Origin: Flavobacterium hercynium
GTDB lineage: Bacteria > Bacteroidota > Bacteroidia > Flavobacteriales > Flavobacteriaceae
DNA length: 64,000 nt
Reading direction: 5' to 3'
NCBI RefSeq assembly: GCF_002217285.1
Contig: NZ_MUGW01000020.1
Span: 124,001 to 188,000, forward strand
Part shown: piece after piece, positions 1 through 64,000 of the stretch
Layout of the letters: the number at the start of each line of letters is the position of its first letter
Numbering within the stretch: the first letter of the stretch is position 1
Translations under genes and position numbers: made by a program
The notes under the pieces: generated by a model
Seen by the model: the letters and a program-made list of their open reading frames with translations, nothing else
Told to the model about the DNA's origin: nothing
The model's database searches: none

Positions 1-1092
1 ATGGGGAAAAAAGCAAGAGTTATCGCATTTTATTTACCGCAGTATCATCCCATCGCTGAAAATGATAAATGGTGGGGGAAAGGATTTACAGAATGGACAA
101 ATGTGGGTAAAGCAAAACCTCTTTTTAGAGGACATTATCAACCGAGAGTTCCTGCTGATTTAGGATATTACGACTTACGGGTGCCAGAGGTTCGTCAATC
201 GCAGGCCGATATGGCTAGAGAATATGGTGTTGAAGGATTTTGTTATTGGCATTATTGGTTTGGAAATGGGAAGAGATTAATAGAGAGACCATTTAATGAA
301 GTTGTAAGTTCTGGAGAGCCTAATTTTCCTTTTTGTTTGGCATGGGCAAATGAAACATGGAAAGGATTTGATCATGGTCTTAATAATAGAAATATATTAA
401 TTGAACAATTGTATCCAGGACTAGAAGATTATAAAGCGCATTTTTATGAATTACTTTCTTCATTCAAGGATGAAAGATATATTAAAGTAAATGATAAATT
501 ACTCTTTATGATATACAAACCATTGGCAAGTAAGGAGATTTCAGTTTTTATGGAGGTTTGGAAGGAGTTAGCTATAGAGAATAATTTGCCAGGATTCTTT
601 TTTGTTGGTCATCATAATGATTTGCGAAACAGTTTAAAGCAAATAGAAGATACAGGAGTAGATGCAGTTAATACTACCAGATTAAATAATTATATAATTA
701 ATTATCGTTCTTTTTCTGAAAAGGCTGTGAGTAGAATTAAAAAATTTATTTGGGGTACAGCTTCTGCTTATGCAATTCCATATAAGATTATGTCTAAATA
801 TTTTATTGTACCAGAGGAAGATAAAAAGGAACATATATTTCCGAGTATTATTCCTGGTTGGGATCACACTCCAAGAAGTGGGAAGGAAGGTCTTGTAATG
901 ACTGGATCTACTCCTGAGTGGTTTGAAAGCCATGTAAAAGAAGCGGTTAATATTATTCAGAATAAAAAAGCAGACAATAAAATTATTTTTATTAAATCAT
1001 GGAATGAATGGGCAGAAGGAAATTATATGGAACCCGATTTAAAATGGGGTAAAAAATATTTAGAAGCTCTTAAACGCCAGATTTTTGAATAA
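1..1092 (+). CDS. WbsX-family glycosyltransferase / GH99-like protein
   Basis: A 363-residue protein starting with the N-terminus usual for the WbsX family (ARVIAFYLPQYHPI followed by WWGKGFTEWTNV). Later family blocks are the aromatic stretch FCYWHYWFGNGKRL near residue 80, LAWANETW near 113, and WNEWAEGNYMEPD near residue 335. WbsX proteins are found in O-antigen and capsule clusters and have a fold related to GH99 glycosidases; they are annotated as glycosyltransferases but the reaction is poorly established. The window begins exactly on the ATG, and the conserved start suggests the gene is complete, although upstream sequence is unseen. The next gene overlaps its stop by a few bases, so both are probably co-transcribed. 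The role in transfer is inferred; membership of the family is clear. Confidence 0.85.
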   Translation: MGKKARVIAFYLPQYHPIAENDKWWGKGFTEWTNVGKAKPLFRGHYQPRVPADLGYYDLRVPEVRQSQADMAREYGVEGFCYWHYWFGNGKRLIERPFNEVVSSGEPNFPFCLAWANETWKGFDHGLNNRNILIEQLYPGLEDYKAHFYELLSSFKDERYIKVNDKLLFMIYKPLASKEISVFMEVWKELAIENNLPGFFFVGHHNDLRNSLKQIEDTGVDAVNTTRLNNYIINYRSFSEKAVSRIKKFIWGTASAYAIPYKIMSKYFIVPEEDKKEHIFPSIIPGWDHTPRSGKEGLVMTGSTPEWFESHVKEAVNIIQNKKADNKIIFIKSWNEWAEGNYMEPDLKWGKKYLEALKRQIFE

Positions 1093-2089
1093 TTTATTTC
1101 CCGTGAAAATTTCAGTTATAATTCCTGTTTTTAATGTTGAATGTTTCCTTGAAAGATGTATAGACAGTATTTTAGCTCAAACTCTAAATGATATTGAAAT
1201 CATTTGTATTGACGACTGTTCAACCGATAATTCTTTTGAAATTATTAGTAAGTATGCAGGCCAGGATAGTCGATTAAGAGTTTATCAAAATAAAAAAAAT
1301 ATTGGTCAAGGGCTAACTCGTAACAGAGGTATTGATCTCGCAAATGGGGAATACATCGCTTTTGTTGATAGTGATGATTGGATTGAATCAGATATGTATG
1401 AATCAATGTATGCTGTGACATATTTAAAAAAGTATGATTTAATTTGCTGTAATTTAATTTATGATTTTCCAAATGGAATTTCAGAGGCTCCAATAATGCC
1501 TGAATCAAAATTAATTGATCTTGATTTTTTAATAAATGAGAGTATAGCTCCATCAATAAAACTTTTTTCCTCAAATTCTCCTTGTGATAAACTTTATAAA
1601 AGAGAATATTTACAGAAATTAGAACTAAAGTTTGAGAGTGAGAGGATTTTTCTATACGAAGATAAACTTTTTAATCTAACGCTATTTTCATCTAACCCAA
1701 GTTTCTTTTTTGTTCCAAAAGTTCTTTATCATTATAGTATTCGTCATGGGAGTACAATGACATCTTATAAAGCAGATCTAGTCTCGAAATATTTTATTAT
1801 GTATGATAAAATTATGATGCTTTTGTTTGATAAAAATATGATTAACAATGAGGTACAAAAAAGATTTAGAAGAGGTTTATTTGAAATTACATTTACTTTT
1901 TGTTTAAATGCATTAGTATATAATAAATCATGGAAAGGTAAATTTTTAGATTTTTTTGCTATAATTTATAATGTCAGAATAACGTCTAATGTGAAAAAGT
2001 TTAATATAAAAGATATACCTTCATCATCTTCAAAAACCAATAAATTAGTTAAAATAGGATGCTTTTTGATTTTAAAATATTTTAGGTAA
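1085..2089 (+). CDS. GT2 family glycosyltransferase
   Basis: A 334-residue inverting-type GT-A transferase. The nucleotide-binding N-terminus reads KISVIIPVFNVE, followed by the IDDCSTDNS block near residue 45 and the metal-binding FVDSDDW near residue 93. About 200 further residues without clear motifs probably set acceptor specificity. The start is uncertain: a TTG at 1085 overlaps the previous stop by 8 bases, and a GTG at 1103 would place the protein start right at the conserved KISVIIP segment. It presumably adds one sugar to the lipid-linked repeat unit at the inner face of the inner membrane. Donor and acceptor cannot be read from the sequence. Confidence 0.85.
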   Translation: MNNLFPVKISVIIPVFNVECFLERCIDSILAQTLNDIEIICIDDCSTDNSFEIISKYAGQDSRLRVYQNKKNIGQGLTRNRGIDLANGEYIAFVDSDDWIESDMYESMYAVTYLKKYDLICCNLIYDFPNGISEAPIMPESKLIDLDFLINESIAPSIKLFSSNSPCDKLYKREYLQKLELKFESERIFLYEDKLFNLTLFSSNPSFFFVPKVLYHYSIRHGSTMTSYKADLVSKYFIMYDKIMMLLFDKNMINNEVQKRFRRGLFEITFTFCLNALVYNKSWKGKFLDFFAIIYNVRITSNVKKFNIKDIPSSSSKTNKLVKIGCFLILKYFR

Positions 2090-2114
2090 ATTAGAAGAAT
2101 ACATAATTGAAAGA

Positions 2115-3464
2115 ATGAATAATATAATTTATAGATTACTTTTTACGGTTTTGTTTATAGAGTCAATTTTATTGTTTTTATTGGCGCCTCGTTATTATCA
2201 TTTCGAGTTTAATTTGTTTTGTTTAGTACAATATTTGATAAGTTCTTTTTTATTCTTAAAAGCAAAAAATAAAAAAAATTATTTTGATTTTGATTTAATT
2301 TTTATGTTTTCATTTTTTTTTGTGATGTTTTTTTATCCTGTATTTATGTTTCAAAGTGATCCTTTAAAATATTTTGCATTTAAATATGAATTTAATGAAA
2401 ATGTTATTTCTAGATCAACTGCTCTTTCACTATTAGGAATACAAGCTTACTTTTTAGGAAGTATATCATTCAGAGATCAAACAAATATTAAGGCTCCTAA
2501 AAATAAAATCTATAATAGTATAACAAGACTTTCTATTGTATCGGCAATTTCATTTATATTATTTATTGTTTCTGGAGGTTATGCTAGTTTAAGAGGAGCA
2601 TATTCTGGTGAACAGATACAAGCATCTGGACTAGCTTCTTATTTTTGGGCTTTTTCGCCTGCTTTTTTATTTTGTGCTTTGGCATTACAGTTTAATAATT
2701 TATATATAAAAGACCAAAAAAAAATTATTAGAAAATACATAAATAAGACTTTAGTATTATATACAATTATTTTTATTGGACTGATTTTGTTTTCCGGTAG
2801 TAGAACATTTCCTCTTCAAATAATATTGATTTGCTGTGCATTATTTACAATGTTCTATAAACAAATAGGTTTTATCAGTTTTGCTGTTTTAGTATTCATT
2901 GGAGTTATAGGAATGTTTGCTGTAAATATCATGAGAGGTGGAGGGGATCTGTCGGGGCTTGCAGATATTGTAATGGATCTTATTATTAACAATAGAAATA
3001 CTTATGTAGCAGTTAATTATGTAGATGTTAATGGATTAACTTTTGGTAAATCAATGCTTGCAGTTTTGCTTGCACCATTTCCTTTTGCTCAAAGTATAAT
3101 ATTTTCAATATTTGGAATTAATCCTTGGGATGCTTCTTCGGCATCTATTATTACAAAAATTTCTCTTGGTGGAGAAAGTGAATTGGGGCTTGGAACAAAT
3201 ATTATAGCTGATTTATACATGTCATTTGGTATGATAGGTGTAATGTTTTTCATGTTTCTATTGGGAAGATACATTGCTAAGATTAAATATTTAGCGAAAA
3301 GTAATATTTACTATTTGATTTCATATACGATCATGATTTCTTATTCTGTTTTTCTTGTCCGGGCTGAATTTTTCTTTTTTAGCAGATATTTACTTTGGGG
3401 ATTATTTATTATTTTTTGTATCGAAGTTTATAATAATTCAAGAAAAAAAGCTCGTTTAAGATGA
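2115..3464 (+). CDS. Wzy-like O-antigen / oligosaccharide repeat unit polymerase
   Basis: A 449-residue, very hydrophobic protein with about ten to twelve predicted membrane segments. It has a longer non-membrane stretch around residues 280-370 containing GLTFGKSM and a GGESELGLG segment, as in oligosaccharide repeat-unit polymerases of the Wzy/EpsG kind. Such proteins join undecaprenyl-linked repeat units at the periplasmic face. Wzy proteins share little primary sequence, so the call rests on topology, length and its position among transferases. Base use is even more AT-rich than in neighbours, common for wzy genes. Its stop overlaps the next start as ATGA. No Wzx flippase, the usual partner, lies in the window. 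Confidence 0.75.
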   Translation: MNNIIYRLLFTVLFIESILLFLLAPRYYHFEFNLFCLVQYLISSFLFLKAKNKKNYFDFDLIFMFSFFFVMFFYPVFMFQSDPLKYFAFKYEFNENVISRSTALSLLGIQAYFLGSISFRDQTNIKAPKNKIYNSITRLSIVSAISFILFIVSGGYASLRGAYSGEQIQASGLASYFWAFSPAFLFCALALQFNNLYIKDQKKIIRKYINKTLVLYTIIFIGLILFSGSRTFPLQIILICCALFTMFYKQIGFISFAVLVFIGVIGMFAVNIMRGGGDLSGLADIVMDLIINNRNTYVAVNYVDVNGLTFGKSMLAVLLAPFPFAQSIIFSIFGINPWDASSASIITKISLGGESELGLGTNIIADLYMSFGMIGVMFFMFLLGRYIAKIKYLAKSNIYYLISYTIMISYSVFLVRAEFFFFSRYLLWGLFIIFCIEVYNNSRKKARLR

Positions 3465-4540
3465 ATATAGCAATATTAATAACCGATATTTCAAGAACAG
3501 GAGGTACTGAGAGAGCTGTAGTTACGCTAGCGAATATGCTTTGCAAAAAATATAATATTGTAAAAATTGTAAGCTTAACAAAGACTACGAACAAAAAAAG
3601 TTATTACAAAATTGATAGAAGAGTAGAAGTTGATTTTCTAAATAATGAACCTTTACATATCGGTTTGTTATCTAAAATAAAATGGAGTGTAAAAACTGTT
3701 TTTTTATTACGTAATTATTTTAGAAATAATAATATTGATATTATTATTTCTACAGGTCACAATAATAATTGGTTAATTCCTTTTGTTAGAAATAAGAGAG
3801 AATTAAAAATTATTGCTTGTGAACACATTGTATATTCAAGTATACCAAAAATTTCTAGATTTTTTATGTCATTGACTTATCCATATTTGGATAAAATTGT
3901 AGTATTATCTCAAAAAGCAAAAGAGAGTTTTATTAAATATTCTAAAGTTTCAATTATTCCTAATGCAATTTCGTTTAAACCAGAATTTCTATCTCAATTG
4001 ACGAAAAAGAAAATATTAATGGTTGGTAGATTAAGTTCGGAGAAAGGATTAGAGCGATTGATTCCTATAGCTACTAAACTAAAAGAGAAATTTTCAGATT
4101 GGTTAATTGTTATAGTGGGAGAAGGGCCAGAAAGAGAATTACTTGAGAGACTCATAAAAGAGTCTGGTTTGGAAGATTTTATCATTTTAGAAGGAATGCA
4201 GCAAAATATCGAAACTTATTATGTAGATAGTTCTATCTATATTATGACATCTCACTTTGAAGCATTTCCAATGGTTTTATTGGAAGCACAAAGCTTTGGT
4301 TTACCTATTGTCGTTTACAATTGCCCAGAAGGTCCTGGTCAAATTGTTAGAAACAATGAAAGTGGTTTTTTAATTGAAAATAATAATGCTGATGAATTTA
4401 TCGATAAAATTTCTATGTTAATTGAAAATCAAAATTTACGACAAGATTTTGGTAAAAAAGCTAAAATGAATACTGATATTTTTTCTGAAAAAGAAATAGT
4501 AAAAAAGTGGATTTTATTATTTGAGGAAATTATTAATTAA
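3461..4540 (+). CDS. GT4 family glycosyltransferase
   Basis: A 359-residue GT-B fold transferase. The N-terminal domain has the acceptor-side loop RTGGTERAVVTLAN near residue 12. The C-terminal nucleotide-binding domain starts near residue 184 (ILMVGRLSSEKGLERLI) and carries the retaining EX7E motif in EAFPMVLLEAQSFGLP near residue 267. This layout resembles the PglH/PimA-like retaining enzymes of capsule and O-antigen clusters. The ATG overlaps the wzy-like stop by four bases, which points to translational coupling. The linkage made is unknown. Confidence 0.87.
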   Translation: MNIAILITDISRTGGTERAVVTLANMLCKKYNIVKIVSLTKTTNKKSYYKIDRRVEVDFLNNEPLHIGLLSKIKWSVKTVFLLRNYFRNNNIDIIISTGHNNNWLIPFVRNKRELKIIACEHIVYSSIPKISRFFMSLTYPYLDKIVVLSQKAKESFIKYSKVSIIPNAISFKPEFLSQLTKKKILMVGRLSSEKGLERLIPIATKLKEKFSDWLIVIVGEGPERELLERLIKESGLEDFIILEGMQQNIETYYVDSSIYIMTSHFEAFPMVLLEAQSFGLPIVVYNCPEGPGQIVRNNESGFLIENNNADEFIDKISMLIENQNLRQDFGKKAKMNTDIFSEKEIVKKWILLFEEIIN

Positions 4541-4547
4541 ATAAAAA

Positions 4548-5636
4548 ATGAATATATTATTAGATAATATAATTTTTTCACTACAGAAAAGTGGAGGTGC
4601 ATCTGTTGTATGGCAGCAGCACATAGAAAGAATATTGAAAGATAGGGATTTTCAATGTCAATTCTTAGAATATGAAAATGCGGATTTAAATTTTTTTAGA
4701 AAACATTTATCGATAGATAATGAATTAATAGATGTAAAGAGTAAACAATTTATTAAACTCAATCGTTATTTGAATCTAAATTCAAAAGTAACTGATAAAC
4801 ATTTATTTCATTCGTCTTATTATAGAGTTGAAAAGGGTAAAAATAGTATTAATGTTACAACAGTTCATGATTTTACCTATGAGCATTTTATATCAGGACT
4901 TTCACAAAAAGTACATACATGGCAAAAGAACCTAGCCATAAATAGTTCAGATGGTATTATTTGTATTTCAGAAAGTACTAAAAAGGATTTGCTAAATTTT
5001 TTACCACACATTGATCCCAAAAAAATTAAAGTTATTTACAATGGTGTTGACGAAGACTTTAAACCATTAGCTAAGGATGTTATTTTTGATAAAAAACACC
5101 CTTTTAAAGATTATGAATATGCAATATATGTAGGAGATAGAAAAAGTGCCTATAAAAATTTTGCCATGGCAGTAGAAGCTTGTATGTTGGCAAATATTCC
5201 TCTTGTAATGATTGGAGGAGGAATCTTATCAGATTTAGAGTGTAATTTTCTTAAAAATAAGTTAGGATTAGGAAAATTTTCTATTTTGTTGGGAGTTGAA
5301 GTTCAAGATTTAAATTATTATTATAATAAAGCACTTTTTTTGCTTTACCCTTCTTTATATGAGGGATTTGGAATTCCAGTTGTTGAAGCTCAAAAAGCTG
5401 GATGCCCTGTTATTACAACAAATTCATCTTCTATTCCCGAGGTAATTGGAAATATGTATTTGGCTATAAATAATCCAACTCCACAATTAATATTTAAAAA
5501 GATGCAAGAATTATCGATAAATAGTAATTTGAGAAGTGAAACAATTGATTTAGGCTTTGAAAAGTCAAAACAATTTAGTTGGAATGAGACATATGATAAA
5601 ACAAAAGAGTTTTATGAGGAATTATATAATAAATAG
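4548..5636 (+). CDS. GT4 family glycosyltransferase
   Basis: A 362-residue GT-B transferase, retaining type. An acceptor-side HSSYYR block is followed by VTTVHDFTYE and GIICISEST typical of the WbdB/mannosyltransferase-like branch of GT4. The donor-binding half has YAIYVGDRKSAYKNF near residue 186 and the EX7E motif in EGFGIPVVEAQKAGCPV near residue 270. It starts seven bases after the preceding stop, within the same operon. The resemblance to mannosyl- or deoxyhexosyl-transferases is suggestive but does not fix the donor. Confidence 0.86.
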   Translation: MNILLDNIIFSLQKSGGASVVWQQHIERILKDRDFQCQFLEYENADLNFFRKHLSIDNELIDVKSKQFIKLNRYLNLNSKVTDKHLFHSSYYRVEKGKNSINVTTVHDFTYEHFISGLSQKVHTWQKNLAINSSDGIICISESTKKDLLNFLPHIDPKKIKVIYNGVDEDFKPLAKDVIFDKKHPFKDYEYAIYVGDRKSAYKNFAMAVEACMLANIPLVMIGGGILSDLECNFLKNKLGLGKFSILLGVEVQDLNYYYNKALFLLYPSLYEGFGIPVVEAQKAGCPVITTNSSSIPEVIGNMYLAINNPTPQLIFKKMQELSINSNLRSETIDLGFEKSKQFSWNETYDKTKEFYEELYNK

Positions 5637-5725
5637 AAGATACTAAATATAGATATAAATTAATAAAACATTGTTGCAATTCTTAAAATGTAATCTAAAA
5701 TTAATAAATGTATAAAAATAAAATA

Positions 5726-6859
5726 ATGAAAAATATTCTAATAACTGGAGGAGCAGGGTTTATTGGTAGTAATCTAGCAATGAAACTTATCGAAAAAGGA
5801 TATGAAATTACGGTTTTAGATAATCTTTCAGAACAAATACATGGAGAAAATCCTGAGGTTACTTCTCCATTATTTAGAAGAATAAAGGATAAAGTTAAGT
5901 TTTTAAAAGGTACAGTTACATCTAGAGAAGATTGGGAGAATGCCTTAAGGAATCAGCACATAATTGTACATTTTGCTGCAGAAACAGGTACTGGTCAATC
6001 TATGTATTGTATTGAAAAATATACTGAAGTAAATATTCAGGGAACAGCAATTATGCTGGATATTTTGGCAAATAGCAAACACTCAGTAGAAAAGATTATC
6101 ATTGCTTCCTCTCGTTCTATTTATGGAGAAGGAAAATATAAGCATTCAAAATTAGGAGTTGTATATCCGTCACATAGAAAAGAAATTGAAATGCTTAATG
6201 GCAATTTTGAACTTACTTACTCAGATAATGTAGTACTTGAATTATTGGCTACTGATGAAGAATCTAAAATTCATCCATCTTCTGTTTATGGTATTACAAA
6301 GCAAAATCAAGAGCAAATGATAATGACTGTTTGTCCTACTTTAGGGATTGATTCAGTAGCATTTAGATACCAAAATGTTTATGGGCCAGGTCAATCACTA
6401 TCAAATCCATATACAGGAATTTTATCTATTTTTTCTACTCAGATTAGAAATCACAACGCTATTCAAATTTTTGAGGATGGAAAAGAATCAAGGGATTTTG
6501 TTTTTATTGATGATGTGGTAGAAGCTACAATTCTAGGAATTGAAAAAAAAGAAGCAAATGGACATGTATTTAATGTTGGGACTGGAGTTGCAATAGATGT
6601 TGTTGAAGTTGCAAATTCACTGATTGAAGCGTATAATATAGATGTTCCAATAGAAATAACAGGTAGATTTCGATTGGGTGATATTAGGCATAATTATGCT
6701 GATTTAAGCAAGATTAAAGCTATTTTAGATTTTCAGCCTAAGGTTTATTTCAAAGAAGGGATAGAAAAGTTTTCATCTTGGGTATTAGAACAGGAAATTC
6801 AAGAAGATAAATTGAGCAAGTCTTTGGAAGAAATGAAGAAGAAAGGGTTACTGAAGTGA
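5726..6859 (+). CDS. dTDP-L-rhamnose 4-epimerase-like NAD-dependent SDR
   Basis: An extended short-chain dehydrogenase of 377 residues. The Rossmann motif is TGGAGFIGS at the N-terminus, the active-site serine region reads ASSRSIYGEGKY, and the catalytic YxxxK lies in SSVYGITK. The SSR(S/A)IYGEG signature and the extra insertion of about 40 residues after it match the WbiB/Tll type that converts dTDP-L-rhamnose to dTDP-6-deoxy-L-talose. An earlier ATG at 5708 would add six residues; I prefer 5726 because it has an A-rich leader and the conserved MKNILITGG start. rfbC, rfbD and rfbA lie downstream, so the substrate is plausible. Other 4-epimerase specificities remain possible. Confidence 0.78.
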   Translation: MKNILITGGAGFIGSNLAMKLIEKGYEITVLDNLSEQIHGENPEVTSPLFRRIKDKVKFLKGTVTSREDWENALRNQHIIVHFAAETGTGQSMYCIEKYTEVNIQGTAIMLDILANSKHSVEKIIIASSRSIYGEGKYKHSKLGVVYPSHRKEIEMLNGNFELTYSDNVVLELLATDEESKIHPSSVYGITKQNQEQMIMTVCPTLGIDSVAFRYQNVYGPGQSLSNPYTGILSIFSTQIRNHNAIQIFEDGKESRDFVFIDDVVEATILGIEKKEANGHVFNVGTGVAIDVVEVANSLIEAYNIDVPIEITGRFRLGDIRHNYADLSKIKAILDFQPKVYFKEGIEKFSSWVLEQEIQEDKLSKSLEEMKKKGLLK

Positions 6860-7890
6860 TGAAGGATAAAAAATTTAATGGTAAGAGAATACTTTTTCTA
6901 TCGGTAAAACTATTTAACTACGAAAATATTATTGCAGATAAATTGCGATCTTTAGGTGCTATCGTTGATTACTATGATGAGAGACCAAGTAACTCAATTT
7001 TTACAAAAGGAATAATTCGATTTAAGAGAGACTTTTATAATTTAAAGATTTCCAAATATTACAATGGTATTTTAGAAAAAATAAAAAATATTAAATATGA
7101 TTATTTTTTTTTAATAAAAGGCGAAGTTGTTCCACAGTACTTTATAGATAAGTTAAAAGATTTAAATCCCGGAATTATATTTCTTTATTATACTTTTGAT
7201 TCGTTTGAAAATAATCCAAATGGCCTTGATGTTTTAAAAAATTTTGATAAAAAATATACTTTTGATAATCAAGATTCAAAGCTTTATAATTTAAGTTTTA
7301 GGCCGCTATTTTTTTCAGATGATTATTATAAAGCAGATAATGTTAGTAAAATAAAGTATGATTTACTGTTTATTGGAACAGCTCATTCTGATAGATATAT
7401 TATAGGCGAAAAAATTAGCCAATGGTGTGAAGATAAAAAACTTAAAAGTTTTATGTTTTATTATTCTCCTAGTAGACTTGTTTTCTTGTTTTTTAAATTA
7501 TTTGACTCATCTTTTCAAAAATTTAAATATAATAAAATTTCTTTCTTTAGTTTAAAACATAAACAAATATTGGATTTATATAGACAATCAAAAGTAATTT
7601 TAGACGTAAATCATCCTAATCAAAGAGGATTAACAATGAGAGTTTTTGAGGCACTTGGTAGCGGAAAGAAAATCATGACAACAAATAAAGACATAAAAAA
7701 ATATCCTTTTTTTAATGAAAATAATATTTATGTTATAGATAGAAATGAAATTATTCTAAATGATCAGTTTTTTAATTTACCTTTTATTGATATAAATGAA
7801 AGATTGTATCATAAAATGTCAATATCCGGTTGGCTCGAAGAGTTATTTTTCGATACCAATTCGTTTGATTGGTTACAAAAAGAGGAGTAA
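6859..7890 (+). CDS. CgeB-like glycosyltransferase, family 1-like
   Basis: A protein of about 343 residues with a probable GT-B fold and no strict EX7E motif. The recognisable part is C-terminal: DLLFIGTAHSDRY, then LDLYRQSKVILDVNHPNQRGLTMRVFEALGSG, as in CgeB/CpsH-like transferases of polysaccharide clusters. The stop of the preceding epimerase and this ATG share one base (TGATG); a GTG at 6856 is an unlikely alternative. Base composition is very AT-rich with many lysine and asparagine codons. Donor and product are unknown. Confidence 0.7.
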   Translation: MKDKKFNGKRILFLSVKLFNYENIIADKLRSLGAIVDYYDERPSNSIFTKGIIRFKRDFYNLKISKYYNGILEKIKNIKYDYFFLIKGEVVPQYFIDKLKDLNPGIIFLYYTFDSFENNPNGLDVLKNFDKKYTFDNQDSKLYNLSFRPLFFSDDYYKADNVSKIKYDLLFIGTAHSDRYIIGEKISQWCEDKKLKSFMFYYSPSRLVFLFFKLFDSSFQKFKYNKISFFSLKHKQILDLYRQSKVILDVNHPNQRGLTMRVFEALGSGKKIMTTNKDIKKYPFFNENNIYVIDRNEIILNDQFFNLPFIDINERLYHKMSISGWLEELFFDTNSFDWLQKEE

Positions 7891-7912
7891 TTAAATACAA
7901 TTATTATAGTCT

Positions 7913-8806
7913 ATGAATATATTATTAGTAGGTTCAAATGGTTTTTTAGGAAATATTATAAAAATGGAATTAGATAAAGACAATGATTTCACTACTTTAT
8001 CTAGATCTGGTTGTAATTATAATGTGTCATTAGAAAATGAAGTGCCAAATTTTATAAAAAGTTTTGATTTAGTAATTCATTCAGCAGGAAAAGCACATAG
8101 TGTTCCTAAAACTGAAGAGGATAAAAAACAATTTCATGATGTTAATGTTACTGGAACTTTAAATTTGCTGAAAGGACTTGAAAAATCTGGTTTACCTAAG
8201 AGTTTTGTGTTTATTAGTTCCGTTTCTGTATATGGCCGGGAGATAGGGACAAGTATAGATGAAGATCATCCATTGCAAGCAAAGGATCCTTACGGAGTAA
8301 GTAAAATTGAAGCTGAAAAACATGTAGAGGAATGGTGTCGTTCTAATAACGTTGTGTTTACTATATTAAGATTACCACTATTAGTTGGCAAAGACGCTCC
8401 TGGTAATCTAGGGGCAATGGTAAAAGCCATTAACAAAGGTTATTACTTTAATATTGGTGGAGGTATAGCAAAAAAAAGTATGGTTTTGGCAAAAGATGTA
8501 GCTGTTTTTATATCGCAAGTAGCACCAATTGGAGGAGTATATAATTTGACAGATGGAGTTCATCCTAATTTTAAAGATTTAAGTTTTGCGATATCTAAAA
8601 GTAATAAGCAACAAATTAATTTGCCTTTTTTTGTAGCAAAAATGTTTGGAAAAATAGGAGATATTTTAGGTGACAAAGCACCTATTAATTCTAAAAAAGT
8701 TCAAAAAATAACATCAGATTTAACTTTTGATGATTCAAAAGCACGAAAATTATTAAACTGGAAACCGGAATCAGTTTTGAGTTATCTGAAAAATGAAAAA
8801 ATATAG
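7913..8806 (+). CDS. NAD-dependent sugar epimerase/4-keto reductase (WbpV-like SDR)
   Basis: A 297-residue extended SDR with the cofactor motif VGSNGFLG at the N-terminus, serine region FISSVSVYG and catalytic YxxxK in DPYGVSKIEAEK near residue 130. The next gene is a WecA/WbpL-type initiating transferase. The pairing of a small SDR with that transferase is typical of loci making UDP-QuiNAc or UDP-FucNAc, where the SDR reduces the 4-keto sugar made by a WbpM-type dehydratase (a candidate starts at 13,829). Function as reductase rather than 4-epimerase is inferred from that context. Confidence 0.72.
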   Translation: MNILLVGSNGFLGNIIKMELDKDNDFTTLSRSGCNYNVSLENEVPNFIKSFDLVIHSAGKAHSVPKTEEDKKQFHDVNVTGTLNLLKGLEKSGLPKSFVFISSVSVYGREIGTSIDEDHPLQAKDPYGVSKIEAEKHVEEWCRSNNVVFTILRLPLLVGKDAPGNLGAMVKAINKGYYFNIGGGIAKKSMVLAKDVAVFISQVAPIGGVYNLTDGVHPNFKDLSFAISKSNKQQINLPFFVAKMFGKIGDILGDKAPINSKKVQKITSDLTFDDSKARKLLNWKPESVLSYLKNEKI

Positions 8807-8851
8807 TAACATTCTTTTTAACTAAAAATTAAAAATATCATATTCAAATAA

Positions 8852-9814
8852 ATGCAATATACAATATTAGGAATGCTTTTAATGATTATCATGTTACTAT
8901 ATTTTATAGTAGCAAATCATTTTAATATCATTGATAAGCCAAATGAAAGAAGCTCGCATACTGAAATTACTTTAAGAGGAGGCGGTATCATTTTTTGGTT
9001 TGCATCACTTTTGTATTTTATACAGAATGTTGAAGCAAATTATTTTTTCTTTACAGGAATTACCTTGGTTAGTTTTGTTAGTTTTTGGGATGATGTTCAA
9101 AGCTTGTCGAATAAAATTAGAATTTCAATTCATTTTATAGCGATTACAATAATTTTTTATGATTTAAATCTATTTAATTTAATACCTCTTTACAGCATTA
9201 TTATCACATACATATTAGCGATAGGATTGATCAATGCTTATAATTTTATGGATGGCATAAATGGTATAACCGGATTATATACCTTGGCAGTAATGGGGTC
9301 TTTTTTATACGTTAATAAATATATTCAGTTTTTTATTGATGCGGTCTTCATTAAGTATGCTATCATTGCAAGTTTGGTTTTCTTGTTTTTTAATTACAGA
9401 AAAAAAGCAAAATGTTTTGCAGGTGATATTGGAAGTATAGCCATTGCTTTTTGGATTATTTTTTTGGTACTGAAACTTATCTTAAAAACAAATTCATTAG
9501 TTTGGCTTTTATTTTTATCAGTTTATGGAGCAGATGCTATTTGTACAATAGTGCATCGATTATATTTGAAACAGAATATTTTTGAGGCACATCGTTTACA
9601 CTTATATCAGGTTTTAAGTAATGAATATAAGATTCAACATCGACTAGTTTCTTTAATTTATGCTATAGCCCAAACTCTGATTTCGATTTTGGTCATTTTG
9701 TCTTATCAGAAAATTAATGATATACTGTTATTATTTACCATAATTATATTTTTGATTATAATATACTGTTCGAAATTTTATTTATTAAAGAAGAATAATT
9801 TAAAATTAAATTAA
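8852..9814 (+). CDS. WecA/WbpL-type polyprenyl-phosphate HexNAc-1-phosphate transferase
   Basis: A 320-residue polytopic membrane protein of the MraY/WecA family, with about ten membrane segments. Family motifs are present in order: RGGGI near 42, the magnesium-binding FWDDVQS near 80, NAYNFMDGINGITG near 128, FAGDIGS near 190, and the cytoplasmic HRLHLYQ near 247. It should transfer a UDP-activated N-acetylated aminosugar phosphate to undecaprenyl phosphate and so start repeat-unit assembly. The neighbouring reductase suggests QuiNAc-1-P or FucNAc-1-P as substrate. A second, unrelated initiating enzyme lies at 52,326. Its stop overlaps the next start as TAATG. Confidence 0.88.
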   Translation: MQYTILGMLLMIIMLLYFIVANHFNIIDKPNERSSHTEITLRGGGIIFWFASLLYFIQNVEANYFFFTGITLVSFVSFWDDVQSLSNKIRISIHFIAITIIFYDLNLFNLIPLYSIIITYILAIGLINAYNFMDGINGITGLYTLAVMGSFLYVNKYIQFFIDAVFIKYAIIASLVFLFFNYRKKAKCFAGDIGSIAIAFWIIFLVLKLILKTNSLVWLLFLSVYGADAICTIVHRLYLKQNIFEAHRLHLYQVLSNEYKIQHRLVSLIYAIAQTLISILVILSYQKINDILLLFTIIIFLIIIYCSKFYLLKKNNLKLN

Positions 9815-10239
9815 TGAATGCGGAAATAATTCAAGGAGGAAGTTTTACAGATCATAGAGGTACTATTTCTTATGTAAATGATTTCAGTTTTACGAATATA
9901 GAACGGTTTTATATTATTAGTAATTCTGATGAGAATCCCATTCGTGCTTGGCAAGGACATAAATTAGATGCTAAAAATTTCTATTGTCTTAATGGATCAT
10001 TTAAAATTCATTTTGTAAAAATTGATAACTGGGATAATCCATCACAAGGTTTACAAATTGAAACAATTTTTGTTTCTCATTCAGATAGCAAAATAGTTCA
10101 TATCCCGGCAGGTTATGCCAATGCTATAGAATCATTGGAAGCGAATTCAAAGTTAATTTCTTTTTCAACACTACCGTTGTCTGATGTTAAGGAAGATGAT
10201 GTTAGATTCGATTCAGATTATTGGAAAATTAATGAGTAG
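9814..10239 (+). CDS. RmlC-like cupin, WxcM/FdtA-like sugar isomerase or epimerase
   Basis: A single-domain cupin of 141 residues, close in length to FdtA-type 3,4-ketoisomerases and WxcM C-terminal domains. Visible features are DHRGTISYVNDF, RAWQGHK with one probable catalytic or metal histidine, LNGSFKIHFV, and HIPAGYANAIE. Classic FdtA has a HAHK-type pair of histidines; here only the second is kept. Bacteroidota homologues are usually labelled sugar epimerase. It overlaps the following aminotransferase gene by eight bases, which suggests the two act in one nucleotide-sugar branch. The exact substrate is not known. Confidence 0.7.
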   Translation: MNAEIIQGGSFTDHRGTISYVNDFSFTNIERFYIISNSDENPIRAWQGHKLDAKNFYCLNGSFKIHFVKIDNWDNPSQGLQIETIFVSHSDSKIVHIPAGYANAIESLEANSKLISFSTLPLSDVKEDDVRFDSDYWKINE

Positions 10240-11371
10240 TAGAAGAATTTTTTTGTCGCTCTCTCAACAAAGTGGACTGGAACAAAAATATATTCAGGAA
10301 GCTTTAGATTCAAGTTGGATTACATCTGGAGGTCCGAATGTTGATGAATTTGAAAATAAGTTAGAAAACTACTTCGATAATGAATTTTTAGTAACAGCTT
10401 TAAATTCTGGTACATCAGCAATCCACTTAGCATTGATTCTTTTAGGAATAAAAGCTGGAGATGAGGTCATTTGTCAAAGCATGACTTTTTCGGCATCAGC
10501 AAATCCCATTATATATCAAGGTGCAACTCCAGTTTTTGTAGATAGTGAATTAGATACATGGAATATTTGCCCCGAATATTTAGAAAATGCTATTGTCGAT
10601 AGAATTCAAAAAGGTAAAAAACCTAAAGCAATAATAGCGGTGCATTTATATGGAATGCCTTATAAAGTAGATGAAATTCATGCTATTGCAGATCGATATG
10701 AAATCCCTGTTATCGAAGATAGTGCTGAGGCTCTAGGTAGCAATTATAAAGGTAATAAGTGCGGAACTTTTGGAACATTTAGTATTCTTTCTTTTAATGG
10801 AAATAAAATAATTACAACATCTAGTGGAGGAGCTTTAATTTCCAAATCGAATGATTTAAAAGAAAAAGCAAAGTTTTATGCTACGCAATCAAAAAATAAT
10901 ACAGTGCACTATGAGCATAGCGAAATAGGTTACAATTACAGAATGAGTAATATTTGTGCAGGCATTGGTCTTGGACAAATTCAAATTTTAAATCGAAATA
11001 TAGTTGCCAGAAGGGAGAATCATTTGTTTTATAAAGAGCTTCTAAAAGATATTGAAGGAGTAAAGCTGTTTGAAGCTAGTAGCAATTATTATTATTCAAA
11101 TTATTGGTTAAATACTATTTTAATAGATACAAATAAAGGAAAAAACGTATCGAGAGAAAATTTAAGAATAGCTTTTGATCAAGCTGATATAGAAACACGC
11201 CCTCTTTGGAAACCAATGCATCTGCAGCCTGTTTTTGAAAAATATCCTTATTATGGATGTACAGTTTCAGAAGATTTATTTGAGAAAGGATTGTGTTTAC
11301 CATCAGGAGCAAATCTTTCGAGTGAAGATAAAAAAAGAATAGAAAAAGTCATTATAGCTTTTTTTGATTAG
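10232..11371 (+). CDS. DegT/DnrJ/EryC1/StrS aminotransferase (PglE-like)
   Basis: A PLP-dependent sugar aminotransferase of 379 residues. The N-terminus has the SSWITSGGPNVDEFE segment, then NSGTSAIHLAL, the cofactor-binding EDSAEALGS near 162, and the Schiff-base lysine in SFNGNKIITTSSGG (K192). Longer starts exist upstream, but the ATG at 10232 gives the standard family length and only an eight-base overlap. Together with the WbpM/PglF-type dehydratase at 13,829 it could make UDP-4-amino-4,6-dideoxy-GlcNAc (UDP-Qui2NAc4N). With the preceding cupin it could instead make a dTDP-3-amino sugar. The sequence favours the PglE/PseC-like group, but not decisively. Confidence 0.83.
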   Translation: MSSRRIFLSLSQQSGLEQKYIQEALDSSWITSGGPNVDEFENKLENYFDNEFLVTALNSGTSAIHLALILLGIKAGDEVICQSMTFSASANPIIYQGATPVFVDSELDTWNICPEYLENAIVDRIQKGKKPKAIIAVHLYGMPYKVDEIHAIADRYEIPVIEDSAEALGSNYKGNKCGTFGTFSILSFNGNKIITTSSGGALISKSNDLKEKAKFYATQSKNNTVHYEHSEIGYNYRMSNICAGIGLGQIQILNRNIVARRENHLFYKELLKDIEGVKLFEASSNYYYSNYWLNTILIDTNKGKNVSRENLRIAFDQADIETRPLWKPMHLQPVFEKYPYYGCTVSEDLFEKGLCLPSGANLSSEDKKRIEKVIIAFFD

Positions 11372-11394
11372 ATAAAAATACAGATATTATTAAT

Positions 11395-11943
11395 ATGAGA
11401 ATTGAAGAGACATTTATAAAGGATTTAGTTGTTGTTGAACCAACAGTTTTTGGAGATGAAAGAGGTTATTTTTTTGAATCTTACAGTAAAGTAAAATTTA
11501 ATGATTTAGGAATTAACATTGAGTTTGTTCAGGATAACCAATCTTTTTCGAAAAAAGGAACTTTGAGAGGTTTACATTATCAAAACCCACCTTTTGCACA
11601 AACTAAGTTAGTACGTGTTTTAGAAGGAGAAATTATAGATGTCGCAGTAGATTTAAGGAAAGATTCCCCTACTTATGGGAAAGCATTTAGTGTTTTATTG
11701 TCAGCAGAAAATAAAAAACAATTATTAGTTCCTCAAGGTTTTGCACATGGATTCTCTGTTGTAAGTGAAACAGCTTCTGTAATGTATAAATGTGATCAAT
11801 TTTATAATAAAGCAGCAGAAGGAGGAATCAAATTTGATGATCCATCTTTAAATATTGATTGGGGAATGAATTTAGAGGAAGCTATTGTCTCTGAAAAAGA
11901 TCAGGTCCTACCTTTAATTGAAAATTGTAATAGTCTGTTTTAA
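11395..11943 (+). CDS. rfbC: dTDP-4-dehydrorhamnose 3,5-epimerase
   Basis: A 182-residue RmlC cupin, the usual family length. Motifs are GDERGYFFESY near residue 20, VQDNQSFSKKGTLRGLHYQ with the catalytic histidine near 65, LVPQGFAHGFSV near 115, and the YKCDQFYN region holding the catalytic tyrosine near 135. It epimerises C3 and C5 of dTDP-4-keto-6-deoxy-D-glucose on the way to dTDP-L-rhamnose. It is followed without a gap by rfbD (TAATG overlap) and then rfbA. The 4,6-dehydratase rfbB, which makes its substrate, is not in the window. Confidence 0.95.
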   Translation: MRIEETFIKDLVVVEPTVFGDERGYFFESYSKVKFNDLGINIEFVQDNQSFSKKGTLRGLHYQNPPFAQTKLVRVLEGEIIDVAVDLRKDSPTYGKAFSVLLSAENKKQLLVPQGFAHGFSVVSETASVMYKCDQFYNKAAEGGIKFDDPSLNIDWGMNLEEAIVSEKDQVLPLIENCNSLF

Positions 11944-12788
11944 TGGAAAGAATTTTAGTAACCGGTGCAAACGGACAATTAGGATCTGAATTAGGAGTTT
12001 TATCTACAAGTTATCCTCAATATAAATGGGTTTTTGCAGACAGAATTATGATAAGTCTACATAATTTAAACCTACTTAAGATACAATTAAATGATATAAA
12101 ACCTACAGTAGTTTTTAATTGTGGCGCTTATACTGCGGTTGATAAAGCAGAGGTGGAAAAGGAATTAGCCTATACTGTAAATCATTCAGCGGTTGAAGTA
12201 ATTGCAAAATATTGTTTTGAAAATAAAGTTAAATTAATTCATATTTCTACAGACTATGTATTCGATGGCTCTTCTTCAATAGCTTTAAATGAAGATGCGC
12301 TAACGAATCCTATAAATGTTTATGGGAAAAGCAAGACAACAGGAGAGTTAGCATGCTTAAAAGAAAATCCCGATTCAATTATAATAAGGACTTCATGGGT
12401 ATATAGCAAATTTGGAAATAACTTTGTAAAGACTATGCAACGTCTAATGCAGGAAAAAGAATCAATCAATGTAGTTAATGATCAGATAGGATCACCTACT
12501 TATGCTGCTGATCTTGCAAAGGCTATGATTGATATTTTAAATTCACAAAAATGGATTCCGGGAATTTATAACTATTCAAATGAAGGGGAAATATCTTGGT
12601 ATGAATTTGCATTGGCTATAAAAGAGCAAGGAGGATATTCTTGTAAGGTTAATGGAATTCCATCAGCATCATATCCTACTCCGGCAAAACGCCCAGAGTT
12701 TTCATTATTGGATAAGAAAAAAATCAAAACAATTTATAATATAGCGGTTCCGGATTATAAGGAAAGCTTAAAAAAAATGTTTGTATAA
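11943..12788 (+). CDS. rfbD: dTDP-4-dehydrorhamnose reductase
   Basis: A 281-residue SDR of the RmlD type. The cofactor motif is TGANGQLGSELG, followed by NCGAYTAVDKAE near residue 60, the active-site threonine segment HISTDYVFDG near 103, the YxxxK in NVYGKSKTTGE near 127, and RTSWVYSKFGNNFV near 148. It reduces the 4-keto group with NAD(P)H to give dTDP-L-rhamnose. The start overlaps the rfbC stop by one base, so expression is coupled. A 73-base AT-rich gap separates it from rfbA. Confidence 0.95.
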   Translation: MERILVTGANGQLGSELGVLSTSYPQYKWVFADRIMISLHNLNLLKIQLNDIKPTVVFNCGAYTAVDKAEVEKELAYTVNHSAVEVIAKYCFENKVKLIHISTDYVFDGSSSIALNEDALTNPINVYGKSKTTGELACLKENPDSIIIRTSWVYSKFGNNFVKTMQRLMQEKESINVVNDQIGSPTYAADLAKAMIDILNSQKWIPGIYNYSNEGEISWYEFALAIKEQGGYSCKVNGIPSASYPTPAKRPEFSLLDKKKIKTIYNIAVPDYKESLKKMFV

Positions 12789-12861
12789 CTAAAAATTATT
12801 TTTGATAATTTACTTTATTACTTTAGTGGAGAAATCTAAATAATATTTAAAATAAAATTTT

Positions 12862-13746
12862 ATGAAAGGAATTATTTTAGCAGGAGGTTCTGGTACACGT
12901 TTGCATCCTTTGACCCTTGCAATGAGTAAACAAATGATGCCGGTGTATGATAAACCGATGATCTATTATCCACTATCAACTTTAATGATGGCTGGTATAA
13001 GTGAAATACTTATTATTTCTACACCTCATGATTTGCCTAATTTTCAGAAATTATTGGGAGATGGTTCAACTTTAGGATGTAAATTCAGTTATGCTGAGCA
13101 GGCTATTCCAAACGGATTAGCTCAGGCATTTGTAATTGGGGAAGAGTTTATTGGAAATGATGATGTAGCCTTAATTTTAGGAGATAATATATTTTTTGGT
13201 TCAAATATGCAGGAACTACTGAAATCAAATACAAAACCAAATGGTGGAGTAGTCTTTGCTTATCATGTGTCAGATCCTGAACGTTATGGTGTTGTGGAGT
13301 TTGATGAGGATTTAAAAGCAATTTCGATTGAAGAAAAACCACAAGATCCAAAATCTAATTTTGCAGTTCCGGGGCTATATTTTTATGACAATTCAGTAGT
13401 TGAAATTGCAAAGAATATTAAGCCAAGTGCAAGAGGAGAGTATGAAATTACAGATGTAAATAAAGTATATTTAGAGCTTGAATCTTTAAAAGTTGGAATT
13501 TTAAGTAGAGGAACAGCATGGCTTGATACAGGAACTTTTAATAGTTTAATGCAAGCAGGTCAATTTGTTCAGGTTCTTGAAGAAAGACAAGGATTGAAAG
13601 TGGGTTGTATTGAGGAAATAGCATGGAGACAAGGTTTTATAAATGATGAACAACTTGAAAAACTGGCATTACCATTATTAAAATCTGGTTATGGAACCTA
13701 TTTAATGGACTTTTTAAAACAAAAGAGAAAAGGGGTTAAAATTTAA
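12862..13746 (+). CDS. rfbA: Glucose-1-phosphate thymidylyltransferase
   Basis: A 294-residue RmlA nucleotidyltransferase of typical length. The N-terminus has the nucleotide-binding [12 protein letters not shown], then [30 protein letters not shown] near 107, and the substrate-site [16 protein letters not shown] and GTAWLDTGT segments. It makes dTDP-glucose from dTTP and glucose-1-phosphate, the first step of dTDP-rhamnose synthesis, and is commonly feedback-inhibited by dTDP-rhamnose. The gene order rfbC-rfbD-rfbA puts the first step last. An 82-base gap with a possible promoter follows. Confidence 0.95.
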
Positions 13747-13782
13747 TACAGGCATAAATAATTTTTTTAAATCTTTAATTTG

Positions 13783-13790
13783 TATTTTTG
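13783..13790 (+). promoter_or_regulatory. Candidate Bacteroidota -7 element upstream of the WbpM-like gene
   Basis: TATTTTTG matches the Bacteroidota -7 consensus TAnnTTTG and lies 38 bases before the TTG start at 13,829, in one of the larger gaps of the operon. No good TTG -33 element is present at the expected 19-20 base spacing, so this is a partial match that could arise by chance in AT-rich DNA. Confidence 0.3.
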
Positions 13791-13828
13791 TAGGCTATTA
13801 CGACGGTTGCAAATTAAATTAAGCTAAA

Positions 13829-15796
13829 TTGGATACAGATAAACCAACTAAAATAACAAATTTCTTGTATGATTTTTTTTCACCAAGAAATTTAAGAACC
13901 ACCATTAATAATCTAAGCTATTTGCCTAGATGGATTATTATTGCGATAGATATAATGGTTTTGGTATTTTCGTTCACCTTTACCTATCTACTCTTTGAAG
14001 GTACTGCATTAGGCTATATTATAACTTCACACAATAGGTATTTTGTGGGTAGTTTAATCTTTATAAATATATTTTTCTTCTGGCTGTTTAGGACATATTC
14101 AGGAATTATTAGGCATTCATCGTATATTGATGCAATAAAATTATTGTTTTCTCAAATGTCAGTTTTGGTGTTTTTTCTGTTTTTTAATTTGATTTTTGAA
14201 TTATATGCAGGACATAAAGCATTTTTAAATACGGCGCTTTTTATTAATCTGGTATTATCTTTCTGTGGTTTATTTTTATACCGTGTTATAGTAAAACAAA
14301 CATTTGAACTGTATTTTTCTGAAAAAACCAGTTCTAAACTTATTAGAACAGTTATTTACGGTACTGACGCAAATGCTATTTCAGTAGCAAACGCTCTAAA
14401 GTTTGAAACTCCTTCCCGTTTTAAAATTGTTGGTTTTGTCGATAAAAACAATCAAAATGCATCCAAGCGTATGCTTGACTTGCCAATTTTGATTTTACGA
14501 AAAAAATTACCTGCGTTAATGCGTTCTGTCGCAGCAGAAGGTGTAATTATAGCAGATAAGAGCTTGTCTAAAGATGAACAATTAATTATTGTAGATCAAT
14601 GTTTAGAATTTAACTATAGAGTTTATACTGTTCCATTGATTTCAGATTGGGAAAACCAAAAAGAAATTTCCCAAAAAGTAAAGAATATTCAGATTGAAGA
14701 TTTATTGGAAAGAAAGCCTATAGTTCTAGATAGTAAATCTATTTCTAAGCAGTTAAAAGATAAAACTATTCTAATTACTGGAGCGGCAGGTTCAATAGGA
14801 AGTGAAATTGTTCGTCAAGTACTTGGATTCAATCCTAAAATGGTTATTGTTTTAGACCATGCAGAGACACCTCTACATAATCTTTGCTTAGAAACGCTTA
14901 GCATAGCATGCGAAACAAAAATTGTTGCTGTAATTGCAGATGTAAGAAGTAAAAAAGCATTGGAAAAAGTTTTTAAGAGCCATAATCCACATGTTGTTTT
15001 TCATGCTGCAGCTTATAAGCATGTGCCATTAATGGAGGAAAATCCGTCACAAGCTATTTTAACCAATATAAAAGGAACTAAGAATTTAGCTGATTTATCT
15101 TGTAAATATCATGTCAAAAAATTTGTTATGGTATCAACAGATAAAGCGGTTAACCCTAGTAATGTTATGGGAGCAAGCAAAAGAATTGCAGAAAAATACG
15201 TTCAATCTTTATTCTTGAAAAATCAGAGTGAAAATGTAGAAGGAGCAACTAAATTTATTACTACTCGATTTGGAAATGTATTAGGCTCTAACGGATCTGT
15301 GGTTCCTTTATTTACGAAACAAATTGCAGAAGGCGGTCCGGTAACAATTACACATCAGGATATTATTCGTTATTTTATGACCATTCCCGAAGCTTGTCAG
15401 CTAGTGTTAGAAGCCGGAGCAATGGGTAATGGAGGAGAGATCTATATTTTTGACATGGGGAAACCAGTTAAAATTATTGACTTAGCTAAAAAAATGATTA
15501 AGCTTGCAGGTTTTATACCTGAAAAAGAAATAAAAATAAAAATTGTTGGTCTAAGACCTGGAGAAAAGTTATATGAAGAATTATTAAATGATACTTCTAA
15601 AACACTGCCAACGTATCATAATAAAATCATGATTGCTCAGGAGATACAAGATGAATACGAAAATTTGCATATCGAGATTGATGAATTGATTGGTATTGCT
15701 GATTTTTATGAAAATGATGATATTGTCGCTAAAATGAAGAAAATCGTTCCAGAGTTTAAAAGTATGAACTCAGCTTTTGAGGTTTTAGATAAATAA
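13829..15796 (+). CDS. WbpM/PglF-type UDP-HexNAc 4,6-dehydratase (membrane-anchored)
   Basis: A 655-residue protein with four predicted membrane segments in the first 150 residues, a CoA-binding-like Rossmann domain (about 170-290), and a CapD-type SDR domain from about residue 310. The SDR part has ITGAAGSIGSEIVRQ, HAAAYKHVPLMEENP, and STDKAVNPSNVMGASK near 434-451. The usual catalytic tyrosine of YxxxK is replaced by methionine, as in WbpM, PglF and FlaA1. These enzymes convert UDP-GlcNAc to the 4-keto-6-deoxy sugar used for QuiNAc, FucNAc, or 4-amino derivatives. The start is a TTG; no ATG is found before the first membrane segment. A hairpin terminator follows. Confidence 0.9.
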   Translation: MDTDKPTKITNFLYDFFSPRNLRTTINNLSYLPRWIIIAIDIMVLVFSFTFTYLLFEGTALGYIITSHNRYFVGSLIFINIFFFWLFRTYSGIIRHSSYIDAIKLLFSQMSVLVFFLFFNLIFELYAGHKAFLNTALFINLVLSFCGLFLYRVIVKQTFELYFSEKTSSKLIRTVIYGTDANAISVANALKFETPSRFKIVGFVDKNNQNASKRMLDLPILILRKKLPALMRSVAAEGVIIADKSLSKDEQLIIVDQCLEFNYRVYTVPLISDWENQKEISQKVKNIQIEDLLERKPIVLDSKSISKQLKDKTILITGAAGSIGSEIVRQVLGFNPKMVIVLDHAETPLHNLCLETLSIACETKIVAVIADVRSKKALEKVFKSHNPHVVFHAAAYKHVPLMEENPSQAILTNIKGTKNLADLSCKYHVKKFVMVSTDKAVNPSNVMGASKRIAEKYVQSLFLKNQSENVEGATKFITTRFGNVLGSNGSVVPLFTKQIAEGGPVTITHQDIIRYFMTIPEACQLVLEAGAMGNGGEIYIFDMGKPVKIIDLAKKMIKLAGFIPEKEIKIKIVGLRPGEKLYEELLNDTSKTLPTYHNKIMIAQEIQDEYENLHIEIDELIGIADFYENDDIVAKMKKIVPEFKSMNSAFEVLDK

Positions 15797-15828
15797 TTGT
15801 CATTTCATTATTTAAATAGTATAAAGTA

Positions 15829-15857
15829 AAGGTGTTTTTTTAAAAACGCCTTTTTTG
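15829..15857 (+). terminator. Rho-independent terminator after the WbpM-like gene
   Basis: AGGTGTTTT pairs with AAAACGCCT (one G-T wobble) across a short T/A-rich loop and is followed directly by a run of T. It lies in the 151-base gap before the ABC exporter genes and is the clearest hairpin terminator inside the otherwise tightly packed locus. It may divide the locus into two transcription units or only attenuate read-through. Confidence 0.6.
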
Positions 15858-15947
15858 CTTTTAAGAGTTTTTTGTAACGAGTAAAAGACTTGTTAATTTT
15901 TATTGTCAAATAAGGTTTTTAAGAAATTAGTAGTAAGTGTATAAATA

Positions 15948-16808
15948 ATGAATAATAATTCTAATAATTGGCTGTTTGAGATAACACCAAAAAATAAATT
16001 CTTTTCGTTAAATCTTAAAGAAGTTTGGCAATATCGTGACTTACTATTTCTTTTTGTAAAGCGAGATGTTATTACTGTTTACAAACAAACTGTTTTAGGG
16101 CCGCTTTGGTATTTGATCCAACCTTTGTTTACAGCCGTTACATTTACCATAATATTTAATAATGTTGCTGGAATTAATACAGGTGCTGTTCCTCCATTTT
16201 TGTTTAATTTGGCAGGAATAACAGTTTGGAATTATTTCACAGCATGCCTTAATGGTACATCAGATACATTTAAGGCGAATGCGGCTATTTTTGGTAAAGT
16301 TTATTTTCCAAGAATTATTACACCGCTGTCAGTAGTAATTTCAAATTTAATTAAGTTCGGAATACAGTTTTCTATTTTTATAGCCTTTTATTGTTATTTT
16401 TATATTCAGGGCTATGATTTAAGTTTAAATGGATGGGTATTACTTTTTCCGGTCTTAATTGTCATAATGGGAATTTTAGGGCTTGGCTTGGGAATGCTCA
16501 TTTCTTCAATGGTTACAAAATACCGTGATTTTAGCAATTTAATTACCTTTGGAATACAATTACTCATGTATTTATCGGCCGTAATGTATCCGATGGAATT
16601 AATTAAAGAAAAGTTGCCTAAGTTTGGATGGCTTGTAGAATATAATCCGTTGGCTTATATTATCCAGACTTCGAGATACATGCTTTTAAGTGTGGGAGAA
16701 ATTTCTATTGCCGGATTATTATATACTTTACTATTTACAATATTAGCATTTTTTGTAGGTCTTTTGATTTTCAATAAAACTGAAAAAAGTTTTATCGATA
16801 CAGTTTAG
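15948..16808 (+). CDS. wzm: Polysaccharide ABC exporter, permease subunit (Wzm/TagG-like)
   Basis: A 286-residue ABC-2 type permease with about six membrane segments. The amphipathic N-terminal segment LKEVWQYRDLLFLFVKRDV and the following YKQTVLGPLWYLIQP are the family signature of O-antigen and teichoic acid exporters. The NPLAYIIQTSRYMLL segment near the C-terminus is also typical. It should form the inner-membrane channel that moves a completed undecaprenyl-linked glycan to the periplasm. The gene is followed within ten bases by its ATPase. It begins a new block after the terminator near 15,840. Confidence 0.92.
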   Translation: MNNNSNNWLFEITPKNKFFSLNLKEVWQYRDLLFLFVKRDVITVYKQTVLGPLWYLIQPLFTAVTFTIIFNNVAGINTGAVPPFLFNLAGITVWNYFTACLNGTSDTFKANAAIFGKVYFPRIITPLSVVISNLIKFGIQFSIFIAFYCYFYIQGYDLSLNGWVLLFPVLIVIMGILGLGLGMLISSMVTKYRDFSNLITFGIQLLMYLSAVMYPMELIKEKLPKFGWLVEYNPLAYIIQTSRYMLLSVGEISIAGLLYTLLFTILAFFVGLLIFNKTEKSFIDTV

Positions 16809-16818
16809 TTTAAAATTA

Positions 16819-18138
16819 ATGCATTTTAAATCACTCAAAATATATAATTTAAAATTGGAAAAAGATATAATTTTAAAAGCCGAAAATATCTCTAAGCAAT
16901 ACCGTTTAGGACAGGTAGGAACAGGCACATTAGCACATGATTTGAACAGATGGTGGCATCAAATTCGAGGTAAAGAAAATCCGTATTTAAAAATTGGTGA
17001 TACAAATGACCGGTCTAAAAAAGGAACATCTGATTATGTATGGGCATTACAAGATATCAATTTTGAAGTACAACGTGGAGAGGTTTTAGGAATTATAGGA
17101 AAGAATGGTGCAGGGAAATCGACCCTTTTAAAATTACTTTCAAAAGTAACAGCACCAACTACCGGAAGTATAAAGTCAGGAGGACGTATTGCGTCACTAC
17201 TTGAAGTAGGAACTGGGTTTAATCCTGAATTGACTGGACGTGAGAATATCTTTTTGAATGGTGCTATTTTAGGAATGACCAAAAAAGAAATTGCTTCAAA
17301 ACTTAATGAAATTATTGAGTTTTCTGGTTGCGAACGTTATGTAGACACACCAGTAAAGAGGTATAGCAGTGGAATGACAGTTCGCTTGGCATTTGCCGTA
17401 GCTGCTTTCTTAGAGCCCGAAATACTTGTTGTTGATGAGGTATTAGCAGTTGGTGATGCTGAATTTCAGAAAAAAGCAATTGGTAAAATGCAGGATATTT
17501 CAAAGACAGGAGGTAGAACTGTTTTATTTGTAAGTCATAACATGGCAGCAGTAAAAAGTTTGTGTACTAGAGGTATAGTACTTGAAAATGGTAAGGTTAA
17601 ATTTGATGGTGATGTCGATCAGGCTTTAGATAATTATTTAAGCATAAATGAATCAACGGACTCTTTTATATTATTTGATGAAAAAACAGTTAGAAGTGGG
17701 AGTAGAAACTTAGAGTTTATTTCTTTGGAAATACGAAATCAGAATAATGTTTTATGTCAGGAGTTTTCTATCGGAGACGATTTGGTAATTTCATTTAAGT
17801 TGCAAAATAATACTAAAGAAGTAAAATCTGAAGTTGGAATTCAAATAAAGTCTGCAGATGAATTACCTATATTTCATATAATGGGAAGAGATTCAAACTT
17901 CGAAATAAATCATAATTCTTTTCAAGAAGAATACACCGTTAATCTAAAGGACTTGAGACTTTATCCAGGAATATATACAATTACTGTTATTAGTTGTACG
18001 ACGACAGGTCATCAGATATTTGACAATATTGAAAACGCATTGTCCTTTCAAATTATGGATGGAGGAAAATATACTTTTAGAAATCTGCCAAGGTCAGTAG
18101 GACTTTTCTTTTTGAATCCGGAATGGCAAAAGAGTTGA
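16819..18138 (+). CDS. wzt: Polysaccharide ABC exporter, ATP-binding subunit with Wzt C-terminal domain
   Basis: A 439-residue ATPase partner of the preceding permease. The ATPase domain has Walker A GIIGKNGAGKSTLL, the signature segment KRYSSGMTVRLAFAVAA, Walker B EILVVDEVLAVGD and the switch SHNMAAVK. The insert around residues 40-70 (HDLNRWWHQIRGKENPYL) is usual in Bacteroidota homologues. After about residue 270 comes a beta-rich Wzt C-terminal domain, which in studied systems binds a modified non-reducing end of the polymer and couples capping to export. The start may be the ATG at 16819 or a TTG at 16855; the latter matches the conserved start KDIILKAENISKQY more closely. Confidence 0.92.
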   Translation: MHFKSLKIYNLKLEKDIILKAENISKQYRLGQVGTGTLAHDLNRWWHQIRGKENPYLKIGDTNDRSKKGTSDYVWALQDINFEVQRGEVLGIIGKNGAGKSTLLKLLSKVTAPTTGSIKSGGRIASLLEVGTGFNPELTGRENIFLNGAILGMTKKEIASKLNEIIEFSGCERYVDTPVKRYSSGMTVRLAFAVAAFLEPEILVVDEVLAVGDAEFQKKAIGKMQDISKTGGRTVLFVSHNMAAVKSLCTRGIVLENGKVKFDGDVDQALDNYLSINESTDSFILFDEKTVRSGSRNLEFISLEIRNQNNVLCQEFSIGDDLVISFKLQNNTKEVKSEVGIQIKSADELPIFHIMGRDSNFEINHNSFQEEYTVNLKDLRLYPGIYTITVISCTTTGHQIFDNIENALSFQIMDGGKYTFRNLPRSVGLFFLNPEWQKS

Positions 18139-18161
18139 TATAAATTAATAAAAAGAATCTA

Positions 18162-18845
18162 ATGATTTCAAGATTAAAAAAGGCGTTTAAAATTCTAATC
18201 AATTACAAAGAGAAAAAAAAAGTAATAAATCCCAATGATTTATTACAGCATAATAGAGTTCAGCCATGGTTTGCTGTAAAAGGAGATCAAACATTAAGAT
18301 TGGATTATGAATTAAATGCAGATTCAATTGTTTTTGATGTAGGAGGATACAAAGGAGAATTTGCTGCTGAAATATTATGTAAGTACAATTCAAATATTTA
18401 TGTTTTTGAGCCAATTAAAGATTTTTTTGAAATAATAGAAAATAAATTTCTTAAAAATAAAAAAATACAACCTTTCAATTTTGGATTGGCTGGAAAGGAT
18501 GAAAGTTTGCAAATATCGCTATCAGATAACTCATCATCTATTTTTTTAGAGGGAGAAACCAAAGAGACAATAGAGTTAAAATCAATAGTAGATTTTTTAA
18601 AAGCAAACAATATAACAGAAGTTGACTTAATTAAAATTAATATTGAAGGTGGAGAATATGAACTTTTGGAGTCTTTAATAGTTCATGATTGTATTGGTTT
18701 TTTTAAAAATATTCAGGTACAATTTCATGATTTTTTATTTGAAAATGCAAAAGAAAGAATGAATGAAATTCAAAATAATCTTTCAAAAACGCATAAATTG
18801 ACATATCAATTTGAATTTGTATGGGAGAATTGGGAAAGATTATAA
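18162..18845 (+). CDS. FkbM family methyltransferase
   Basis: A 227-residue SAM-dependent methyltransferase-like protein. Motif I reads VFDVGGYKGEFAAEI near residue 65, followed by the acidic-strand end YVFEPIKDFFEII, and the FkbM signature DLIKINIEGGEYELLESL near residue 155. It is slightly short for the family. FkbM-type enzymes O-methylate sugars or small molecules. Lying directly after the Wzm/Wzt pair, it could place a terminal methyl group recognised by the Wzt tail, which is an inference from context. Its 3' end overlaps the next gene by 25 bases in another frame. Confidence 0.83.
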   Translation: MISRLKKAFKILINYKEKKKVINPNDLLQHNRVQPWFAVKGDQTLRLDYELNADSIVFDVGGYKGEFAAEILCKYNSNIYVFEPIKDFFEIIENKFLKNKKIQPFNFGLAGKDESLQISLSDNSSSIFLEGETKETIELKSIVDFLKANNITEVDLIKINIEGGEYELLESLIVHDCIGFFKNIQVQFHDFLFENAKERMNEIQNNLSKTHKLTYQFEFVWENWERL

Positions 18846-19768
18846 ATAAAGCCTCTAAAATTTATTTGACAGGGCATTCTGGAATGCTTGGTAGTGTCGT
18901 ATTGAGACTTTTTAAAGAAAGCGGATATTCAAATATTATTACTACAACTCATCAAACTTTAGATTTAGTTAATCAACAAGCAGTTGATGATTTTTTTAAT
19001 AAAGAAAGACCAGAATACGTAATACACATTGCTGCAAAAGTTGGAGGTATTAAAGCTAATATCGATAATCCGGCTATTTTTTTGTATGATAATTTGATGA
19101 TGCAGGCAAATGTCATAAATTCTGCTTATAAATACAATGTGAAAAAGTTTGTATTTATTGCAAGTTCTTGTATATATCCGGCTTCTTCACCACAACCTAT
19201 GAAAGAAGAATATCTTTTAGATGGTAAATTAGAACCAACGAATGAAGGATATGCAATTGCAAAAATTACGGGTATCAAATTGTTAGAAAATTATAATAAA
19301 CAATACGGATTTAATGGAATTAGTTTAATTCCTAGCAATTTGTATGGGGCAAATGATACTTTTGATTTAAATCATTCTCACGTTTTGTCCTCTTTAGTCA
19401 AGAGATTTGTTGATGCTAAAACAGAAAATGCAAAATCGATTACTTTATGGGGAACTGGAATTGCGAAAAGAGAGTTTTTGCATGTAGATGATTTTTCTAA
19501 AGCAATTTTGTTTTTTTTCGAAAACTATAATTCTCCGGATTTTATCAATGTAGGTCCCGGAATTGATATCAGTATAAAAGAATTGGCACAGCTCATAGCT
19601 ATAAAAGTTGGTTATTCAGGAGAAATTTTATGGGATGAAACGAAGCCAAACGGTATGCTTAAAAAGTGCATGGATGTAACGAACATGCAGAACGAAGGCT
19701 TTAAGCCTAATAAATCATTAGAAGCAGGAATAGAAGAGGTAATAGAAAGTTATAAAAATAGACAATAA
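18821..19768 (+). CDS. fcl: GDP-L-fucose synthase / GDP-colitose synthase-like epimerase-reductase
   Basis: A 315-residue bifunctional SDR. It keeps the cofactor motif TGHSGMLGS, the active-site ASSCIYP (serine and epimerisation cysteine), NEGYAIAK (YxxxK), and the NHSHVLSSLVKRF histidine. In GDP-fucose synthase these residues catalyse 3,5-epimerisation and 4-reduction of GDP-4-keto-6-deoxymannose. ColC of the colitose pathway is a close homologue that does 5-epimerisation and 4-reduction on the 3-deoxy intermediate. The next gene is ColD-like, so the colitose role is a real alternative. The start overlaps the methyltransferase gene by 25 bases; a TTG at 18830 is a possible later start. Confidence 0.88.
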   Translation: MGELGKIINKASKIYLTGHSGMLGSVVLRLFKESGYSNIITTTHQTLDLVNQQAVDDFFNKERPEYVIHIAAKVGGIKANIDNPAIFLYDNLMMQANVINSAYKYNVKKFVFIASSCIYPASSPQPMKEEYLLDGKLEPTNEGYAIAKITGIKLLENYNKQYGFNGISLIPSNLYGANDTFDLNHSHVLSSLVKRFVDAKTENAKSITLWGTGIAKREFLHVDDFSKAILFFFENYNSPDFINVGPGIDISIKELAQLIAIKVGYSGEILWDETKPNGMLKKCMDVTNMQNEGFKPNKSLEAGIEEVIESYKNRQ

Positions 19769-20946
19769 TGAAAATACCTTTAATGAGAAAAGCATTTCTT
19801 AGAGAAGAAGAAACTAAAAAAGCTTTAGCCACCTTTATCCTTAATGCTGAAAGACTTAGTATGGATATTGAGTGTAAAAAGTTTGAAAACAAATTTGCTC
19901 AATATCAAAAGAGTAAACATGCAGTCTTATTTAATAGTGGAGGTAGTGCTAATCTGGCTATGCTGCAGGCACTAAAGAATTTAGGAAAGCTAAAAGATGG
20001 AGATAAAGTAGCTTTTTCAGCATTAACGTGGTCGACTAATACAATGCCAATTATTCAATTAGGAATGATACCTGTTGCACTTGATTGTGAGCCAGACACA
20101 TTAAATACGATGTCATATCATCTTATTGAAAGATTGAAAGATACAGATTTACAGGCTCTTTTCATAACCAATATATTAGGATTTACAGGCGATATAGATA
20201 TTATAAAACAAATTTGTGATGAAAAAAATATCATTCTAATTGAAGATAATTGCGAGTCATTAGGAACTGAACTTCCTGAAGGTACTACAGGTAATTTTGG
20301 AATCGGAGGTAGTTTTTCGTTTTTTGTTGCTCATCACATGTCAACCATAGAAGGCGGGATGGTTTGTACAGATAATGATGATTTTGCAGAAATGCTTAGA
20401 ATTGTAAGGGCTAATGGATGGGATAGAAATCTAAATGCTGAAGGACAAAAAAAATGGAGAGATAAGTTTAATATAGAATCAGAATTTCAAGCCAAATATA
20501 CTTTTTATGATCTGGGTTATAATTTTAGACCAACTGAAATTACAGGTTTTTTAGGGCAATATCAGATGGAATTTTTAGAAGAAAATATTAATAAGAGAGA
20601 ACAAAACTATTTACGAATAGAAAATGTTTTAAATGCTAATTCTGATTTTCTTTATCTAAAGCATGATCATATTAAAAGACTTTCGACATTTGCATTTCCA
20701 TTTGTATGTAAAACACCAGAATTAAGAAAGTACTATTTAGATAAATTTACAGAAGCAGGTGTTGAAATCAGACCAATGATAGCTGGGAATATGCAAGAAC
20801 AGCCGTTTTATAAAAAATATGTAAAGGAGTTGTATAAAATGCCTGGTGCAGATATGATGCATGCAAATGGTTTTTATTGTGGAAATTATCCTGAACTTCT
20901 TGAAAGTGATTTAGTAATTATTGAGAATTTAGTTAGAGATAGATGA
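19768..20946 (+). CDS. ColD-like PLP-dependent GDP-4-keto-6-deoxymannose 3-dehydratase
   Basis: A 392-residue DegT/AHBA-fold PLP enzyme. Where ordinary family members have the cofactor-binding lysine, this protein reads SFFVAHHMSTIEGG with His189 (codon at 20332-20334). A histidine at this place is the mark of the sugar 3-dehydratases ColD and E1, which remove a hydroxyl group rather than install an amine. Other ColD-like blocks are SALTWSTNTMP near 84, IEDNCESLG near 158, RANGWDRNL near 215, GYNFRPTEITG and VEIRPMIAGN. It sits between fcl and gmd-linked genes, so GDP-4-keto-6-deoxymannose is the likely substrate. Both flanking starts overlap (TAATG, ATGA). Confidence 0.82.
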   Translation: MKIPLMRKAFLREEETKKALATFILNAERLSMDIECKKFENKFAQYQKSKHAVLFNSGGSANLAMLQALKNLGKLKDGDKVAFSALTWSTNTMPIIQLGMIPVALDCEPDTLNTMSYHLIERLKDTDLQALFITNILGFTGDIDIIKQICDEKNIILIEDNCESLGTELPEGTTGNFGIGGSFSFFVAHHMSTIEGGMVCTDNDDFAEMLRIVRANGWDRNLNAEGQKKWRDKFNIESEFQAKYTFYDLGYNFRPTEITGFLGQYQMEFLEENINKREQNYLRIENVLNANSDFLYLKHDHIKRLSTFAFPFVCKTPELRKYYLDKFTEAGVEIRPMIAGNMQEQPFYKKYVKELYKMPGADMMHANGFYCGNYPELLESDLVIIENLVRDR

Positions 20947-21764
20947 TTGTAGTTCAGTTAGTCGGTGGTTTAGGAAATCAATTATTTCAATATGCTGCAG
21001 CTAAATCTTTAGCGAAGAGTAAAAAGCAAAAACTATATATTGATATTTCACAATTTGAAAGTTATAAATTACATAACTATGCGTTGAATAATTTCAATAT
21101 TGTTTCTAATATTTATAAGAAACCAAACAAATACGTAAGAAGAATACAGCGTTTGTATAAAAAAAGTATTCTGTACAAGGAAACAGATTTTGGATATAAT
21201 TCGAATTTGAGTGCTTTAAAAGGAGACCCTGTTTTTTTGGAAGGATATTTTCAATCTGAAAAGTATTTTTTGAAACATGAAAAAGAGATTCGTAAAGATT
21301 TTGAAATAAAGGTAACTTTAAAGAAAATAACTAAGGATACAATTGCGAAGATAGAGTCTGTAAATTCTGTTTCAATTCATTTTAGAAGAGGTGATTACTT
21401 AAATAATCCTTTACACAATACTAGTAAAGACGAATATTACAAGAGAGCTTTAGAAATTATTGAAAGTAAAGTTGAAAATCCTGTTTTTTTTGTCTTTTCA
21501 GATGATATAGATTGGGTAAAACTAAATTTTTCAACTAAAAGAGAAACTATTTTTGTCGATTTTAATGATGCTTCAACCAATTTTGAAGATTTGAAACTAA
21601 TGGCTACTTGTAAACATAATATTATTGTTAATAGCAGTTTTAGTTGGTGGGGAGCATGGCTTAATAAAAATCCGGATAAAATTGTAGTAGCCCCGGAAAT
21701 CTGGTTTAATGATAATTCAATAAATACAGAAGATATAATTCCAACAAATTGGTTTAAAATATAA
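20943..21764 (+). CDS. GT11 family alpha-1,2-fucosyltransferase-like (possible colitosyltransferase)
   Basis: A 273-residue GT11 protein. It starts with the family signature [14 protein letters not shown], has the GDP-sugar-binding HFRRGDYL near residue 148, and the [10 protein letters not shown] block near residue 235. GT11 enzymes transfer L-fucose, and in E. coli O55 and related strains a GT11 enzyme transfers L-colitose, which is 3-deoxy-L-fucose. The four-base overlap with the ColD-like gene and the gmd gene two bases downstream tie it to the GDP-sugar made here. Which sugar is used cannot be read from sequence alone. Confidence 0.9.
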
Positions 21765-21766
21765 AA

Positions 21767-22840
21767 ATGAAAAAGGCATTAATTACTGGAGTTACAGGAC
21801 AAGATGGCGCATATTTAGCCGAATTTTTATTAGAAAAAGGATATGAAGTTCATGGTGTAAAAAGAAGAGCATCTTCTTTTAATACACAGCGTATTGACCA
21901 TTTATTTAGAGATATTCATGAAGAGAATGTTAGATTTATTCTTCATTATGGCGATTTGTCAGATGCTACTAATTTGATAAGAATTATACAAGAGGTGCAA
22001 CCGGATGAAATATATAATTTGGGAGCGATGTCACACGTTAAAGTAAGTTTTGATACTCCTGAGTATGTGGCTAATGTTGATGGTCTTGGTTCCTTAAGAT
22101 TATTAGAAGCCGTTAGGATTTTAGGTCTTTCCAAAACTACTAAAATTTATCAGGCGTCTACATCCGAATTGTATGGTTTAGTTCAGGAAGTACCGCAAAA
22201 TGAAAAAACACCATTTTATCCTCGATCGCCATACGGTGTAGCAAAAATTTATGCATACTGGATAACGGTAAATTACCGCGAAGCTTATAATATGTTTGCT
22301 TGTAACGGAATTTTGTTTAATCATGAATCACCTTTGCGAGGTGAAACTTTTGTTACCAGAAAGATAACCATGGCAACTGCTAAAATTGCGTTGGGCCTAC
22401 AAGATGTTTTATACATAGGAAATTTAAATTCTCAACGTGATTGGGGGCATGCAAAAGACTACATTGAGGCAATGTGGTTAATTCTGCAACAAGAAACACC
22501 AGATGATTTTGTTATCTCTACCGGAAAAACTACACCAGTAAGAGAATTTGTTCGTATGGCATTTTTAGAGTGTGGAATCGAATTAGAATTTGTTGGAGAA
22601 AATGAAGATGAGGTTGGAATCGTAAAATCTTCTTCTAATCCTAAGTATAATGTTAAAATAGGAAAAGAAGTTGTAAAAGTAGATCCGAATTATTACAGAC
22701 CAACTGAGGTCGATTTATTAATTGGAGATTCTACTAAAGCGAGAACAGTTTTAGGATGGCAACCAAAATTTGATTTGTCTGATATAGTAAGACAGATGGT
22801 TGCATCTGATATCGAATTATTTGAAAATGAAAAGAAATAA
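21767..22840 (+). CDS. gmd: GDP-mannose 4,6-dehydratase
   Basis: A 357-residue SDR with the Gmd hallmarks: [24 protein letters not shown] at the N-terminus (cofactor and family signature), [11 protein letters not shown], the catalytic TSELYG and [12 protein letters not shown] (YxxxK), and [18 protein letters not shown]. It converts GDP-D-mannose to GDP-4-keto-6-deoxy-D-mannose, the shared precursor of GDP-L-fucose, GDP-colitose and GDP-perosamine. manA, manB and manC for GDP-mannose supply are not in the window and must be elsewhere. Confidence 0.96.
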
Positions 22841-23865
22841 TGTTTTCTAATCCCAAAATAACAGTTTTAATGCCTGTTTATAATTGCGATCTTTTTATAA
22901 AGGAAGCGATTCACAGCGTTTTAAATCAGACTTTTTCAGATTTTGAATTAATAATAATTGATGATGCTTCTTCAGATTCAACAGTTTCATTAGTAAAAGA
23001 AATTGAAGACTCCAGAATAAAGCTAATAGAAAAAGAGCGAAATTCGGGATATACGAATAGTTTGAATTATGGTTTAGAAATTGCAAAAGGACAATACATT
23101 GCCAGAATGGATGGAGACGATATTTGTTTTCCTGAACGCTTTGCTAAACAAGTTGCTTTTTTAGATCAAAACCCAGATATAGCACTTTGCGGCACATTGT
23201 TTAAAGTTATTGGAAGAGATATAATTGTTAAAGTGCCTGAAAAGCATGAAGATATGAAAATGGCAATGCTTCGGGATTGTTGTATTGGGCATCCGACAGT
23301 AATGATAAGAAAAAGTTATTTGGATAAGTTTTCTTTAATTTATGATGTACATAAAGAGCCTGCTGAAGATTATGATCTCTGGACAAGATTATTAAAAGTA
23401 GGTAAGCTTCATAATTTGCAAGAAGTTTTACTTGATTATCGTGTTCATGATGCTCAGGTATCTCAAAAAAGAAATGATCAGCAAATAAAAGCTGCAAATG
23501 AGATTAAAATTAATTTATTAAATAATTTAGCCTTACCACAAGACGACCACCAAATGCAAAGCTTTTTGAAGAAAATAGTTTCACGAAGAGAAGTATTTTC
23601 TTTTAAAGAAATTAATGAGTTTCAGAATCTTAAGTATAAATTAATTATTGCCAATGGAAATTCATTCTTTCAAAAAGAAGGATTCGAAAAATATTTATCA
23701 GAAGTTCAAAATAATTTATTTAGAGATTATTTCTTACGTAGAGATCAATATACTCCAATAAATTATTTTCAGTATTTGAAAACTAAAAAGCAATGGATAA
23801 ATAAATTAAAATTTCGTGATGAAATTAAGCTATTTGTAAAATCTATGATTTTCCATAAAAAATAA
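22840..23865 (+). CDS. GT2 family glycosyltransferase
   Basis: A 341-residue GT-A transferase. N-terminal block ITVLMPVYNCD, then IIDDASSD near residue 45, ARMDGDDICFPERF (metal-binding region) near 89, and a later PAEDYDLWTRLLKVG motif near 174 usual in this GT2 branch, giving the probable catalytic acid-base region. About 100 C-terminal residues show no motif. The start overlaps the gmd stop by one base. It is the first of a run of transferases and may extend the chain after the GDP-sugar residue. Confidence 0.88.
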   Translation: MFSNPKITVLMPVYNCDLFIKEAIHSVLNQTFSDFELIIIDDASSDSTVSLVKEIEDSRIKLIEKERNSGYTNSLNYGLEIAKGQYIARMDGDDICFPERFAKQVAFLDQNPDIALCGTLFKVIGRDIIVKVPEKHEDMKMAMLRDCCIGHPTVMIRKSYLDKFSLIYDVHKEPAEDYDLWTRLLKVGKLHNLQEVLLDYRVHDAQVSQKRNDQQIKAANEIKINLLNNLALPQDDHQMQSFLKKIVSRREVFSFKEINEFQNLKYKLIIANGNSFFQKEGFEKYLSEVQNNLFRDYFLRRDQYTPINYFQYLKTKKQWINKLKFRDEIKLFVKSMIFHKK

Positions 23866-24731
23866 TGAAAAAACCTTTAGTCTCTATAATCGTTCCATGC
23901 TATAATCAGGCACAATATCTAGATGAAGCTTTAGAATCTGTTTTATGTCAGAGCCATGCTAACTGGGAATGTATCCTCGTTAATGATGGAAGTCATGACC
24001 ATACAGAAGAAATTGCGAAAAAGTGGATTTTAAGAGATGATCGTTTTAAGTACTATTATAAAAGTAATGGAGGTGTAAGCAGTGCACGAAATTTTGGAAT
24101 AGCAAATTCAACAGGTGATTATATCTTACCTTTAGATGGAGATGATAAAATTGGAAGTGAATATATTAAACTGGCTCTCAGTGAATTTGAGAATGATAAT
24201 TCCTTATGTTTAGTATATGCCAATGCATTTTTTTTTGGAACTAAAGAAGAGTTATGGCAATTACCTGATTTTAATTTTAAAAGTTTCTTACTTAATAATT
24301 GTATTTATTGTTCAGCTATTTATAAAAAAGAAGATTTTTTAAGAGTAGGTGGTTATGACGAAAAGTTGATCTACGGAAATGAAGATTGGGAATTTTGGAT
24401 TAATTTATTTTCAAAATATAACGGCTCCCCTAAAATTAAGAAAATAAATTATTTAGGTTTTTTTTACAGAAGAAAAACAATTTCCAGAGATGTAGACTTG
24501 TATAATAGTTCACAAAAAACAGCTGAAACTTTATTTGAAATTTATAAAAAGCATCATTTAGTGTATGAAGAATATTTTGGAAACTATATTGATGTGGTAA
24601 AAAACTCGATTAATTACCGGAATGGTGTTCAGAACTTATTAAAAAGCAGAAAATATATATTTAATCTTTTTACAGAAAAGTTTTTTTGGATTAAGTTTTT
24701 TAAAATAATAGATGATAAAATTCTAAAATGA
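23865..24731 (+). CDS. GT2 family glycosyltransferase
   Basis: A 288-residue GT-A transferase with VSIIVPCYNQAQYLDEAL at the N-terminus, LVNDGSHDHT near 44, GVSSARNFGIANSTGDYILPLDGDD (acceptor side and metal site) near residue 68-92, and YGNEDWEFWINL near 169. Both flanks overlap their neighbours (TAATG and ATGA), so it is embedded in a coupled transcript. No membrane segment is evident, so it should act on the cytoplasmic face. Donor sugar unknown. Confidence 0.88.
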   Translation: MKKPLVSIIVPCYNQAQYLDEALESVLCQSHANWECILVNDGSHDHTEEIAKKWILRDDRFKYYYKSNGGVSSARNFGIANSTGDYILPLDGDDKIGSEYIKLALSEFENDNSLCLVYANAFFFGTKEELWQLPDFNFKSFLLNNCIYCSAIYKKEDFLRVGGYDEKLIYGNEDWEFWINLFSKYNGSPKIKKINYLGFFYRRKTISRDVDLYNSSQKTAETLFEIYKKHHLVYEEYFGNYIDVVKNSINYRNGVQNLLKSRKYIFNLFTEKFFWIKFFKIIDDKILK

Positions 24732-25573
24732 TTTCAGTAATTATATGTTCACGAACGAAAGCTATTAATAAAAGCTTTTCTGAGAATATTAAGAAAACAA
24801 TTGGCTGTGAGTTTGAGTTAATTGTTATTGATAATTCTGAAAATAAATATTCTATTTTTGAAGCTTACAATTTAGGAATAGAGAAGAGTACGTTTGATTA
24901 TTTGTGTTTAATACATGATGATATTCTTTTTCATACAAATGAATGGGGGATTAAAATCAATCATTTTTTTAAAGAAGATCAGAGTTTAGGTCTAATTGGA
25001 ATTGCGGGAGCAAAATCTAAAACAAAATTACCTTCTTTATGGTGGTTATGTCCTAAAGAAGATAAAATTACATATCTAATTCAGCATATTCCCAATCAAG
25101 ATTCTGAAATATGGAATTCCGGTTTCGAAAAAGAAGATAACGTTGAAGTGGTAGCTGTAGACGGTGTTTTTATGGCAATGCGGAAAGATCCAAAAATATT
25201 TTTTAATAAAGAAATGGTAGGATTTCATAATTATGATTTAAATATTTCAGTCGAATATAAAAAACATTGCTATAAAGTAATTGCAACTAAAGATATACTG
25301 ATCGAACATTTTTCATTAGGAACGATAAAAGAGGAATGGGTTGAATCATCTTATCGTTTTTATAATTTGTATAAGAGATATTTACCTCTAAATGATAAAG
25401 ATAATAAAAGGAATAAAAAGCAAGAGATTAGTAATGCGATATGGTTTATCAATGAATCTTTAAGATTTAAAAAATATAAAATTGCATTTTCTATTTGGAG
25501 AAGATTATTTTATCTGGATCCTTTTTTAAAATATCATCTAATTTTTTGGAAGCGATTAATTAAAAGCACTTAA
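24728..25573 (+). CDS. StrF-like glycosyltransferase (GT2-related)
   Basis: A 281-residue protein related to GT2 but with a shortened start: MISVIICSRTKA, VIDNSENKYSIFEAYNLGI, and LCLIHDDILFH, where the HDD takes the place of the usual DxD. The central VVAVDGVFMAMRK segment is typical of the StrF-like branch, a group of single-domain GT-A proteins named after a streptomycin-cluster protein. It overlaps the previous gene by four bases. Transfer of a sugar is likely; nothing more specific can be said. Confidence 0.72.
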   Translation: MISVIICSRTKAINKSFSENIKKTIGCEFELIVIDNSENKYSIFEAYNLGIEKSTFDYLCLIHDDILFHTNEWGIKINHFFKEDQSLGLIGIAGAKSKTKLPSLWWLCPKEDKITYLIQHIPNQDSEIWNSGFEKEDNVEVVAVDGVFMAMRKDPKIFFNKEMVGFHNYDLNISVEYKKHCYKVIATKDILIEHFSLGTIKEEWVESSYRFYNLYKRYLPLNDKDNKRNKKQEISNAIWFINESLRFKKYKIAFSIWRRLFYLDPFLKYHLIFWKRLIKST

Positions 25574-25585
25574 AAACGATTTACT

Positions 25586-26587
25586 TTGAAAATATCTATC
25601 ATACTTCCAGTTTATAATGGAAGAAAATATTTAGCTACTTCTATAGAAAGCTGTTTAAATCAAACACATAAAGATATCGAATTAATAATTGTAAATGATT
25701 GTTCTACTGATGATTCGTTGGAAATTATGAATCAATATGCGGAAAAAGATGATCGAATTATAATTATTGATAATAAAGAAAATAAAAAACTACCGGCAAG
25801 TTTAAATATTGGTCATCGAATGGCAACCGGTGATTTAATAACTTGGACAAGTGATGATAATTATTATGAACTAGATGCTTTGGAAATCATGAAAAATGAA
25901 ATCCAACAGAAAGAAGTAGATATAGTTTACAGTAATTTTTTTTTAATTGATGATATAGGAAGTCAGATTAGAAAAGTAGAACTTCTTGGAATTGAAAATA
26001 TCATATTTGGTAATTTTATAAGTTGTTGTTTTCTTTATAAAAAAGAGGTGTTTATAAGAAACAAAGAATATAATGAAGATCTTTTCTTAACTGAGGATTA
26101 TGATTTTTGGTTACGAGCCCTTTTACATAGCCGTTATGCCCAAATTCAAAAAAGCTTATATCACTATAGAAAACATCCTGAAAGTTTGACAAATCAGATT
26201 GCAGTTAACACAGAAAGAAAAGAACTTTGGGAGAAAAGTGTCGCTAAAATGTACACTAATTTTACGGAAGAAATTTCAAATGAGAATCAGAAAGAGATGT
26301 CAGAGTTCTTTACCAAAAGTTTGACTAATCAGAAAATCGATTTCAATTGGATTATTAGTATAAATAATAAAATTAAAAAAATTACGGAAAGCTTAAAAGA
26401 AATTCCAAATTTTAATGATATAAAATTGTTAGAAAAAGTCTTTTTAAATAAACTAATAGAATTGATGATCTCTGACAAAAGTAAAAAAAGTAATTTTTCA
26501 AAATCTATGTTTATTGTAAAAATGTATCCGTTAAGTTTACATAAAAATGCATTAAAGACATTAATTAAATATTCGTTTTTTAAGTAA
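25586..26587 (+). CDS. GT2 family glycosyltransferase
   Basis: A 333-residue GT-A transferase: KISIILPVYNGRKYLATSIESCL, VNDCSTDDSLEI near residue 38, TWTSDDNYYE near 89 as metal-binding region, and TEDYDFWLRAL near residue 168. The conserved start falls on a TTG at 25586, twelve bases after the previous stop; there is no nearby in-frame ATG, so TTG initiation is likely. The last 130 residues are lysine-rich and without motifs. It belongs to the transferase run of this section. Confidence 0.86.
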   Translation: MKISIILPVYNGRKYLATSIESCLNQTHKDIELIIVNDCSTDDSLEIMNQYAEKDDRIIIIDNKENKKLPASLNIGHRMATGDLITWTSDDNYYELDALEIMKNEIQQKEVDIVYSNFFLIDDIGSQIRKVELLGIENIIFGNFISCCFLYKKEVFIRNKEYNEDLFLTEDYDFWLRALLHSRYAQIQKSLYHYRKHPESLTNQIAVNTERKELWEKSVAKMYTNFTEEISNENQKEMSEFFTKSLTNQKIDFNWIISINNKIKKITESLKEIPNFNDIKLLEKVFLNKLIELMISDKSKKSNFSKSMFIVKMYPLSLHKNALKTLIKYSFFK

Positions 26588-26591
26588 ATAA

Positions 26592-27485
26592 ATGCAAAAA
26601 GTAACTAAAATAAAGCAAGCTGTCATAATTACCGCTTACAAAAATTACAATCATTTGGAAGAGATTGTTAATTTTTTTGATGCTAATTTCGAACTGTATA
26701 TTCATATCGATAAAAAAAGTGATATTTCAGATGTTGAATTACGTAAGCTTAGAAATTATAAGATTGTAAAATTAGTTACACAAAAGTATAAAGTAAATTG
26801 GGGTGGAATAAACCATTTAAAAAGTATTTTAAATCTAACAGAAGAAGCTTTTAAAAACAAAGAAATTAAATATTTTCATCTTATTAGCGGGCATGATTTT
26901 CCAATAAAAAAGAGATCGTGGTTTCTTGAATTCTTTAAAAATAATGATTCTCAATATTTAGAATACTTTGATATTCCAAATGTAGGAGCAGCAGATAATG
27001 GTTATATGGATCGTATTGAGTTTTATAACTTTTATGATTTATTAAATGCAAAAAATGAAAAACAAAATAGAATAATTAGGCGTTTGATTAAGATTCAAAA
27101 AAAATTAGGTTTTAAAAGAAAAATTTCTGTAAAAATGCCTAAACCTTACGGAGGATCAACTTGGTGGAGTTTAAGTAGAGATTGTGTTGGTTATGTTCTT
27201 GAATTTACTAAAAAAAATAAGTTTGTTTTAAATAGATTTAAGCATACTTTATGTTCTGAAGAGTTTTATTTTCAGACCATTATTATGAATTCACCTTTTG
27301 CAGATAAAGTAATTAATAATAATTTGCGACATATCGACTGGATTGCAAGAAACGGAAATAACCCTGCAATTTTAGATGAAACAGATTACGTTAAATTAGT
27401 AGAATCAAATGCTGCTTTTGCAAGAAAATTTGAATATCCAAAGTCAATAGAATTATTAGAAAAAATAAAATCCATAATAAAATGA
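26592..27485 (+). CDS. GT14 family (core-2/I-branching-like) glycosyltransferase
   Basis: A 297-residue protein of the GT14 family, better known from animal beta-1,6-N-acetylglucosaminyltransferases. Visible blocks are AVIITAYKNYNHLEEIV, LYIHIDKKSDI near 43, VNWGGINHLKSILNL near residue 73, YFHLISGHDFPIK near 96, GGSTWWSLSRDCVGYVL near residue 185, and CSEEFYFQTIIMNSPF near 218. Bacterial members occur in surface-glycan loci of Bacteroidota. A beta-linked HexNAc or xylose branch is a guess from the family. It ends in an ATGA overlap with the next gene. Confidence 0.85.
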   Translation: MQKVTKIKQAVIITAYKNYNHLEEIVNFFDANFELYIHIDKKSDISDVELRKLRNYKIVKLVTQKYKVNWGGINHLKSILNLTEEAFKNKEIKYFHLISGHDFPIKKRSWFLEFFKNNDSQYLEYFDIPNVGAADNGYMDRIEFYNFYDLLNAKNEKQNRIIRRLIKIQKKLGFKRKISVKMPKPYGGSTWWSLSRDCVGYVLEFTKKNKFVLNRFKHTLCSEEFYFQTIIMNSPFADKVINNNLRHIDWIARNGNNPAILDETDYVKLVESNAAFARKFEYPKSIELLEKIKSIIK

Positions 27486-28411
27486 TTGGACCAAAAGTGA
27501 CCATAATAATGGCGACCTACAATCGTGCTCATTTTATTGTAGAAACCATGTTATCCATAAAAGAACAAACCTACTCAAATTGGGAGTGTTTGATTATTGA
27601 CGACGGAGGTACCGATAATACTGCAAAAGTTATTACTTCAATTTTAGAAGAAGATACTAGGTTTAGCTATTTGAAACGTACAGATGCTTACAAAAAAGGA
27701 TTACCAGGATGCAGAAATTATGGACTTGATTTAGCAACTGGTGATTTTATTATTTTTTTTGATGATGACGATATTGTACATCCTCAAAATTTAGAATTAT
27801 GTGTAAGCGAATTATATGAAAAACAGATTTCGTTTTGCAGATATGATAGAGAAGTTTTTTTTGATGAATTTAAGTACGATTTTAATTATTCAAAAGAATA
27901 TTCTTCTTTTAAAATAGGTGTTGAGCAGATTGGCGAAATGCTAACAAATAAATTGCCTTTTAATTCTTGTGCCGTTATGTGGAAGAAAGAGTGTTTTACA
28001 GATAATCGTTTTGTAGAACATCTTATGTATGCAGAAGAATGGGAGTTGTATTCTCGAATTTTATCGTCAGGAATAACGGGTGTTTCTATTAGAAAATGTC
28101 TTTTTTATGGAAGAAAACATGCAAATTCTAATACAGGAGAATTTTTTAATCACAATCCCGTTAGAAGAGAATCACACGTAAATGCTGTCCTTTTGATAAT
28201 TGAAAATCTTAATAGAAAACAATTATTCACAAACAATTTAATTCGCTTTTTTGTGACACTTTCTTTAGAATTTAAAGAATATCATTTGTTTACTAAGATT
28301 GTAAGAATATTAAATTTAAGTCCTGTTAAAAAGTTAAGATGGAATATTTTTTATAAATCTTATCCATTAAGAAAGTCATTGTATAAAATGAAAAAAAGTT
28401 TAAAAAAATGA
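27482..28411 (+). CDS. GT2 family glycosyltransferase
   Basis: A 309-residue GT-A transferase. KVTIIMATYNRAHFIVETMLSI opens the nucleotide-binding domain, followed by LIIDDGGTDNT near 38, GLPGCRNYGLDLATGDFIIFFDDDD near residues 73-97 and AEEWELYSRIL near 182. The RKHANSN segment near residue 217 is also seen in other members. It overlaps genes on both sides as ATGA. The downstream gene makes UDP-ManNAc, but a direct link to this transferase is not shown. Confidence 0.88.
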   Translation: MIGPKVTIIMATYNRAHFIVETMLSIKEQTYSNWECLIIDDGGTDNTAKVITSILEEDTRFSYLKRTDAYKKGLPGCRNYGLDLATGDFIIFFDDDDIVHPQNLELCVSELYEKQISFCRYDREVFFDEFKYDFNYSKEYSSFKIGVEQIGEMLTNKLPFNSCAVMWKKECFTDNRFVEHLMYAEEWELYSRILSSGITGVSIRKCLFYGRKHANSNTGEFFNHNPVRRESHVNAVLLIIENLNRKQLFTNNLIRFFVTLSLEFKEYHLFTKIVRILNLSPVKKLRWNIFYKSYPLRKSLYKMKKSLKK

Positions 28412-29511
28412 GAGTTCTTCTTTGCTTTGGCACACGTCCGGAAGCTATAAAAATGGCTCCGTTGTATCATGAACTCAAAAAAAATAATTTTGAGGTGCTA
28501 GTATGTGTAACGGCTCAGCATAGAGAAATGTTAGATCAGGTATTAGAGTTTTTTAATATTCAGCCTGATTATGATTTAGACCTAATGCAGTCAAATCAGT
28601 CTCTAAATAGTTTGAGCGCACTTATTCTGTCTAAAATAGATAATGTTCTTAGAGATACAAATCCCAATTTGGTTTTAGTTCATGGTGATACCACAACTTC
28701 TTCGATGGTAGCTTTGGCAGCTTTTCATCTTGGGATTAAAGTAGGTCACATCGAAGCTGGCTTGAGAACTTATAATAAAAAAGCACCTTTTCCGGAAGAA
28801 ATTAATAGACAATTGACTAGCAGGTTAGTAGATATTCACTTCACACCAACAACTGAAGCGACACAAAATTTATTGAACGAAAATATCCTGCAGCAAGATA
28901 TAGTACAAACCGGCAATACAGTTATTGATGCATTATTATGGACAACAAATAAAATTTCAAAAGAAGATTATTATCATCCAGAGATAGAAAAACTTAAAAA
29001 AGATATTTCCTTTGATAAAAAGACGATTTTGGTAACAGGTCATCGAAGAGAAAATTTTGAATCAGGATTAAAAAATCTTTGCGAGGCGCTTTTGGATATT
29101 TCTAAACGAGATGATGTCGTTATTGTATATCCGGTACATCTAAATCCAAATGTAAAGAAAACGGTTTATGATCATCTATCTGAGAGAGAAAATATCTATT
29201 TGATTCCGCCAGTTTCATACCCAGTTTTTGTATGGTTAATGCAACAATCGTTTTTAATCGTAACAGACTCTGGAGGAATTCAGGAAGAAGCACCATCTTT
29301 AGGCAAGCCAGTATTGGTAACTAGAGATGTGTCAGAGAGACCAGAAGGTGTAACGGCAGGATTTTCGACTTTGGTAGGAACTGATAAACAAAAAATTATA
29401 AAAACGATCCAAGTTTTTTTAGATGAATTTATTAGTTTTGAAAAACCTTTAAATCCTTATGGCAATGGAGATGCTTCTGAAAAGATAGTTGCTTTTTTAA
29501 ACCGTAGATAA
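28408..29511 (+). CDS. wecB: UDP-N-acetylglucosamine 2-epimerase (non-hydrolysing)
   Basis: A 367-residue WecB-type epimerase with GT-B fold. Key blocks are FGTRPEAIKMAPL at the N-terminus, VHGDTTTSSMVAL near 91, GHIEAGLRTY near 113, PFPEEINRQL near 126, TGHRRENF near 211, and the UDP-binding TDSGGIQEEAPSLGKPVL near 288. It interconverts UDP-GlcNAc and UDP-ManNAc. No UDP-ManNAc dehydrogenase gene is in the window, so either ManNAc itself is used or the dehydrogenase lies elsewhere. A different, hydrolysing homologue (neuC) is at 33,444. Confidence 0.94.
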   Translation: MRVLLCFGTRPEAIKMAPLYHELKKNNFEVLVCVTAQHREMLDQVLEFFNIQPDYDLDLMQSNQSLNSLSALILSKIDNVLRDTNPNLVLVHGDTTTSSMVALAAFHLGIKVGHIEAGLRTYNKKAPFPEEINRQLTSRLVDIHFTPTTEATQNLLNENILQQDIVQTGNTVIDALLWTTNKISKEDYYHPEIEKLKKDISFDKKTILVTGHRRENFESGLKNLCEALLDISKRDDVVIVYPVHLNPNVKKTVYDHLSERENIYLIPPVSYPVFVWLMQQSFLIVTDSGGIQEEAPSLGKPVLVTRDVSERPEGVTAGFSTLVGTDKQKIIKTIQVFLDEFISFEKPLNPYGNGDASEKIVAFLNRR

Positions 29512-29536
29512 ACATTTATAATAGTCTATTTAGGAT

Positions 29537-30139
29537 ATGACCACAAGATCTTTTATTTTAAGAATTATAAAATACATACCTAGTACCATAGTCAAAGTGT
29601 TTTTATTACGAAATGCACTTGGATATACTATTGGGAAAAATGTAAAAATTGGTAAAGTAATCATCAATTGTAAAAAAGTTGTGATAGAAGATAATGTTTA
29701 CCTCGCTGATAATAATAATATAAGTTGTAATGAATTATTTATTGGTGCTTATAGTTCAATTCATTCAGGTAACGTAATCCAGGGAAGCGCAAATTTTTCT
29801 ATTGGTAAACATTCCCGAATTATAAACAATCATTATTTTGATGTGTGGAATAATATTCAAATAGGTAATAATACTTGGATTGCAGGAAAAAACAGCCAAT
29901 TTTGGACACATGGTTCAATTCATACAAAATCTAAAAATAAAGATTTGTCAATTATTATAAAAGATGATGTTTATGTGGGTTCAGCCTGCTGCTTTGCACC
30001 AGGTGTTATAATCGAAAGTGAAAATTTAATTGGATTAGGAAGTGTAGTCACAAATAATTTTTTAGAAAATAAAACGATCATTGCCGGAAATCCCGCGGTG
30101 GTAGTAAAAGAAAATATAGACTGGAGGACGAACTGGTAA
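29537..30139 (+). CDS. Left-handed beta-helix (hexapeptide) acyltransferase
   Basis: A 200-residue O-acyltransferase of the LbH class. Imperfect hexapeptide turns (IGKNVKIG, IEDNVYL, IGAYSSI, IGKHSRI, IGNNTWIAG) fill residues 30-120, and the catalytic histidine probably lies in FWTHGS near 132. The C-terminal turn IGLGSVVTNN and AGNPAVVVKENI is typical of WcaF- or NodL-like acetyltransferases. It may acetylate one sugar of the repeat unit or an amino-sugar nucleotide such as the 4-amino product of the 10,232 enzyme. The substrate is not determined. Confidence 0.84.
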   Translation: MTTRSFILRIIKYIPSTIVKVFLLRNALGYTIGKNVKIGKVIINCKKVVIEDNVYLADNNNISCNELFIGAYSSIHSGNVIQGSANFSIGKHSRIINNHYFDVWNNIQIGNNTWIAGKNSQFWTHGSIHTKSKNKDLSIIIKDDVYVGSACCFAPGVIIESENLIGLGSVVTNNFLENKTIIAGNPAVVVKENIDWRTNW

Positions 30140-30140
30140 A

Positions 30141-31379
30141 ATGATAAAAAAAATATTAATAGTTGTAGATTCTATAAATATAGAAGATAGCAGTGGATCT
30201 AAAGCTAATGTAGCTTTGATTAATAATTTGCATCAGGCTGGTTTTGAGATTTTGGTATACCATTATACACGAAAAGATATTCAGTTGCAGCATATAAACA
30301 CATTTTCTATACCCGAAATAAAGTCAAGTTTGAATTATGTTTTAAGCAGATTTTTTAGAATTGTAAACAGGAATTTAAAAATAAACTTTGCCCCATTTTT
30401 TGAAAAAAAGTTAGGTTTTTCATTTACATTTTTTAATGATGTAAAAAGTATAGGTCAAGCATTAAAGAAGCAATCTTTTAATCCTGATTTAATTTTAACG
30501 CTTAGCAAAGGTGCTAGTTTCAGACCTCATTACGCAGTTTTGAAATTACCTCAGTATCATAATAAATGGATGGCGTACGTACATGATCCGTTCCCGTTTC
30601 ATTATTATCCAAGACCTTACAATTGGGTTGAACCAAGTTTTGAAAAAAAAGAAATCTTTTTCAGAGCAGTTTCTGAAAAGGCAAAATACAGCGCTTTTCC
30701 AAGTGAGTTACTAAAGGAATGGATGAGTAGTTATTTTCCTGAATTTAAAAAAACAGGTATTGTTATTCCGCATCAGAATTCTAAATACGAAGTTCAGAAT
30801 ATTAGTTTTCCAACTTACTTTGATCCTTCAAAATTTAATTTGCTGCATGCTGGTAACTTAATGAAAGAGCGTTCTCCTGAAGGCTTAATAAAAGGTTTCA
30901 AAGTCTTTCTGGATAAAAATTCCGAGGCAAAAAATGATGCAAGACTTATTTTACTAGGTAATGCTGAAGATCATGTTGAAATGTTAGATAGTTTTACAAA
31001 AGATCTTGCTGAATTGTATGTACATAATGGAAATAAACCTTTCGACGAAGTATACAATTTGCAGAAAAATGTTTCTGTTAATATTATTTTAGAATCAAAA
31101 TCAGAAATAAGCCCTTTTCTTCCGGCTAAATTTCCACATTGTCTTGAAGCTAATAAAACTATTCTTTCGCTGGCACCGTATTATAGTGAAACACGAAGAT
31201 TGTTAGGTCACGAATATGAATTTTGGGCTGAGGTAGATGAAGTAGAAAAAATTGCATCTTTGATAGAAAAGATGTACCAGCTTTGGAAACAAAATCCTAA
31301 TAACTTATTGCTGAATAGAAATGATTTGGACCAATATGTTTCGGTTGATTATTTGCGAGATACCATCAATAAGCTATAG
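30141..31379 (+). CDS. GT-B type glycosyltransferase, divergent
   Basis: A 412-residue cytoplasmic protein. The N-terminus KKILIVVDSINIEDSSGSKANVALINNL and WMAYVHDPFPFHYYPRP near residue 150 are seen in Bacteroidota glycan-cluster transferases. FNLLHAGNLMKERSPEGLIKGF near 233 marks the start of the donor-binding domain and ILESKSEISPFLPAKFPHCLEANK replaces the EX7E region. The canonical retaining motif is not clear. It begins one base after the acyltransferase stop. A GT4-like role is the best guess, with the donor unknown. Confidence 0.75.
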   Translation: MIKKILIVVDSINIEDSSGSKANVALINNLHQAGFEILVYHYTRKDIQLQHINTFSIPEIKSSLNYVLSRFFRIVNRNLKINFAPFFEKKLGFSFTFFNDVKSIGQALKKQSFNPDLILTLSKGASFRPHYAVLKLPQYHNKWMAYVHDPFPFHYYPRPYNWVEPSFEKKEIFFRAVSEKAKYSAFPSELLKEWMSSYFPEFKKTGIVIPHQNSKYEVQNISFPTYFDPSKFNLLHAGNLMKERSPEGLIKGFKVFLDKNSEAKNDARLILLGNAEDHVEMLDSFTKDLAELYVHNGNKPFDEVYNLQKNVSVNIILESKSEISPFLPAKFPHCLEANKTILSLAPYYSETRRLLGHEYEFWAEVDEVEKIASLIEKMYQLWKQNPNNLLLNRNDLDQYVSVDYLRDTINKL

Positions 31380-31396
31380 TAAATTTTAATAATAAA

Positions 31397-32308
31397 ATGC
31401 AAAAATCCAGTTTTTCTATCTTAATAACAACAAAAAATCGAAAGGATGATTTGCTTTTTACCTTGCGTAAAATTCAACATTTATTAGATAGAGATGATGT
31501 GGACTGTTTAATTTGTGATGATGCTTCAACCGATGGGACTTTCGAATTCATTCAGAATAATTTTCCAAAAATCAAATTGATTCAAAATTCTAAAAGTCAA
31601 GGATTGATATACAGTAGAAACAGACTGATGGAATTAGTGACAACCGAATTTGCTATTTCTATTGACGATGATTTACATTTTGTTACCCAATATCCATTAG
31701 AAATTATTGAAAAAGCTTATTACGAAAATCCAAAAGCAGGATTGTTTAGTTTTAGAATTTTCTGGGATGTAAAAGAGCCTGAAAAAACAGAAACTACAGA
31801 AGTTTTACATCAAATGCAGAGTTTTGCAGGAGGAGCAAATGTTTGGCGTATGACTGCGTGGCGTGATATTCCGAATTATCCGGCATGGTTTGTTTTTTAC
31901 GGAGAAGAAGATTTTGCCTCTTATCAATTATTCAAAAAGAATTGGAAAATTTATTATTTGCCGGAAGTTTTAGTTAATCATCGAGTAGATATAAAGAAAC
32001 GCAAAAAAGGTCCTGATTATAGTTTGCGATTACAGCGATCACTTAGATCTGGCTGGTATCTCTATTTTATGTTTTATCCACTTAGCGTTATTCCGAAAAA
32101 AATGATATATTCTATTTGGATGCAATTAAAATTAAAAGTTTTTAAAGGTGACTTCAAAGCGTTGAAAGCAATTATATTCGCACTCTTTAATGTATTGTTT
32201 TCAATTCCAAAAATTATCAAAAATGCAAACAGATTATCGATGAGTGAATATAAAGCGTATCACAAAATAGAACATACAAAATTATATTGGCGCCCAGAAA
32301 ATGAATAA
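31397..32308 (+). CDS. GT2 family glycosyltransferase
   Basis: A 303-residue GT-A transferase: FSILITTKNRKDDLLFTL, CDDASTDGTFEF near residue 40, GLIYSRNRLMELV near 70, SIDDDLHF as metal-binding site near 95, and FYGEEDFASYQLFKKNW near residue 173. A hydrophobic stretch near residues 210-265 may associate with the membrane. The LVNHRVD segment near residue 197 is shared by this GT2 branch. It directly precedes the nonulosonic acid genes. Confidence 0.87.
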   Translation: MQKSSFSILITTKNRKDDLLFTLRKIQHLLDRDDVDCLICDDASTDGTFEFIQNNFPKIKLIQNSKSQGLIYSRNRLMELVTTEFAISIDDDLHFVTQYPLEIIEKAYYENPKAGLFSFRIFWDVKEPEKTETTEVLHQMQSFAGGANVWRMTAWRDIPNYPAWFVFYGEEDFASYQLFKKNWKIYYLPEVLVNHRVDIKKRKKGPDYSLRLQRSLRSGWYLYFMFYPLSVIPKKMIYSIWMQLKLKVFKGDFKALKAIIFALFNVLFSIPKIIKNANRLSMSEYKAYHKIEHTKLYWRPENE

Positions 32309-32338
32309 GCTTACCTTATCTTAAGAAAAAATAAAAAG

Positions 32339-33355
32339 ATGTCATCACAACAAGTATCACCATATATCATTGCCGAAATAGGTCAGGCTCATGAAGGAAG
32401 TCTAGGAATTTTATATTCTTATATCGATGCTCTTGCTCAAACTGGAGTAAATGCGGTTAAGTTTCAAATGCATATTGCAGAAGCAGAAAGTAGCGAACAT
32501 GAACCTTTTCGTGTGAAATTTTCATTAGAAGATAAAACCAGATTTGATTATTGGAAACGAATGAGTTTTTCTTTAGAACAATGGAAAGGTATAAAAGAGC
32601 ATTGTGATGAGGTTGGATTAGATTTTATTTGTTCTCCCTTTAGTAATTTAGCTGTTGATTGGTTAGAAGAAATAGGTGTCAAACAATATAAAATTGGGTC
32701 GGGAGAAGTTAATAATTTTTTGATTTTAGAAAAAATCGCTCAAACAAAGAAGCCTTTGATCTTATCATCAGGAATGAGTTCTTTTTCGGAATTAGATAAG
32801 ACTGTTACATTTTTAAAAGAAAGAAATGTTAATTTTTCAATTTTACAATGTACAACCGCCTATCCTACACAACCACAACAATATGGATTGAATGTAATTC
32901 AGGAACTTAAAGAAAGATATAATGTATCAGTTGGTTTTTCTGATCATTCTGCAAAAATAGAAACATGTATTGCGGCTACTGCTTTGGGGGCAAATATTTT
33001 AGAGTTTCATGTTGTTTTTGACAGAAAAATGTTTGGGCCAGATTCCAAATCTTCTTTAACAATTTCAGAGACAAAAGAAATGGTAGATGCAGTCAGAAAT
33101 ATAGCAGTTGCATTGTCAAATACTATTGATAAAAATAACAATGAAGCTTTTGCTTCTTTAAAACAAATCTTTGAAAAATCATTAGCAATAAACAAAGATT
33201 TGCCTAAAAATCATATTATAACATTTTATGATCTTGAATCGAAGAAGCCAAAGGGTTTTGGAATTGATGCTTCTCGTTTTCAGGATATAATTGGAAAAAC
33301 CTTAAATAAAAATTTAAAACAATGGGATTTTTTGAATGAAGAAGATTTGTCATAA
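32339..33355 (+). CDS. neuB: N-acetylneuraminate (nonulosonic acid) synthase
   Basis: A 338-residue NeuB-family enzyme. The TIM barrel starts at PYIIAEIGQAHEGS and includes AVKFQMH near 42, FICSPFSNLAVDWLE near 98, YKIGSGEVNN near residue 118, LSSGMS, and the two probable metal-binding histidines in GFSDHSA and EFHVVFDR. A C-terminal antifreeze-like (SAF) domain follows. It condenses phosphoenolpyruvate with ManNAc or a 2,4-diamino hexose. The sequence after the second histidine (FGPDSKSS) departs from the common GPDHKAS version, so the product could be neuraminic, legionaminic or another nonulosonic acid. Confidence 0.9.
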   Translation: MSSQQVSPYIIAEIGQAHEGSLGILYSYIDALAQTGVNAVKFQMHIAEAESSEHEPFRVKFSLEDKTRFDYWKRMSFSLEQWKGIKEHCDEVGLDFICSPFSNLAVDWLEEIGVKQYKIGSGEVNNFLILEKIAQTKKPLILSSGMSSFSELDKTVTFLKERNVNFSILQCTTAYPTQPQQYGLNVIQELKERYNVSVGFSDHSAKIETCIAATALGANILEFHVVFDRKMFGPDSKSSLTISETKEMVDAVRNIAVALSNTIDKNNNEAFASLKQIFEKSLAINKDLPKNHIITFYDLESKKPKGFGIDASRFQDIIGKTLNKNLKQWDFLNEEDLS

Positions 33356-33443
33356 ATCTCGTAATCATTAGAAAGTTCAAAAAACAAAAGTTTTTCAGTC
33401 TCTCTTTTTTACTTACTTTTAACCCACTCATAATAAAATAAAA

Positions 33444-34601
33444 ATGCCAAAAAGAAAAATTGCTGTGGTCATTACTGCACGTCCTTCTTACAGTCGTGTA
33501 AAAACAGTTCTATCAGCTATTCAAAATCATCCTGATTTAGAATTGTTGCTTGTTGTTGCTGCTTCGGCTTTGTTAGACCGATATGGTTCAGCAGTTAATT
33601 TTATTGAAAAAGATGGTTTTACAATTGCCGCTAAAGTTTTTAATGTTTTAGAAGGAGAAAATTTAACCGCTGCAGCAAAAACTACCGGAATAGGTATTTT
33701 AGAATTATCTACTGTTTTTGACAATCTAAAACCAGATATTGTTGTGACAGTTGCAGACAGATTTGAAACTATGGCAACAGCTATTGCAGCATCTTATATG
33801 AACATCCCCCTGGCGCACATTCAAGGAGGAGAGGTTACAGGCAATATTGATGAGAAAGTTCGACATGCAATAACAAAATTAGCAGATTATCATTTCGTTG
33901 CTTCAGAAGGTGCAAAGGAAAGAGTAATTAAATTGGGAGAAGACGCAAAAATGGTCTTCAATACAGGTTGTCCGTCTATTGATTTGGCAGAAGAAGTTTT
34001 AGAGAGTAAAGCACTTCCCTTTGATCCTTACGAAAAATATGGAGGTGTAGGTGCAAAACCTGATTTATCAAAAGGGTATCTTGTAGTAATGCAGCACCCG
34101 GTAACAACAGAATATAAAGATTCAAGAAAACATATAGAATCCACACTCGAAGCTATTTATAGTTTAGATAAACCTACACTTTGGTTTTGGCCTAATGTAG
34201 ATGCCGGTGCAGATGGTACTTCAACAGGAATTCGTGCATTTAGAGAACAACACCAATTACCAAATGTTCATTTTTTTAAGAATATGGAAGGAAAAGATTT
34301 TCTTCAATTATTGCAGCATAGTGATTGCCTCATAGGAAATTCAAGTGTCGGAATACGAGAATGCGCTTATCTAGGAGTTCCGGTAATTAATATTGGTTCA
34401 CGCCAAAACAGAAGAGACCGAGGAGGAAATAGTGTAGATGTCGAATATTCCCAGGATCAGATTGAAAATGCAATTTTAACTTCTGTTAAAAAAGGAAAAG
34501 TAAGTTCGTCTTCAATATATGGTAATGGAAAAGCAGGAGTTCAAATTGCCGCTTTGTTAGCAGAGTTGCCTTTGCAATTTCATAAAACGATTATGTATTA
34601 A
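33444..34601 (+). CDS. neuC: UDP-N-acetylglucosamine 2-epimerase (hydrolysing), NeuC/LegG-like
   Basis: A 385-residue hydrolysing epimerase. Motifs are AVVITARPSYSRVKTVL, TVADRFETMATAIAASYMNIPLAHIQGGEVTGNIDEKVRHAITKLAD in two adjoining blocks near residues 97-140, VMQHPVTTEY near 214, and IGNSSVGIRECAYLGVPVINIGSRQNRRDRGGN near 295. It releases ManNAc (NeuC) or 2,4-diacetamido-2,4,6-trideoxymannose (LegG) from the UDP-sugar, feeding neuB. It follows neuB after an 88-base AT-rich gap, the largest within this cassette, and abuts neuA. NeuC and LegG cannot be separated from sequence alone. Confidence 0.9.
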   Translation: MPKRKIAVVITARPSYSRVKTVLSAIQNHPDLELLLVVAASALLDRYGSAVNFIEKDGFTIAAKVFNVLEGENLTAAAKTTGIGILELSTVFDNLKPDIVVTVADRFETMATAIAASYMNIPLAHIQGGEVTGNIDEKVRHAITKLADYHFVASEGAKERVIKLGEDAKMVFNTGCPSIDLAEEVLESKALPFDPYEKYGGVGAKPDLSKGYLVVMQHPVTTEYKDSRKHIESTLEAIYSLDKPTLWFWPNVDAGADGTSTGIRAFREQHQLPNVHFFKNMEGKDFLQLLQHSDCLIGNSSVGIRECAYLGVPVINIGSRQNRRDRGGNSVDVEYSQDQIENAILTSVKKGKVSSSSIYGNGKAGVQIAALLAELPLQFHKTIMY

Positions 34602-35300
34602 ATGAAAATCCTGGCTATAATCCCAGCAAGAGGAGGTTCTAAAGGTGTTCCTGGTAAAAATATTAAGTTATTGGGAGGGAAACCATTATTAGCATATACG
34701 TCTGAAATTGCACTACAATCAAAATATTTGACAGAAATTATTGTTTCTACTGAAGATGATAAAATCGCGAAAGTTGCCGAAAATTTAGGAATAAAAGTGC
34801 CTTTTAAAAGACCGTTAGAATTGGCGCAAGATACAACACCAACAATCGATGCTATAATTCATGCCTTACAATGGTATGAAAAACAAAATGTATTTTTTGA
34901 TGCAGTTTGTCTTTTACAAGTAACTAGTCCTTTTAGAACAATTGAGTTTTTAGATAAAGCTATTGAAAAATTTATAGAACAAGATACAGACTCTTTAGTT
35001 TCAGTACAACGAGTTCCACATGAATATAACCCGCATTGGACATTCGAACAAAATGATCAGGGAAATTTGAGAATTGCAACCGGAGAAACTGAAATTATTA
35101 GCAGAAGACAAGATCTTCCAATTGCTTATCACAGAGATGGTAGTATTTATATAACAAAAACTAAAGTTATTTTAGAACAACATTCATTATATGGAAATAG
35201 TACTGCTTTTATAGAGTCGGATTCTGATTCGTATGTCAATATTGATACTTTGGAAGATTGGGAAAAAGCAGAAAAAATGATTCAAAATAAGGTAAGGTAA
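34602..35300 (+). CDS. neuA: CMP-N-acetylneuraminic acid synthetase / acylneuraminate cytidylyltransferase
   Basis: A 232-residue cytidylyltransferase of the NeuA/LegF/PseF group. The N-terminal nucleotide-binding loop is IIPARGGSKGVPGKNI, followed by VSTEDDKIAKVAENLG near 49, LLQVTSPFRT near 106, and the RRQDLPIAYHRDGSIYI segment near residue 170. It activates the nonulosonic acid as a CMP derivative. The start falls on the first base after the neuC stop, and its stop overlaps the next start as TAATG, so the cassette is translated as a unit. The length matches single-domain bacterial enzymes. Confidence 0.92.
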   Translation: MKILAIIPARGGSKGVPGKNIKLLGGKPLLAYTSEIALQSKYLTEIIVSTEDDKIAKVAENLGIKVPFKRPLELAQDTTPTIDAIIHALQWYEKQNVFFDAVCLLQVTSPFRTIEFLDKAIEKFIEQDTDSLVSVQRVPHEYNPHWTFEQNDQGNLRIATGETEIISRRQDLPIAYHRDGSIYITKTKVILEQHSLYGNSTAFIESDSDSYVNIDTLEDWEKAEKMIQNKVR

Positions 35301-37003
35301 TGTGTGGTATTGCAGGTATAATAGGGAAATTTGAGGAAACTCAATTAGATGCAATGCTTACTAGTCAGCATCATAGAGGACCCGATGCAACAGCTAAATA
35401 TTTTGATTCCGGTTATGCTGCTTTAGGGCATAATCGATTAGCAATTATAGATTTGTCTACAGAGTCAAATCAACCTTTTATTGATAATACAGGTCGGTAT
35501 GTCGTAGTTTTTAATGGTGAAATTTACAATTACATTGAAATTAAAGAGATTTTAAAAAATCAATATGCTTTTAAAACAGAATCAGATACCGAAGTCTTAT
35601 TAGCCGCATTTATTATTTATGGAAAATCATTTTTAGAGAAACTCAATGGAATGTTTTCTTTTGCTATTTGGGACAATCAGGAAAAACGATTGTTTGCAGC
35701 TCGTGATCGATTTGGAGTAAAACCTTTTCACTACAATTTGTCAAATGATACACTCTGTTTTTCATCAGAAATAAAAGCATTGCATGCTGCGGGAATAGAA
35801 AAAAAAACGAATGAAAAAGTTTGGGCTTCTTATTTTGCCTTTGGTTCATACGGAATGCCTGATGAAACTTTTTGGTCAGGAATCTCTCAACTACCAGGAG
35901 GGCATTATCTGGAATTTGACAATAAAAAACTAACGATAACAAAGTGGTATAATTTTGAAAGTGAAGTAGCTAAACAGCCTAAAAACTTAACTTTTGAAGA
36001 AGCAAAAAAACAATATTCTGTACTTTTAAAAGACAGCATTAATTTGCGTTTTAGAGCTGACGTTTCGGTTGGTTTTAATGTTAGTGGCGGATTAGATAGT
36101 TCAATACTACTTGCTTTAGTTAATCTTCAGGAAGACAATTCAAAAATCAATGCTTATACATTTTATACCAATAATGCTGATTATGATGAGTTGCCTTGGG
36201 TAGAAAAAATGATTGCTGAAACGCAAAATCCTTTAAAAAAAGTATTGTTATTGGCTGAAGAAATTCCGGCATTGTCTCAAAAAATAGATTGGCAGCAAGA
36301 TGAGCCTTTTGGAGGTATTCCTACTTTGGCGTATGCCAAAATTTTTGAACAAGCACGAAAAGATGGTGTTTTAGTATTGTTGGATGGACAGGGAATGGAT
36401 GAGCAATGGGCTGGATATGATTATTATACTCAGAACAATGATGCTATAATACAAGGTGTTCAGGATTCTCCGTATAAAACTAAAATGCTTTCCGATTCGT
36501 TTTTACAAAAAGCGGAAAAACCGATCTATCCAAAACCTTTTGAGGATGAGGTGCTAAACAAACAATATCGCGATCTGTTTTATACAAAAATCCCAAGAGC
36601 ATTACGATTTAATGATCGAATTTCGATGACCTATTCAACTGAATTGAGAGAACCTTTCTTAGATCATAGGTTAGTAGAATTTGCTTTTTCACTTCCATTA
36701 GATTATAAAATTAAAAACGGAATTTCTAAATATATATTACGGGAAATTGCTTCAGAATACTTTGTAAACGATCTGGTTTTTGCACCAAAAAGACCTTTGC
36801 AAACTCCCCAACGGGAGTGGTTGGCAACAGATTTGAAAGAATGGGTAAATAATTGTTTTATCGAGATTGAGACAGGAGTTCATGGTAATTGGTTCAATAA
36901 AGAAGATTTGCAGGAAGAATTAAAACTTTATTTTGAAGGCAATATTCAATCTAGTTTTCATATTTGGCAATGTATTAGTTATAGTCAAATGCTTAAAAAG
37001 TAA
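35300..37003 (+). CDS. asnB: Glutamine-hydrolysing asparagine synthase-like amidotransferase
   Basis: A 567-residue AsnB-type protein. The catalytic Cys2 follows the initiator (MCGIAGIIG), the glutaminase domain has HRGPDA, NHRLAIIDLS-like HNRLAIIDLS and NGEIYNY, and the synthetase domain has SGGLDSS near residue 263. All active-site landmarks are kept. In polysaccharide clusters such proteins are thought to amidate uronic or other acidic sugars rather than make free asparagine. Its overlap with neuA suggests it works on the same acidic glycan. A housekeeping asparagine synthase cannot be excluded. A 60-base gap follows. Confidence 0.88.
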   Translation: MCGIAGIIGKFEETQLDAMLTSQHHRGPDATAKYFDSGYAALGHNRLAIIDLSTESNQPFIDNTGRYVVVFNGEIYNYIEIKEILKNQYAFKTESDTEVLLAAFIIYGKSFLEKLNGMFSFAIWDNQEKRLFAARDRFGVKPFHYNLSNDTLCFSSEIKALHAAGIEKKTNEKVWASYFAFGSYGMPDETFWSGISQLPGGHYLEFDNKKLTITKWYNFESEVAKQPKNLTFEEAKKQYSVLLKDSINLRFRADVSVGFNVSGGLDSSILLALVNLQEDNSKINAYTFYTNNADYDELPWVEKMIAETQNPLKKVLLLAEEIPALSQKIDWQQDEPFGGIPTLAYAKIFEQARKDGVLVLLDGQGMDEQWAGYDYYTQNNDAIIQGVQDSPYKTKMLSDSFLQKAEKPIYPKPFEDEVLNKQYRDLFYTKIPRALRFNDRISMTYSTELREPFLDHRLVEFAFSLPLDYKIKNGISKYILREIASEYFVNDLVFAPKRPLQTPQREWLATDLKEWVNNCFIEIETGVHGNWFNKEDLQEELKLYFEGNIQSSFHIWQCISYSQMLKK

Positions 37004-37063
37004 CAACCTAATTTACATGCTTTAGTTACATACAAAGTATAATTACATAAACTAATTTTCAAT

Positions 37064-38173
37064 TTGAAACCAAACGACAGATTAAGAGAACTAGACTTCT
37101 TAAGAGGAATTGCTATTATTTTGGTATTAATGCGCCATGAATACATCACAGACTGGACTTCTAAAATGGGATGGATAGGCGTTGATCTGTTTTTTGTTCT
37201 AAGCGGATTTCTTGTTTCAGGTTTGTTATTCAAAGAATATTTAAAGTTTGGTAATATTAAACCAGGTTTGTTTTTAATTCGAAGAGGATTTAAAATTTAT
37301 CCTGTTTATTATCTAACTTATATTTTATACCTAATACCTAAAATTATAAAGCATCAATTCGAATGGTCCGGATTTTTAGCAGATATGTTTTTTATTCAAA
37401 ATTATGTCCGCGCTTGGGGTTATGCTTATGTACCCAGCTGGTCATTAGCAGTTGAGGAACACTTTTATCTTGGTTTTGCCTTTTTTTTATGGTTGGCTAT
37501 TAAATATTTTTGGATCGATTTGAATCAAGACCTTCATAAAAAAATAAGTAAATTTGAAGTTTTTGTTTTATTTATTATGGTTTTTTGCCTTTCTATGAGA
37601 ATCGTTAGTGCTATTTATTTTTCTGGAAATGGAGATAAAAATTTTACAATGACACACTTAAGAATCGACTCTTTATTTGCAGGTGTTTTTGTTTCTTATT
37701 TATATTATTTTAGGAAAGAAAAATTGATTCAGGTATTTGAACATTATCAAGTATTGCTGTTGCTAATTTGTTTTTCATTACTTTCTTTTACTCCATTTAT
37801 AGATTTCGAAGACTCTTTTTTTGTGAGAACTTTTGGTTATTCATTCCTGTATATTGCATTTAGTATTTTACTGCTTTATTTTCTTTTGAGTAATGAGATA
37901 AACGAACGGTTAAATTTTTTATTTACAAAAAAAGGGGTTGATATTATCAGTAAAATAGGTTTTTCGTCATATGGTATTTATATCATTCACGGATTTACAA
38001 ATTTTCTATGCCATCTGATCAATAATTTTATTTTAAACAAACTTTTCGGCCAGACAATAATGTTTTTCATTACCTGTACAGTAAGTATTTTGTCAGGAAT
38101 GTTTATTACCCATTATATCGAAAAGTATTTTTTAAATTACAGAAATAAATATTTTCCTGGTAGAATAAATTAA
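37064..38173 (+). CDS. Acyltransferase 3 (OafA-like) membrane O-acyltransferase
   Basis: A 369-residue polytopic protein with about ten membrane segments. The acyltransferase-3 signature starts the protein: RELDFLRGIAIILVLMRHE with the catalytic histidine near residue 23, then GVDLFFVLSGFLVSG near 37 and SWSLAVEEHFYL near 126. Such enzymes O-acetylate or otherwise acylate sugars of O-antigen or capsule, taking acyl groups across the inner membrane. The start is a TTG at 37064; no better in-frame ATG lies before the signature. Confidence 0.88.
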   Translation: MKPNDRLRELDFLRGIAIILVLMRHEYITDWTSKMGWIGVDLFFVLSGFLVSGLLFKEYLKFGNIKPGLFLIRRGFKIYPVYYLTYILYLIPKIIKHQFEWSGFLADMFFIQNYVRAWGYAYVPSWSLAVEEHFYLGFAFFLWLAIKYFWIDLNQDLHKKISKFEVFVLFIMVFCLSMRIVSAIYFSGNGDKNFTMTHLRIDSLFAGVFVSYLYYFRKEKLIQVFEHYQVLLLLICFSLLSFTPFIDFEDSFFVRTFGYSFLYIAFSILLLYFLLSNEINERLNFLFTKKGVDIISKIGFSSYGIYIIHGFTNFLCHLINNFILNKLFGQTIMFFITCTVSILSGMFITHYIEKYFLNYRNKYFPGRIN

Positions 38174-38188
38174 TGATTATAAGTAGTA

Positions 38189-39121
38189 GTGAAAAATAAA
38201 CTAAAGGAAATATATTATCGTTTTTTAAAACTGAAAAGTAGAATACTTCATGGCAAGCCTGTTTTGGTATTGATGTACCATAGAGTTAATGATATTATAG
38301 AGGATAAATTAGGACAGCTTACCGTAAGTGTTGTTAATTTCGAGCATCAATTAAAATATTATAAAGAAAAGTTTCAAATTTTAAAGCTTGATGAAGATTG
38401 GACTTCTTTACAGAAAACCGGATTTGTCGTTACTTTTGATGATGGTTATGCAGATAATATTTTAAACGCTGTACCATTACTGGAGAAGTATCAGATACCG
38501 GCAACAATATTTGTAACAACGTTAAACATAAATACTGGAAGAGAGTTTTGGTGGGATAGGCTATTTTTTGATTATAATAACTGTAAAGAATTATTTTTTC
38601 TGCCTAATCAAGAAGAAAAGGTTTCAAAATCAAATGCTATTTACAATAATATTACAGTTCAGCTTAAACAAATTACAAATGATGAAAAAGAAAAATGGTT
38701 TTTAGAATTTGAAAGAATCAACCAAATATCATTTTCTCCAAGAGAAGAATATCGTTCGTTAACAATAGCAGAATTAGAATTACTCTCAAAACATCCTTTG
38801 ATTTCATTAGGCATTCATACGCACAATCATTATCCACTAGGAAATCTAAGCTATGCAGAACAAAAGCAAGAAATTTTATTATCCTTGAAAAAGTTAAAGG
38901 AGTTAGAAGTGAATTTTGTAAAATACTTGGCTTTACCACATGGTTCTTATAATGCTGAAACTTTTAGAATTATGGCAGAACTAGATTTATCAGGAGTTTT
39001 AATGGCAAATAATTATTATTCTTCAAATAAAAATAGACAGAGTAAAAAAATAAACAGAATTTTGATTCCTGATATTAAGGATAAAGTTTTATTGAGGTGT
39101 CTAAAACATTATGATTTTTAA
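38189..39121 (+). CDS. Polysaccharide deacetylase (NodB/CE4) family protein
   Basis: A 310-residue CE4-type protein. Conserved blocks are VLVLMYHRVND near residue 25, the metal-binding and catalytic VVTFDDGYADN near 78, LGIHTHNHYPLGNLS near 208 (histidine motif), and LALPHGSYN near 248. No signal peptide is evident, so it may act on a lipid-linked precursor or nucleotide sugar in the cytoplasm, or be membrane-associated. It would remove N- or O-acetyl groups from amino sugars. The start is a GTG at 38189, fifteen bases after the preceding stop. Confidence 0.84.
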   Translation: MKNKLKEIYYRFLKLKSRILHGKPVLVLMYHRVNDIIEDKLGQLTVSVVNFEHQLKYYKEKFQILKLDEDWTSLQKTGFVVTFDDGYADNILNAVPLLEKYQIPATIFVTTLNINTGREFWWDRLFFDYNNCKELFFLPNQEEKVSKSNAIYNNITVQLKQITNDEKEKWFLEFERINQISFSPREEYRSLTIAELELLSKHPLISLGIHTHNHYPLGNLSYAEQKQEILLSLKKLKELEVNFVKYLALPHGSYNAETFRIMAELDLSGVLMANNYYSSNKNRQSKKINRILIPDIKDKVLLRCLKHYDF

Positions 39122-39163
39122 TTGAAGCAAAAAGAAAGTTAAAAATAGGATTAAAAAATAGAA

Positions 39164-40555
39164 ATGAAAAAATTAGGTATAGTAATAACTGACGGGGTAG
39201 GTTTTAGAAATTTTGTGATGAGCGATTTTCTATCTGAAGCAACAAAAGAATTCGATGAAATTATCGTTTATTCAGGTTTGCCGGAAAGTTGTTATCAAAA
39301 TTTTAATAATTCAAAGCTCCAAATAAAAGAACTAACAGTTTTTAATGAAGGAAAGATAACTTGGGCTTTTAGAAAATGGAAAGAAATAGGACATCTGCAA
39401 AAACATAAAGATTTTTATGGAATGAATGATAATTTGGTTTCCGGATATCCTAAAGGTAATACGATTCGTTCTCTATTTATAAAAAGCATTTATGCCTTTA
39501 CAAAACTTCTTCATACGAATTCAAGTATTTTACTAGCAGAGAAATTTCAATTTTTATCCTTTTCAAGAAAAAAAGTCACAAGAGAATATCTCGAAATATT
39601 AAAAGAAGACAAACCTTCTCATTTGTTTTTTACACATCAAAGACCCCCATATCTTGCTCCATTTTTGTATGCAGCAATTCAATTAAAAATACCGACAAGT
39701 ACTTTTGTATTTAGCTGGGATAATTTAGCATCAAAAGGCAGGATGCTTGGAACATTTGATTACTTTTTAGTATGGAGTAAATTAATGAAAGAAGAGTTAT
39801 TGTATTTTTATCCAAACGTAAAAAGCGATGAGGTTAAAGTAGTTGGAACCCCACAGTTTGAACCTTATGTTTTGGATAAATATAAAACTACAAAAGAAAA
39901 TTTCATTACAAAATTCGGATTAGATCCTAGTAAAAAAATAATTTGTTATAGTTGTGCCGATGTTTCTATTGGTCCCAATGATCCAATCGCAATAAAAGCT
40001 ATTGCTCACGCTATGCGTAATAAGGAGATTAAGGAACAAACACAACTTTTGGTACGGACTTCACCTGCTGAAGATGACAGCCGTTTTAGGGCGATTCTTG
40101 AGGAGTTTCCTGAGATCATATGGAATGTTCCGAAATGGGTATTGACCAGAGAAAACCATCAGGAGAGTTGGTCACAAAGAATCCCGAGTGAAGAAGATAT
40201 TAAAGATTTACGCTCTCTGCTTGAAAATGCGGATTTAAGTGTAAATATGTGTTCTACAATGAGTCTTGATTTTATGCTTTTTGACAAACCAGTAATCAAT
40301 ACCGTCTTTGGAAATCTGGAGAATGGTTTATACAATGATCAGCGTTTTTTGAATTATGTTCATTACAAAAAAGTAATAGATGGTAATTCGGTTATGATTG
40401 CAAAAAATAGCAGAGAATTAATCGAACAAATTAATGAGACTTTTGATAATCCGGAAGAAAGAACAAAGGAACGCAAAGCAATGATTGACTTGCAGATTGG
40501 TCAAAGTTTAGAAGGAACAAGTAAACGAATTGCTCAGGTTTTATCAAAATTATGA
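39164..40555 (+). CDS. Putative GT-B surface-carbohydrate biosynthesis protein, unclassified
   Basis: A 463-residue soluble protein with no textbook transferase motif. It begins KKLGIVITDGVGFRNFVMSDFL, has THQRPPYLAPFL near 164, FVFSWDNLASKGRMLGTFDYFLVWS near 189-213, and VKVVGTPQFEPY near 228, where a CDP-glycerol-type or UDP-type GT-B donor domain seems to begin. ADLSVNMCSTMSLDFMLFDKPVINT near 353 looks like the donor-binding end of that domain. Similar proteins are found in Bacteroidota glycan loci without assigned function. It overlaps the next gene as ATGA. Confidence 0.65.
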   Translation: MKKLGIVITDGVGFRNFVMSDFLSEATKEFDEIIVYSGLPESCYQNFNNSKLQIKELTVFNEGKITWAFRKWKEIGHLQKHKDFYGMNDNLVSGYPKGNTIRSLFIKSIYAFTKLLHTNSSILLAEKFQFLSFSRKKVTREYLEILKEDKPSHLFFTHQRPPYLAPFLYAAIQLKIPTSTFVFSWDNLASKGRMLGTFDYFLVWSKLMKEELLYFYPNVKSDEVKVVGTPQFEPYVLDKYKTTKENFITKFGLDPSKKIICYSCADVSIGPNDPIAIKAIAHAMRNKEIKEQTQLLVRTSPAEDDSRFRAILEEFPEIIWNVPKWVLTRENHQESWSQRIPSEEDIKDLRSLLENADLSVNMCSTMSLDFMLFDKPVINTVFGNLENGLYNDQRFLNYVHYKKVIDGNSVMIAKNSRELIEQINETFDNPEERTKERKAMIDLQIGQSLEGTSKRIAQVLSKL

Positions 40556-41616
40556 GCAAGGTGCAAGATAATAGAATATCAATATTAGATGGATTTAGAG
40601 CAATAGCCATAATGTCCGTTTTACTTTATCATTATTTTTATCGATGGAATGACAGTATTTATCCTTATTTTGGAGGAGACTATTTTCATTATGGCTTTAA
40701 AGGAGTTTCATTTTTCTTTATGATTAGCGGATTTGTAATTTGTTATTCATTACAAGGAACATCAAATTTCACGACATTTTGGAAGAAAAGATTTATTCGT
40801 CTATTTCCATCAATGCTTATTGCTTCGCTAATAACTTTTGTGTTTTTAATACTTTTTGATTACAGCAAGATTTTTGCGGACAGTACGCACTTCCGAAACT
40901 TACTGACGAGTATAACTTTTTTACCTCCTAATTTGTTTGATTTTATTTTCGGAACAAAAAATCATTTTAGTTATCTCAATTATTCTTATTGGAGTTTATG
41001 GCCTGAAATTCAGTTTTATTTATTAGCAAGTACAATTTATTTTGTAGATAAATTAAACTTCAAAAGGAATTTTATAACTATTTGCTTTACATTATTGCTG
41101 ATTTATAATCTATTTATGTTTTTTGGAAATGTTGAAAATCAATACTTTATTAAATTCACAAACTTGTTTAATTTGTTGAAGCATTTGTGTTTTTTTCTAT
41201 CAGGAGCTTTGTTTTACATGTTATATAAGGAGAAAAAAAACAGAAGGTACATTGTGCTTTTAATACTTGCATTTGTTATCATTAACTTTAAGCTCATTCT
41301 AATAGATCTTGTGACAAGTATAATAATGTATGTATTGTTTTTTTGTTTTATTTATTTTCCTGATTTCCTGCGTTTTTTAGAAAAAAAAGCATTTGTAAAA
41401 ATAGGTGTATCATCTTATTTTTTATATCTAATTCATGAATACATAGGTGTTGTCTTAATCAAAAATAACGTTAGCTTATTTTATCCGATAAGTTTTATTG
41501 CTCCAGTTTTAGTAATGATCTTTATAATAATTCTTAGCATTGTTTACACACAAAAAATAGAATTAAAACTGGGTAAGTATTTTAATGAACTTTTACTTAA
41601 AAAGAAGAATGCATAA
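40552..41616 (+). CDS. Acyltransferase 3 (OafA-like) membrane O-acyltransferase
   Basis: A 354-residue, highly hydrophobic protein with about ten membrane segments. RISILDGFRAIAIMSVLLYHYFYRW carries the catalytic histidine near residue 23, followed by FKGVSFFFMISGFVI near 45 and SYWSLWPEIQFYL near 145. It is a second member of the family in this locus, only distantly similar to the one at 37,064, so the two probably modify different sugars or positions. It overlaps both neighbours, by four bases upstream and by eight downstream if the next gene starts at 41609. Confidence 0.87.
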   Translation: MSKVQDNRISILDGFRAIAIMSVLLYHYFYRWNDSIYPYFGGDYFHYGFKGVSFFFMISGFVICYSLQGTSNFTTFWKKRFIRLFPSMLIASLITFVFLILFDYSKIFADSTHFRNLLTSITFLPPNLFDFIFGTKNHFSYLNYSYWSLWPEIQFYLLASTIYFVDKLNFKRNFITICFTLLLIYNLFMFFGNVENQYFIKFTNLFNLLKHLCFFLSGALFYMLYKEKKNRRYIVLLILAFVIINFKLILIDLVTSIIMYVLFFCFIYFPDFLRFLEKKAFVKIGVSSYFLYLIHEYIGVVLIKNNVSLFYPISFIAPVLVMIFIIILSIVYTQKIELKLGKYFNELLLKKKNA

Positions 41617-42691
41617 AATAGCTGTAATTTGTAATTATCAATTGCTTCCGGAAAGAATAGGAGGTATGGATTATTTTTTCTGGGATTTTGATAAGAAATG
41701 CAAAGAAAACGGTATCGAGGTCGATTGGTTTTTTCCGAACCAATCAAATCATGGAGGATATTCAAATCTGACGATTCATTCTAATGAAAGTGAAAATGTA
41801 GAAAACAGTTTTTTATTATTTTGCCAACAAAACAAAATACAGTTTACTCATATTATCACTCATTTTGTAGAATTGTGTACACCATTTTTCTATCAGATAA
41901 AAAAAATGTCGAAAGCGAAAGTTATTGCTGTTGATCATAATCCGAGACCGTTGAATAGATATTCAGTTAAAAAAAGAATAAACAAAAGAGTAAAAGGAGT
42001 TTTGTTTTCAAGATATATAGATGTTTTTGTTGGTGTTTCTAATTATACAGTGAATGCTATTATAATCGATTTTGGAACTCATCTAAAACGTAAAACACAG
42101 ATTATTTACAACGGTGTTATTTTCGATGCAATTTTAACCCGAAATAATAGAAATATTGTAAAACCAAGCTTTTTAGTAGCCTCGCATCTTCGGGAATCCA
42201 AAGGAATCCAGGATTTGATTGATGCAGTGAATGCACTTCCAAAAGATATAAAAGAAGAAATTCAAATCACCATTTATGGAGATGGTCCTTATAAGAAACA
42301 GTTAACAGAAAAAATTGCAAAATATGCGCTGGAGGATTGTTTTGTTTTTATGGGAAGCAAATCAAACTTAAACGAGATTTTTCATCAATACGATTACATG
42401 CTTCAGCCCACACACATGGAATGTTTTAGTTTGTCGATTTTAGAAAGTCTGGCAGCAAATGTTCCGGTGATAACAACCGATGTGGGTGGAAATACTGAAG
42501 TGGTTACATCTGGTGAAAATGGATTTATCTTTGAAGCAAAAAATATAAAGCAACTTACGGCAATTTTGGAAGATATTTATGTAGGCAACAAAAAGATATC
42601 TATTAATACAAGAGAATTAATTGCCAATTCCTTTTCTTTGCCGAAAATGATAGATAACCATTTCAGACTACTTAAAGAAGGAGTACATTAA
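41609..42691 (+). CDS. GT4 family glycosyltransferase
   Basis: A GT-B transferase of about 360 residues. It opens with KIAVICNYQLLPERIGGMDYFFWDF, has HNPRPLNRYS near residue 100, donor-domain start SFLVASHLRESKGIQDLI near 190, and EX7E in MECFSLSILESLAANVPVITTDVGGN near 270. An upstream ATG at 41585 would add eight residues and enlarge the overlap to 32 bases; I prefer 41609 because the conserved strand starts there. It lies between an acyltransferase and the MBOAT gene. Donor unknown. Confidence 0.85.
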   Translation: MHKIAVICNYQLLPERIGGMDYFFWDFDKKCKENGIEVDWFFPNQSNHGGYSNLTIHSNESENVENSFLLFCQQNKIQFTHIITHFVELCTPFFYQIKKMSKAKVIAVDHNPRPLNRYSVKKRINKRVKGVLFSRYIDVFVGVSNYTVNAIIIDFGTHLKRKTQIIYNGVIFDAILTRNNRNIVKPSFLVASHLRESKGIQDLIDAVNALPKDIKEEIQITIYGDGPYKKQLTEKIAKYALEDCFVFMGSKSNLNEIFHQYDYMLQPTHMECFSLSILESLAANVPVITTDVGGNTEVVTSGENGFIFEAKNIKQLTAILEDIYVGNKKISINTRELIANSFSLPKMIDNHFRLLKEGVH

Positions 42692-42714
42692 ATTAAAAAT
42701 TTCATATACAACAG

Positions 42715-44148
42715 ATGTTTTTTAACTCATTAGCATTTGCTATTTTCTTACCAATCGTTTTTTTTCTGTATTGGTTCGTTTTCAATAAAACTAAAAGCAC
42801 CCAAAATGCTTTATTAATTATTGCCAGTTATTATTTCTACTCTTGTTGGGATTGGAGATTTCTATTTTTGTTAGTTTTCTCTACATTTCTGGATTATTAT
42901 ACCGGAATACAAATTGAAAAAGGAAAATCGGAAAATAGCAAAAAGTTTTGGTTCTGGCTTAGTATCATTGTTAATTTAGGATTTCTTGGCATTTTTAAAT
43001 ATTATAACTTTTTTGCTGCATCCTTCTCAGATTTACTAAACTCGGCAGGAATCAAAGCAAGTCCAATTTTATTAGATGTTATTTTACCGGTCGGTATATC
43101 ATTTTATACTTTTCATGGACTATCTTATGTTATCGATATTTATTTGAAGCGTATAAAAGCAGAGTACAACTTTGTAGATTATTCTTTGTTTGTGAGTTAT
43201 TTTCCGCTTTTAGTAGCGGGACCAATAGAAAGAGCAACTCACTTGTTGCCTCAGGTAAAAGTAAAACGAGAATTTGATTTTGAAAAAGCCAAAGAAGGAA
43301 TCTATCAAATTGTTTGGGGATTAGTGAAAAAAGTAGTCATAGCAGATACCTGTGCTACTTATGCTAATGCAATTTTTGACAACTATACTTCTATGAATTC
43401 GTTTTCATTGATAATGGGGGCAGTCTATTTTGCATTCCAAATTTATGGTGATTTTTCAGGATACTCAGATATTGCTTTAGGTGTCTCAAAATTGTTTGGT
43501 TTAGACTTATTACGAAACTTTAATTATCCTTATTTTTCAAGAGACATTGCAGAATTCTGGCGTCGCTGGCATATTTCGCTTTCCTCCTGGTTTCGTGATT
43601 ATCTATACATCCCATTAGGAGGAAGCAAGGGAGGATTAGGAATGAAAATCAGAAATACATTTATCATTTTTGTCGTTAGTGGATTTTGGCACGGTGCAAA
43701 TTGGACATATATTGCGTGGGGATTTATTAATGCACTGTACTTTTTACCACTTTTATTATCCAATAGTAACCGAAATAATATGGATGCCATTCAGTTGAAG
43801 TTTAATATTGAATCTGTTAAAGTATTTTTAAGCATTTTAAGTACTTTTTTATTGACTTGCGTGGCATGGGTGTTTTTTAGAGCAAAAACCATATCAGATG
43901 CAGTTTCGTATTTGAAAAGAATAATGACTGATGGAGAGTTTAAATTTCAATATCTGGATAATGAACGTTACAGCTACGAGCTTCTGTTTATGATTGGAGT
44001 TTTCGTTTTGATAGAATGGAATAGCCGCAATAAAATAGAACCAATATCAGGAAAGAGAAGCATGATTAAATTAGCGTTGGTTATAGCATCAATAATTGCG
44101 TTTGGAACTTTTTCTGACTACAAAGAATTTATATATTTTCAGTTTTAA
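42715..44148 (+). CDS. MBOAT family O-acyltransferase (AlgI-like)
   Basis: A 477-residue membrane-bound O-acyltransferase. The start MFFNSLAFAIFLPIVFFLYW and YYFYSCWDWRFL are typical of the AlgI/PatA group. LPVGISFYTFHGLSY near residue 122, PLLVAGPIERATHLLPQ near 165, and SRDIAEFWRRWHISLSSWFRDYLYIPLGG near 276 lead to the catalytic histidine in VVSGFWHGANWTYIAWG near 320. Eleven or so membrane segments are expected. AlgI-type proteins hand acyl groups to a periplasmic SGNH partner; the next gene, sharing one base, fits that partner. Confidence 0.92.
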   Translation: MFFNSLAFAIFLPIVFFLYWFVFNKTKSTQNALLIIASYYFYSCWDWRFLFLLVFSTFLDYYTGIQIEKGKSENSKKFWFWLSIIVNLGFLGIFKYYNFFAASFSDLLNSAGIKASPILLDVILPVGISFYTFHGLSYVIDIYLKRIKAEYNFVDYSLFVSYFPLLVAGPIERATHLLPQVKVKREFDFEKAKEGIYQIVWGLVKKVVIADTCATYANAIFDNYTSMNSFSLIMGAVYFAFQIYGDFSGYSDIALGVSKLFGLDLLRNFNYPYFSRDIAEFWRRWHISLSSWFRDYLYIPLGGSKGGLGMKIRNTFIIFVVSGFWHGANWTYIAWGFINALYFLPLLLSNSNRNNMDAIQLKFNIESVKVFLSILSTFLLTCVAWVFFRAKTISDAVSYLKRIMTDGEFKFQYLDNERYSYELLFMIGVFVLIEWNSRNKIEPISGKRSMIKLALVIASIIAFGTFSDYKEFIYFQF

Positions 44149-45029
44149 TGAAACGTTTTTTAATTTATACAGCCAAAATAATTTTAATAGTAATGCTACT
44201 GGCATTTTTATTAGATGGAATATATACAGCAATTTTTATGCAATCTAGAAATAGAGGAAAAATTGAGACTGTTTTTAATTCTAAATCAGAAAAGTTTGAT
44301 GTCGTAATTTTAGGTTCATCCCGTGCAAATAATCATTTTGTTTCTCAGAAGTTTGAAGATAATGGACTAAAAACTTTTAACTATGGAATGAGTGGAGGAC
44401 ATTTGTTTGAAGCATCTCTTTTACTTAAATTAATGATAGAAAGAAAATATGAAATCAAGAATGTCATTTTAGAAGCAGATTTAAATCTTTCTAACGATCA
44501 TCAGGCAGATGGTATTTCATCAAAATATTTGCCTTATATTCATAATTCGGACGTAGTAAGAGAGCATTTTTCAACTCAGGATAATTTTAAAAGTTTGTAT
44601 TATATTCCGTTTTATCGTTACATAAAATACGAGACCAGGATTGGCTTTAGAGAAACATTTTTTACCGCAGTACATAAAAAAACAAATGCTCTAGATAATT
44701 TAGGTTATTATCCTTTGAAAAAACATAGAAATGGTAATATGAAAAATAATATTGTTGCGCTTAATCCTTTAGTTCACAATAAGTATTATGAAGAAATAAA
44801 AAATTTTTGTGAAGCGAATAATATCAACTTTATTGCCGTAATGACACCAATGTGCTCTAATGTAAAAGGAATGAATTATTTTGACAAGGTAAAGAAAGCC
44901 TATCCTGAAATTTATAACTATGAAAATGTTGTGGTAGAGGATAAGTATTTTGCATCTTGCGGACATATGAATGATGCTGGCGCCAGAATTTTTACCGCCA
45001 GAATTTTAAAAGATTTCTTTAAGAAATAG
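44148..45029 (+). CDS. SGNH-like periplasmic acyltransferase partner (AlgX/AlgJ/DltD-like)
   Basis: A 293-residue protein with one N-terminal membrane segment (about residues 5-28) and a predicted periplasmic domain. DVVILGSSRANNHF near residue 51 looks like the GDS block with the nucleophile serine, LKTFNYGMSGG near 75 like the oxyanion glycine block, and the C-terminal CGHMNDAGARIF near residue 270 like the catalytic Asp/His block. This is the layout of proteins working with MBOAT O-acyltransferases. Its ATG overlaps the MBOAT stop by one base. It most likely transfers an acetyl or longer acyl group to the exported glycan. Confidence 0.75.
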   Translation: MKRFLIYTAKIILIVMLLAFLLDGIYTAIFMQSRNRGKIETVFNSKSEKFDVVILGSSRANNHFVSQKFEDNGLKTFNYGMSGGHLFEASLLLKLMIERKYEIKNVILEADLNLSNDHQADGISSKYLPYIHNSDVVREHFSTQDNFKSLYYIPFYRYIKYETRIGFRETFFTAVHKKTNALDNLGYYPLKKHRNGNMKNNIVALNPLVHNKYYEEIKNFCEANNINFIAVMTPMCSNVKGMNYFDKVKKAYPEIYNYENVVVEDKYFASCGHMNDAGARIFTARILKDFFKK

Positions 45030-45034
45030 AAAAC

Positions 45035-46189
45035 ATGAAAATAGCTTTTCTAACACCAGAATATCCGCACCTTAAAACAGGTAATTCAGGAGGTATTGGT
45101 ACAAGTATAAAAAATTTGGCAATCGGACTTTTAACACAAGGTATTTCAGTTCGTGTTTTGGTGTACGGACAAAAAGAAGATGCTTTTTTTGACGATAATG
45201 GTATTCTTGTTCAACAAATAAAGAATGTAAAATTCAAAGGAATATCTTGGTTTTTGACCCGAAAAAAAATCGAAAATTTAATTAATGAATTATATTCAAA
45301 TAAAGAAATAGATCTGGTTGAGGCTGTTGATTGGACAGGAATTACTTCGTTTATAAAACCGGATAATTGCCCAATAGTAATTCGTTTGCATGGCTCAGAT
45401 ACTTATTTTTGTCATCTGGATAAGCGCCCAGTTAAATGGATTAATAAGTTTCATGAAAAAAAAGCTTTAAAAAAAGCAGATGCTTTATTATCGGTAAGTA
45501 AGTTTACAGCCGAAACAACAAACACAGTTTTTGGTTTAAATAAAAGTTTTACTATTGTACCAAATCCGATTGATGTTGATTTATTTCAATCTAAGATTCA
45601 AAATCAGAATAATGAAAAAACAATATTATATTTTGGAAGTCTTATCCGTAAAAAAGGGCTTTTAGAATTACCATTGATTTTTAATAAAGTAGTAGAAAAA
45701 AATCCCGATGCTAAATTAATTTTAATTGGTAAAGACGTTCGGGATATTGTTTCCGGAAATGATTCGACTTGGCAAATGATGCAGGGATTGTTTTCAGATC
45801 AGGCGATTCAAAACGTAAAATATTTAGGTAGTGTTCCCTATACAGAAATAAAAGAAAAAATAGAACAAGCAACGGTTTGCGTGTTTCCTTCTTTAGCAGA
45901 AGCTTTCCCAGTTTCATGGTTAGAAGCTATGGCAATGCAAAAACCAATTGCAGCATCAAATATAGGATGGGCGGATGAGATGATAGATGATGGTGAAAAT
46001 GGCTTTTTAGTACATCCGGAAGATCATGAAATTTTTGCTTCAAAAATTAATTTATTACTAGAAAATAAAAACTTAGCGGAACAAATGGGTCTATCGGCTA
46101 GAAATAAGGTGAAAATGTATTTTGATATAGAAGTTTTGGCCAAAAAAAATATCGAGTTTTACAAAAAACAAATAATAACTAAGCTTTGA
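45035..46189 (+). CDS. GT4 family glycosyltransferase
   Basis: A 384-residue GT-B transferase. KIAFLTPEYPHLKTGNSGGIGTSIKNLA is the GT4 glycine-rich N-terminus, VIRLHGSDTYF follows near residue 112, TILYFGSLIRKKGLLELP starts the donor domain near 200, and the EX7E region reads EAFPVSWLEAMAMQKPIAASNIGWADEMI near 287. It begins five bases after the SGNH gene and overlaps the next start (TTG at 46186). A typical retaining hexosyltransferase; the donor is not known. Confidence 0.88.
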   Translation: MKIAFLTPEYPHLKTGNSGGIGTSIKNLAIGLLTQGISVRVLVYGQKEDAFFDDNGILVQQIKNVKFKGISWFLTRKKIENLINELYSNKEIDLVEAVDWTGITSFIKPDNCPIVIRLHGSDTYFCHLDKRPVKWINKFHEKKALKKADALLSVSKFTAETTNTVFGLNKSFTIVPNPIDVDLFQSKIQNQNNEKTILYFGSLIRKKGLLELPLIFNKVVEKNPDAKLILIGKDVRDIVSGNDSTWQMMQGLFSDQAIQNVKYLGSVPYTEIKEKIEQATVCVFPSLAEAFPVSWLEAMAMQKPIAASNIGWADEMIDDGENGFLVHPEDHEIFASKINLLLENKNLAEQMGLSARNKVKMYFDIEVLAKKNIEFYKKQIITKL

Positions 46190-47727
46190 TTGTAGTAGTA
46201 TATCATAATAATAAAAGAGTTACAAACATTTCTTTAGAAAGAGATGAAGTTTTGTCCTTCAATAAAAATTTTGCTATTGCCTCAGTTTTAACAGATTTAG
46301 CTATACAATATCCAACATCAAAAATAATTTGGTGTCATGAAGATTATAAGTCAATATTAAATTTAGAAGAAATACGAGAACTACATCATCATAACAAGAT
46401 AATGCTATCTTATAAACCTGGTAGTTTTAATTTTTTGCCTAAACAAATTGGTTACGTTGAAGATTCTCTTTTTGTTAATATTAATAAAGATGTATCATAT
46501 CCTACATGGCAAATGAGTAGTATGGTTGGTGTTATTCATGCAACTGTACTGCTAGCATTATATAATAAAATAAAGCTTGATTCCAAATTTGAATATTATT
46601 TGAATTCACTTGCTAAAGTTTGTCAGCCTTTAGGGTTGTTATGCTATTCTGAACCAAAATTAATAAAAGAAAAGATTTCTTTTTATAATAAAAAATCTTC
46701 AAGTTTTGCACTTTTCAAATTTGTTAAACAACATTACAAGACTAGATGGATCTTTTTACTCTTTTTGAACTTAGTTATTTACGAATTTAAATTCCCTTTT
46801 TTGTCATTTGTGTACGGTTGTTTTTTTAAAAATAGAAATAATAGAAATATAAATTTAGATAATGTTGTATTTAACTCTTCGGATGATGAGAGTTATGATT
46901 TAAAAACGATTGACGTAGTAATTCCTACGATTGGTAGAAAGAAATATTTACATAATGTTTTAAAAGATTTATCACAGCAGACACATTTACCAAAAAACGT
47001 GATAATTGTAGAGCAAAATCCTTTCCTAAAGTCTATATCAGAACTTGATTATATAACATCAGAAAGTTGGCCCTTCAAAATAAAACACATTTTTATTAAT
47101 AAATCTGGAGCTTGTAATGCAAGAAATTTGGCTTTAGACGAAATTGAAAGCGAGTGGATTTTTTTTGCTGATGATGACATTAGATTTGATAATTCTTTTA
47201 TAAGAGAGGCATCTGTATTAATGTCTAAGTATGAAAGTAAAGCAGTTACTTTTAGCTGTTTACAGAAAAATGAAAAAGTGTTTTATAAAGAAATATTTCA
47301 ATGGACTACTTTTGGCTCAGGCTGTAGTATCGTTAAAAGTGAAATAGTTAAAAATATTCGCTTTGATATTAAATATGAATTTGGATTTGGTGAAGATTCG
47401 GATTTTGGAATGCAAATTAGAAATATGGGAAATGATGTTTTATATTTTCCATCCCCAGAGATTTTGCATTTAAAGGCACCAATAGGCGGTTTCAGAACAA
47501 AACCTGATTTACTTTGGAATAATGATGAAATTAAACCAAAGCCTTCCCCGATGGTTATGCTTTACAAAATCAAGCATGAAACGGAACAGCAACTTAGAGG
47601 GTATAAAGTAATTTTGTTTTTTAAATTTTATAGCAAACAGTCTATTAAAAATCCTATAAAGTACTTTTTAAATTTTCGCAAAGAATGGAAACAGAGTGTC
47701 TATTGGGCTAATTATCTTAATCAATAA
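46186..47727 (+). CDS. Two-part GT2 glycosyltransferase with a divergent N-terminal region
   Basis: A 513-residue protein, clearly longer than the 280-340 residues of the other GT2 proteins here. The GT2 domain occupies the C-terminal half: TIDVVIPTIGRKKYLHNVL near residue 244, VEQNPF, GACNARNLALDE near 309, FFADDDIRFD near 327, and GFGEDSDFGMQIRNMG near residue 403. Residues 1-235 hold IIWCHEDYKS, SYPTWQMSSMVGVIHATVLLAL and two hydrophobic stretches around 185-215, and could be a decayed or specialised second transferase unit. The gene starts at a TTG overlapping the previous stop. Donor and role of the extra half are unknown. Confidence 0.8.
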   Translation: MIVVVYHNNKRVTNISLERDEVLSFNKNFAIASVLTDLAIQYPTSKIIWCHEDYKSILNLEEIRELHHHNKIMLSYKPGSFNFLPKQIGYVEDSLFVNINKDVSYPTWQMSSMVGVIHATVLLALYNKIKLDSKFEYYLNSLAKVCQPLGLLCYSEPKLIKEKISFYNKKSSSFALFKFVKQHYKTRWIFLLFLNLVIYEFKFPFLSFVYGCFFKNRNNRNINLDNVVFNSSDDESYDLKTIDVVIPTIGRKKYLHNVLKDLSQQTHLPKNVIIVEQNPFLKSISELDYITSESWPFKIKHIFINKSGACNARNLALDEIESEWIFFADDDIRFDNSFIREASVLMSKYESKAVTFSCLQKNEKVFYKEIFQWTTFGSGCSIVKSEIVKNIRFDIKYEFGFGEDSDFGMQIRNMGNDVLYFPSPEILHLKAPIGGFRTKPDLLWNNDEIKPKPSPMVMLYKIKHETEQQLRGYKVILFFKFYSKQSIKNPIKYFLNFRKEWKQSVYWANYLNQ

Positions 47728-47729
47728 AC

Positions 47730-48737
47730 ATGAAGTTTTCCTTAATAATTTGTACGTATATGCGGCCTGAACCGTTGCTAAAATTATTGCAATCAGTTCA
47801 GCAGCAAAGCCTATATCCTAATGAGGTATTAATTGTTGACGGATCATTAGATAATGAAACGGAATTGGTTTTGAAAGATAATCAATTCAATCATTTAGAA
47901 TATTTTTTGGTAGAGGATCAAGATCGTGGATTGACCAAACAAAGAAATTTCGGTATTAATAAAGTAAATGAAACTACAGAAATTGTTTGTTTTCTTGACG
48001 ATGATACAGTTTTAGAAAGTGATTATTTTGAAAATTTACTGCATACTTACAATGTATTTCCTCAAGCATTAGGAGTAGGAGGTTACATTTGCAACGAAAC
48101 GAAATGGGATAAAGTACCAGATAATTATACTGCAAAAGATAATGAGTTTTATTTTGATGGGTGGAAGCGTAAAGATGGAAGCCGATTTATTTTGAGAAAA
48201 AAACTGAAGCTGGATAGCAATTGTCCACCAGGTTTCTCGCCCTTGTTTTCGCACGGAAGAAGTGTTGGTTTTTTACCACCAAGTGAAAAGACATACGAAG
48301 TAGAGCAATTAATGGGCGGTGTTTCCTCTTTTAGAAGATCTGTTTTTAAAGACTTTTCATTTTCAACCTATTTTGAAGGTTATGGATTGTATGAAGATGC
48401 AGATTTTACATTGAGGCTTGCAAAAACAGGAAAACTATATCTTAACACTAAAGCTAGATTAAATCATTTTCATGCTGCATCAGGAAGACCAAATCAGTAT
48501 AAGTATGGAAAAATGGTAGTGCGAAATGGTTGGTATGTCTGGAAGGTTAAAAACCCGAAACCAAATTTAAAAGCCCGAATCAAATGGCATTCAATTACAA
48601 TATTATTAACGTTAATACGATTTAGTAATACGCTTACATCAAAAAATAAAAAAGCATCTTTTACAGAAGCAGTAGGAAGAACAATAGGATGGTGGAGTTT
48701 GTTTTTTAATAAACCAAAGCCAAAACAAAACAGATAA
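47730..48737 (+). CDS. GT2 family glycosyltransferase
   Basis: A 335-residue GT-A transferase. KFSLIICTYMRPEPLLKLLQSV opens it, then EVLIVDGSLDNET near residue 32, GLTKQRNFGINKV near 70, VCFLDDDTVLESDYF (metal-binding) near 89, and FEGYGLYEDADFTLRLAKTG near residue 210. The form of the last motif suggests a processive-like or rhamnosyltransferase-like branch, without proof. It begins two bases after the previous stop, and the next start follows its stop directly. Confidence 0.88.
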   Translation: MKFSLIICTYMRPEPLLKLLQSVQQQSLYPNEVLIVDGSLDNETELVLKDNQFNHLEYFLVEDQDRGLTKQRNFGINKVNETTEIVCFLDDDTVLESDYFENLLHTYNVFPQALGVGGYICNETKWDKVPDNYTAKDNEFYFDGWKRKDGSRFILRKKLKLDSNCPPGFSPLFSHGRSVGFLPPSEKTYEVEQLMGGVSSFRRSVFKDFSFSTYFEGYGLYEDADFTLRLAKTGKLYLNTKARLNHFHAASGRPNQYKYGKMVVRNGWYVWKVKNPKPNLKARIKWHSITILLTLIRFSNTLTSKNKKASFTEAVGRTIGWWSLFFNKPKPKQNR

Positions 48738-49853
48738 ATGAAATTTGCCATAATTACGCATGTTGTCCATATTAAAGATAACAATCATTATTTAGGTTAC
48801 GCCCCTTATGTGCGTGAAATGAATATTTGGTTAAAGTATGTAGACGATGTAATTATTGTTGGACCAGTAGAAAAAAAGGCTCCAAGTACAATTGATATTG
48901 CATATGAGCATGATAAAGTTCATTTTAGAAAAATACCTAATATAAGTTTTACAAGTATTAAAAATATTTTCATTTCATTGTTTAAATTACCAGTCATTTT
49001 GTGGCAAATATTTTGGGCTATGAAAAGCGCTGATCATGTTCATTTGCGTTGTCCGGGAAATATTGGATTGCTAGGTTGTTTCGTTCAGATCTTATTTCCA
49101 TCAAAAATAAAAACAGCTAAATACGCAGGGAATTGGGATCCAAAAAGCAAACAACCTTGGACATACAAATTGCAAAAGTATATTTTGAACAACACATTCC
49201 TGACAAGAAATATGCAGGTTTTGGTTTATGGCAATTGGGAAAATCAATCAAAAAATGTAAAATCTTTTTTTACTGCAACTTATTCTGATGACGAAAAGAA
49301 AAGTATTGAGAAATCAAATTATGATGTAACGGAATTCATTTTTGTTGGAAGTCTGGTTCAAGGTAAAAATCCGTTATATGCTATTCAATTAGTTGAAGGC
49401 TTAATTAAAAAAGAAAAAAGTGTAGTCCTGAATATATACGGAGAAGGAATTGAAAGAGAAGCTTTAGAAAATTATATTGAGAAGAATCAACTAGAAAGAT
49501 TTGTTTTTTTGCAAGGAAATCAGACTTTAGAAACAGTTAAAAACGCTTATCAAAAAAGTCACTTTGTTGTTTTACCTTCAAAAAGTGAAGGTTGGCCAAA
49601 AGCAGTTGCCGAAGGAATGTTTTGGTCTTGCATACCAGTTGCTACATCAGTTTCTTGCTTACCTTACATGCTGGATTATGGTAATAGAGGAATTTTATTA
49701 ACGATGAATCTGGAGCAAGATCTACGTCAGATAGACGAAATACTTATTAATAAAGACAATTTAGTTGCCAAAAGTAAATTAGCAAAAGAATGGTCACAAC
49801 AATACACGACAGATGTTTTTGAATCTGAAATTAAAAAATTAGTTTCGAAATGA
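48738..49853 (+). CDS. GT4 family glycosyltransferase
   Basis: A 371-residue GT-B transferase. The N-terminal domain has THVVHIKDNNHYLGYAPYVREMNIW, HVHLRCPGNIGLLG near 95, and KYAGNWDPKSKQPW near residue 128. The donor domain starts at FIFVGSLVQGKNPLYAIQLV near 198, and EGWPKAVAEGMFWSCIPVAT near residue 282 contains the EX7E region with a glycine-rich variant. It directly follows the preceding stop codon and overlaps the next gene as ATGA. The donor sugar is unknown. Confidence 0.86.
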   Translation: MKFAIITHVVHIKDNNHYLGYAPYVREMNIWLKYVDDVIIVGPVEKKAPSTIDIAYEHDKVHFRKIPNISFTSIKNIFISLFKLPVILWQIFWAMKSADHVHLRCPGNIGLLGCFVQILFPSKIKTAKYAGNWDPKSKQPWTYKLQKYILNNTFLTRNMQVLVYGNWENQSKNVKSFFTATYSDDEKKSIEKSNYDVTEFIFVGSLVQGKNPLYAIQLVEGLIKKEKSVVLNIYGEGIEREALENYIEKNQLERFVFLQGNQTLETVKNAYQKSHFVVLPSKSEGWPKAVAEGMFWSCIPVATSVSCLPYMLDYGNRGILLTMNLEQDLRQIDEILINKDNLVAKSKLAKEWSQQYTTDVFESEIKKLVSK

Positions 49854-50926
49854 GAGTTGTACAAATTATAGATTCTTTAGAAGCTGGTGGGGCTGAACGA
49901 ATGGCAGTTAATTATGCCAATGCGCTTGTAAATAAAATAGAATTTTCAGGTTTAATTGCGACCAGAAAAGAAGGAGCCTTGAAAAATAAAATTGATTCAG
50001 GGGTTTCTTATTTATTTTTAGAAAAAAAGAAAAGTATTGATTTTAAAGCCATTTTTAAATTAAGGAGCTATATCAAAGTAAATAAAATTGATATTATTCA
50101 CGCTCACAGTTCTTCTTTTTTTATTGCAGTTCTGGTAAAATTAACCTTTCCTCGAATAAAAATAATTTGGCACGATCATTATGGAAGTCGGGCTAATGAA
50201 ACAAAAGAGAAGAATAAAGTTTTGATTTCTTTATCTGCTTTTTTCTCTTCTATTTTGGTGGTTAATCTTCAGCTAGAAGAATGGAGTAGAAAGTACATGA
50301 AATGTTCAAGCATAAGCTTTATTCCTAATTTTGCAGCTTCAGAAAAACAGACAGAGCAAATCACAAAATTGAAAGGTGAAGATGGTAAAAGAATAGTTTT
50401 TTTAGCTAATTTAAAAAATCCTAAAAATCATATTTTGGTTCTTAAATCTTTTTCAGAATTAAATTTGTACAAATCGGGTTGGAGCCTTCACTTAATAGGC
50501 AGAGATTACGAAGATTCCTATTCTAAAACCTTAAAAGATTTTATAAAATCAAATTCGCTGCTGGATCATATTCATTTGTATGGCGCAAAAGAAGATGTAA
50601 AATTTATTTTATCGCAAGCTTCTATTGGAATTTTAGCATCAACAGAAGAAGGATTTCCAGTAACTTTGCTTGAATATGCATTGGCCAATTTAGCAGTAGT
50701 TTCTACAAACGTTGGTTATTGCTCGACAGTGATTCAAAATAATAGTAACGGATTATTGTTCAATCCACTTTCCGATAAGCAGATTAACAATCAGTTGAAA
50801 AAAATTACTGAAGATGATTCGCTTGTAAAAACGCTAGCTGCTAATTTCAAAAAATCAGTTTTAAATAATTACTCAGAAGAAATCATAATAGAACAATTAA
50901 TTTTGGCGTATAAAAACAGTAAATAA
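49850..50926 (+). CDS. GT4 family glycosyltransferase
   Basis: A 358-residue GT-B transferase. It has the GT4 loop SLEAGGAERMAVNYANAL near residue 9, the HDHYGSR block near 105, donor-domain start RIVFLANLKNPKNHILVL near 181, and EEGFPVTLLEYALANLAVVST near 267, where the second glutamate of EX7E is kept. This pattern is close to enzymes that add galactose, mannose or rhamnose in capsule loci. It overlaps the O-antigen ligase-like gene by one base (TAATG). Confidence 0.87.
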   Translation: MRVVQIIDSLEAGGAERMAVNYANALVNKIEFSGLIATRKEGALKNKIDSGVSYLFLEKKKSIDFKAIFKLRSYIKVNKIDIIHAHSSSFFIAVLVKLTFPRIKIIWHDHYGSRANETKEKNKVLISLSAFFSSILVVNLQLEEWSRKYMKCSSISFIPNFAASEKQTEQITKLKGEDGKRIVFLANLKNPKNHILVLKSFSELNLYKSGWSLHLIGRDYEDSYSKTLKDFIKSNSLLDHIHLYGAKEDVKFILSQASIGILASTEEGFPVTLLEYALANLAVVSTNVGYCSTVIQNNSNGLLFNPLSDKQINNQLKKITEDDSLVKTLAANFKKSVLNNYSEEIIIEQLILAYKNSK

Positions 50927-52275
50927 TGAAAACCTTTAAATTGTCTTATACGTATATTGTTATAATTCATGGCTTAATTGCTTTGGCTGTTTTTGTATTA
51001 CCACTTTTGTCTAAGTTAATTGCATTATTAATTCCGATTATAGGTTTTTATATTGTCTATAAAAACGAGAATAAGAACAATGAAGTTATTTTAGTTGCAG
51101 CTTATCTTGTTGGTATTGAGGTTTTTTTAAGGATGACAGGAGGAAACCTTAATAACGAGTATGTAAAACTTACTGTTATATTCTTTATGTTTTTAGGCAT
51201 GGTGTACAGTAATTTTGCAACCAATGCATTTATTTATTGGTTCTTTCTGATTTTGCTAATTCCTGGTGTTTTAGTTACCGCTACAGAGATCAATGTAGAT
51301 GTAGACGTTAAAAAGTCTTTAGTTTTTAATTTATCAGGTCCCGTTTGTCTAGCAATTAGTGCGATTTATATGTTTAAGAGGAAAGTTCTTTTTACAGATT
51401 TGCAAAATATAATGGTAGCTATGGGATTACCTATATTTACAACGGCGACTTATTTGTTTTTATATAATCCAAGTGTGAGAGATGTAGTAACCGGAACGCA
51501 ATCTAATTTTGAGACTTCCGGAGGTTTTGGCCCCAATCAGGTCTCAACAATTTTGGGTTTAGGAATATTTATTTTTTTTACACAATTGATTTTATTCTCT
51601 AAAACAAAAGTAGCAATGTTTTTAAACGGAATAATGTTGTTGTTTATTAGTTATCGTGGAATTGTAACTTTTTCGAGAGGAGGAGTTATCACTGCGATTA
51701 TAATGATTGGCTGTTTGCTGTTTTTATTGTATTATTTTTCGAATGATAAAGGAAAAGGGAAATTTACTTTAGTTTTTATTTTAACCGCTTTAATGGGACT
51801 AGGAACCTGGACCTACAGTTCTATCCAGACGAGAGGATTAATTGAAAAACGATATGCCAATCAGGATGCTGCAGGAAGAACAAAAAAGGATCGTTTAGGT
51901 GGTCGTGAAGAAATTATGGATTCTGAGATAGCATTATTTTTAGATAATCCAGTAATGGGAGCAGGAGCAGGAATGGGAAAAAATATTCGAAAAGTATCTT
52001 CGGGTATGGATGTTGCCTCTCATAACGAAATAACGCGGATGTTAAGTGAACACGGAATCTTTGGAATCTTAGGATTGATTCTGCTTTTTTTAACTCCCAT
52101 CATATTTTACATTTACAATAAACAACATTTATATTTTTTATCGTTTTATGTATTTTGGCTTTTAACTATAAATCATGCTGCTATGCGAACCGCTGCCCCC
52201 GCGTTTGTCTATGCTTTGATGCTACTATTAGTAGAAGTTAAAATTCCGGAAAAAGTAAAAGAAGCAACAGATTAA
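50926..52275 (+). CDS. O-antigen ligase / polymerase family membrane protein (Wzy_C domain)
   Basis: A 449-residue protein with about twelve membrane segments. The large periplasmic loop lies around residues 295-365 and contains GGREEIMDSEIALFLDNPVMGAGAGM and SHNEITRMLSEHGIFG, the arginine- and histidine-bearing pattern of the Wzy_C/WaaL family. WaaL-type proteins join a lipid-linked glycan to lipid A-core; Wzy-type members polymerise repeat units. Because an ABC exporter and another Wzy-like protein are in the same locus, a ligase role is attractive here, though family members are hard to tell apart. Confidence 0.8.
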   Translation: MKTFKLSYTYIVIIHGLIALAVFVLPLLSKLIALLIPIIGFYIVYKNENKNNEVILVAAYLVGIEVFLRMTGGNLNNEYVKLTVIFFMFLGMVYSNFATNAFIYWFFLILLIPGVLVTATEINVDVDVKKSLVFNLSGPVCLAISAIYMFKRKVLFTDLQNIMVAMGLPIFTTATYLFLYNPSVRDVVTGTQSNFETSGGFGPNQVSTILGLGIFIFFTQLILFSKTKVAMFLNGIMLLFISYRGIVTFSRGGVITAIIMIGCLLFLLYYFSNDKGKGKFTLVFILTALMGLGTWTYSSIQTRGLIEKRYANQDAAGRTKKDRLGGREEIMDSEIALFLDNPVMGAGAGMGKNIRKVSSGMDVASHNEITRMLSEHGIFGILGLILLFLTPIIFYIYNKQHLYFLSFYVFWLLTINHAAMRTAAPAFVYALMLLLVEVKIPEKVKEATD

Positions 52276-52325
52276 GAATTTATAATACATTTGCCAAATT
52301 AAAATACCTAAAACCTACCTAACCA

Positions 52326-53720
52326 ATGTTTCTAAAAAAGAAAATTCATTTCGAAATTTCGGAGAGAAAAGTTCTGCTTCATATTTTTGATGCAATTTTT
52401 GTTATCTCGGCATTGCATTTACTGAGTAATATTGTCCATTTTCAATACTTCAAATTTTCATCAGCAAATTTTTATTGGGAAATAGTTTTAGTTCTATATA
52501 TTTATATGTTTGGTTCTATTTTCGAAATGTATAATTTACAAGTTGCCAGTAATCAGTTTCAAGTTTTAAAAAGCACTGTTTTTACCGCTACAACAACTGT
52601 TTTTTTCTATATTTTAACGCCTATTATAGCGCCTGGATTACCAGAAAAGCGTCTTTCTATAGTTATATTTTATTTTGGAGTTCTATGTTCCTTATTAGCC
52701 TGGCGTTATATCTATGTATACTTTTTGGCGACGCACCGTTTTGTACAAAATGTAGTTTTAATTTGTGATCAAAATGAGGTGGAGGAATTAGTATTAGGCC
52801 TTGAGAATGTCGATCCTCATTATAAAATAATTGGTTTTGTAAATTCAGATTCTGTTTCAGAAAGAAATATTGATTTTCAGTATGTAAAAGAAATACAAAA
52901 AGAAGAATTAAAAGATTTTGTGATACAAAATAATGTGGCAGAAATTGTAATCGCCTCTCAAAAGACAGATGGAATTACACCTGATTTGTATCAACAACTA
53001 CTTCATTTGTTAGAGCTGGGTAATATAATCAGAGAGTATACACAAGTTTACGAGAGTAAAACCCAACGTATACCGGTACATTATATCTCCAGAGATTTTT
53101 ACAGATTTTTCCCTTTTAGCAGAAGTAACAATAATAAATTGTACCTGCTTTTAATTCGTATTCTCGAATATTTTTTCTCATTCTTGGGGTTATTATTTTG
53201 CGTTGTTTTTATACCATTTATTTATATTGGAAATTTTATAGGCAATAAGGGAAGTTTGTTTTACACACAGGAGAGAGTGGGTAAAAACGGAGTGGTGTTT
53301 GAAATATATAAATTTAGGTCGATGGTTCAGAATTCTGAAGCAAACGGAATTGTTTTTGCCACTTCAGGAGATAAACGGATCACTCCATTTGGGCGTTTTA
53401 TGCGAAAAACAAGGATAGATGAGCTGCCACAGTTTTTTAATGTTTTAAAGGGAGATATGGCAGTAATAGGGCCTAGACCTGAACGTCCGTTCTTTGTGAA
53501 TGAAATTGCTCAAATAATGCCTTTTTATGAAACACGACACGTTATTAAGCCAGGTCTTACGGGTTGGGCACAAGTAAACTATTCTTATGGAGAATCTATA
53601 GAAGAAAGTTTAATAAAACTACAGTACGATCTATACTACATCAAACATAGAAGTGTTTTCCTTGATTTGAGTATTACTTTTAAAACGATAACAACCATCT
53701 TGTTTTACCGAGGTCAATAA
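52326..53720 (+). CDS. WcaJ-like undecaprenyl-phosphate sugar-1-phosphate transferase
   Basis: A 464-residue polyprenyl glycosylphosphotransferase. Four membrane segments fill residues 15-145, followed by a Rossmann-like region, a fifth hydrophobic hairpin near 278-300, and the catalytic bacterial sugar transferase domain: YKFRSMVQNSE near 335, TRIDELPQFFNVLKGDMAVIGPRPERP near 362-388, and GLTGWAQVNYSYGES near residue 415. It attaches a hexose-1-phosphate or similar to undecaprenyl phosphate. A TACATTTG (-7-like) lies at 52286-52293 in the 50-base leader, without a clear -33 element. It ends the locus, three bases from a convergent gene. Confidence 0.92.
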   Translation: MFLKKKIHFEISERKVLLHIFDAIFVISALHLLSNIVHFQYFKFSSANFYWEIVLVLYIYMFGSIFEMYNLQVASNQFQVLKSTVFTATTTVFFYILTPIIAPGLPEKRLSIVIFYFGVLCSLLAWRYIYVYFLATHRFVQNVVLICDQNEVEELVLGLENVDPHYKIIGFVNSDSVSERNIDFQYVKEIQKEELKDFVIQNNVAEIVIASQKTDGITPDLYQQLLHLLELGNIIREYTQVYESKTQRIPVHYISRDFYRFFPFSRSNNNKLYLLLIRILEYFFSFLGLLFCVVFIPFIYIGNFIGNKGSLFYTQERVGKNGVVFEIYKFRSMVQNSEANGIVFATSGDKRITPFGRFMRKTRIDELPQFFNVLKGDMAVIGPRPERPFFVNEIAQIMPFYETRHVIKPGLTGWAQVNYSYGESIEESLIKLQYDLYYIKHRSVFLDLSITFKTITTILFYRGQ

Positions 53721-53723
53721 AGC

Positions 53724-54857
53724 CTAGATAATAATTGGAATACGTTTTTTATTTCGAATAGCAACACGCACCAAAACAAAACCACTTGTAATAATAATTG
53801 GCAGGACAATTACAAAATGAGCTTTGTTAATCATAACAAAAATGTACGCTACCAAAAACAAAAGATGCAGAAGAGCAAATCGGTAAGTCCATCTCTTATT
53901 ATTGGCGATTGATAGAAAAATCAAAATCAGTAAAAGCGGACTGAATAAAAGTACATTATAGTTCATTGCTAGTTCCTGATGGAAAGAATAGAAACCAACA
54001 CCAACAAAAAACACTCCCATTAAAGATAAGATCAAAAGGTAAATTTTGTCTACTAATTTATTATGTGCCAATACTACAAAACCAAGCAAGATTAAATAGG
54101 TGTAAATATTATTCCACCAAGATGTTGGAGTTTCTTTTTCAAAAAGTAATAATGTTTTCGTTTTCCCAGCTAATGGTTTATTTTGATAAGTAGTCTCTTC
54201 AAGGCTGTTTTTTAAGTCAAAAGGCAAAAAGATACTTGTGCCTAACTGATCTACTTTTGTACCAAAAATAATGCTTGTTCCTAACTTTTCATAGAAATGA
54301 CCATCGAAGTAAGGATATAAAATGGATCTATACGTTATATCAGTATCATGTTTTTTTGCAATTACCTTTCCCTTTAAACTTGTGTTAATCACATCGACTA
54401 CCATCGAAGTGCAATTTTTGTCAATAAATTTATAAGTGTAATAACGATTGTCAGAGAATAAGGTCGTGTTTAATTGATCAAAAAGCTTTTGTTTTAATTC
54501 AGGAGAAATAAGCAGTTCCTGTTCAAAAACACTTCTTCTTTCACTAGTGTAATTATCTAAAAATTCCGCAAAAGAAATTGCAGATACAAAATATTGTAAA
54601 TCTCCTTTTGCAAATTTCGCAACAAAATTAGGAGTTCTAAAATCGAAATTTCCATAATTATAAGCAATGTCAAGATTGTTAACAGGATCAAGAACTCTTA
54701 TAGCTGTGTGGCCAAAAAAAGTGTAACTTTCATTTCCCAGTCCACAAGTAATAACACTGATTTTTGCCTCTTTTGATAAAGGTACATTTTGACTAAAACC
54801 AAAAAAACTTAGTAATAATAAACTAAAAAGTGTTGTTTTGAAAAGGACATTTTTCAT
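53724..54857 (-). CDS. DUF4105 / Lnb N-terminal periplasmic domain protein
   Basis: A 377-residue protein with an N-terminal signal peptide or anchor (KNVLFKTTLFSLLLLSFFGFSQ), a periplasmic domain to about residue 235, and four to five C-terminal membrane segments. The periplasmic part has ISVITCGLGNESYTFFGHTAIRV near residue 33, NYGNFDFRTPNFVAKFAKG near 67, and KFIDKNCTSMV near 143, matching the DUF4105 family with possible Cys/His active-site residues. Family members are common in Bacteroidota, and a related domain occurs in the lipoprotein N-acyltransferase Lnb, but the reaction of this type is uncertain. It is convergent with the WcaJ-like gene. Confidence 0.82.
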   Translation of the reverse strand: MKNVLFKTTLFSLLLLSFFGFSQNVPLSKEAKISVITCGLGNESYTFFGHTAIRVLDPVNNLDIAYNYGNFDFRTPNFVAKFAKGDLQYFVSAISFAEFLDNYTSERRSVFEQELLISPELKQKLFDQLNTTLFSDNRYYTYKFIDKNCTSMVVDVINTSLKGKVIAKKHDTDITYRSILYPYFDGHFYEKLGTSIIFGTKVDQLGTSIFLPFDLKNSLEETTYQNKPLAGKTKTLLLFEKETPTSWWNNIYTYLILLGFVVLAHNKLVDKIYLLILSLMGVFFVGVGFYSFHQELAMNYNVLLFSPLLLILIFLSIANNKRWTYRFALLHLLFLVAYIFVMINKAHFVIVLPIIITSGFVLVRVAIRNKKRIPIII

Positions 54858-54895
54858 GATTTAAAATTTTAAGAAGTGTAGTGGTTGTGTAAATA

Positions 54896-55963
54896 TTATC
54901 TAAAGATACCTAAATCTACTTTCAAAGAAAAAATATTTGAGTACAAAGCGGTACTTTGGTTGCCTAAGTCAGTCAGAGCGTAGTCAATCTGAATACCTTT
55001 GTACTTGAATCCTAAACCAATATTTGGTTGGAAATTAATTTTCTCTGTATTGTCTAACTGCATCACATTCTGAAAATTTCCTGCACCTGCTCTTAAAAAT
55101 ACAAGATCATTATAACCAAATTCAAAACCAACAGCCGGATCAATACTTACTACTTTTGAAGAAATGATATCATTGGTTTGTTCAAAGCGCATATTCAGAT
55201 TAGTAGCAACCAGAAGGCTATAATCAGCATGAAAATCGAATTTCTTTGAAACACCTAATTGTGCTTTCGGTAAAGTAATTTCAGTGCTTTCCGGTAATTC
55301 ATTATTTTCTCCCGGAATAGCATCAGCAATTTTTTGATATTCTTCTTCATTAATATTCCAAACGTTGTATGTTGTCGTGATGTCACGAAGCATCAAACCA
55401 AATTTCCAGTCATTGCGTTCAAATTGAAGACCAAAATCAAAACCGAATCCCCAGGAGTTAGCAAACTTACCAATAACGCGGCGAATAACTTTAGCATTCA
55501 AACCATATTGAAATCCTTCAACAGGCAGTTTTCGGGCATAGGAAAACGTAAAACCATAATCAGCGGTGGAGAATAAACTAATTCGGTTGTAATCGATATT
55601 TCCTTGGTTGTCGATCAATTGTGTAGTGTCCATGATATCGTCAACTCCAAATCGAATCATCGAAATTCCCCAGGCACTATTGTCATCAATTGGACTTGCG
55701 TATCCTATATAATCGTATTGTGCAATATTGGCAAAATAACTAGCATGCATCAATGAGATCTGATGATCTTCAAGATGTGTCAGACCGGCAGGATTCCAGT
55801 AAACAGAATTCACATCTTTTGTAGAAGCCACCACCGCACTAGACATACCTAACGCAGCAGCATCAACACCAATATTCATAAACTCATTCGAATATTTTCG
55901 AACAGCTTGCGCATATTGTGCTGTGTAACTCCAAAATAATAATAGCAGTAAAAGCTTCTTCAA
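54896..55963 (-). CDS. PorV/PorQ-family outer-membrane beta-barrel protein
   Basis: A 355-residue protein with a clear signal peptide (KKLLLLLLFWSYTAQYAQA). The mature start FMNIGVDAAALGMSSAVVASTKDVNSVYWNPAGL is the signature of the PorV/PorQ group of FadL-like barrels. The rest alternates aromatic and polar residues as in beta-strands, ending in a short phenylalanine-arginine terminus. PorV and PorQ take part in type IX secretion, but the family has many paralogues and the exact role here is not established. It lies upstream of the DUF4105 gene with a 38-base gap and may share its transcript. Confidence 0.83.
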   Translation of the reverse strand: MKKLLLLLLFWSYTAQYAQAVRKYSNEFMNIGVDAAALGMSSAVVASTKDVNSVYWNPAGLTHLEDHQISLMHASYFANIAQYDYIGYASPIDDNSAWGISMIRFGVDDIMDTTQLIDNQGNIDYNRISLFSTADYGFTFSYARKLPVEGFQYGLNAKVIRRVIGKFANSWGFGFDFGLQFERNDWKFGLMLRDITTTYNVWNINEEEYQKIADAIPGENNELPESTEITLPKAQLGVSKKFDFHADYSLLVATNLNMRFEQTNDIISSKVVSIDPAVGFEFGYNDLVFLRAGAGNFQNVMQLDNTEKINFQPNIGLGFKYKGIQIDYALTDLGNQSTALYSNIFSLKVDLGIFR

Positions 55964-56154
55964 CGGATTTTGTTTAGCAAACCGAAGTCTGTTTTAATTT
56001 TCATCAAAAATATAATATTTTACCCATCTAATTTCTTCCTTTTGATAATTATTGCGAAAGTCAGAACCACTAAATAAAAAACTCTTGCTAAAACGCAGAG
56101 AACATAGAGTTATTATACTAAATTTGTTGCTTAAGATTATCAAAATTATAAATC

Positions 56155-56871
56155 ATGAATATTAAAAAGCACATTCCAAATTTAATTACATTAATTAATC
56201 TTTTTTGTGGCTGTATTGCCATTGTTTTTGTTTCACAAGGCGATTTTTTAATGGCTTTTTACATGGTTTGCTTAGGAATCTTTTTTGATTTTTTTGATGG
56301 TTTCTTTGCAAGATTATTCAAAGTTTCGAGCCCACTTGGTTTGCAATTAGATTCTTTGGCTGATATGGTTACCAGCGGAGTAGTTCCGGGATATGTAATG
56401 TTTAGTCTGTTTTCAAAAGGAGCAAATCCTCATGAAGTTATTGGATCAGTTTTTATTCCATTAGTCGGTTTTATCGTTACGTTAGGTTCTTGTTATAGAT
56501 TAGCAAATTTCAATATTGACACCCGCCAAACCGATTCATTTATTGGTTTGCCAACACCGGCAAATGCTTTGTTTATTTTAAGTTTGCCATTGGTTATTGA
56601 ATTTTCGGATTCTTTATTGATATTCGAAATTTTGTCCAATCATTGGGTTTTATTAGGTATAACATTATGTAGTGCTTACATTTTGAATGCTGAAATTCCA
56701 TTGTTTTCTTTGAAAATTAAAAAGTTCAATCTAAAGGATAATGTGTTGCAAGTAGTGTTTTTATTCGTTTGTATTGTTTTGGTACTGTTACTTCAGTATA
56801 TCGCAATTCCTTTAATAATTATTTTTTACGTGTTATTGTCAGTTGTGAATAATATGTTTTTGAAAAAGTAG
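56155..56871 (+). CDS. pssA: CDP-diacylglycerol-serine O-phosphatidyltransferase
   Basis: A 238-residue membrane enzyme of the CDP-alcohol phosphatidyltransferase family. The catalytic signature D-G-x2-A-R-x8-G-x3-D-x3-D is present as DGFFARLFKVSSPLGLQLDSLAD near residues 49-71. HIPNLITLINLFCGC at the start and ANFNIDTRQTDSFIGLPTPANALF near 120 are typical of the Bacteroidota PssA. It makes phosphatidylserine, the precursor of phosphatidylethanolamine. A TAAATTTG (-7-like) lies at 56119-56126, without a -33 at the expected distance. The GH25 gene follows after ten bases and may be co-transcribed. Confidence 0.92.
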   Translation: MNIKKHIPNLITLINLFCGCIAIVFVSQGDFLMAFYMVCLGIFFDFFDGFFARLFKVSSPLGLQLDSLADMVTSGVVPGYVMFSLFSKGANPHEVIGSVFIPLVGFIVTLGSCYRLANFNIDTRQTDSFIGLPTPANALFILSLPLVIEFSDSLLIFEILSNHWVLLGITLCSAYILNAEIPLFSLKIKKFNLKDNVLQVVFLFVCIVLVLLLQYIAIPLIIIFYVLLSVVNNMFLKK

Positions 56872-56881
56872 TTTTATTCGA

Positions 56882-57721
56882 ATGGCAAGAAGAACGACTA
56901 GAAAAGCCAAACAAGGCAGATCTTTTTTTAGCAGCGTATTTCGCTTTATTTTTTACACTTTTTTAATAGCCTTTTTTCTGGTTACGATTTATCATTATCG
57001 TGCCGGACTTGCCTATTATCTGGGTTTTAATTCAGATAAGGTTTTAGAAGAAGATGAGGTAGACAAACATCTTTCTGATGTTAGAAATATTAAAGTGCTT
57101 GAAAATCACAAAGGAAAAGTGGTTGGTATTGATGTTTCTGAATTTCAAGGTAAAATCGATTGGGATGAAATCTCGATTTTAGAAGAAAAATATCCAGTAC
57201 AATTTGTATTCATACGTGCAACAGCAGGTAATGATCGTGTTGATCGAAAATTTAAACGCAACTGGGACGAAGCTAAAAAGAAAAAGATAATGCGTGGCGC
57301 TTATCATTATTACCGTCCAAATGAAAATTCTATTGAACAGGCTAATCTTTTTATAAAAACAGTAAAATTGCAAACAGGAGATTTACCGCCTGTTTTAGAT
57401 ATTGAAAAATTACCTAAAAATCAGTCATTAGATAGTTTGAAAAAGGGACTAAAAAGATGGTTGGTTAAAATTGAGGCACATTATCAGGTTCGCCCGATTA
57501 TTTATACAGGAGAAAGTTATTACGATGATTTTTTGAAAGAAGAATTCGGAGAATATCTATTCTGGATTGCCAATTATAATTTCTACAGAGAAAAAATTGA
57601 AGAAGATTGGCTTTTCTGGCAATTTACAGAGAAAGCATCTTTGCCGGGAATAAAAAATCGTGTTGACGTAAATATTTATAATGGCGATATAGAGCAATTG
57701 CAGTTTATCACTGTCGAATAG
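56882..57721 (+). CDS. GH25 family lysozyme-like protein, membrane-anchored
   Basis: A 279-residue protein: a basic N-terminus (ARRTTRKAKQGR), one membrane segment near residues 20-45, and a GH25 domain from residue 80. Catalytic-site blocks are GIDVSEFQGKIDW near 80, FVFIRATAGNDRVD near 108, GAYHYYRPNENS near 138, LPPVLDIEKLP near 165 with the acidic pair, and WLFWQFT near 240. GH25 enzymes cleave beta-1,4 bonds of peptidoglycan. The orientation suggests a periplasmic domain held in the inner membrane, for turnover of the cell's own wall. The mirrored repeat region follows immediately. Confidence 0.9.
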   Translation: MARRTTRKAKQGRSFFSSVFRFIFYTFLIAFFLVTIYHYRAGLAYYLGFNSDKVLEEDEVDKHLSDVRNIKVLENHKGKVVGIDVSEFQGKIDWDEISILEEKYPVQFVFIRATAGNDRVDRKFKRNWDEAKKKKIMRGAYHYYRPNENSIEQANLFIKTVKLQTGDLPPVLDIEKLPKNQSLDSLKKGLKRWLVKIEAHYQVRPIIYTGESYYDDFLKEEFGEYLFWIANYNFYREKIEEDWLFWQFTEKASLPGIKNRVDVNIYNGDIEQLQFITVE

Positions 57722-57736
57722 TTTTTTAGATTGGTC

Positions 57737-57920
57737 AGTGTTCAGTTTTTTTAGTGTTCAGTTTTAGTAGAACTCTATAAAGTGGTCAGTGTTCAGCTCT
57801 TTACTGTTCAGTTTTTAGTATTGCTATATAAAAAGTGTTCAGTATTCAGTTTGTTTAGTAATCAGTTTTTAACTGAACACTATCAAGCTGAACACTGAAC
57901 ACTAAAAAAAACTGAACACT
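57737..57920. repeat. Iterated-word inverted repeat (AGTGTTCAG units) between convergent genes
   Basis: The 9-mer AGTGTTCAG occurs exactly four times forward (57737, 57753, 57788, 57834), with near copies at 57803, 57843 and 57860. Its reverse complement CTGAACACT occurs exactly four times (57873, 57888, 57895, 57912). The forward cluster lies toward the GH25 end and the reverse cluster toward lptB, so the whole can fold into a large hairpin with several pairing registers. T-rich tracts follow units on one side and A-rich tracts on the other. The last unit reaches the lptB stop codon. A bidirectional terminator role is likely, since the two genes converge here. Confidence 0.85.
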
Positions 57921-58659
57921 AAAATTCTAATTTCTTTTTACGTAATTCGAAATTTTGTCCAAGGTAAACACGACGTACCATTTCGTCCTCTACTAATTCT
58001 TCAGGAACTCCCGCTTTTAGAATTCCTCCTTCAAACATTAAGTACGTTTTATCAGTAATAGCAAGGGTTTCTTGTACGTTGTGATCCGTAATTAAAATTC
58101 CGATATTTTTATTTTTTAGCTGCGCAACAATTCTTTGAATATCCTCAACCGCAACAGGGTCAACTCCTGCAAAAGGTTCGTCTAGCAGAATAAATTTAGG
58201 GTCAGTAGCCAAGGCACGTGCAATTTCAGTACGACGACGCTCACCTCCAGAAAGTAAATCTCCTCTGTTGGTACGAATATGTTCTAAGCTAAATTCTTCA
58301 ATTAAACTTTCCATTTTAGCAATTTGCTGCTCTTTAGAAAGCTTTGTCAATTGCAAAACGCTCAAGATATTATCTTCGATACTTAGTTTTCTAAAAACAG
58401 AAGCTTCCTGTGCTAAATACCCAATACCTTGTTGTGCACGTTTGTACATCGGATAATCGGTAATATTTAAGTCGTCAAGATAAATGTTTCCTGAGTTTGG
58501 TTTTACCAAGCCTACGATCATGTAAAATGAAGTCGTTTTCCCGGCACCATTTGGTCCCAAAAGTCCAACAATTTCACCTTGATTTACTTCAACAGAAATT
58601 CCTTTTACAACACTGCGGCCTTTGTAAGTTTTGATTAAATTATCGGCTCTTAGCTTCAT
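57919..58659 (-). CDS. lptB: LPS export ABC transporter ATP-binding protein
   Basis: A 246-residue ATPase of the LptB type. Walker A is GLLGPNGAGKTTSFYMIVG, the signature reads LLSGGERRRTEIARALA, Walker B is KFILLDEPFAGVDPVAVEDI, and the switch histidine lies in ILITDHNV. The PVAVEDIQ segment and the short C-terminal extension are typical of LptB rather than other ABC proteins. It powers LPS extraction by LptFG and transport to the outer membrane. The gene follows the AhpD-like gene on the minus strand after a 228-base repeat-bearing gap. Confidence 0.93.
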   Translation of the reverse strand: MKLRADNLIKTYKGRSVVKGISVEVNQGEIVGLLGPNGAGKTTSFYMIVGLVKPNSGNIYLDDLNITDYPMYKRAQQGIGYLAQEASVFRKLSIEDNILSVLQLTKLSKEQQIAKMESLIEEFSLEHIRTNRGDLLSGGERRRTEIARALATDPKFILLDEPFAGVDPVAVEDIQRIVAQLKNKNIGILITDHNVQETLAITDKTYLMFEGGILKAGVPEELVEDEMVRRVYLGQNFELRKKKLEF

Positions 58660-58666
58660 TTAGTTC

Positions 58667-58873
58667 AATTAGATAATTAGATAATTAGAAAATGAGATAA
58701 TTGGAAAAACTAACTCACATTCAATTTTATAATTTTATTTGAAAGGCAAAATAAATGTAAAATAATCAATTCGATAAATCAATTAACAAATTATTGCGTT
58801 TTCAAAATTTAGAATTTGTGCTTAAAAAATTAAATAATCAGAGCATTTCGAGAAATTATCTAATTATCAAATT
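58667..58873. repeat. Inverted repeat built from AATTAGATAATT words
   Basis: The left arm, 58667-58686, is made of tandem AATTAGAT words; the right arm, 58854-58873, is its reverse complement at 19 of 20 positions. About 167 bases of AT-rich sequence separate them, with further partly matching words (ATGAGATAATTGG, AAATTGACACATTTTG). It fills most of the 228-base gap between the AhpD-like gene and lptB. No ORF with support or promoter match was seen in it. It might be a processing or termination element, or a degenerate short repeat family. Confidence 0.7.
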
Positions 58874-58887
58874 GACACATTTTGTAA

Positions 58888-59238
58888 TTATTTTTCGGCT
58901 TCTTCCAGTGCTTCCCAGAATTCGTATGCTCTGCGTAAATGTGGCACTACAATTGTTCCTCCAACCAAAGTTGCAATTCCCATCGCTTCCATCATTTCCT
59001 CTTTGGTAACACCTTCTTTATGACTTGTTTCTAGATGATATTTTACACAATCATCGCAACGTAAAACAGCTGATGCAACTAGTCCTAAAAGTTCTTTTGT
59101 TTTTACATCCAAAGCACCTGCAGCATACGCATTGGTGTCCAGATTAAAAATTCGCTTTACAATTTTGTTATTGTCAGCGAGTAATTTTTCGTTCATTTTA
59201 GAACGGTAGTCGTTAAATTCTTGTATGATATCAGACAT
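58888..59238 (-). CDS. Carboxymuconolactone decarboxylase / AhpD-like family protein
   Basis: A 116-residue helical protein. The AhpD-type motif is CDDCVKYHLE near residue 60 with both redox cysteines and the following histidine, preceded by LDVKTKELLGLVASAVLRC. The EMMEAMGIATLVGGTIVVPHLRRAYEF segment is usual in the family. Such proteins often act as disulfide-dependent peroxidases or reductases, although many are of unknown function. Its start overlaps the tatC stop by eight bases, so it is probably coupled to tatC and kdsD. Confidence 0.88.
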   Translation of the reverse strand: MSDIIQEFNDYRSKMNEKLLADNNKIVKRIFNLDTNAYAAGALDVKTKELLGLVASAVLRCDDCVKYHLETSHKEGVTKEEMMEAMGIATLVGGTIVVPHLRRAYEFWEALEEAEK

Positions 59239-60049
59239 TATTTTCTTTCAATTTATTTTTATAAACAATCCTTGAAATAAGGATACTTAACTCGTAAATA
59301 ATCAACATTGGAATCGCTACAATGGTTTGACTCACAACATCTGGAGGTGTTACAATCGCAGCTACAATCAAAATAATAACTACAGCATATTTCCAATACT
59401 TTCTTAAAAAATCAGGAGTAACTAATCCTAGCTTAGTTAAGAAGTAAATAATAATTGGCAATTCAAAAAACAATCCGCTGGCAATAATACTTGTTTTTAC
59501 CATTCCCATGTAAGAGTCTAGAGTAAATTGATTCTTTACTACATCACTCACAGAGAAAGTAGCAACGAAATTTACAGACATCGGAATTACAACGTAATAA
59601 CCAAATAAAACCCCTAAAAAGAAAAGGATAGAAGATGTCGAAATAAAGATTTTAGCATTTTTTCTCTCTTTCTCATATAATGCAGGGCTAATGAACTTCC
59701 ATAACTCCCATAAAATATAGGGAAAACTCAAAATGAAACCAGCAAGAATACACATCCATACGAAGATGTTTACCTGACCTTCCATTTCAGTATTTTGAAT
59801 AATGAAATTTAATTCTGTAATACAAATACTGTCCGCGAATCCTAACTGATGTGATAAATCACAAAACCATTGATAGGTGAAAAACGTAGGTCTTGTTGGG
59901 CCTAATATAACATCATCAAATAAATAATCACTGATAAAGTATGTTGCAAAAGCCATTATCAATATAGCAATTGTGCTTCTTACTAATAGCCATCTTAATT
60001 CTTCAAGATGATCTAAAAACGACATTTCGTTTAGGTTTTTCTTTGCCAT
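59231..60049 (-). CDS. tatC: Sec-independent protein translocase subunit TatC
   Basis: A 272-residue membrane protein with six membrane segments. The cytoplasmic start MSFLDHLEELRWLLVRS is the TatC signature used in signal-peptide recognition, and SPALYEKERKNA near residue 145 is the conserved loop before the third segment. The first periplasmic loop is longer than in E. coli, as usual in Bacteroidota. It is the core of the twin-arginine translocase. No tatA or tatB gene is next to it. One base overlaps kdsD upstream and eight bases overlap the AhpD-like gene downstream. Confidence 0.94.
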   Translation of the reverse strand: MAKKNLNEMSFLDHLEELRWLLVRSTIAILIMAFATYFISDYLFDDVILGPTRPTFFTYQWFCDLSHQLGFADSICITELNFIIQNTEMEGQVNIFVWMCILAGFILSFPYILWELWKFISPALYEKERKNAKIFISTSSILFFLGVLFGYYVVIPMSVNFVATFSVSDVVKNQFTLDSYMGMVKTSIIASGLFFELPIIIYFLTKLGLVTPDFLRKYWKYAVVIILIVAAIVTPPDVVSQTIVAIPMLIIYELSILISRIVYKNKLKENNV

Positions 60050-61014
60050 TATACAATTCCCTCTTTTAAAATGTCATGTAAATGTAAAACGCCTTTGTAG
60101 GTTCCGTTGTCAGAAACGATTAATTGCGTAATCGAAAAATCTTCTAAAATATTCAGAGCATCAACAGCCATAGTGTCTGAGGATACCAGTTTCGGATTTT
60201 TAGTCATAATATCTTTAGCTGTTAAATCTGCAATTGAATCTCTGTCGTTTAGCATTCTTCTAATGTCTCCATCAGTAATAATACCAATAATTTTGTCGTT
60301 TTCTACAACGGCTGTTACGCCTAATCTTTTCTCCGATATCTCAAAAATCACTTTTTTAACCGATGTGTCAGGAGATACAGTTGGTTTTAATGAATTTTCG
60401 ATCATGTCTTGTACACGAAGTAATAATTTTTTACCTAAAGCTCCACCCGGATGATAAATAGCAAAATCTTCAGGTTTGAAATCGCGCATTTCCATAAGGC
60501 AAACCGCAAGAGCATCACCCATAACAAGTTGTGCTGTGGTACTATTTGTTGGTGCTAAATTTATAGGGCAGGCTTCTGAATCAACAGTAGTATTTAAAAC
60601 ATAGTCAGAACCTTTAGCTAAGAAGGAAGTAATATTTCCGGTCATACCGATCAAAATATTTCCAAAACGTTTTAATAACGGAACTAAAACTTTTATCTCA
60701 GGACTGTTTCCGCTTTTAGAAATACAAATAATAATATCATCATTTTGTATCATTCCTAAGTCACCATGAATAGCTTCTGACGCGTGCAAAAACATAGAAG
60801 GAGTTCCGGTAGAGTTAAAAGTAGCCACCATTTTTTGAGCAATGATCGCGCTTTTTCCAATGCCCGTAACGATCAGTCGGCCTTTGGTTTCATAAATGCG
60901 TTGTACAGCATCGTAAAAATTTTCATCTAAGAAATCAATCAGCTTTGTAATGGCTTCACTCTCAGAGAGTATTGTTTTTTTGGCAATAGCCAATATATTT
61001 TCTTTTGTAATCAA
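60049..61014 (-). CDS. kdsD: D-arabinose 5-phosphate isomerase (KpsF/GutQ family)
   Basis: A 321-residue protein with an N-terminal SIS domain and two C-terminal CBS domains, the standard KdsD layout. SIS motifs are IVTGIGKSAIIAQKMVATFNSTGTPSMFLHASEAIHGDLG across residues 48-92 in several blocks, and ISKSGNSPE near residue 98. CBS repeats are at about 205-260 and 270-321. It converts ribulose 5-phosphate to arabinose 5-phosphate for Kdo synthesis in the LPS core. With lptB nearby it marks this flank as LPS housekeeping. The gene is divergent from recQ, with 88 bases between. Confidence 0.92.
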   Translation of the reverse strand: MITKENILAIAKKTILSESEAITKLIDFLDENFYDAVQRIYETKGRLIVTGIGKSAIIAQKMVATFNSTGTPSMFLHASEAIHGDLGMIQNDDIIICISKSGNSPEIKVLVPLLKRFGNILIGMTGNITSFLAKGSDYVLNTTVDSEACPINLAPTNSTTAQLVMGDALAVCLMEMRDFKPEDFAIYHPGGALGKKLLLRVQDMIENSLKPTVSPDTSVKKVIFEISEKRLGVTAVVENDKIIGIITDGDIRRMLNDRDSIADLTAKDIMTKNPKLVSSDTMAVDALNILEDFSITQLIVSDNGTYKGVLHLHDILKEGIV

Positions 61015-61035
61015 AACAGATAATTTATAAATTTG
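61005..61035 (+). promoter_or_regulatory. Candidate Bacteroidota promoter for recQ
   Basis: TTG at 61005-61007 and TAAATTTG at 61028-61035 are separated by 20 bases, a full match to the Bacteroidota consensus TTG-N20-TAnnTTTG. The -33 element lies just inside the 5' end of kdsD on the other strand. Transcription would start near 61,042, giving a leader of about 60 bases before the recQ ATG at 61,103. Confidence 0.55.
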
Positions 61036-61102
61036 TATGTATAAAAGAAAGTTGTATCTTTATGTGTTGCAAATTTATACAAAATATCCCTTAATCTAAA
61101 GA

Positions 61103-63298
61103 ATGAATTCAAACGAAATTGAAATACACAAGGAATTAAAGAAGTATTTCGGCTTTAGCCAATTTAAAGGCTTGCAAGAGCAGGTAATTACAAGTATTTT
61201 AGGAAAGACGAATACTTTTGTAATTATGCCAACCGGCGGAGGAAAGTCTCTTTGTTATCAATTACCCGCTTTAATTCAGGATGGAACTGCAATTGTAGTT
61301 TCTCCTCTTATTGCTTTGATGAAAAATCAGGTCGATGCTATTCGAAGTCTTTCTTCGGAAAACGGAATTGCGCATGTACTGAATTCTTCACTTACCAAGA
61401 CAGAAATTGCTCAGGTTAAAAAAGACATCTCGTCCGGATTAACCAAGCTTCTTTATGTAGCACCGGAATCTTTGACTAAAGAGGAATATGTTGCTTTTTT
61501 GCAAAGTGTTTCTATTTCATTTGTCGCTATTGATGAGGCGCACTGTATTTCAGAATGGGGGCATGATTTCAGACCGGAATACCGAAATCTGAAAAACATC
61601 ATCAAACAATTGGGGCAAGTTCCAATCATTGGTCTTACTGCAACTGCAACACCAAAAGTTCAGGAAGATATTCTTAAAAACCTGGACATGTCAGATGCTA
61701 ATACTTTTAAGGCATCTTTCAATAGACCCAACTTATACTACGAAGTTCGTACAAAAACTAAAAATATAGAATCGGATATTATTCGATTCATCAAACAACA
61801 CAAAGGTAAATCAGGTATTATTTATTGCTTAAGCCGTAAAAAAGTAGAATCGATTGCCGAAGTTTTACAAGTTAACGGAATCAGTGCTGTTCCTTATCAT
61901 GCAGGTTTAGATGCCAAAACCCGCGCCAAACATCAGGATATGTTTCTGATGGAAGACGTAGATGTAGTTGTGGCTACAATTGCCTTCGGGATGGGAATCG
62001 ATAAGCCGGACGTTCGTTTTGTAATTCACCATGATATTCCAAAATCGCTTGAAAGCTATTATCAGGAAACCGGTCGCGCAGGACGTGATGGAGGAGAAGG
62101 ACATTGTTTAGCTTACTATTCCTATAAAGATGTAGAAAAGCTGGAGAAATTCATGTCTGGGAAACCTGTAGCAGAACAAGAAATTGGTTTTGCATTGTTG
62201 CAGGAAGTTGTTGCTTACGCCGAAACTTCAATGTCGCGCCGTAAATTTCTATTGCATTATTTCGGGGAAGAATACGACAGTGAAAATGGTGAAGGTGCAG
62301 ATATGGACGATAATGTTCGTAATCCAAAGAATAAAATTGAAGCCAAAGATCAGGCTGTTAAATTGCTTGAAATTGTTCGAGATACCAAACATATTTACAA
62401 ATCAAAAGAAATTGTTTATACTTTAATTGGTCGTATAAACGCTGTGATTAAAGCACATAAAACAGATATACAGCCATTCTTTGGATCTGGTTCAGATCAT
62501 GATGAAAAGTATTGGATGGCATTACTGCGCCAAGTTCTGGTTTCAGGCTATTTGTCTAAAGATATTGAAACGTATGGTGTGGTGAAAATTACACAGGAAG
62601 GTTTGAATTTTATCAAAAATCCGGTTTCGTTTATGATGTCAGAAGATCATGAATATAGCGAATCTGAAGATGAAGCAATCGTAACCGCATCAAAATCTTC
62701 TGCAACGGCAGATGAAGCTTTAATGGGAATGTTGCGAGAACTGCGTAAAAAAGTAGCTAAAAAATTAGGTGTTCCTCCTTTTGTAGTTTTTCAGGATCCA
62801 TCTCTTGAAGACATGGCTTTGAAATATCCAATTACTTTACAGGAATTGTATAATATTCATGGTGTTGGTGAAGGGAAAGCAAAAAAATACGGTGCCGATT
62901 TTGTTACATTGATTAGCCGTTATGTCGAGGATAACGATATCATTCGTCCGGACGATTTAGTTGTAAAATCTACAGGAGTAAATTCAGCCAACAAATTATA
63001 CATCATTCAAAACATAGATCGAAAATTACCTTTGAGCGATATAGCTTCTGCAAAAGGACTTTCTATGGATGCTCTGATCAAAGAAATGGAAATGATTGTT
63101 TATGCAGGAACGAAGCTAAATATCAAATATTGGCTTGATGATATGCTTGATGATGATCAGCAGGAAGAAATTCACGATTATTTCATGGAATCAGAATCAG
63201 ATAAAATCGAAGACGCTCTTAAAGAATTCGATGGCGATTACGATATTGATGAATTGCGTTTAATGCGTATTAAATTTATTAGCGAGGTGGCTAATTGA
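61103..63298 (+). CDS. recQ: ATP-dependent DNA helicase RecQ, lacking zinc-site cysteines
   Basis: A 731-residue RecQ helicase. The motor has VIMPTGGGKSLCYQLPAL (Walker A) near residue 41, IDEAHCISEWGHDFRPEYR near 142, LTATATPKVQ near 192, and YQETGRAGRDG near 325. In the RQC region, near residues 375-410, the sequence TSMSRRKFLLHYFGEE continues into an acidic stretch in which all four zinc-binding cysteines of E. coli RecQ are replaced. An HRDC domain covers about 538-607, and a C-terminal helical HTH-like tail follows. It unwinds DNA in recombination and repair. It is longer than E. coli RecQ (609 residues). Confidence 0.93.
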   Translation: MNSNEIEIHKELKKYFGFSQFKGLQEQVITSILGKTNTFVIMPTGGGKSLCYQLPALIQDGTAIVVSPLIALMKNQVDAIRSLSSENGIAHVLNSSLTKTEIAQVKKDISSGLTKLLYVAPESLTKEEYVAFLQSVSISFVAIDEAHCISEWGHDFRPEYRNLKNIIKQLGQVPIIGLTATATPKVQEDILKNLDMSDANTFKASFNRPNLYYEVRTKTKNIESDIIRFIKQHKGKSGIIYCLSRKKVESIAEVLQVNGISAVPYHAGLDAKTRAKHQDMFLMEDVDVVVATIAFGMGIDKPDVRFVIHHDIPKSLESYYQETGRAGRDGGEGHCLAYYSYKDVEKLEKFMSGKPVAEQEIGFALLQEVVAYAETSMSRRKFLLHYFGEEYDSENGEGADMDDNVRNPKNKIEAKDQAVKLLEIVRDTKHIYKSKEIVYTLIGRINAVIKAHKTDIQPFFGSGSDHDEKYWMALLRQVLVSGYLSKDIETYGVVKITQEGLNFIKNPVSFMMSEDHEYSESEDEAIVTASKSSATADEALMGMLRELRKKVAKKLGVPPFVVFQDPSLEDMALKYPITLQELYNIHGVGEGKAKKYGADFVTLISRYVEDNDIIRPDDLVVKSTGVNSANKLYIIQNIDRKLPLSDIASAKGLSMDALIKEMEMIVYAGTKLNIKYWLDDMLDDDQQEEIHDYFMESESDKIEDALKEFDGDYDIDELRLMRIKFISEVAN

Positions 63299-63299
63299 A

Positions 63300-63383
63300 T
63301 CTTAAAGTCGAAAGTCATAAAGTCCAAAAGAGCTTTGAGTGCAAACTTTACAGCTTTCGACTTTATAACTTTAAGACTTAAGA
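63300..63383. repeat. Imperfect inverted repeat built from AAAGTC words, probable bidirectional terminator
   Basis: The arms 63300-63324 and 63359-63383 are complementary at 19 of 25 positions. Each arm is made of repeated AAAGTC or GACTTT words separated by one or two bases. It begins two bases after the recQ stop and contains the stop codon of the opposing small gene (63378-63380). Position and symmetry fit a terminator for both converging genes. Confidence 0.7.
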
Positions 63384-63620
63384 AGGTTCATAGATTTCCC
63401 CGCGATGCGGTTTCAAAGCATCCCTTACCTGAATCATATTTTCATCGGTTACTACCATAAAGGCGATGGCATACATGTCGTCTATGATTTTATGCCCCGT
63501 AATATTTAACGGAAATTTTTCGATAGCGATATATTCTTTCAAATGAATTTCGTGGTGTTCAGCAGTTTTTGCAGCGGCAGGACCTCGGAAATCCCAAATT
63601 AGTTTTATTTTTCTGGACAT
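63378..63620 (-). CDS. Conserved small protein of unknown function
   Basis: An 80-residue soluble protein beginning MSRKIKLIWDFRGPAAAKTAEHH and ending DALKPHRGEIYEPS. The pattern of strand, helix, strand and the histidine-rich EHHEIHLKEY near residue 21 suggests a small alpha/beta fold. I do not recognise a named family, although the sequence looks like a conserved flavobacterial protein. The codon use is normal and its stop sits in the mirrored repeat after recQ, which supports it as a real gene. Upstream are three GGTACAAAG repeats. Confidence 0.7.
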   Translation of the reverse strand: MSRKIKLIWDFRGPAAAKTAEHHEIHLKEYIAIEKFPLNITGHKIIDDMYAIAFMVVTDENMIQVRDALKPHRGEIYEPS

Positions 63621-63629
63621 TATTTTTTA

Positions 63630-63662
63630 GGTACAAAGATTGTGAGGTACAAAGGTACAAAG
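63630..63662. repeat. Three direct copies of GGTACAAAG
   Basis: Exact copies of GGTACAAAG start at 63630, 63646 and 63654; the last two share one base. They lie just upstream of the minus-strand small gene and before the promoter of the plus-strand gene at the window end. No inverted partner was seen nearby. They could be operator sites or another iterated word like those at 57.7, 58.7 and 63.3 kb. Confidence 0.65.
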
Positions 63663-63702
63663 TCTATTTTGAAAATAGTTTTGCATATAGTAATTAATTA
63701 TA

Positions 63703-63733
63703 TTGTATATACGGTATATATAGTATATTTTTG
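63703..63733 (+). promoter_or_regulatory. Candidate Bacteroidota promoter for the last gene
   Basis: TTG at 63703-63705 and TATTTTTG at 63726-63733 are separated by 20 bases, a full match to TTG-N20-TAnnTTTG. The ATG at 63,751 lies 17 bases after the -7 element, so the leader would be only about 10 bases. The spacer is a run of alternating TA steps. Confidence 0.55.
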
Positions 63734-63750
63734 TGTAAAATTTATTGAGA

Positions 63751-64000
63751 ATGAGAAAGTTGATAGATATAGATGAAAAGACCCTGACAAAATTGAAAGT
63801 GATTTCGATATTTGAGAAAACCAGTGTTAAAGGATTAATAGAAAATGCAGTGCAGATTTATTTAAAAAGTATTCAGACCAATCAGTTTAATAATTTGTCA
63901 GACGAAGAAAAAGAAGATTTAGGATTGTTGATGTTGATGCAGGAAGTTGATAGAAAGGATAAAGTCAGTGAAGATGAAATTTTCAAAATTCTAGGTAAAT
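63751..64000 (+). CDS. Partial small protein, possible ribbon-helix-helix antitoxin-like
   Basis: The ATG opens a frame of 83 complete codons with no stop before the window ends, so the 3' end is missing. The protein begins MRKLIDIDEKTLTKLKVISI, then EKTSVKGLIENAVQIYLKS, a short strand followed by two helices as in ribbon-helix-helix DNA-binding antitoxins, and continues with a charged tail (LSDEEKEDLGLLMLMQEVDR). A good promoter precedes it. A toxin gene directly downstream would be expected if the antitoxin guess is right, but that part lies outside the window. Confidence 0.6.
   Translation, partial: MRKLIDIDEKTLTKLKVISIFEKTSVKGLIENAVQIYLKSIQTNQFNNLSDEEKEDLGLLMLMQEVDRKDKVSEDEIFKILGK

Follow-up and report, generated by a model that had tools for sequence, protein, structure and literature searches.

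A RecQ helicase without zinc ligands in Flavobacterium hercynium and in several related bacterial groups

The window, the whole 64,000-nucleotide stretch of Flavobacterium hercynium DNA analysed here, carries a recQ gene whose product has kept none of the four zinc-binding cysteines of the RQC region. This chromosomal RecQ of the lineage is probably a working enzyme with a zinc-free form of the RQC zinc-binding domain, in which a hydrogen-bonded loop would have taken the place of the zinc staple. The form without zinc ligands is a well-defined variant that belongs to RecQ by family tests and is under selection, and it most likely originated more than once. Large bacterial groups seem to run RecQ without structural zinc, and nature seems to have a zinc-free way of constructing this part of the protein, the metal site having been lost in Flavobacterium and several related groups. 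A search of the open-access literature, outside which most subscription journals lie, turned up no title or opening of an abstract that describes a bacterial RecQ lacking zinc.

The recQ gene and its missing zinc ligands

The gene, its domains and the positions that correspond to the zinc ligands are as follows.

61103-63298, + strand: recQ, an intact open reading frame of 731 aa matched by TIGR01389; zinc-less orthologue of the class-wide RecQ
62123-62332, + strand: ligand-free equivalent of the zinc-binding domain, residues 341-410 (PF16124 match and model helices)
62234-62236, + strand: Ser378 (TCG), at the place of ligand 1, from the alignment with 1oyw
62264-62326, + strand: replacement loop, residues 388-408, with D392, G396, G398-A399-D400, D402 and D403-N404
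62288-62290, + strand: Gly396, at the place of ligand 2, from the orthologue alignment
62306-62308, + strand: Asp402, at the place of ligand 3, from the orthologue alignment
62315-62317, + strand: Val405, at the place of ligand 4, from the orthologue alignment
62327-62659, + strand: winged-helix part of the RQC, residues 409-519 (PF09382, 69.2 bits, cut-off 23)
62714-62914, + strand: HRDC domain, residues 538-604 (PF00570, 67.7 bits, cut-off 23.8)
62984-63136, + strand: C-terminal HTH (RecQ-1-like_HTH), residues 628-678 (PF21220, 84.6 bits, cut-off 27)

The protein scores 648.8 bits against the TIGR01389 profile (cut-off 640.2), which places it in the RecQ family, and judged by that family it is a 3'-5' DNA-repair helicase. 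Profile searches identified DEAD, Helicase_C, RQC, HRDC and C-terminal HTH domains, the RQC winged helix and the HRDC both lying above their cut-offs. The motor is intact, with MPTGGGKS at residue 42, DEAH at 144, WGHDFRPEY at 152, TATAT at 179, motif V at 294 and motif VI at 319; these stretches include the SF2 motor motifs and the aromatic-rich loop of RecQ. A first-pass annotation made from the letters alone had stated that the motor motifs, the HRDC and a long C-terminal tail remain, and the motif and Pfam matches bear this out. Residues 610-731 of the tail were matched by PDB chain 3iuo_A across its full 122 residues. The motor, RQC winged helix and HRDC are shared with E. coli RecQ (1oyw; TIGR01389), from which the protein differs by the absence of zinc ligands, a loop with a five-residue spacer and the long C-terminal HTH tail.

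The PF16124 profile (RecQ_Zn_bind) matches residues 341-394 only (profile positions 1-57 of 66, 43.1 bits, cut-off 25). This match ends nine profile positions short and leaves the ligand positions 396, 402 and 405 outside it. S378 pairs with the first RQC cysteine of the E. coli chain 1oyw in the alignment, so that S378, G396, D402 and V405 stand where a Cys4 RQC zinc-binding domain has its four cysteine ligands. Since cysteines occur only at residues 51, 148, 242 and 335, the first-pass annotation of 62221-62340 (about residues 373-413) was right that all four zinc cysteines are gone, that the first ligand position is serine and that no cysteine follows residue 340 or so.

Placement of zinc ligands can vary, as PMC7671478 indicates for WRN (C908, C935, C936 and C939), and the first-pass annotation had named conserved Cys or His ligands elsewhere in the domain as the observation that would count against it. 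We looked for conserved Cys or His elsewhere in residues 341-411 of 130 zinc-less orthologues and found no substitute set. The only histidine of the window protein within these residues, H385, is common among zinc-less orthologues (109/130), but it was rejected as a replacement ligand because zinc-type orthologues share a histidine there (133/159). A sequencing accident could also be ruled out, since the segment is free of cysteine in all 34 loci read from family f1, 32 of them from the genus including the window gene.

A close comparison is with zinc-bearing orthologues from Bacteroidaceae, Prevotellaceae, Chitinophagaceae, Saprospiraceae, Crocinitomicaceae and others. These align over the full length including the tail, with 52-62% identity to the window protein among the zinc-type sequences of the alignment, but unlike it they have CRRK..C..CDNC intact.

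An all-or-none residue pattern and a proposed zinc-free fold

In order to read the ligand positions across the family, 167 further loci were added, less 12 from genomes already used and six that were shorter than 600 aa or contained X. From the resulting 300 rows three paralogues and eight outgroup rows were set aside, leaving 289 orthologues. Of the named loci, 73 were usable, and the structure alignments include 48 and 40 of these. Zinc-type rows (159) comprise 156 with CCCC and three with CCCH, and zinc-less rows (130) comprise 108 with no cysteine and 22 with one; the share 130/289 is not a natural frequency, because families with zinc-less members were deliberately sampled and the loci are best matches. 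Rows with two cysteines, or with three and no histidine, did not occur among the 289. The change looks all-or-none, with either a complete set of ligands, CCCC or CCCH, or no more than a single cysteine. In the three CCCH rows (L101, L117 and L130) ligand 4 is now His, as CDNHRHP or CDNHRYP, and these forms could still bind zinc.

Position 378 is C in 159/159 zinc-type rows and S (92) or N (38) in the 130 zinc-less rows, in which position 396 is G in 127 and A in three, 398 is G in 127 and K in three, and 402 is D in 108 and C in 22, the sole leftover cysteine being always at this position. Position 405 is variable among them. The spacer between 396 and 402 (residues 397-401) has five residues in all 130 zinc-less rows; in the 156 CCCC rows it has two or three residues in 152 and five in the other four. 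A second version of the loop, of the DETTAGKDELDDN kind, lacks the two glycines and was seen in L268, L270 and L272 (genus g230, f6).

Position 392 is D in 130/130 zinc-less but 60/159 zinc-type rows, and the mean net charge of residues 388-405 is -6.5 in the former against -3.8 in the latter. Both observations would also suit a swap of zinc for Ca2+ or Mg2+, which the acidic loop would bind through D392, D402 and other ligands. We regard such a swap as improbable: a cysteine occupies position 402 in the 22 one-cysteine rows, both glycines are missing in three of the 130, and by eye the loop fits no familiar calcium-loop pattern. Moreover, D403 and N404 are not specific to zinc-less proteins, since zinc-type rows conserve them to about the same degree (158/159 and 157/159).

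An AlphaFold model of the window RecQ has a mean pLDDT of 79.9 and a pTM of 0.63, with a mean pLDDT of 70 at residues 391-400 and values below 50 for nearly all of 294-330. Its superposition on 1oyw covers 488 residues, with a Z of 36.1 and an rmsd of 3.0. The helices predicted for the domain are 341-351, 356-374, 379-386 and 403-406, so that the helices and placement of an RQC zinc domain are present in the PF16124 match and the predicted model. The same helices appear when L221, a zinc-type orthologue, is modelled (mean pLDDT 83.6, pTM 0.63), the equivalent ones beginning at 374 and 396, directly after ligands 1 and 3. In the model of the window protein, residues 378 and 402 directly precede helices 379-386 and 403-406. 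Serine, asparagine and aspartate are classic helix N-cap residues, and the DSSP helix starts suggest that S/N378 and D402 act as such caps. A Gly-rich acidic loop anchored by D392 would hold the site together by hydrogen bonds in place of the metal staple; D392 is the best candidate for the anchor because it is optional with zinc and fixed without it. DNA binding and unwinding would be retained without the metal. The first-pass annotation had supposed that the region must be stabilised in another way, and the strictly conserved replacement loop, together with a modelled fold that keeps its helices, is consistent with this.

The number and manner of zinc losses

The zinc-less proteins fell into four groups, named after inspection of the tree. 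Group A holds the zinc-less members of f1, f2, f67, f68, f73, f74, f76 and f78 and group B those of f71, all in the window's order; group C is f6, in a second order; and group D comprises f53, f103, f104, f107 and f111, in a third. Among new loci, which are best matches to zinc-less queries and whose shares are not natural frequencies, 25/28 in the f6 order were zinc-less (the other three, from f102 and f65, zinc-type), as were 25/29 in the f53 order (15 with one cysteine left; the other four, from f105, zinc-type) and 17/30 in f71 (13/30 zinc-type). The best 80 named loci of a longer list were 35 zinc-less and 45 zinc-type. By its neighbours in the trees the window RecQ would itself belong to Flavobacteriaceae, most likely Flavobacterium. 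The zinc-less named loci are labelled Flavobacteriaceae, Weeksellaceae, one Cryomorphaceae MAG and unclassified Flavobacteriales or Flavobacteria, and the zinc-type ones include Bacteroidaceae, Prevotellaceae, Chitinophagaceae, Saprospiraceae, Sphingobacteriaceae, two Crocinitomicaceae and one Cryomorphaceae MAG. The RecQ of L193, a MAG titled Chryseobacterium gleum, pairs with L316 (f53, another order) with SH-aLRT 100 and apart from other Weeksellaceae; the record may be mislabelled or contaminated.

Zinc was taken as the ancestral state because the outgroups and three paralogues read are zinc-type. A 151-row tree, built with columns 375-412 removed and without L003, L009 (the window's gene again) and L138 (contains X), has four zinc-state changes, and its starred branches force four. 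The 289-row tree has seven changes, five of them forced, and sets of 84 and 88 rows gave five and six. That zinc was lost only once and the gene tree is wrong appears very improbable. A single zinc-less clade was rejected with an AU p of 7.5e-12 (lnL difference 179; 29 versus 55 rows), joining A with C gave p 0.0012 and B with D p 7e-91, and zinc-type and zinc-less members occur side by side within f71 and within the f6 order. In favour of a single loss, the tests of A+B (p 0.032) and A+D (p 0.028) are moderate, and the two parts of D as a single clade were not rejected (p 0.66). The tree that holds D together is in fact better than the free tree by 12.9 log units, and therefore the quick search misses trees and overcounts. 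Because of this, and because the groups were named after the tree, we count at least three origins and infer that four are likely, within a span of three to five. The first-pass annotation had spoken of "this lineage"; the lineage is indeed zinc-less, but it is not a single odd one, as the form occurs in several families of three orders and has more than one origin.

Our tentative reading of these origins is that zinc was lost several times independently with nearly the same answer each time, namely S/N378, an invariant D392, G396 and, after a five-residue spacer, D(or C)-D-N. The domain would then be a two-state switch, metal-stapled or metal-free, without half-way forms, and the metal-free form would amount to a short sequence rule. 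The repeated pattern could instead reflect exchange between lineages, by recombination, of a short stretch that carries the zinc-free domain, which we judge less likely. A precedent is provided by ribosomal protein S4, whose zinc and non-zinc forms have been exchanged according to PMC3087516. FastTree trees of separate partitions need two zinc-state changes for residues 300-374 as against five for 10-345, eight for 413-520 and eight for 530-725, but they are built from few columns, poorly resolved and too weak to decide alone.

Site likelihoods, computed on the alignment with the zinc columns included, favour one zinc-less clade mainly at 330-349 (-15.0), 370-389 (-33.7) and 390-409 (-73.8). 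They speak against it at 350-369 (+4.0) and, turning just past the zinc site, at 410-429 (+25.1); smaller favouring blocks lie elsewhere, the largest at 710-725 (-10.1). The blocks within 370-409 must favour one clade, however, because they hold the trait's own columns, and sites 371 and 377, which adjoin the zinc site, also favour it. Outside 370-409 a handful of sites, above all 342 and 369, carry the support, and 331 and 352 oppose it. Ligands aside, residues 330-391 of groups B and C are nearer to other zinc-less rows than to their zinc-bearing sisters, with 0/56 control windows as high; group D, represented by one row, has no such excess (16/56 control windows as high). Adaptation of the contacting residues and the passing of a short stretch between lineages explain these signals equally well; we lean towards adaptation.

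Paralogues, selection and neighbouring genes

Three proteins encoded in the window's assembly score above the TIGR00614 cut-off: the zinc-less RecQ itself, L001 and L003. L001 is a 702-aa RecQ with CRRK...CGNCDIC, and L003 is a 631-aa protein, presumably RecS-like, with a set of cysteines near its end. The first-pass annotation had recommended looking for a second, cysteine-bearing RecQ in the genome, and two are present. Genome-wide zinc saving is unsupported for RecQ, both paralogues retaining their cysteines. Across the genus, the orthologue was found in 61/61 genomes searched, the window's included, although only in pieces in three; the 32 genus loci whose zinc state was read are all zinc-less. 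It is therefore not an extra copy beside a zinc-bearing orthologue, as zinc-free backups induced by zinc shortage are, but the standing orthologue itself. A second complete RecQ with about 40% identity was found in 28 of the 61, the same 28 being recovered by another search. A partial RecQ frame of 723 aa in G031 is a possible 29th, and G040 and G006 gave weaker RecQ-like matches. This leaves 32 or 33 genus genomes, a number of which are incomplete assemblies, where the zinc-less protein was the sole RecQ of that architecture found; a RecS-like protein is also present as a rule.

Among 32 genus rows, pN/pS was 0.056 for residues 341-410, 0.055 for the motor, 0.074 for the loop (388-408) and 0.149 for the winged helix; these are ratios of raw proportions and are rough, because synonymous sites are near saturation (pS 0.70). 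The equivalent of the zinc domain looks as constrained as the motor, with no sign of decay, and a pseudogene or frameshift is ruled out by the intact frame and these ratios.

The RecQ zinc domain has nevertheless been reported as important for folding and DNA binding, and BLM mutants of zinc cysteines as inactive, in PMC4872126. An impaired or specialised enzyme is possible for this reason. That the window RecQ is impaired or non-functional as a helicase, its work being done by a cysteine-bearing paralogue, would also accord with the two cysteine-bearing RecQs in the same genome, but we see little chance of it: the motor motifs are intact, motor, domain and loop are all constrained, and the orthologue is universal in the genus genomes searched while the complete paralogue is found in fewer than half of them. 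The zinc finger of E. coli RecQ was reportedly studied by Liu et al. in 2004.

A close case within the wider family is human RecQ4, in which, according to PMC5490261, the counterpart of the RQC zinc domain has no zinc and is proposed by the authors to have a role in stability. The window RecQ model aligns with RecQ4 (PDB 5lst) over 360 residues with Z 31.4. RecQ4, however, has no canonical RQC and has another zinc domain, whereas in the window RecQ only the ligands and the loop are changed. Similar losses are described for S4, whose zinc-site motif is absent in some bacteria and of which both forms occur in 26/660 genomes (PMC3087516), and for GluRS, of which some bacteria have zinc-free forms while the protein stays in use (PMC4381286). 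S4 (C-) and zinc-free GluRS are translation proteins; the zinc-less RecQ is a standing orthologue. The zinc-bearing and zinc-free orthologues, at about 60% identity, form natural pairs with which the role of zinc in folding could be separated from that in DNA binding, and the sequence rule of the zinc-free loop is testable by loop exchange.

Two genes on the opposite strand lie often near recQ.

60049-61014, - strand: open reading frame, phosphosugar isomerase gene, divergent neighbour often beside recQ; we take it to be of the KdsD/KpsF kind
59231-60049, - strand: open reading frame, presumably tatC-like, often near recQ

A kdsD-like gene is near recQ at 37/42 zinc-less versus 17/61 zinc-type loci and tatC at 37/42 versus 5/61, counted over the 103 of 108 loci that had a zinc state; given the short flanks and the greater distance of the zinc-type set, a miss does not mean an absence.

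Directly after recQ, at 63295-63383, lies an imperfect palindrome with 86% complementarity between its arms (63303-63323 and 63345-63365). Counting itself, the stretch 63293-63382 is matched 13 times in its own genome, the other 12 matches being of about 25-38 bases, and because of these the region looks like a dispersed intergenic repeat. At the other end of the window, all open reading frames of at least 150 aa within positions 1-53720 (about 53 kb) are on the + strand and tightly packed, many overlapping by a few bases. They look like one or more long operons, and our guess is that these serve surface polysaccharide.
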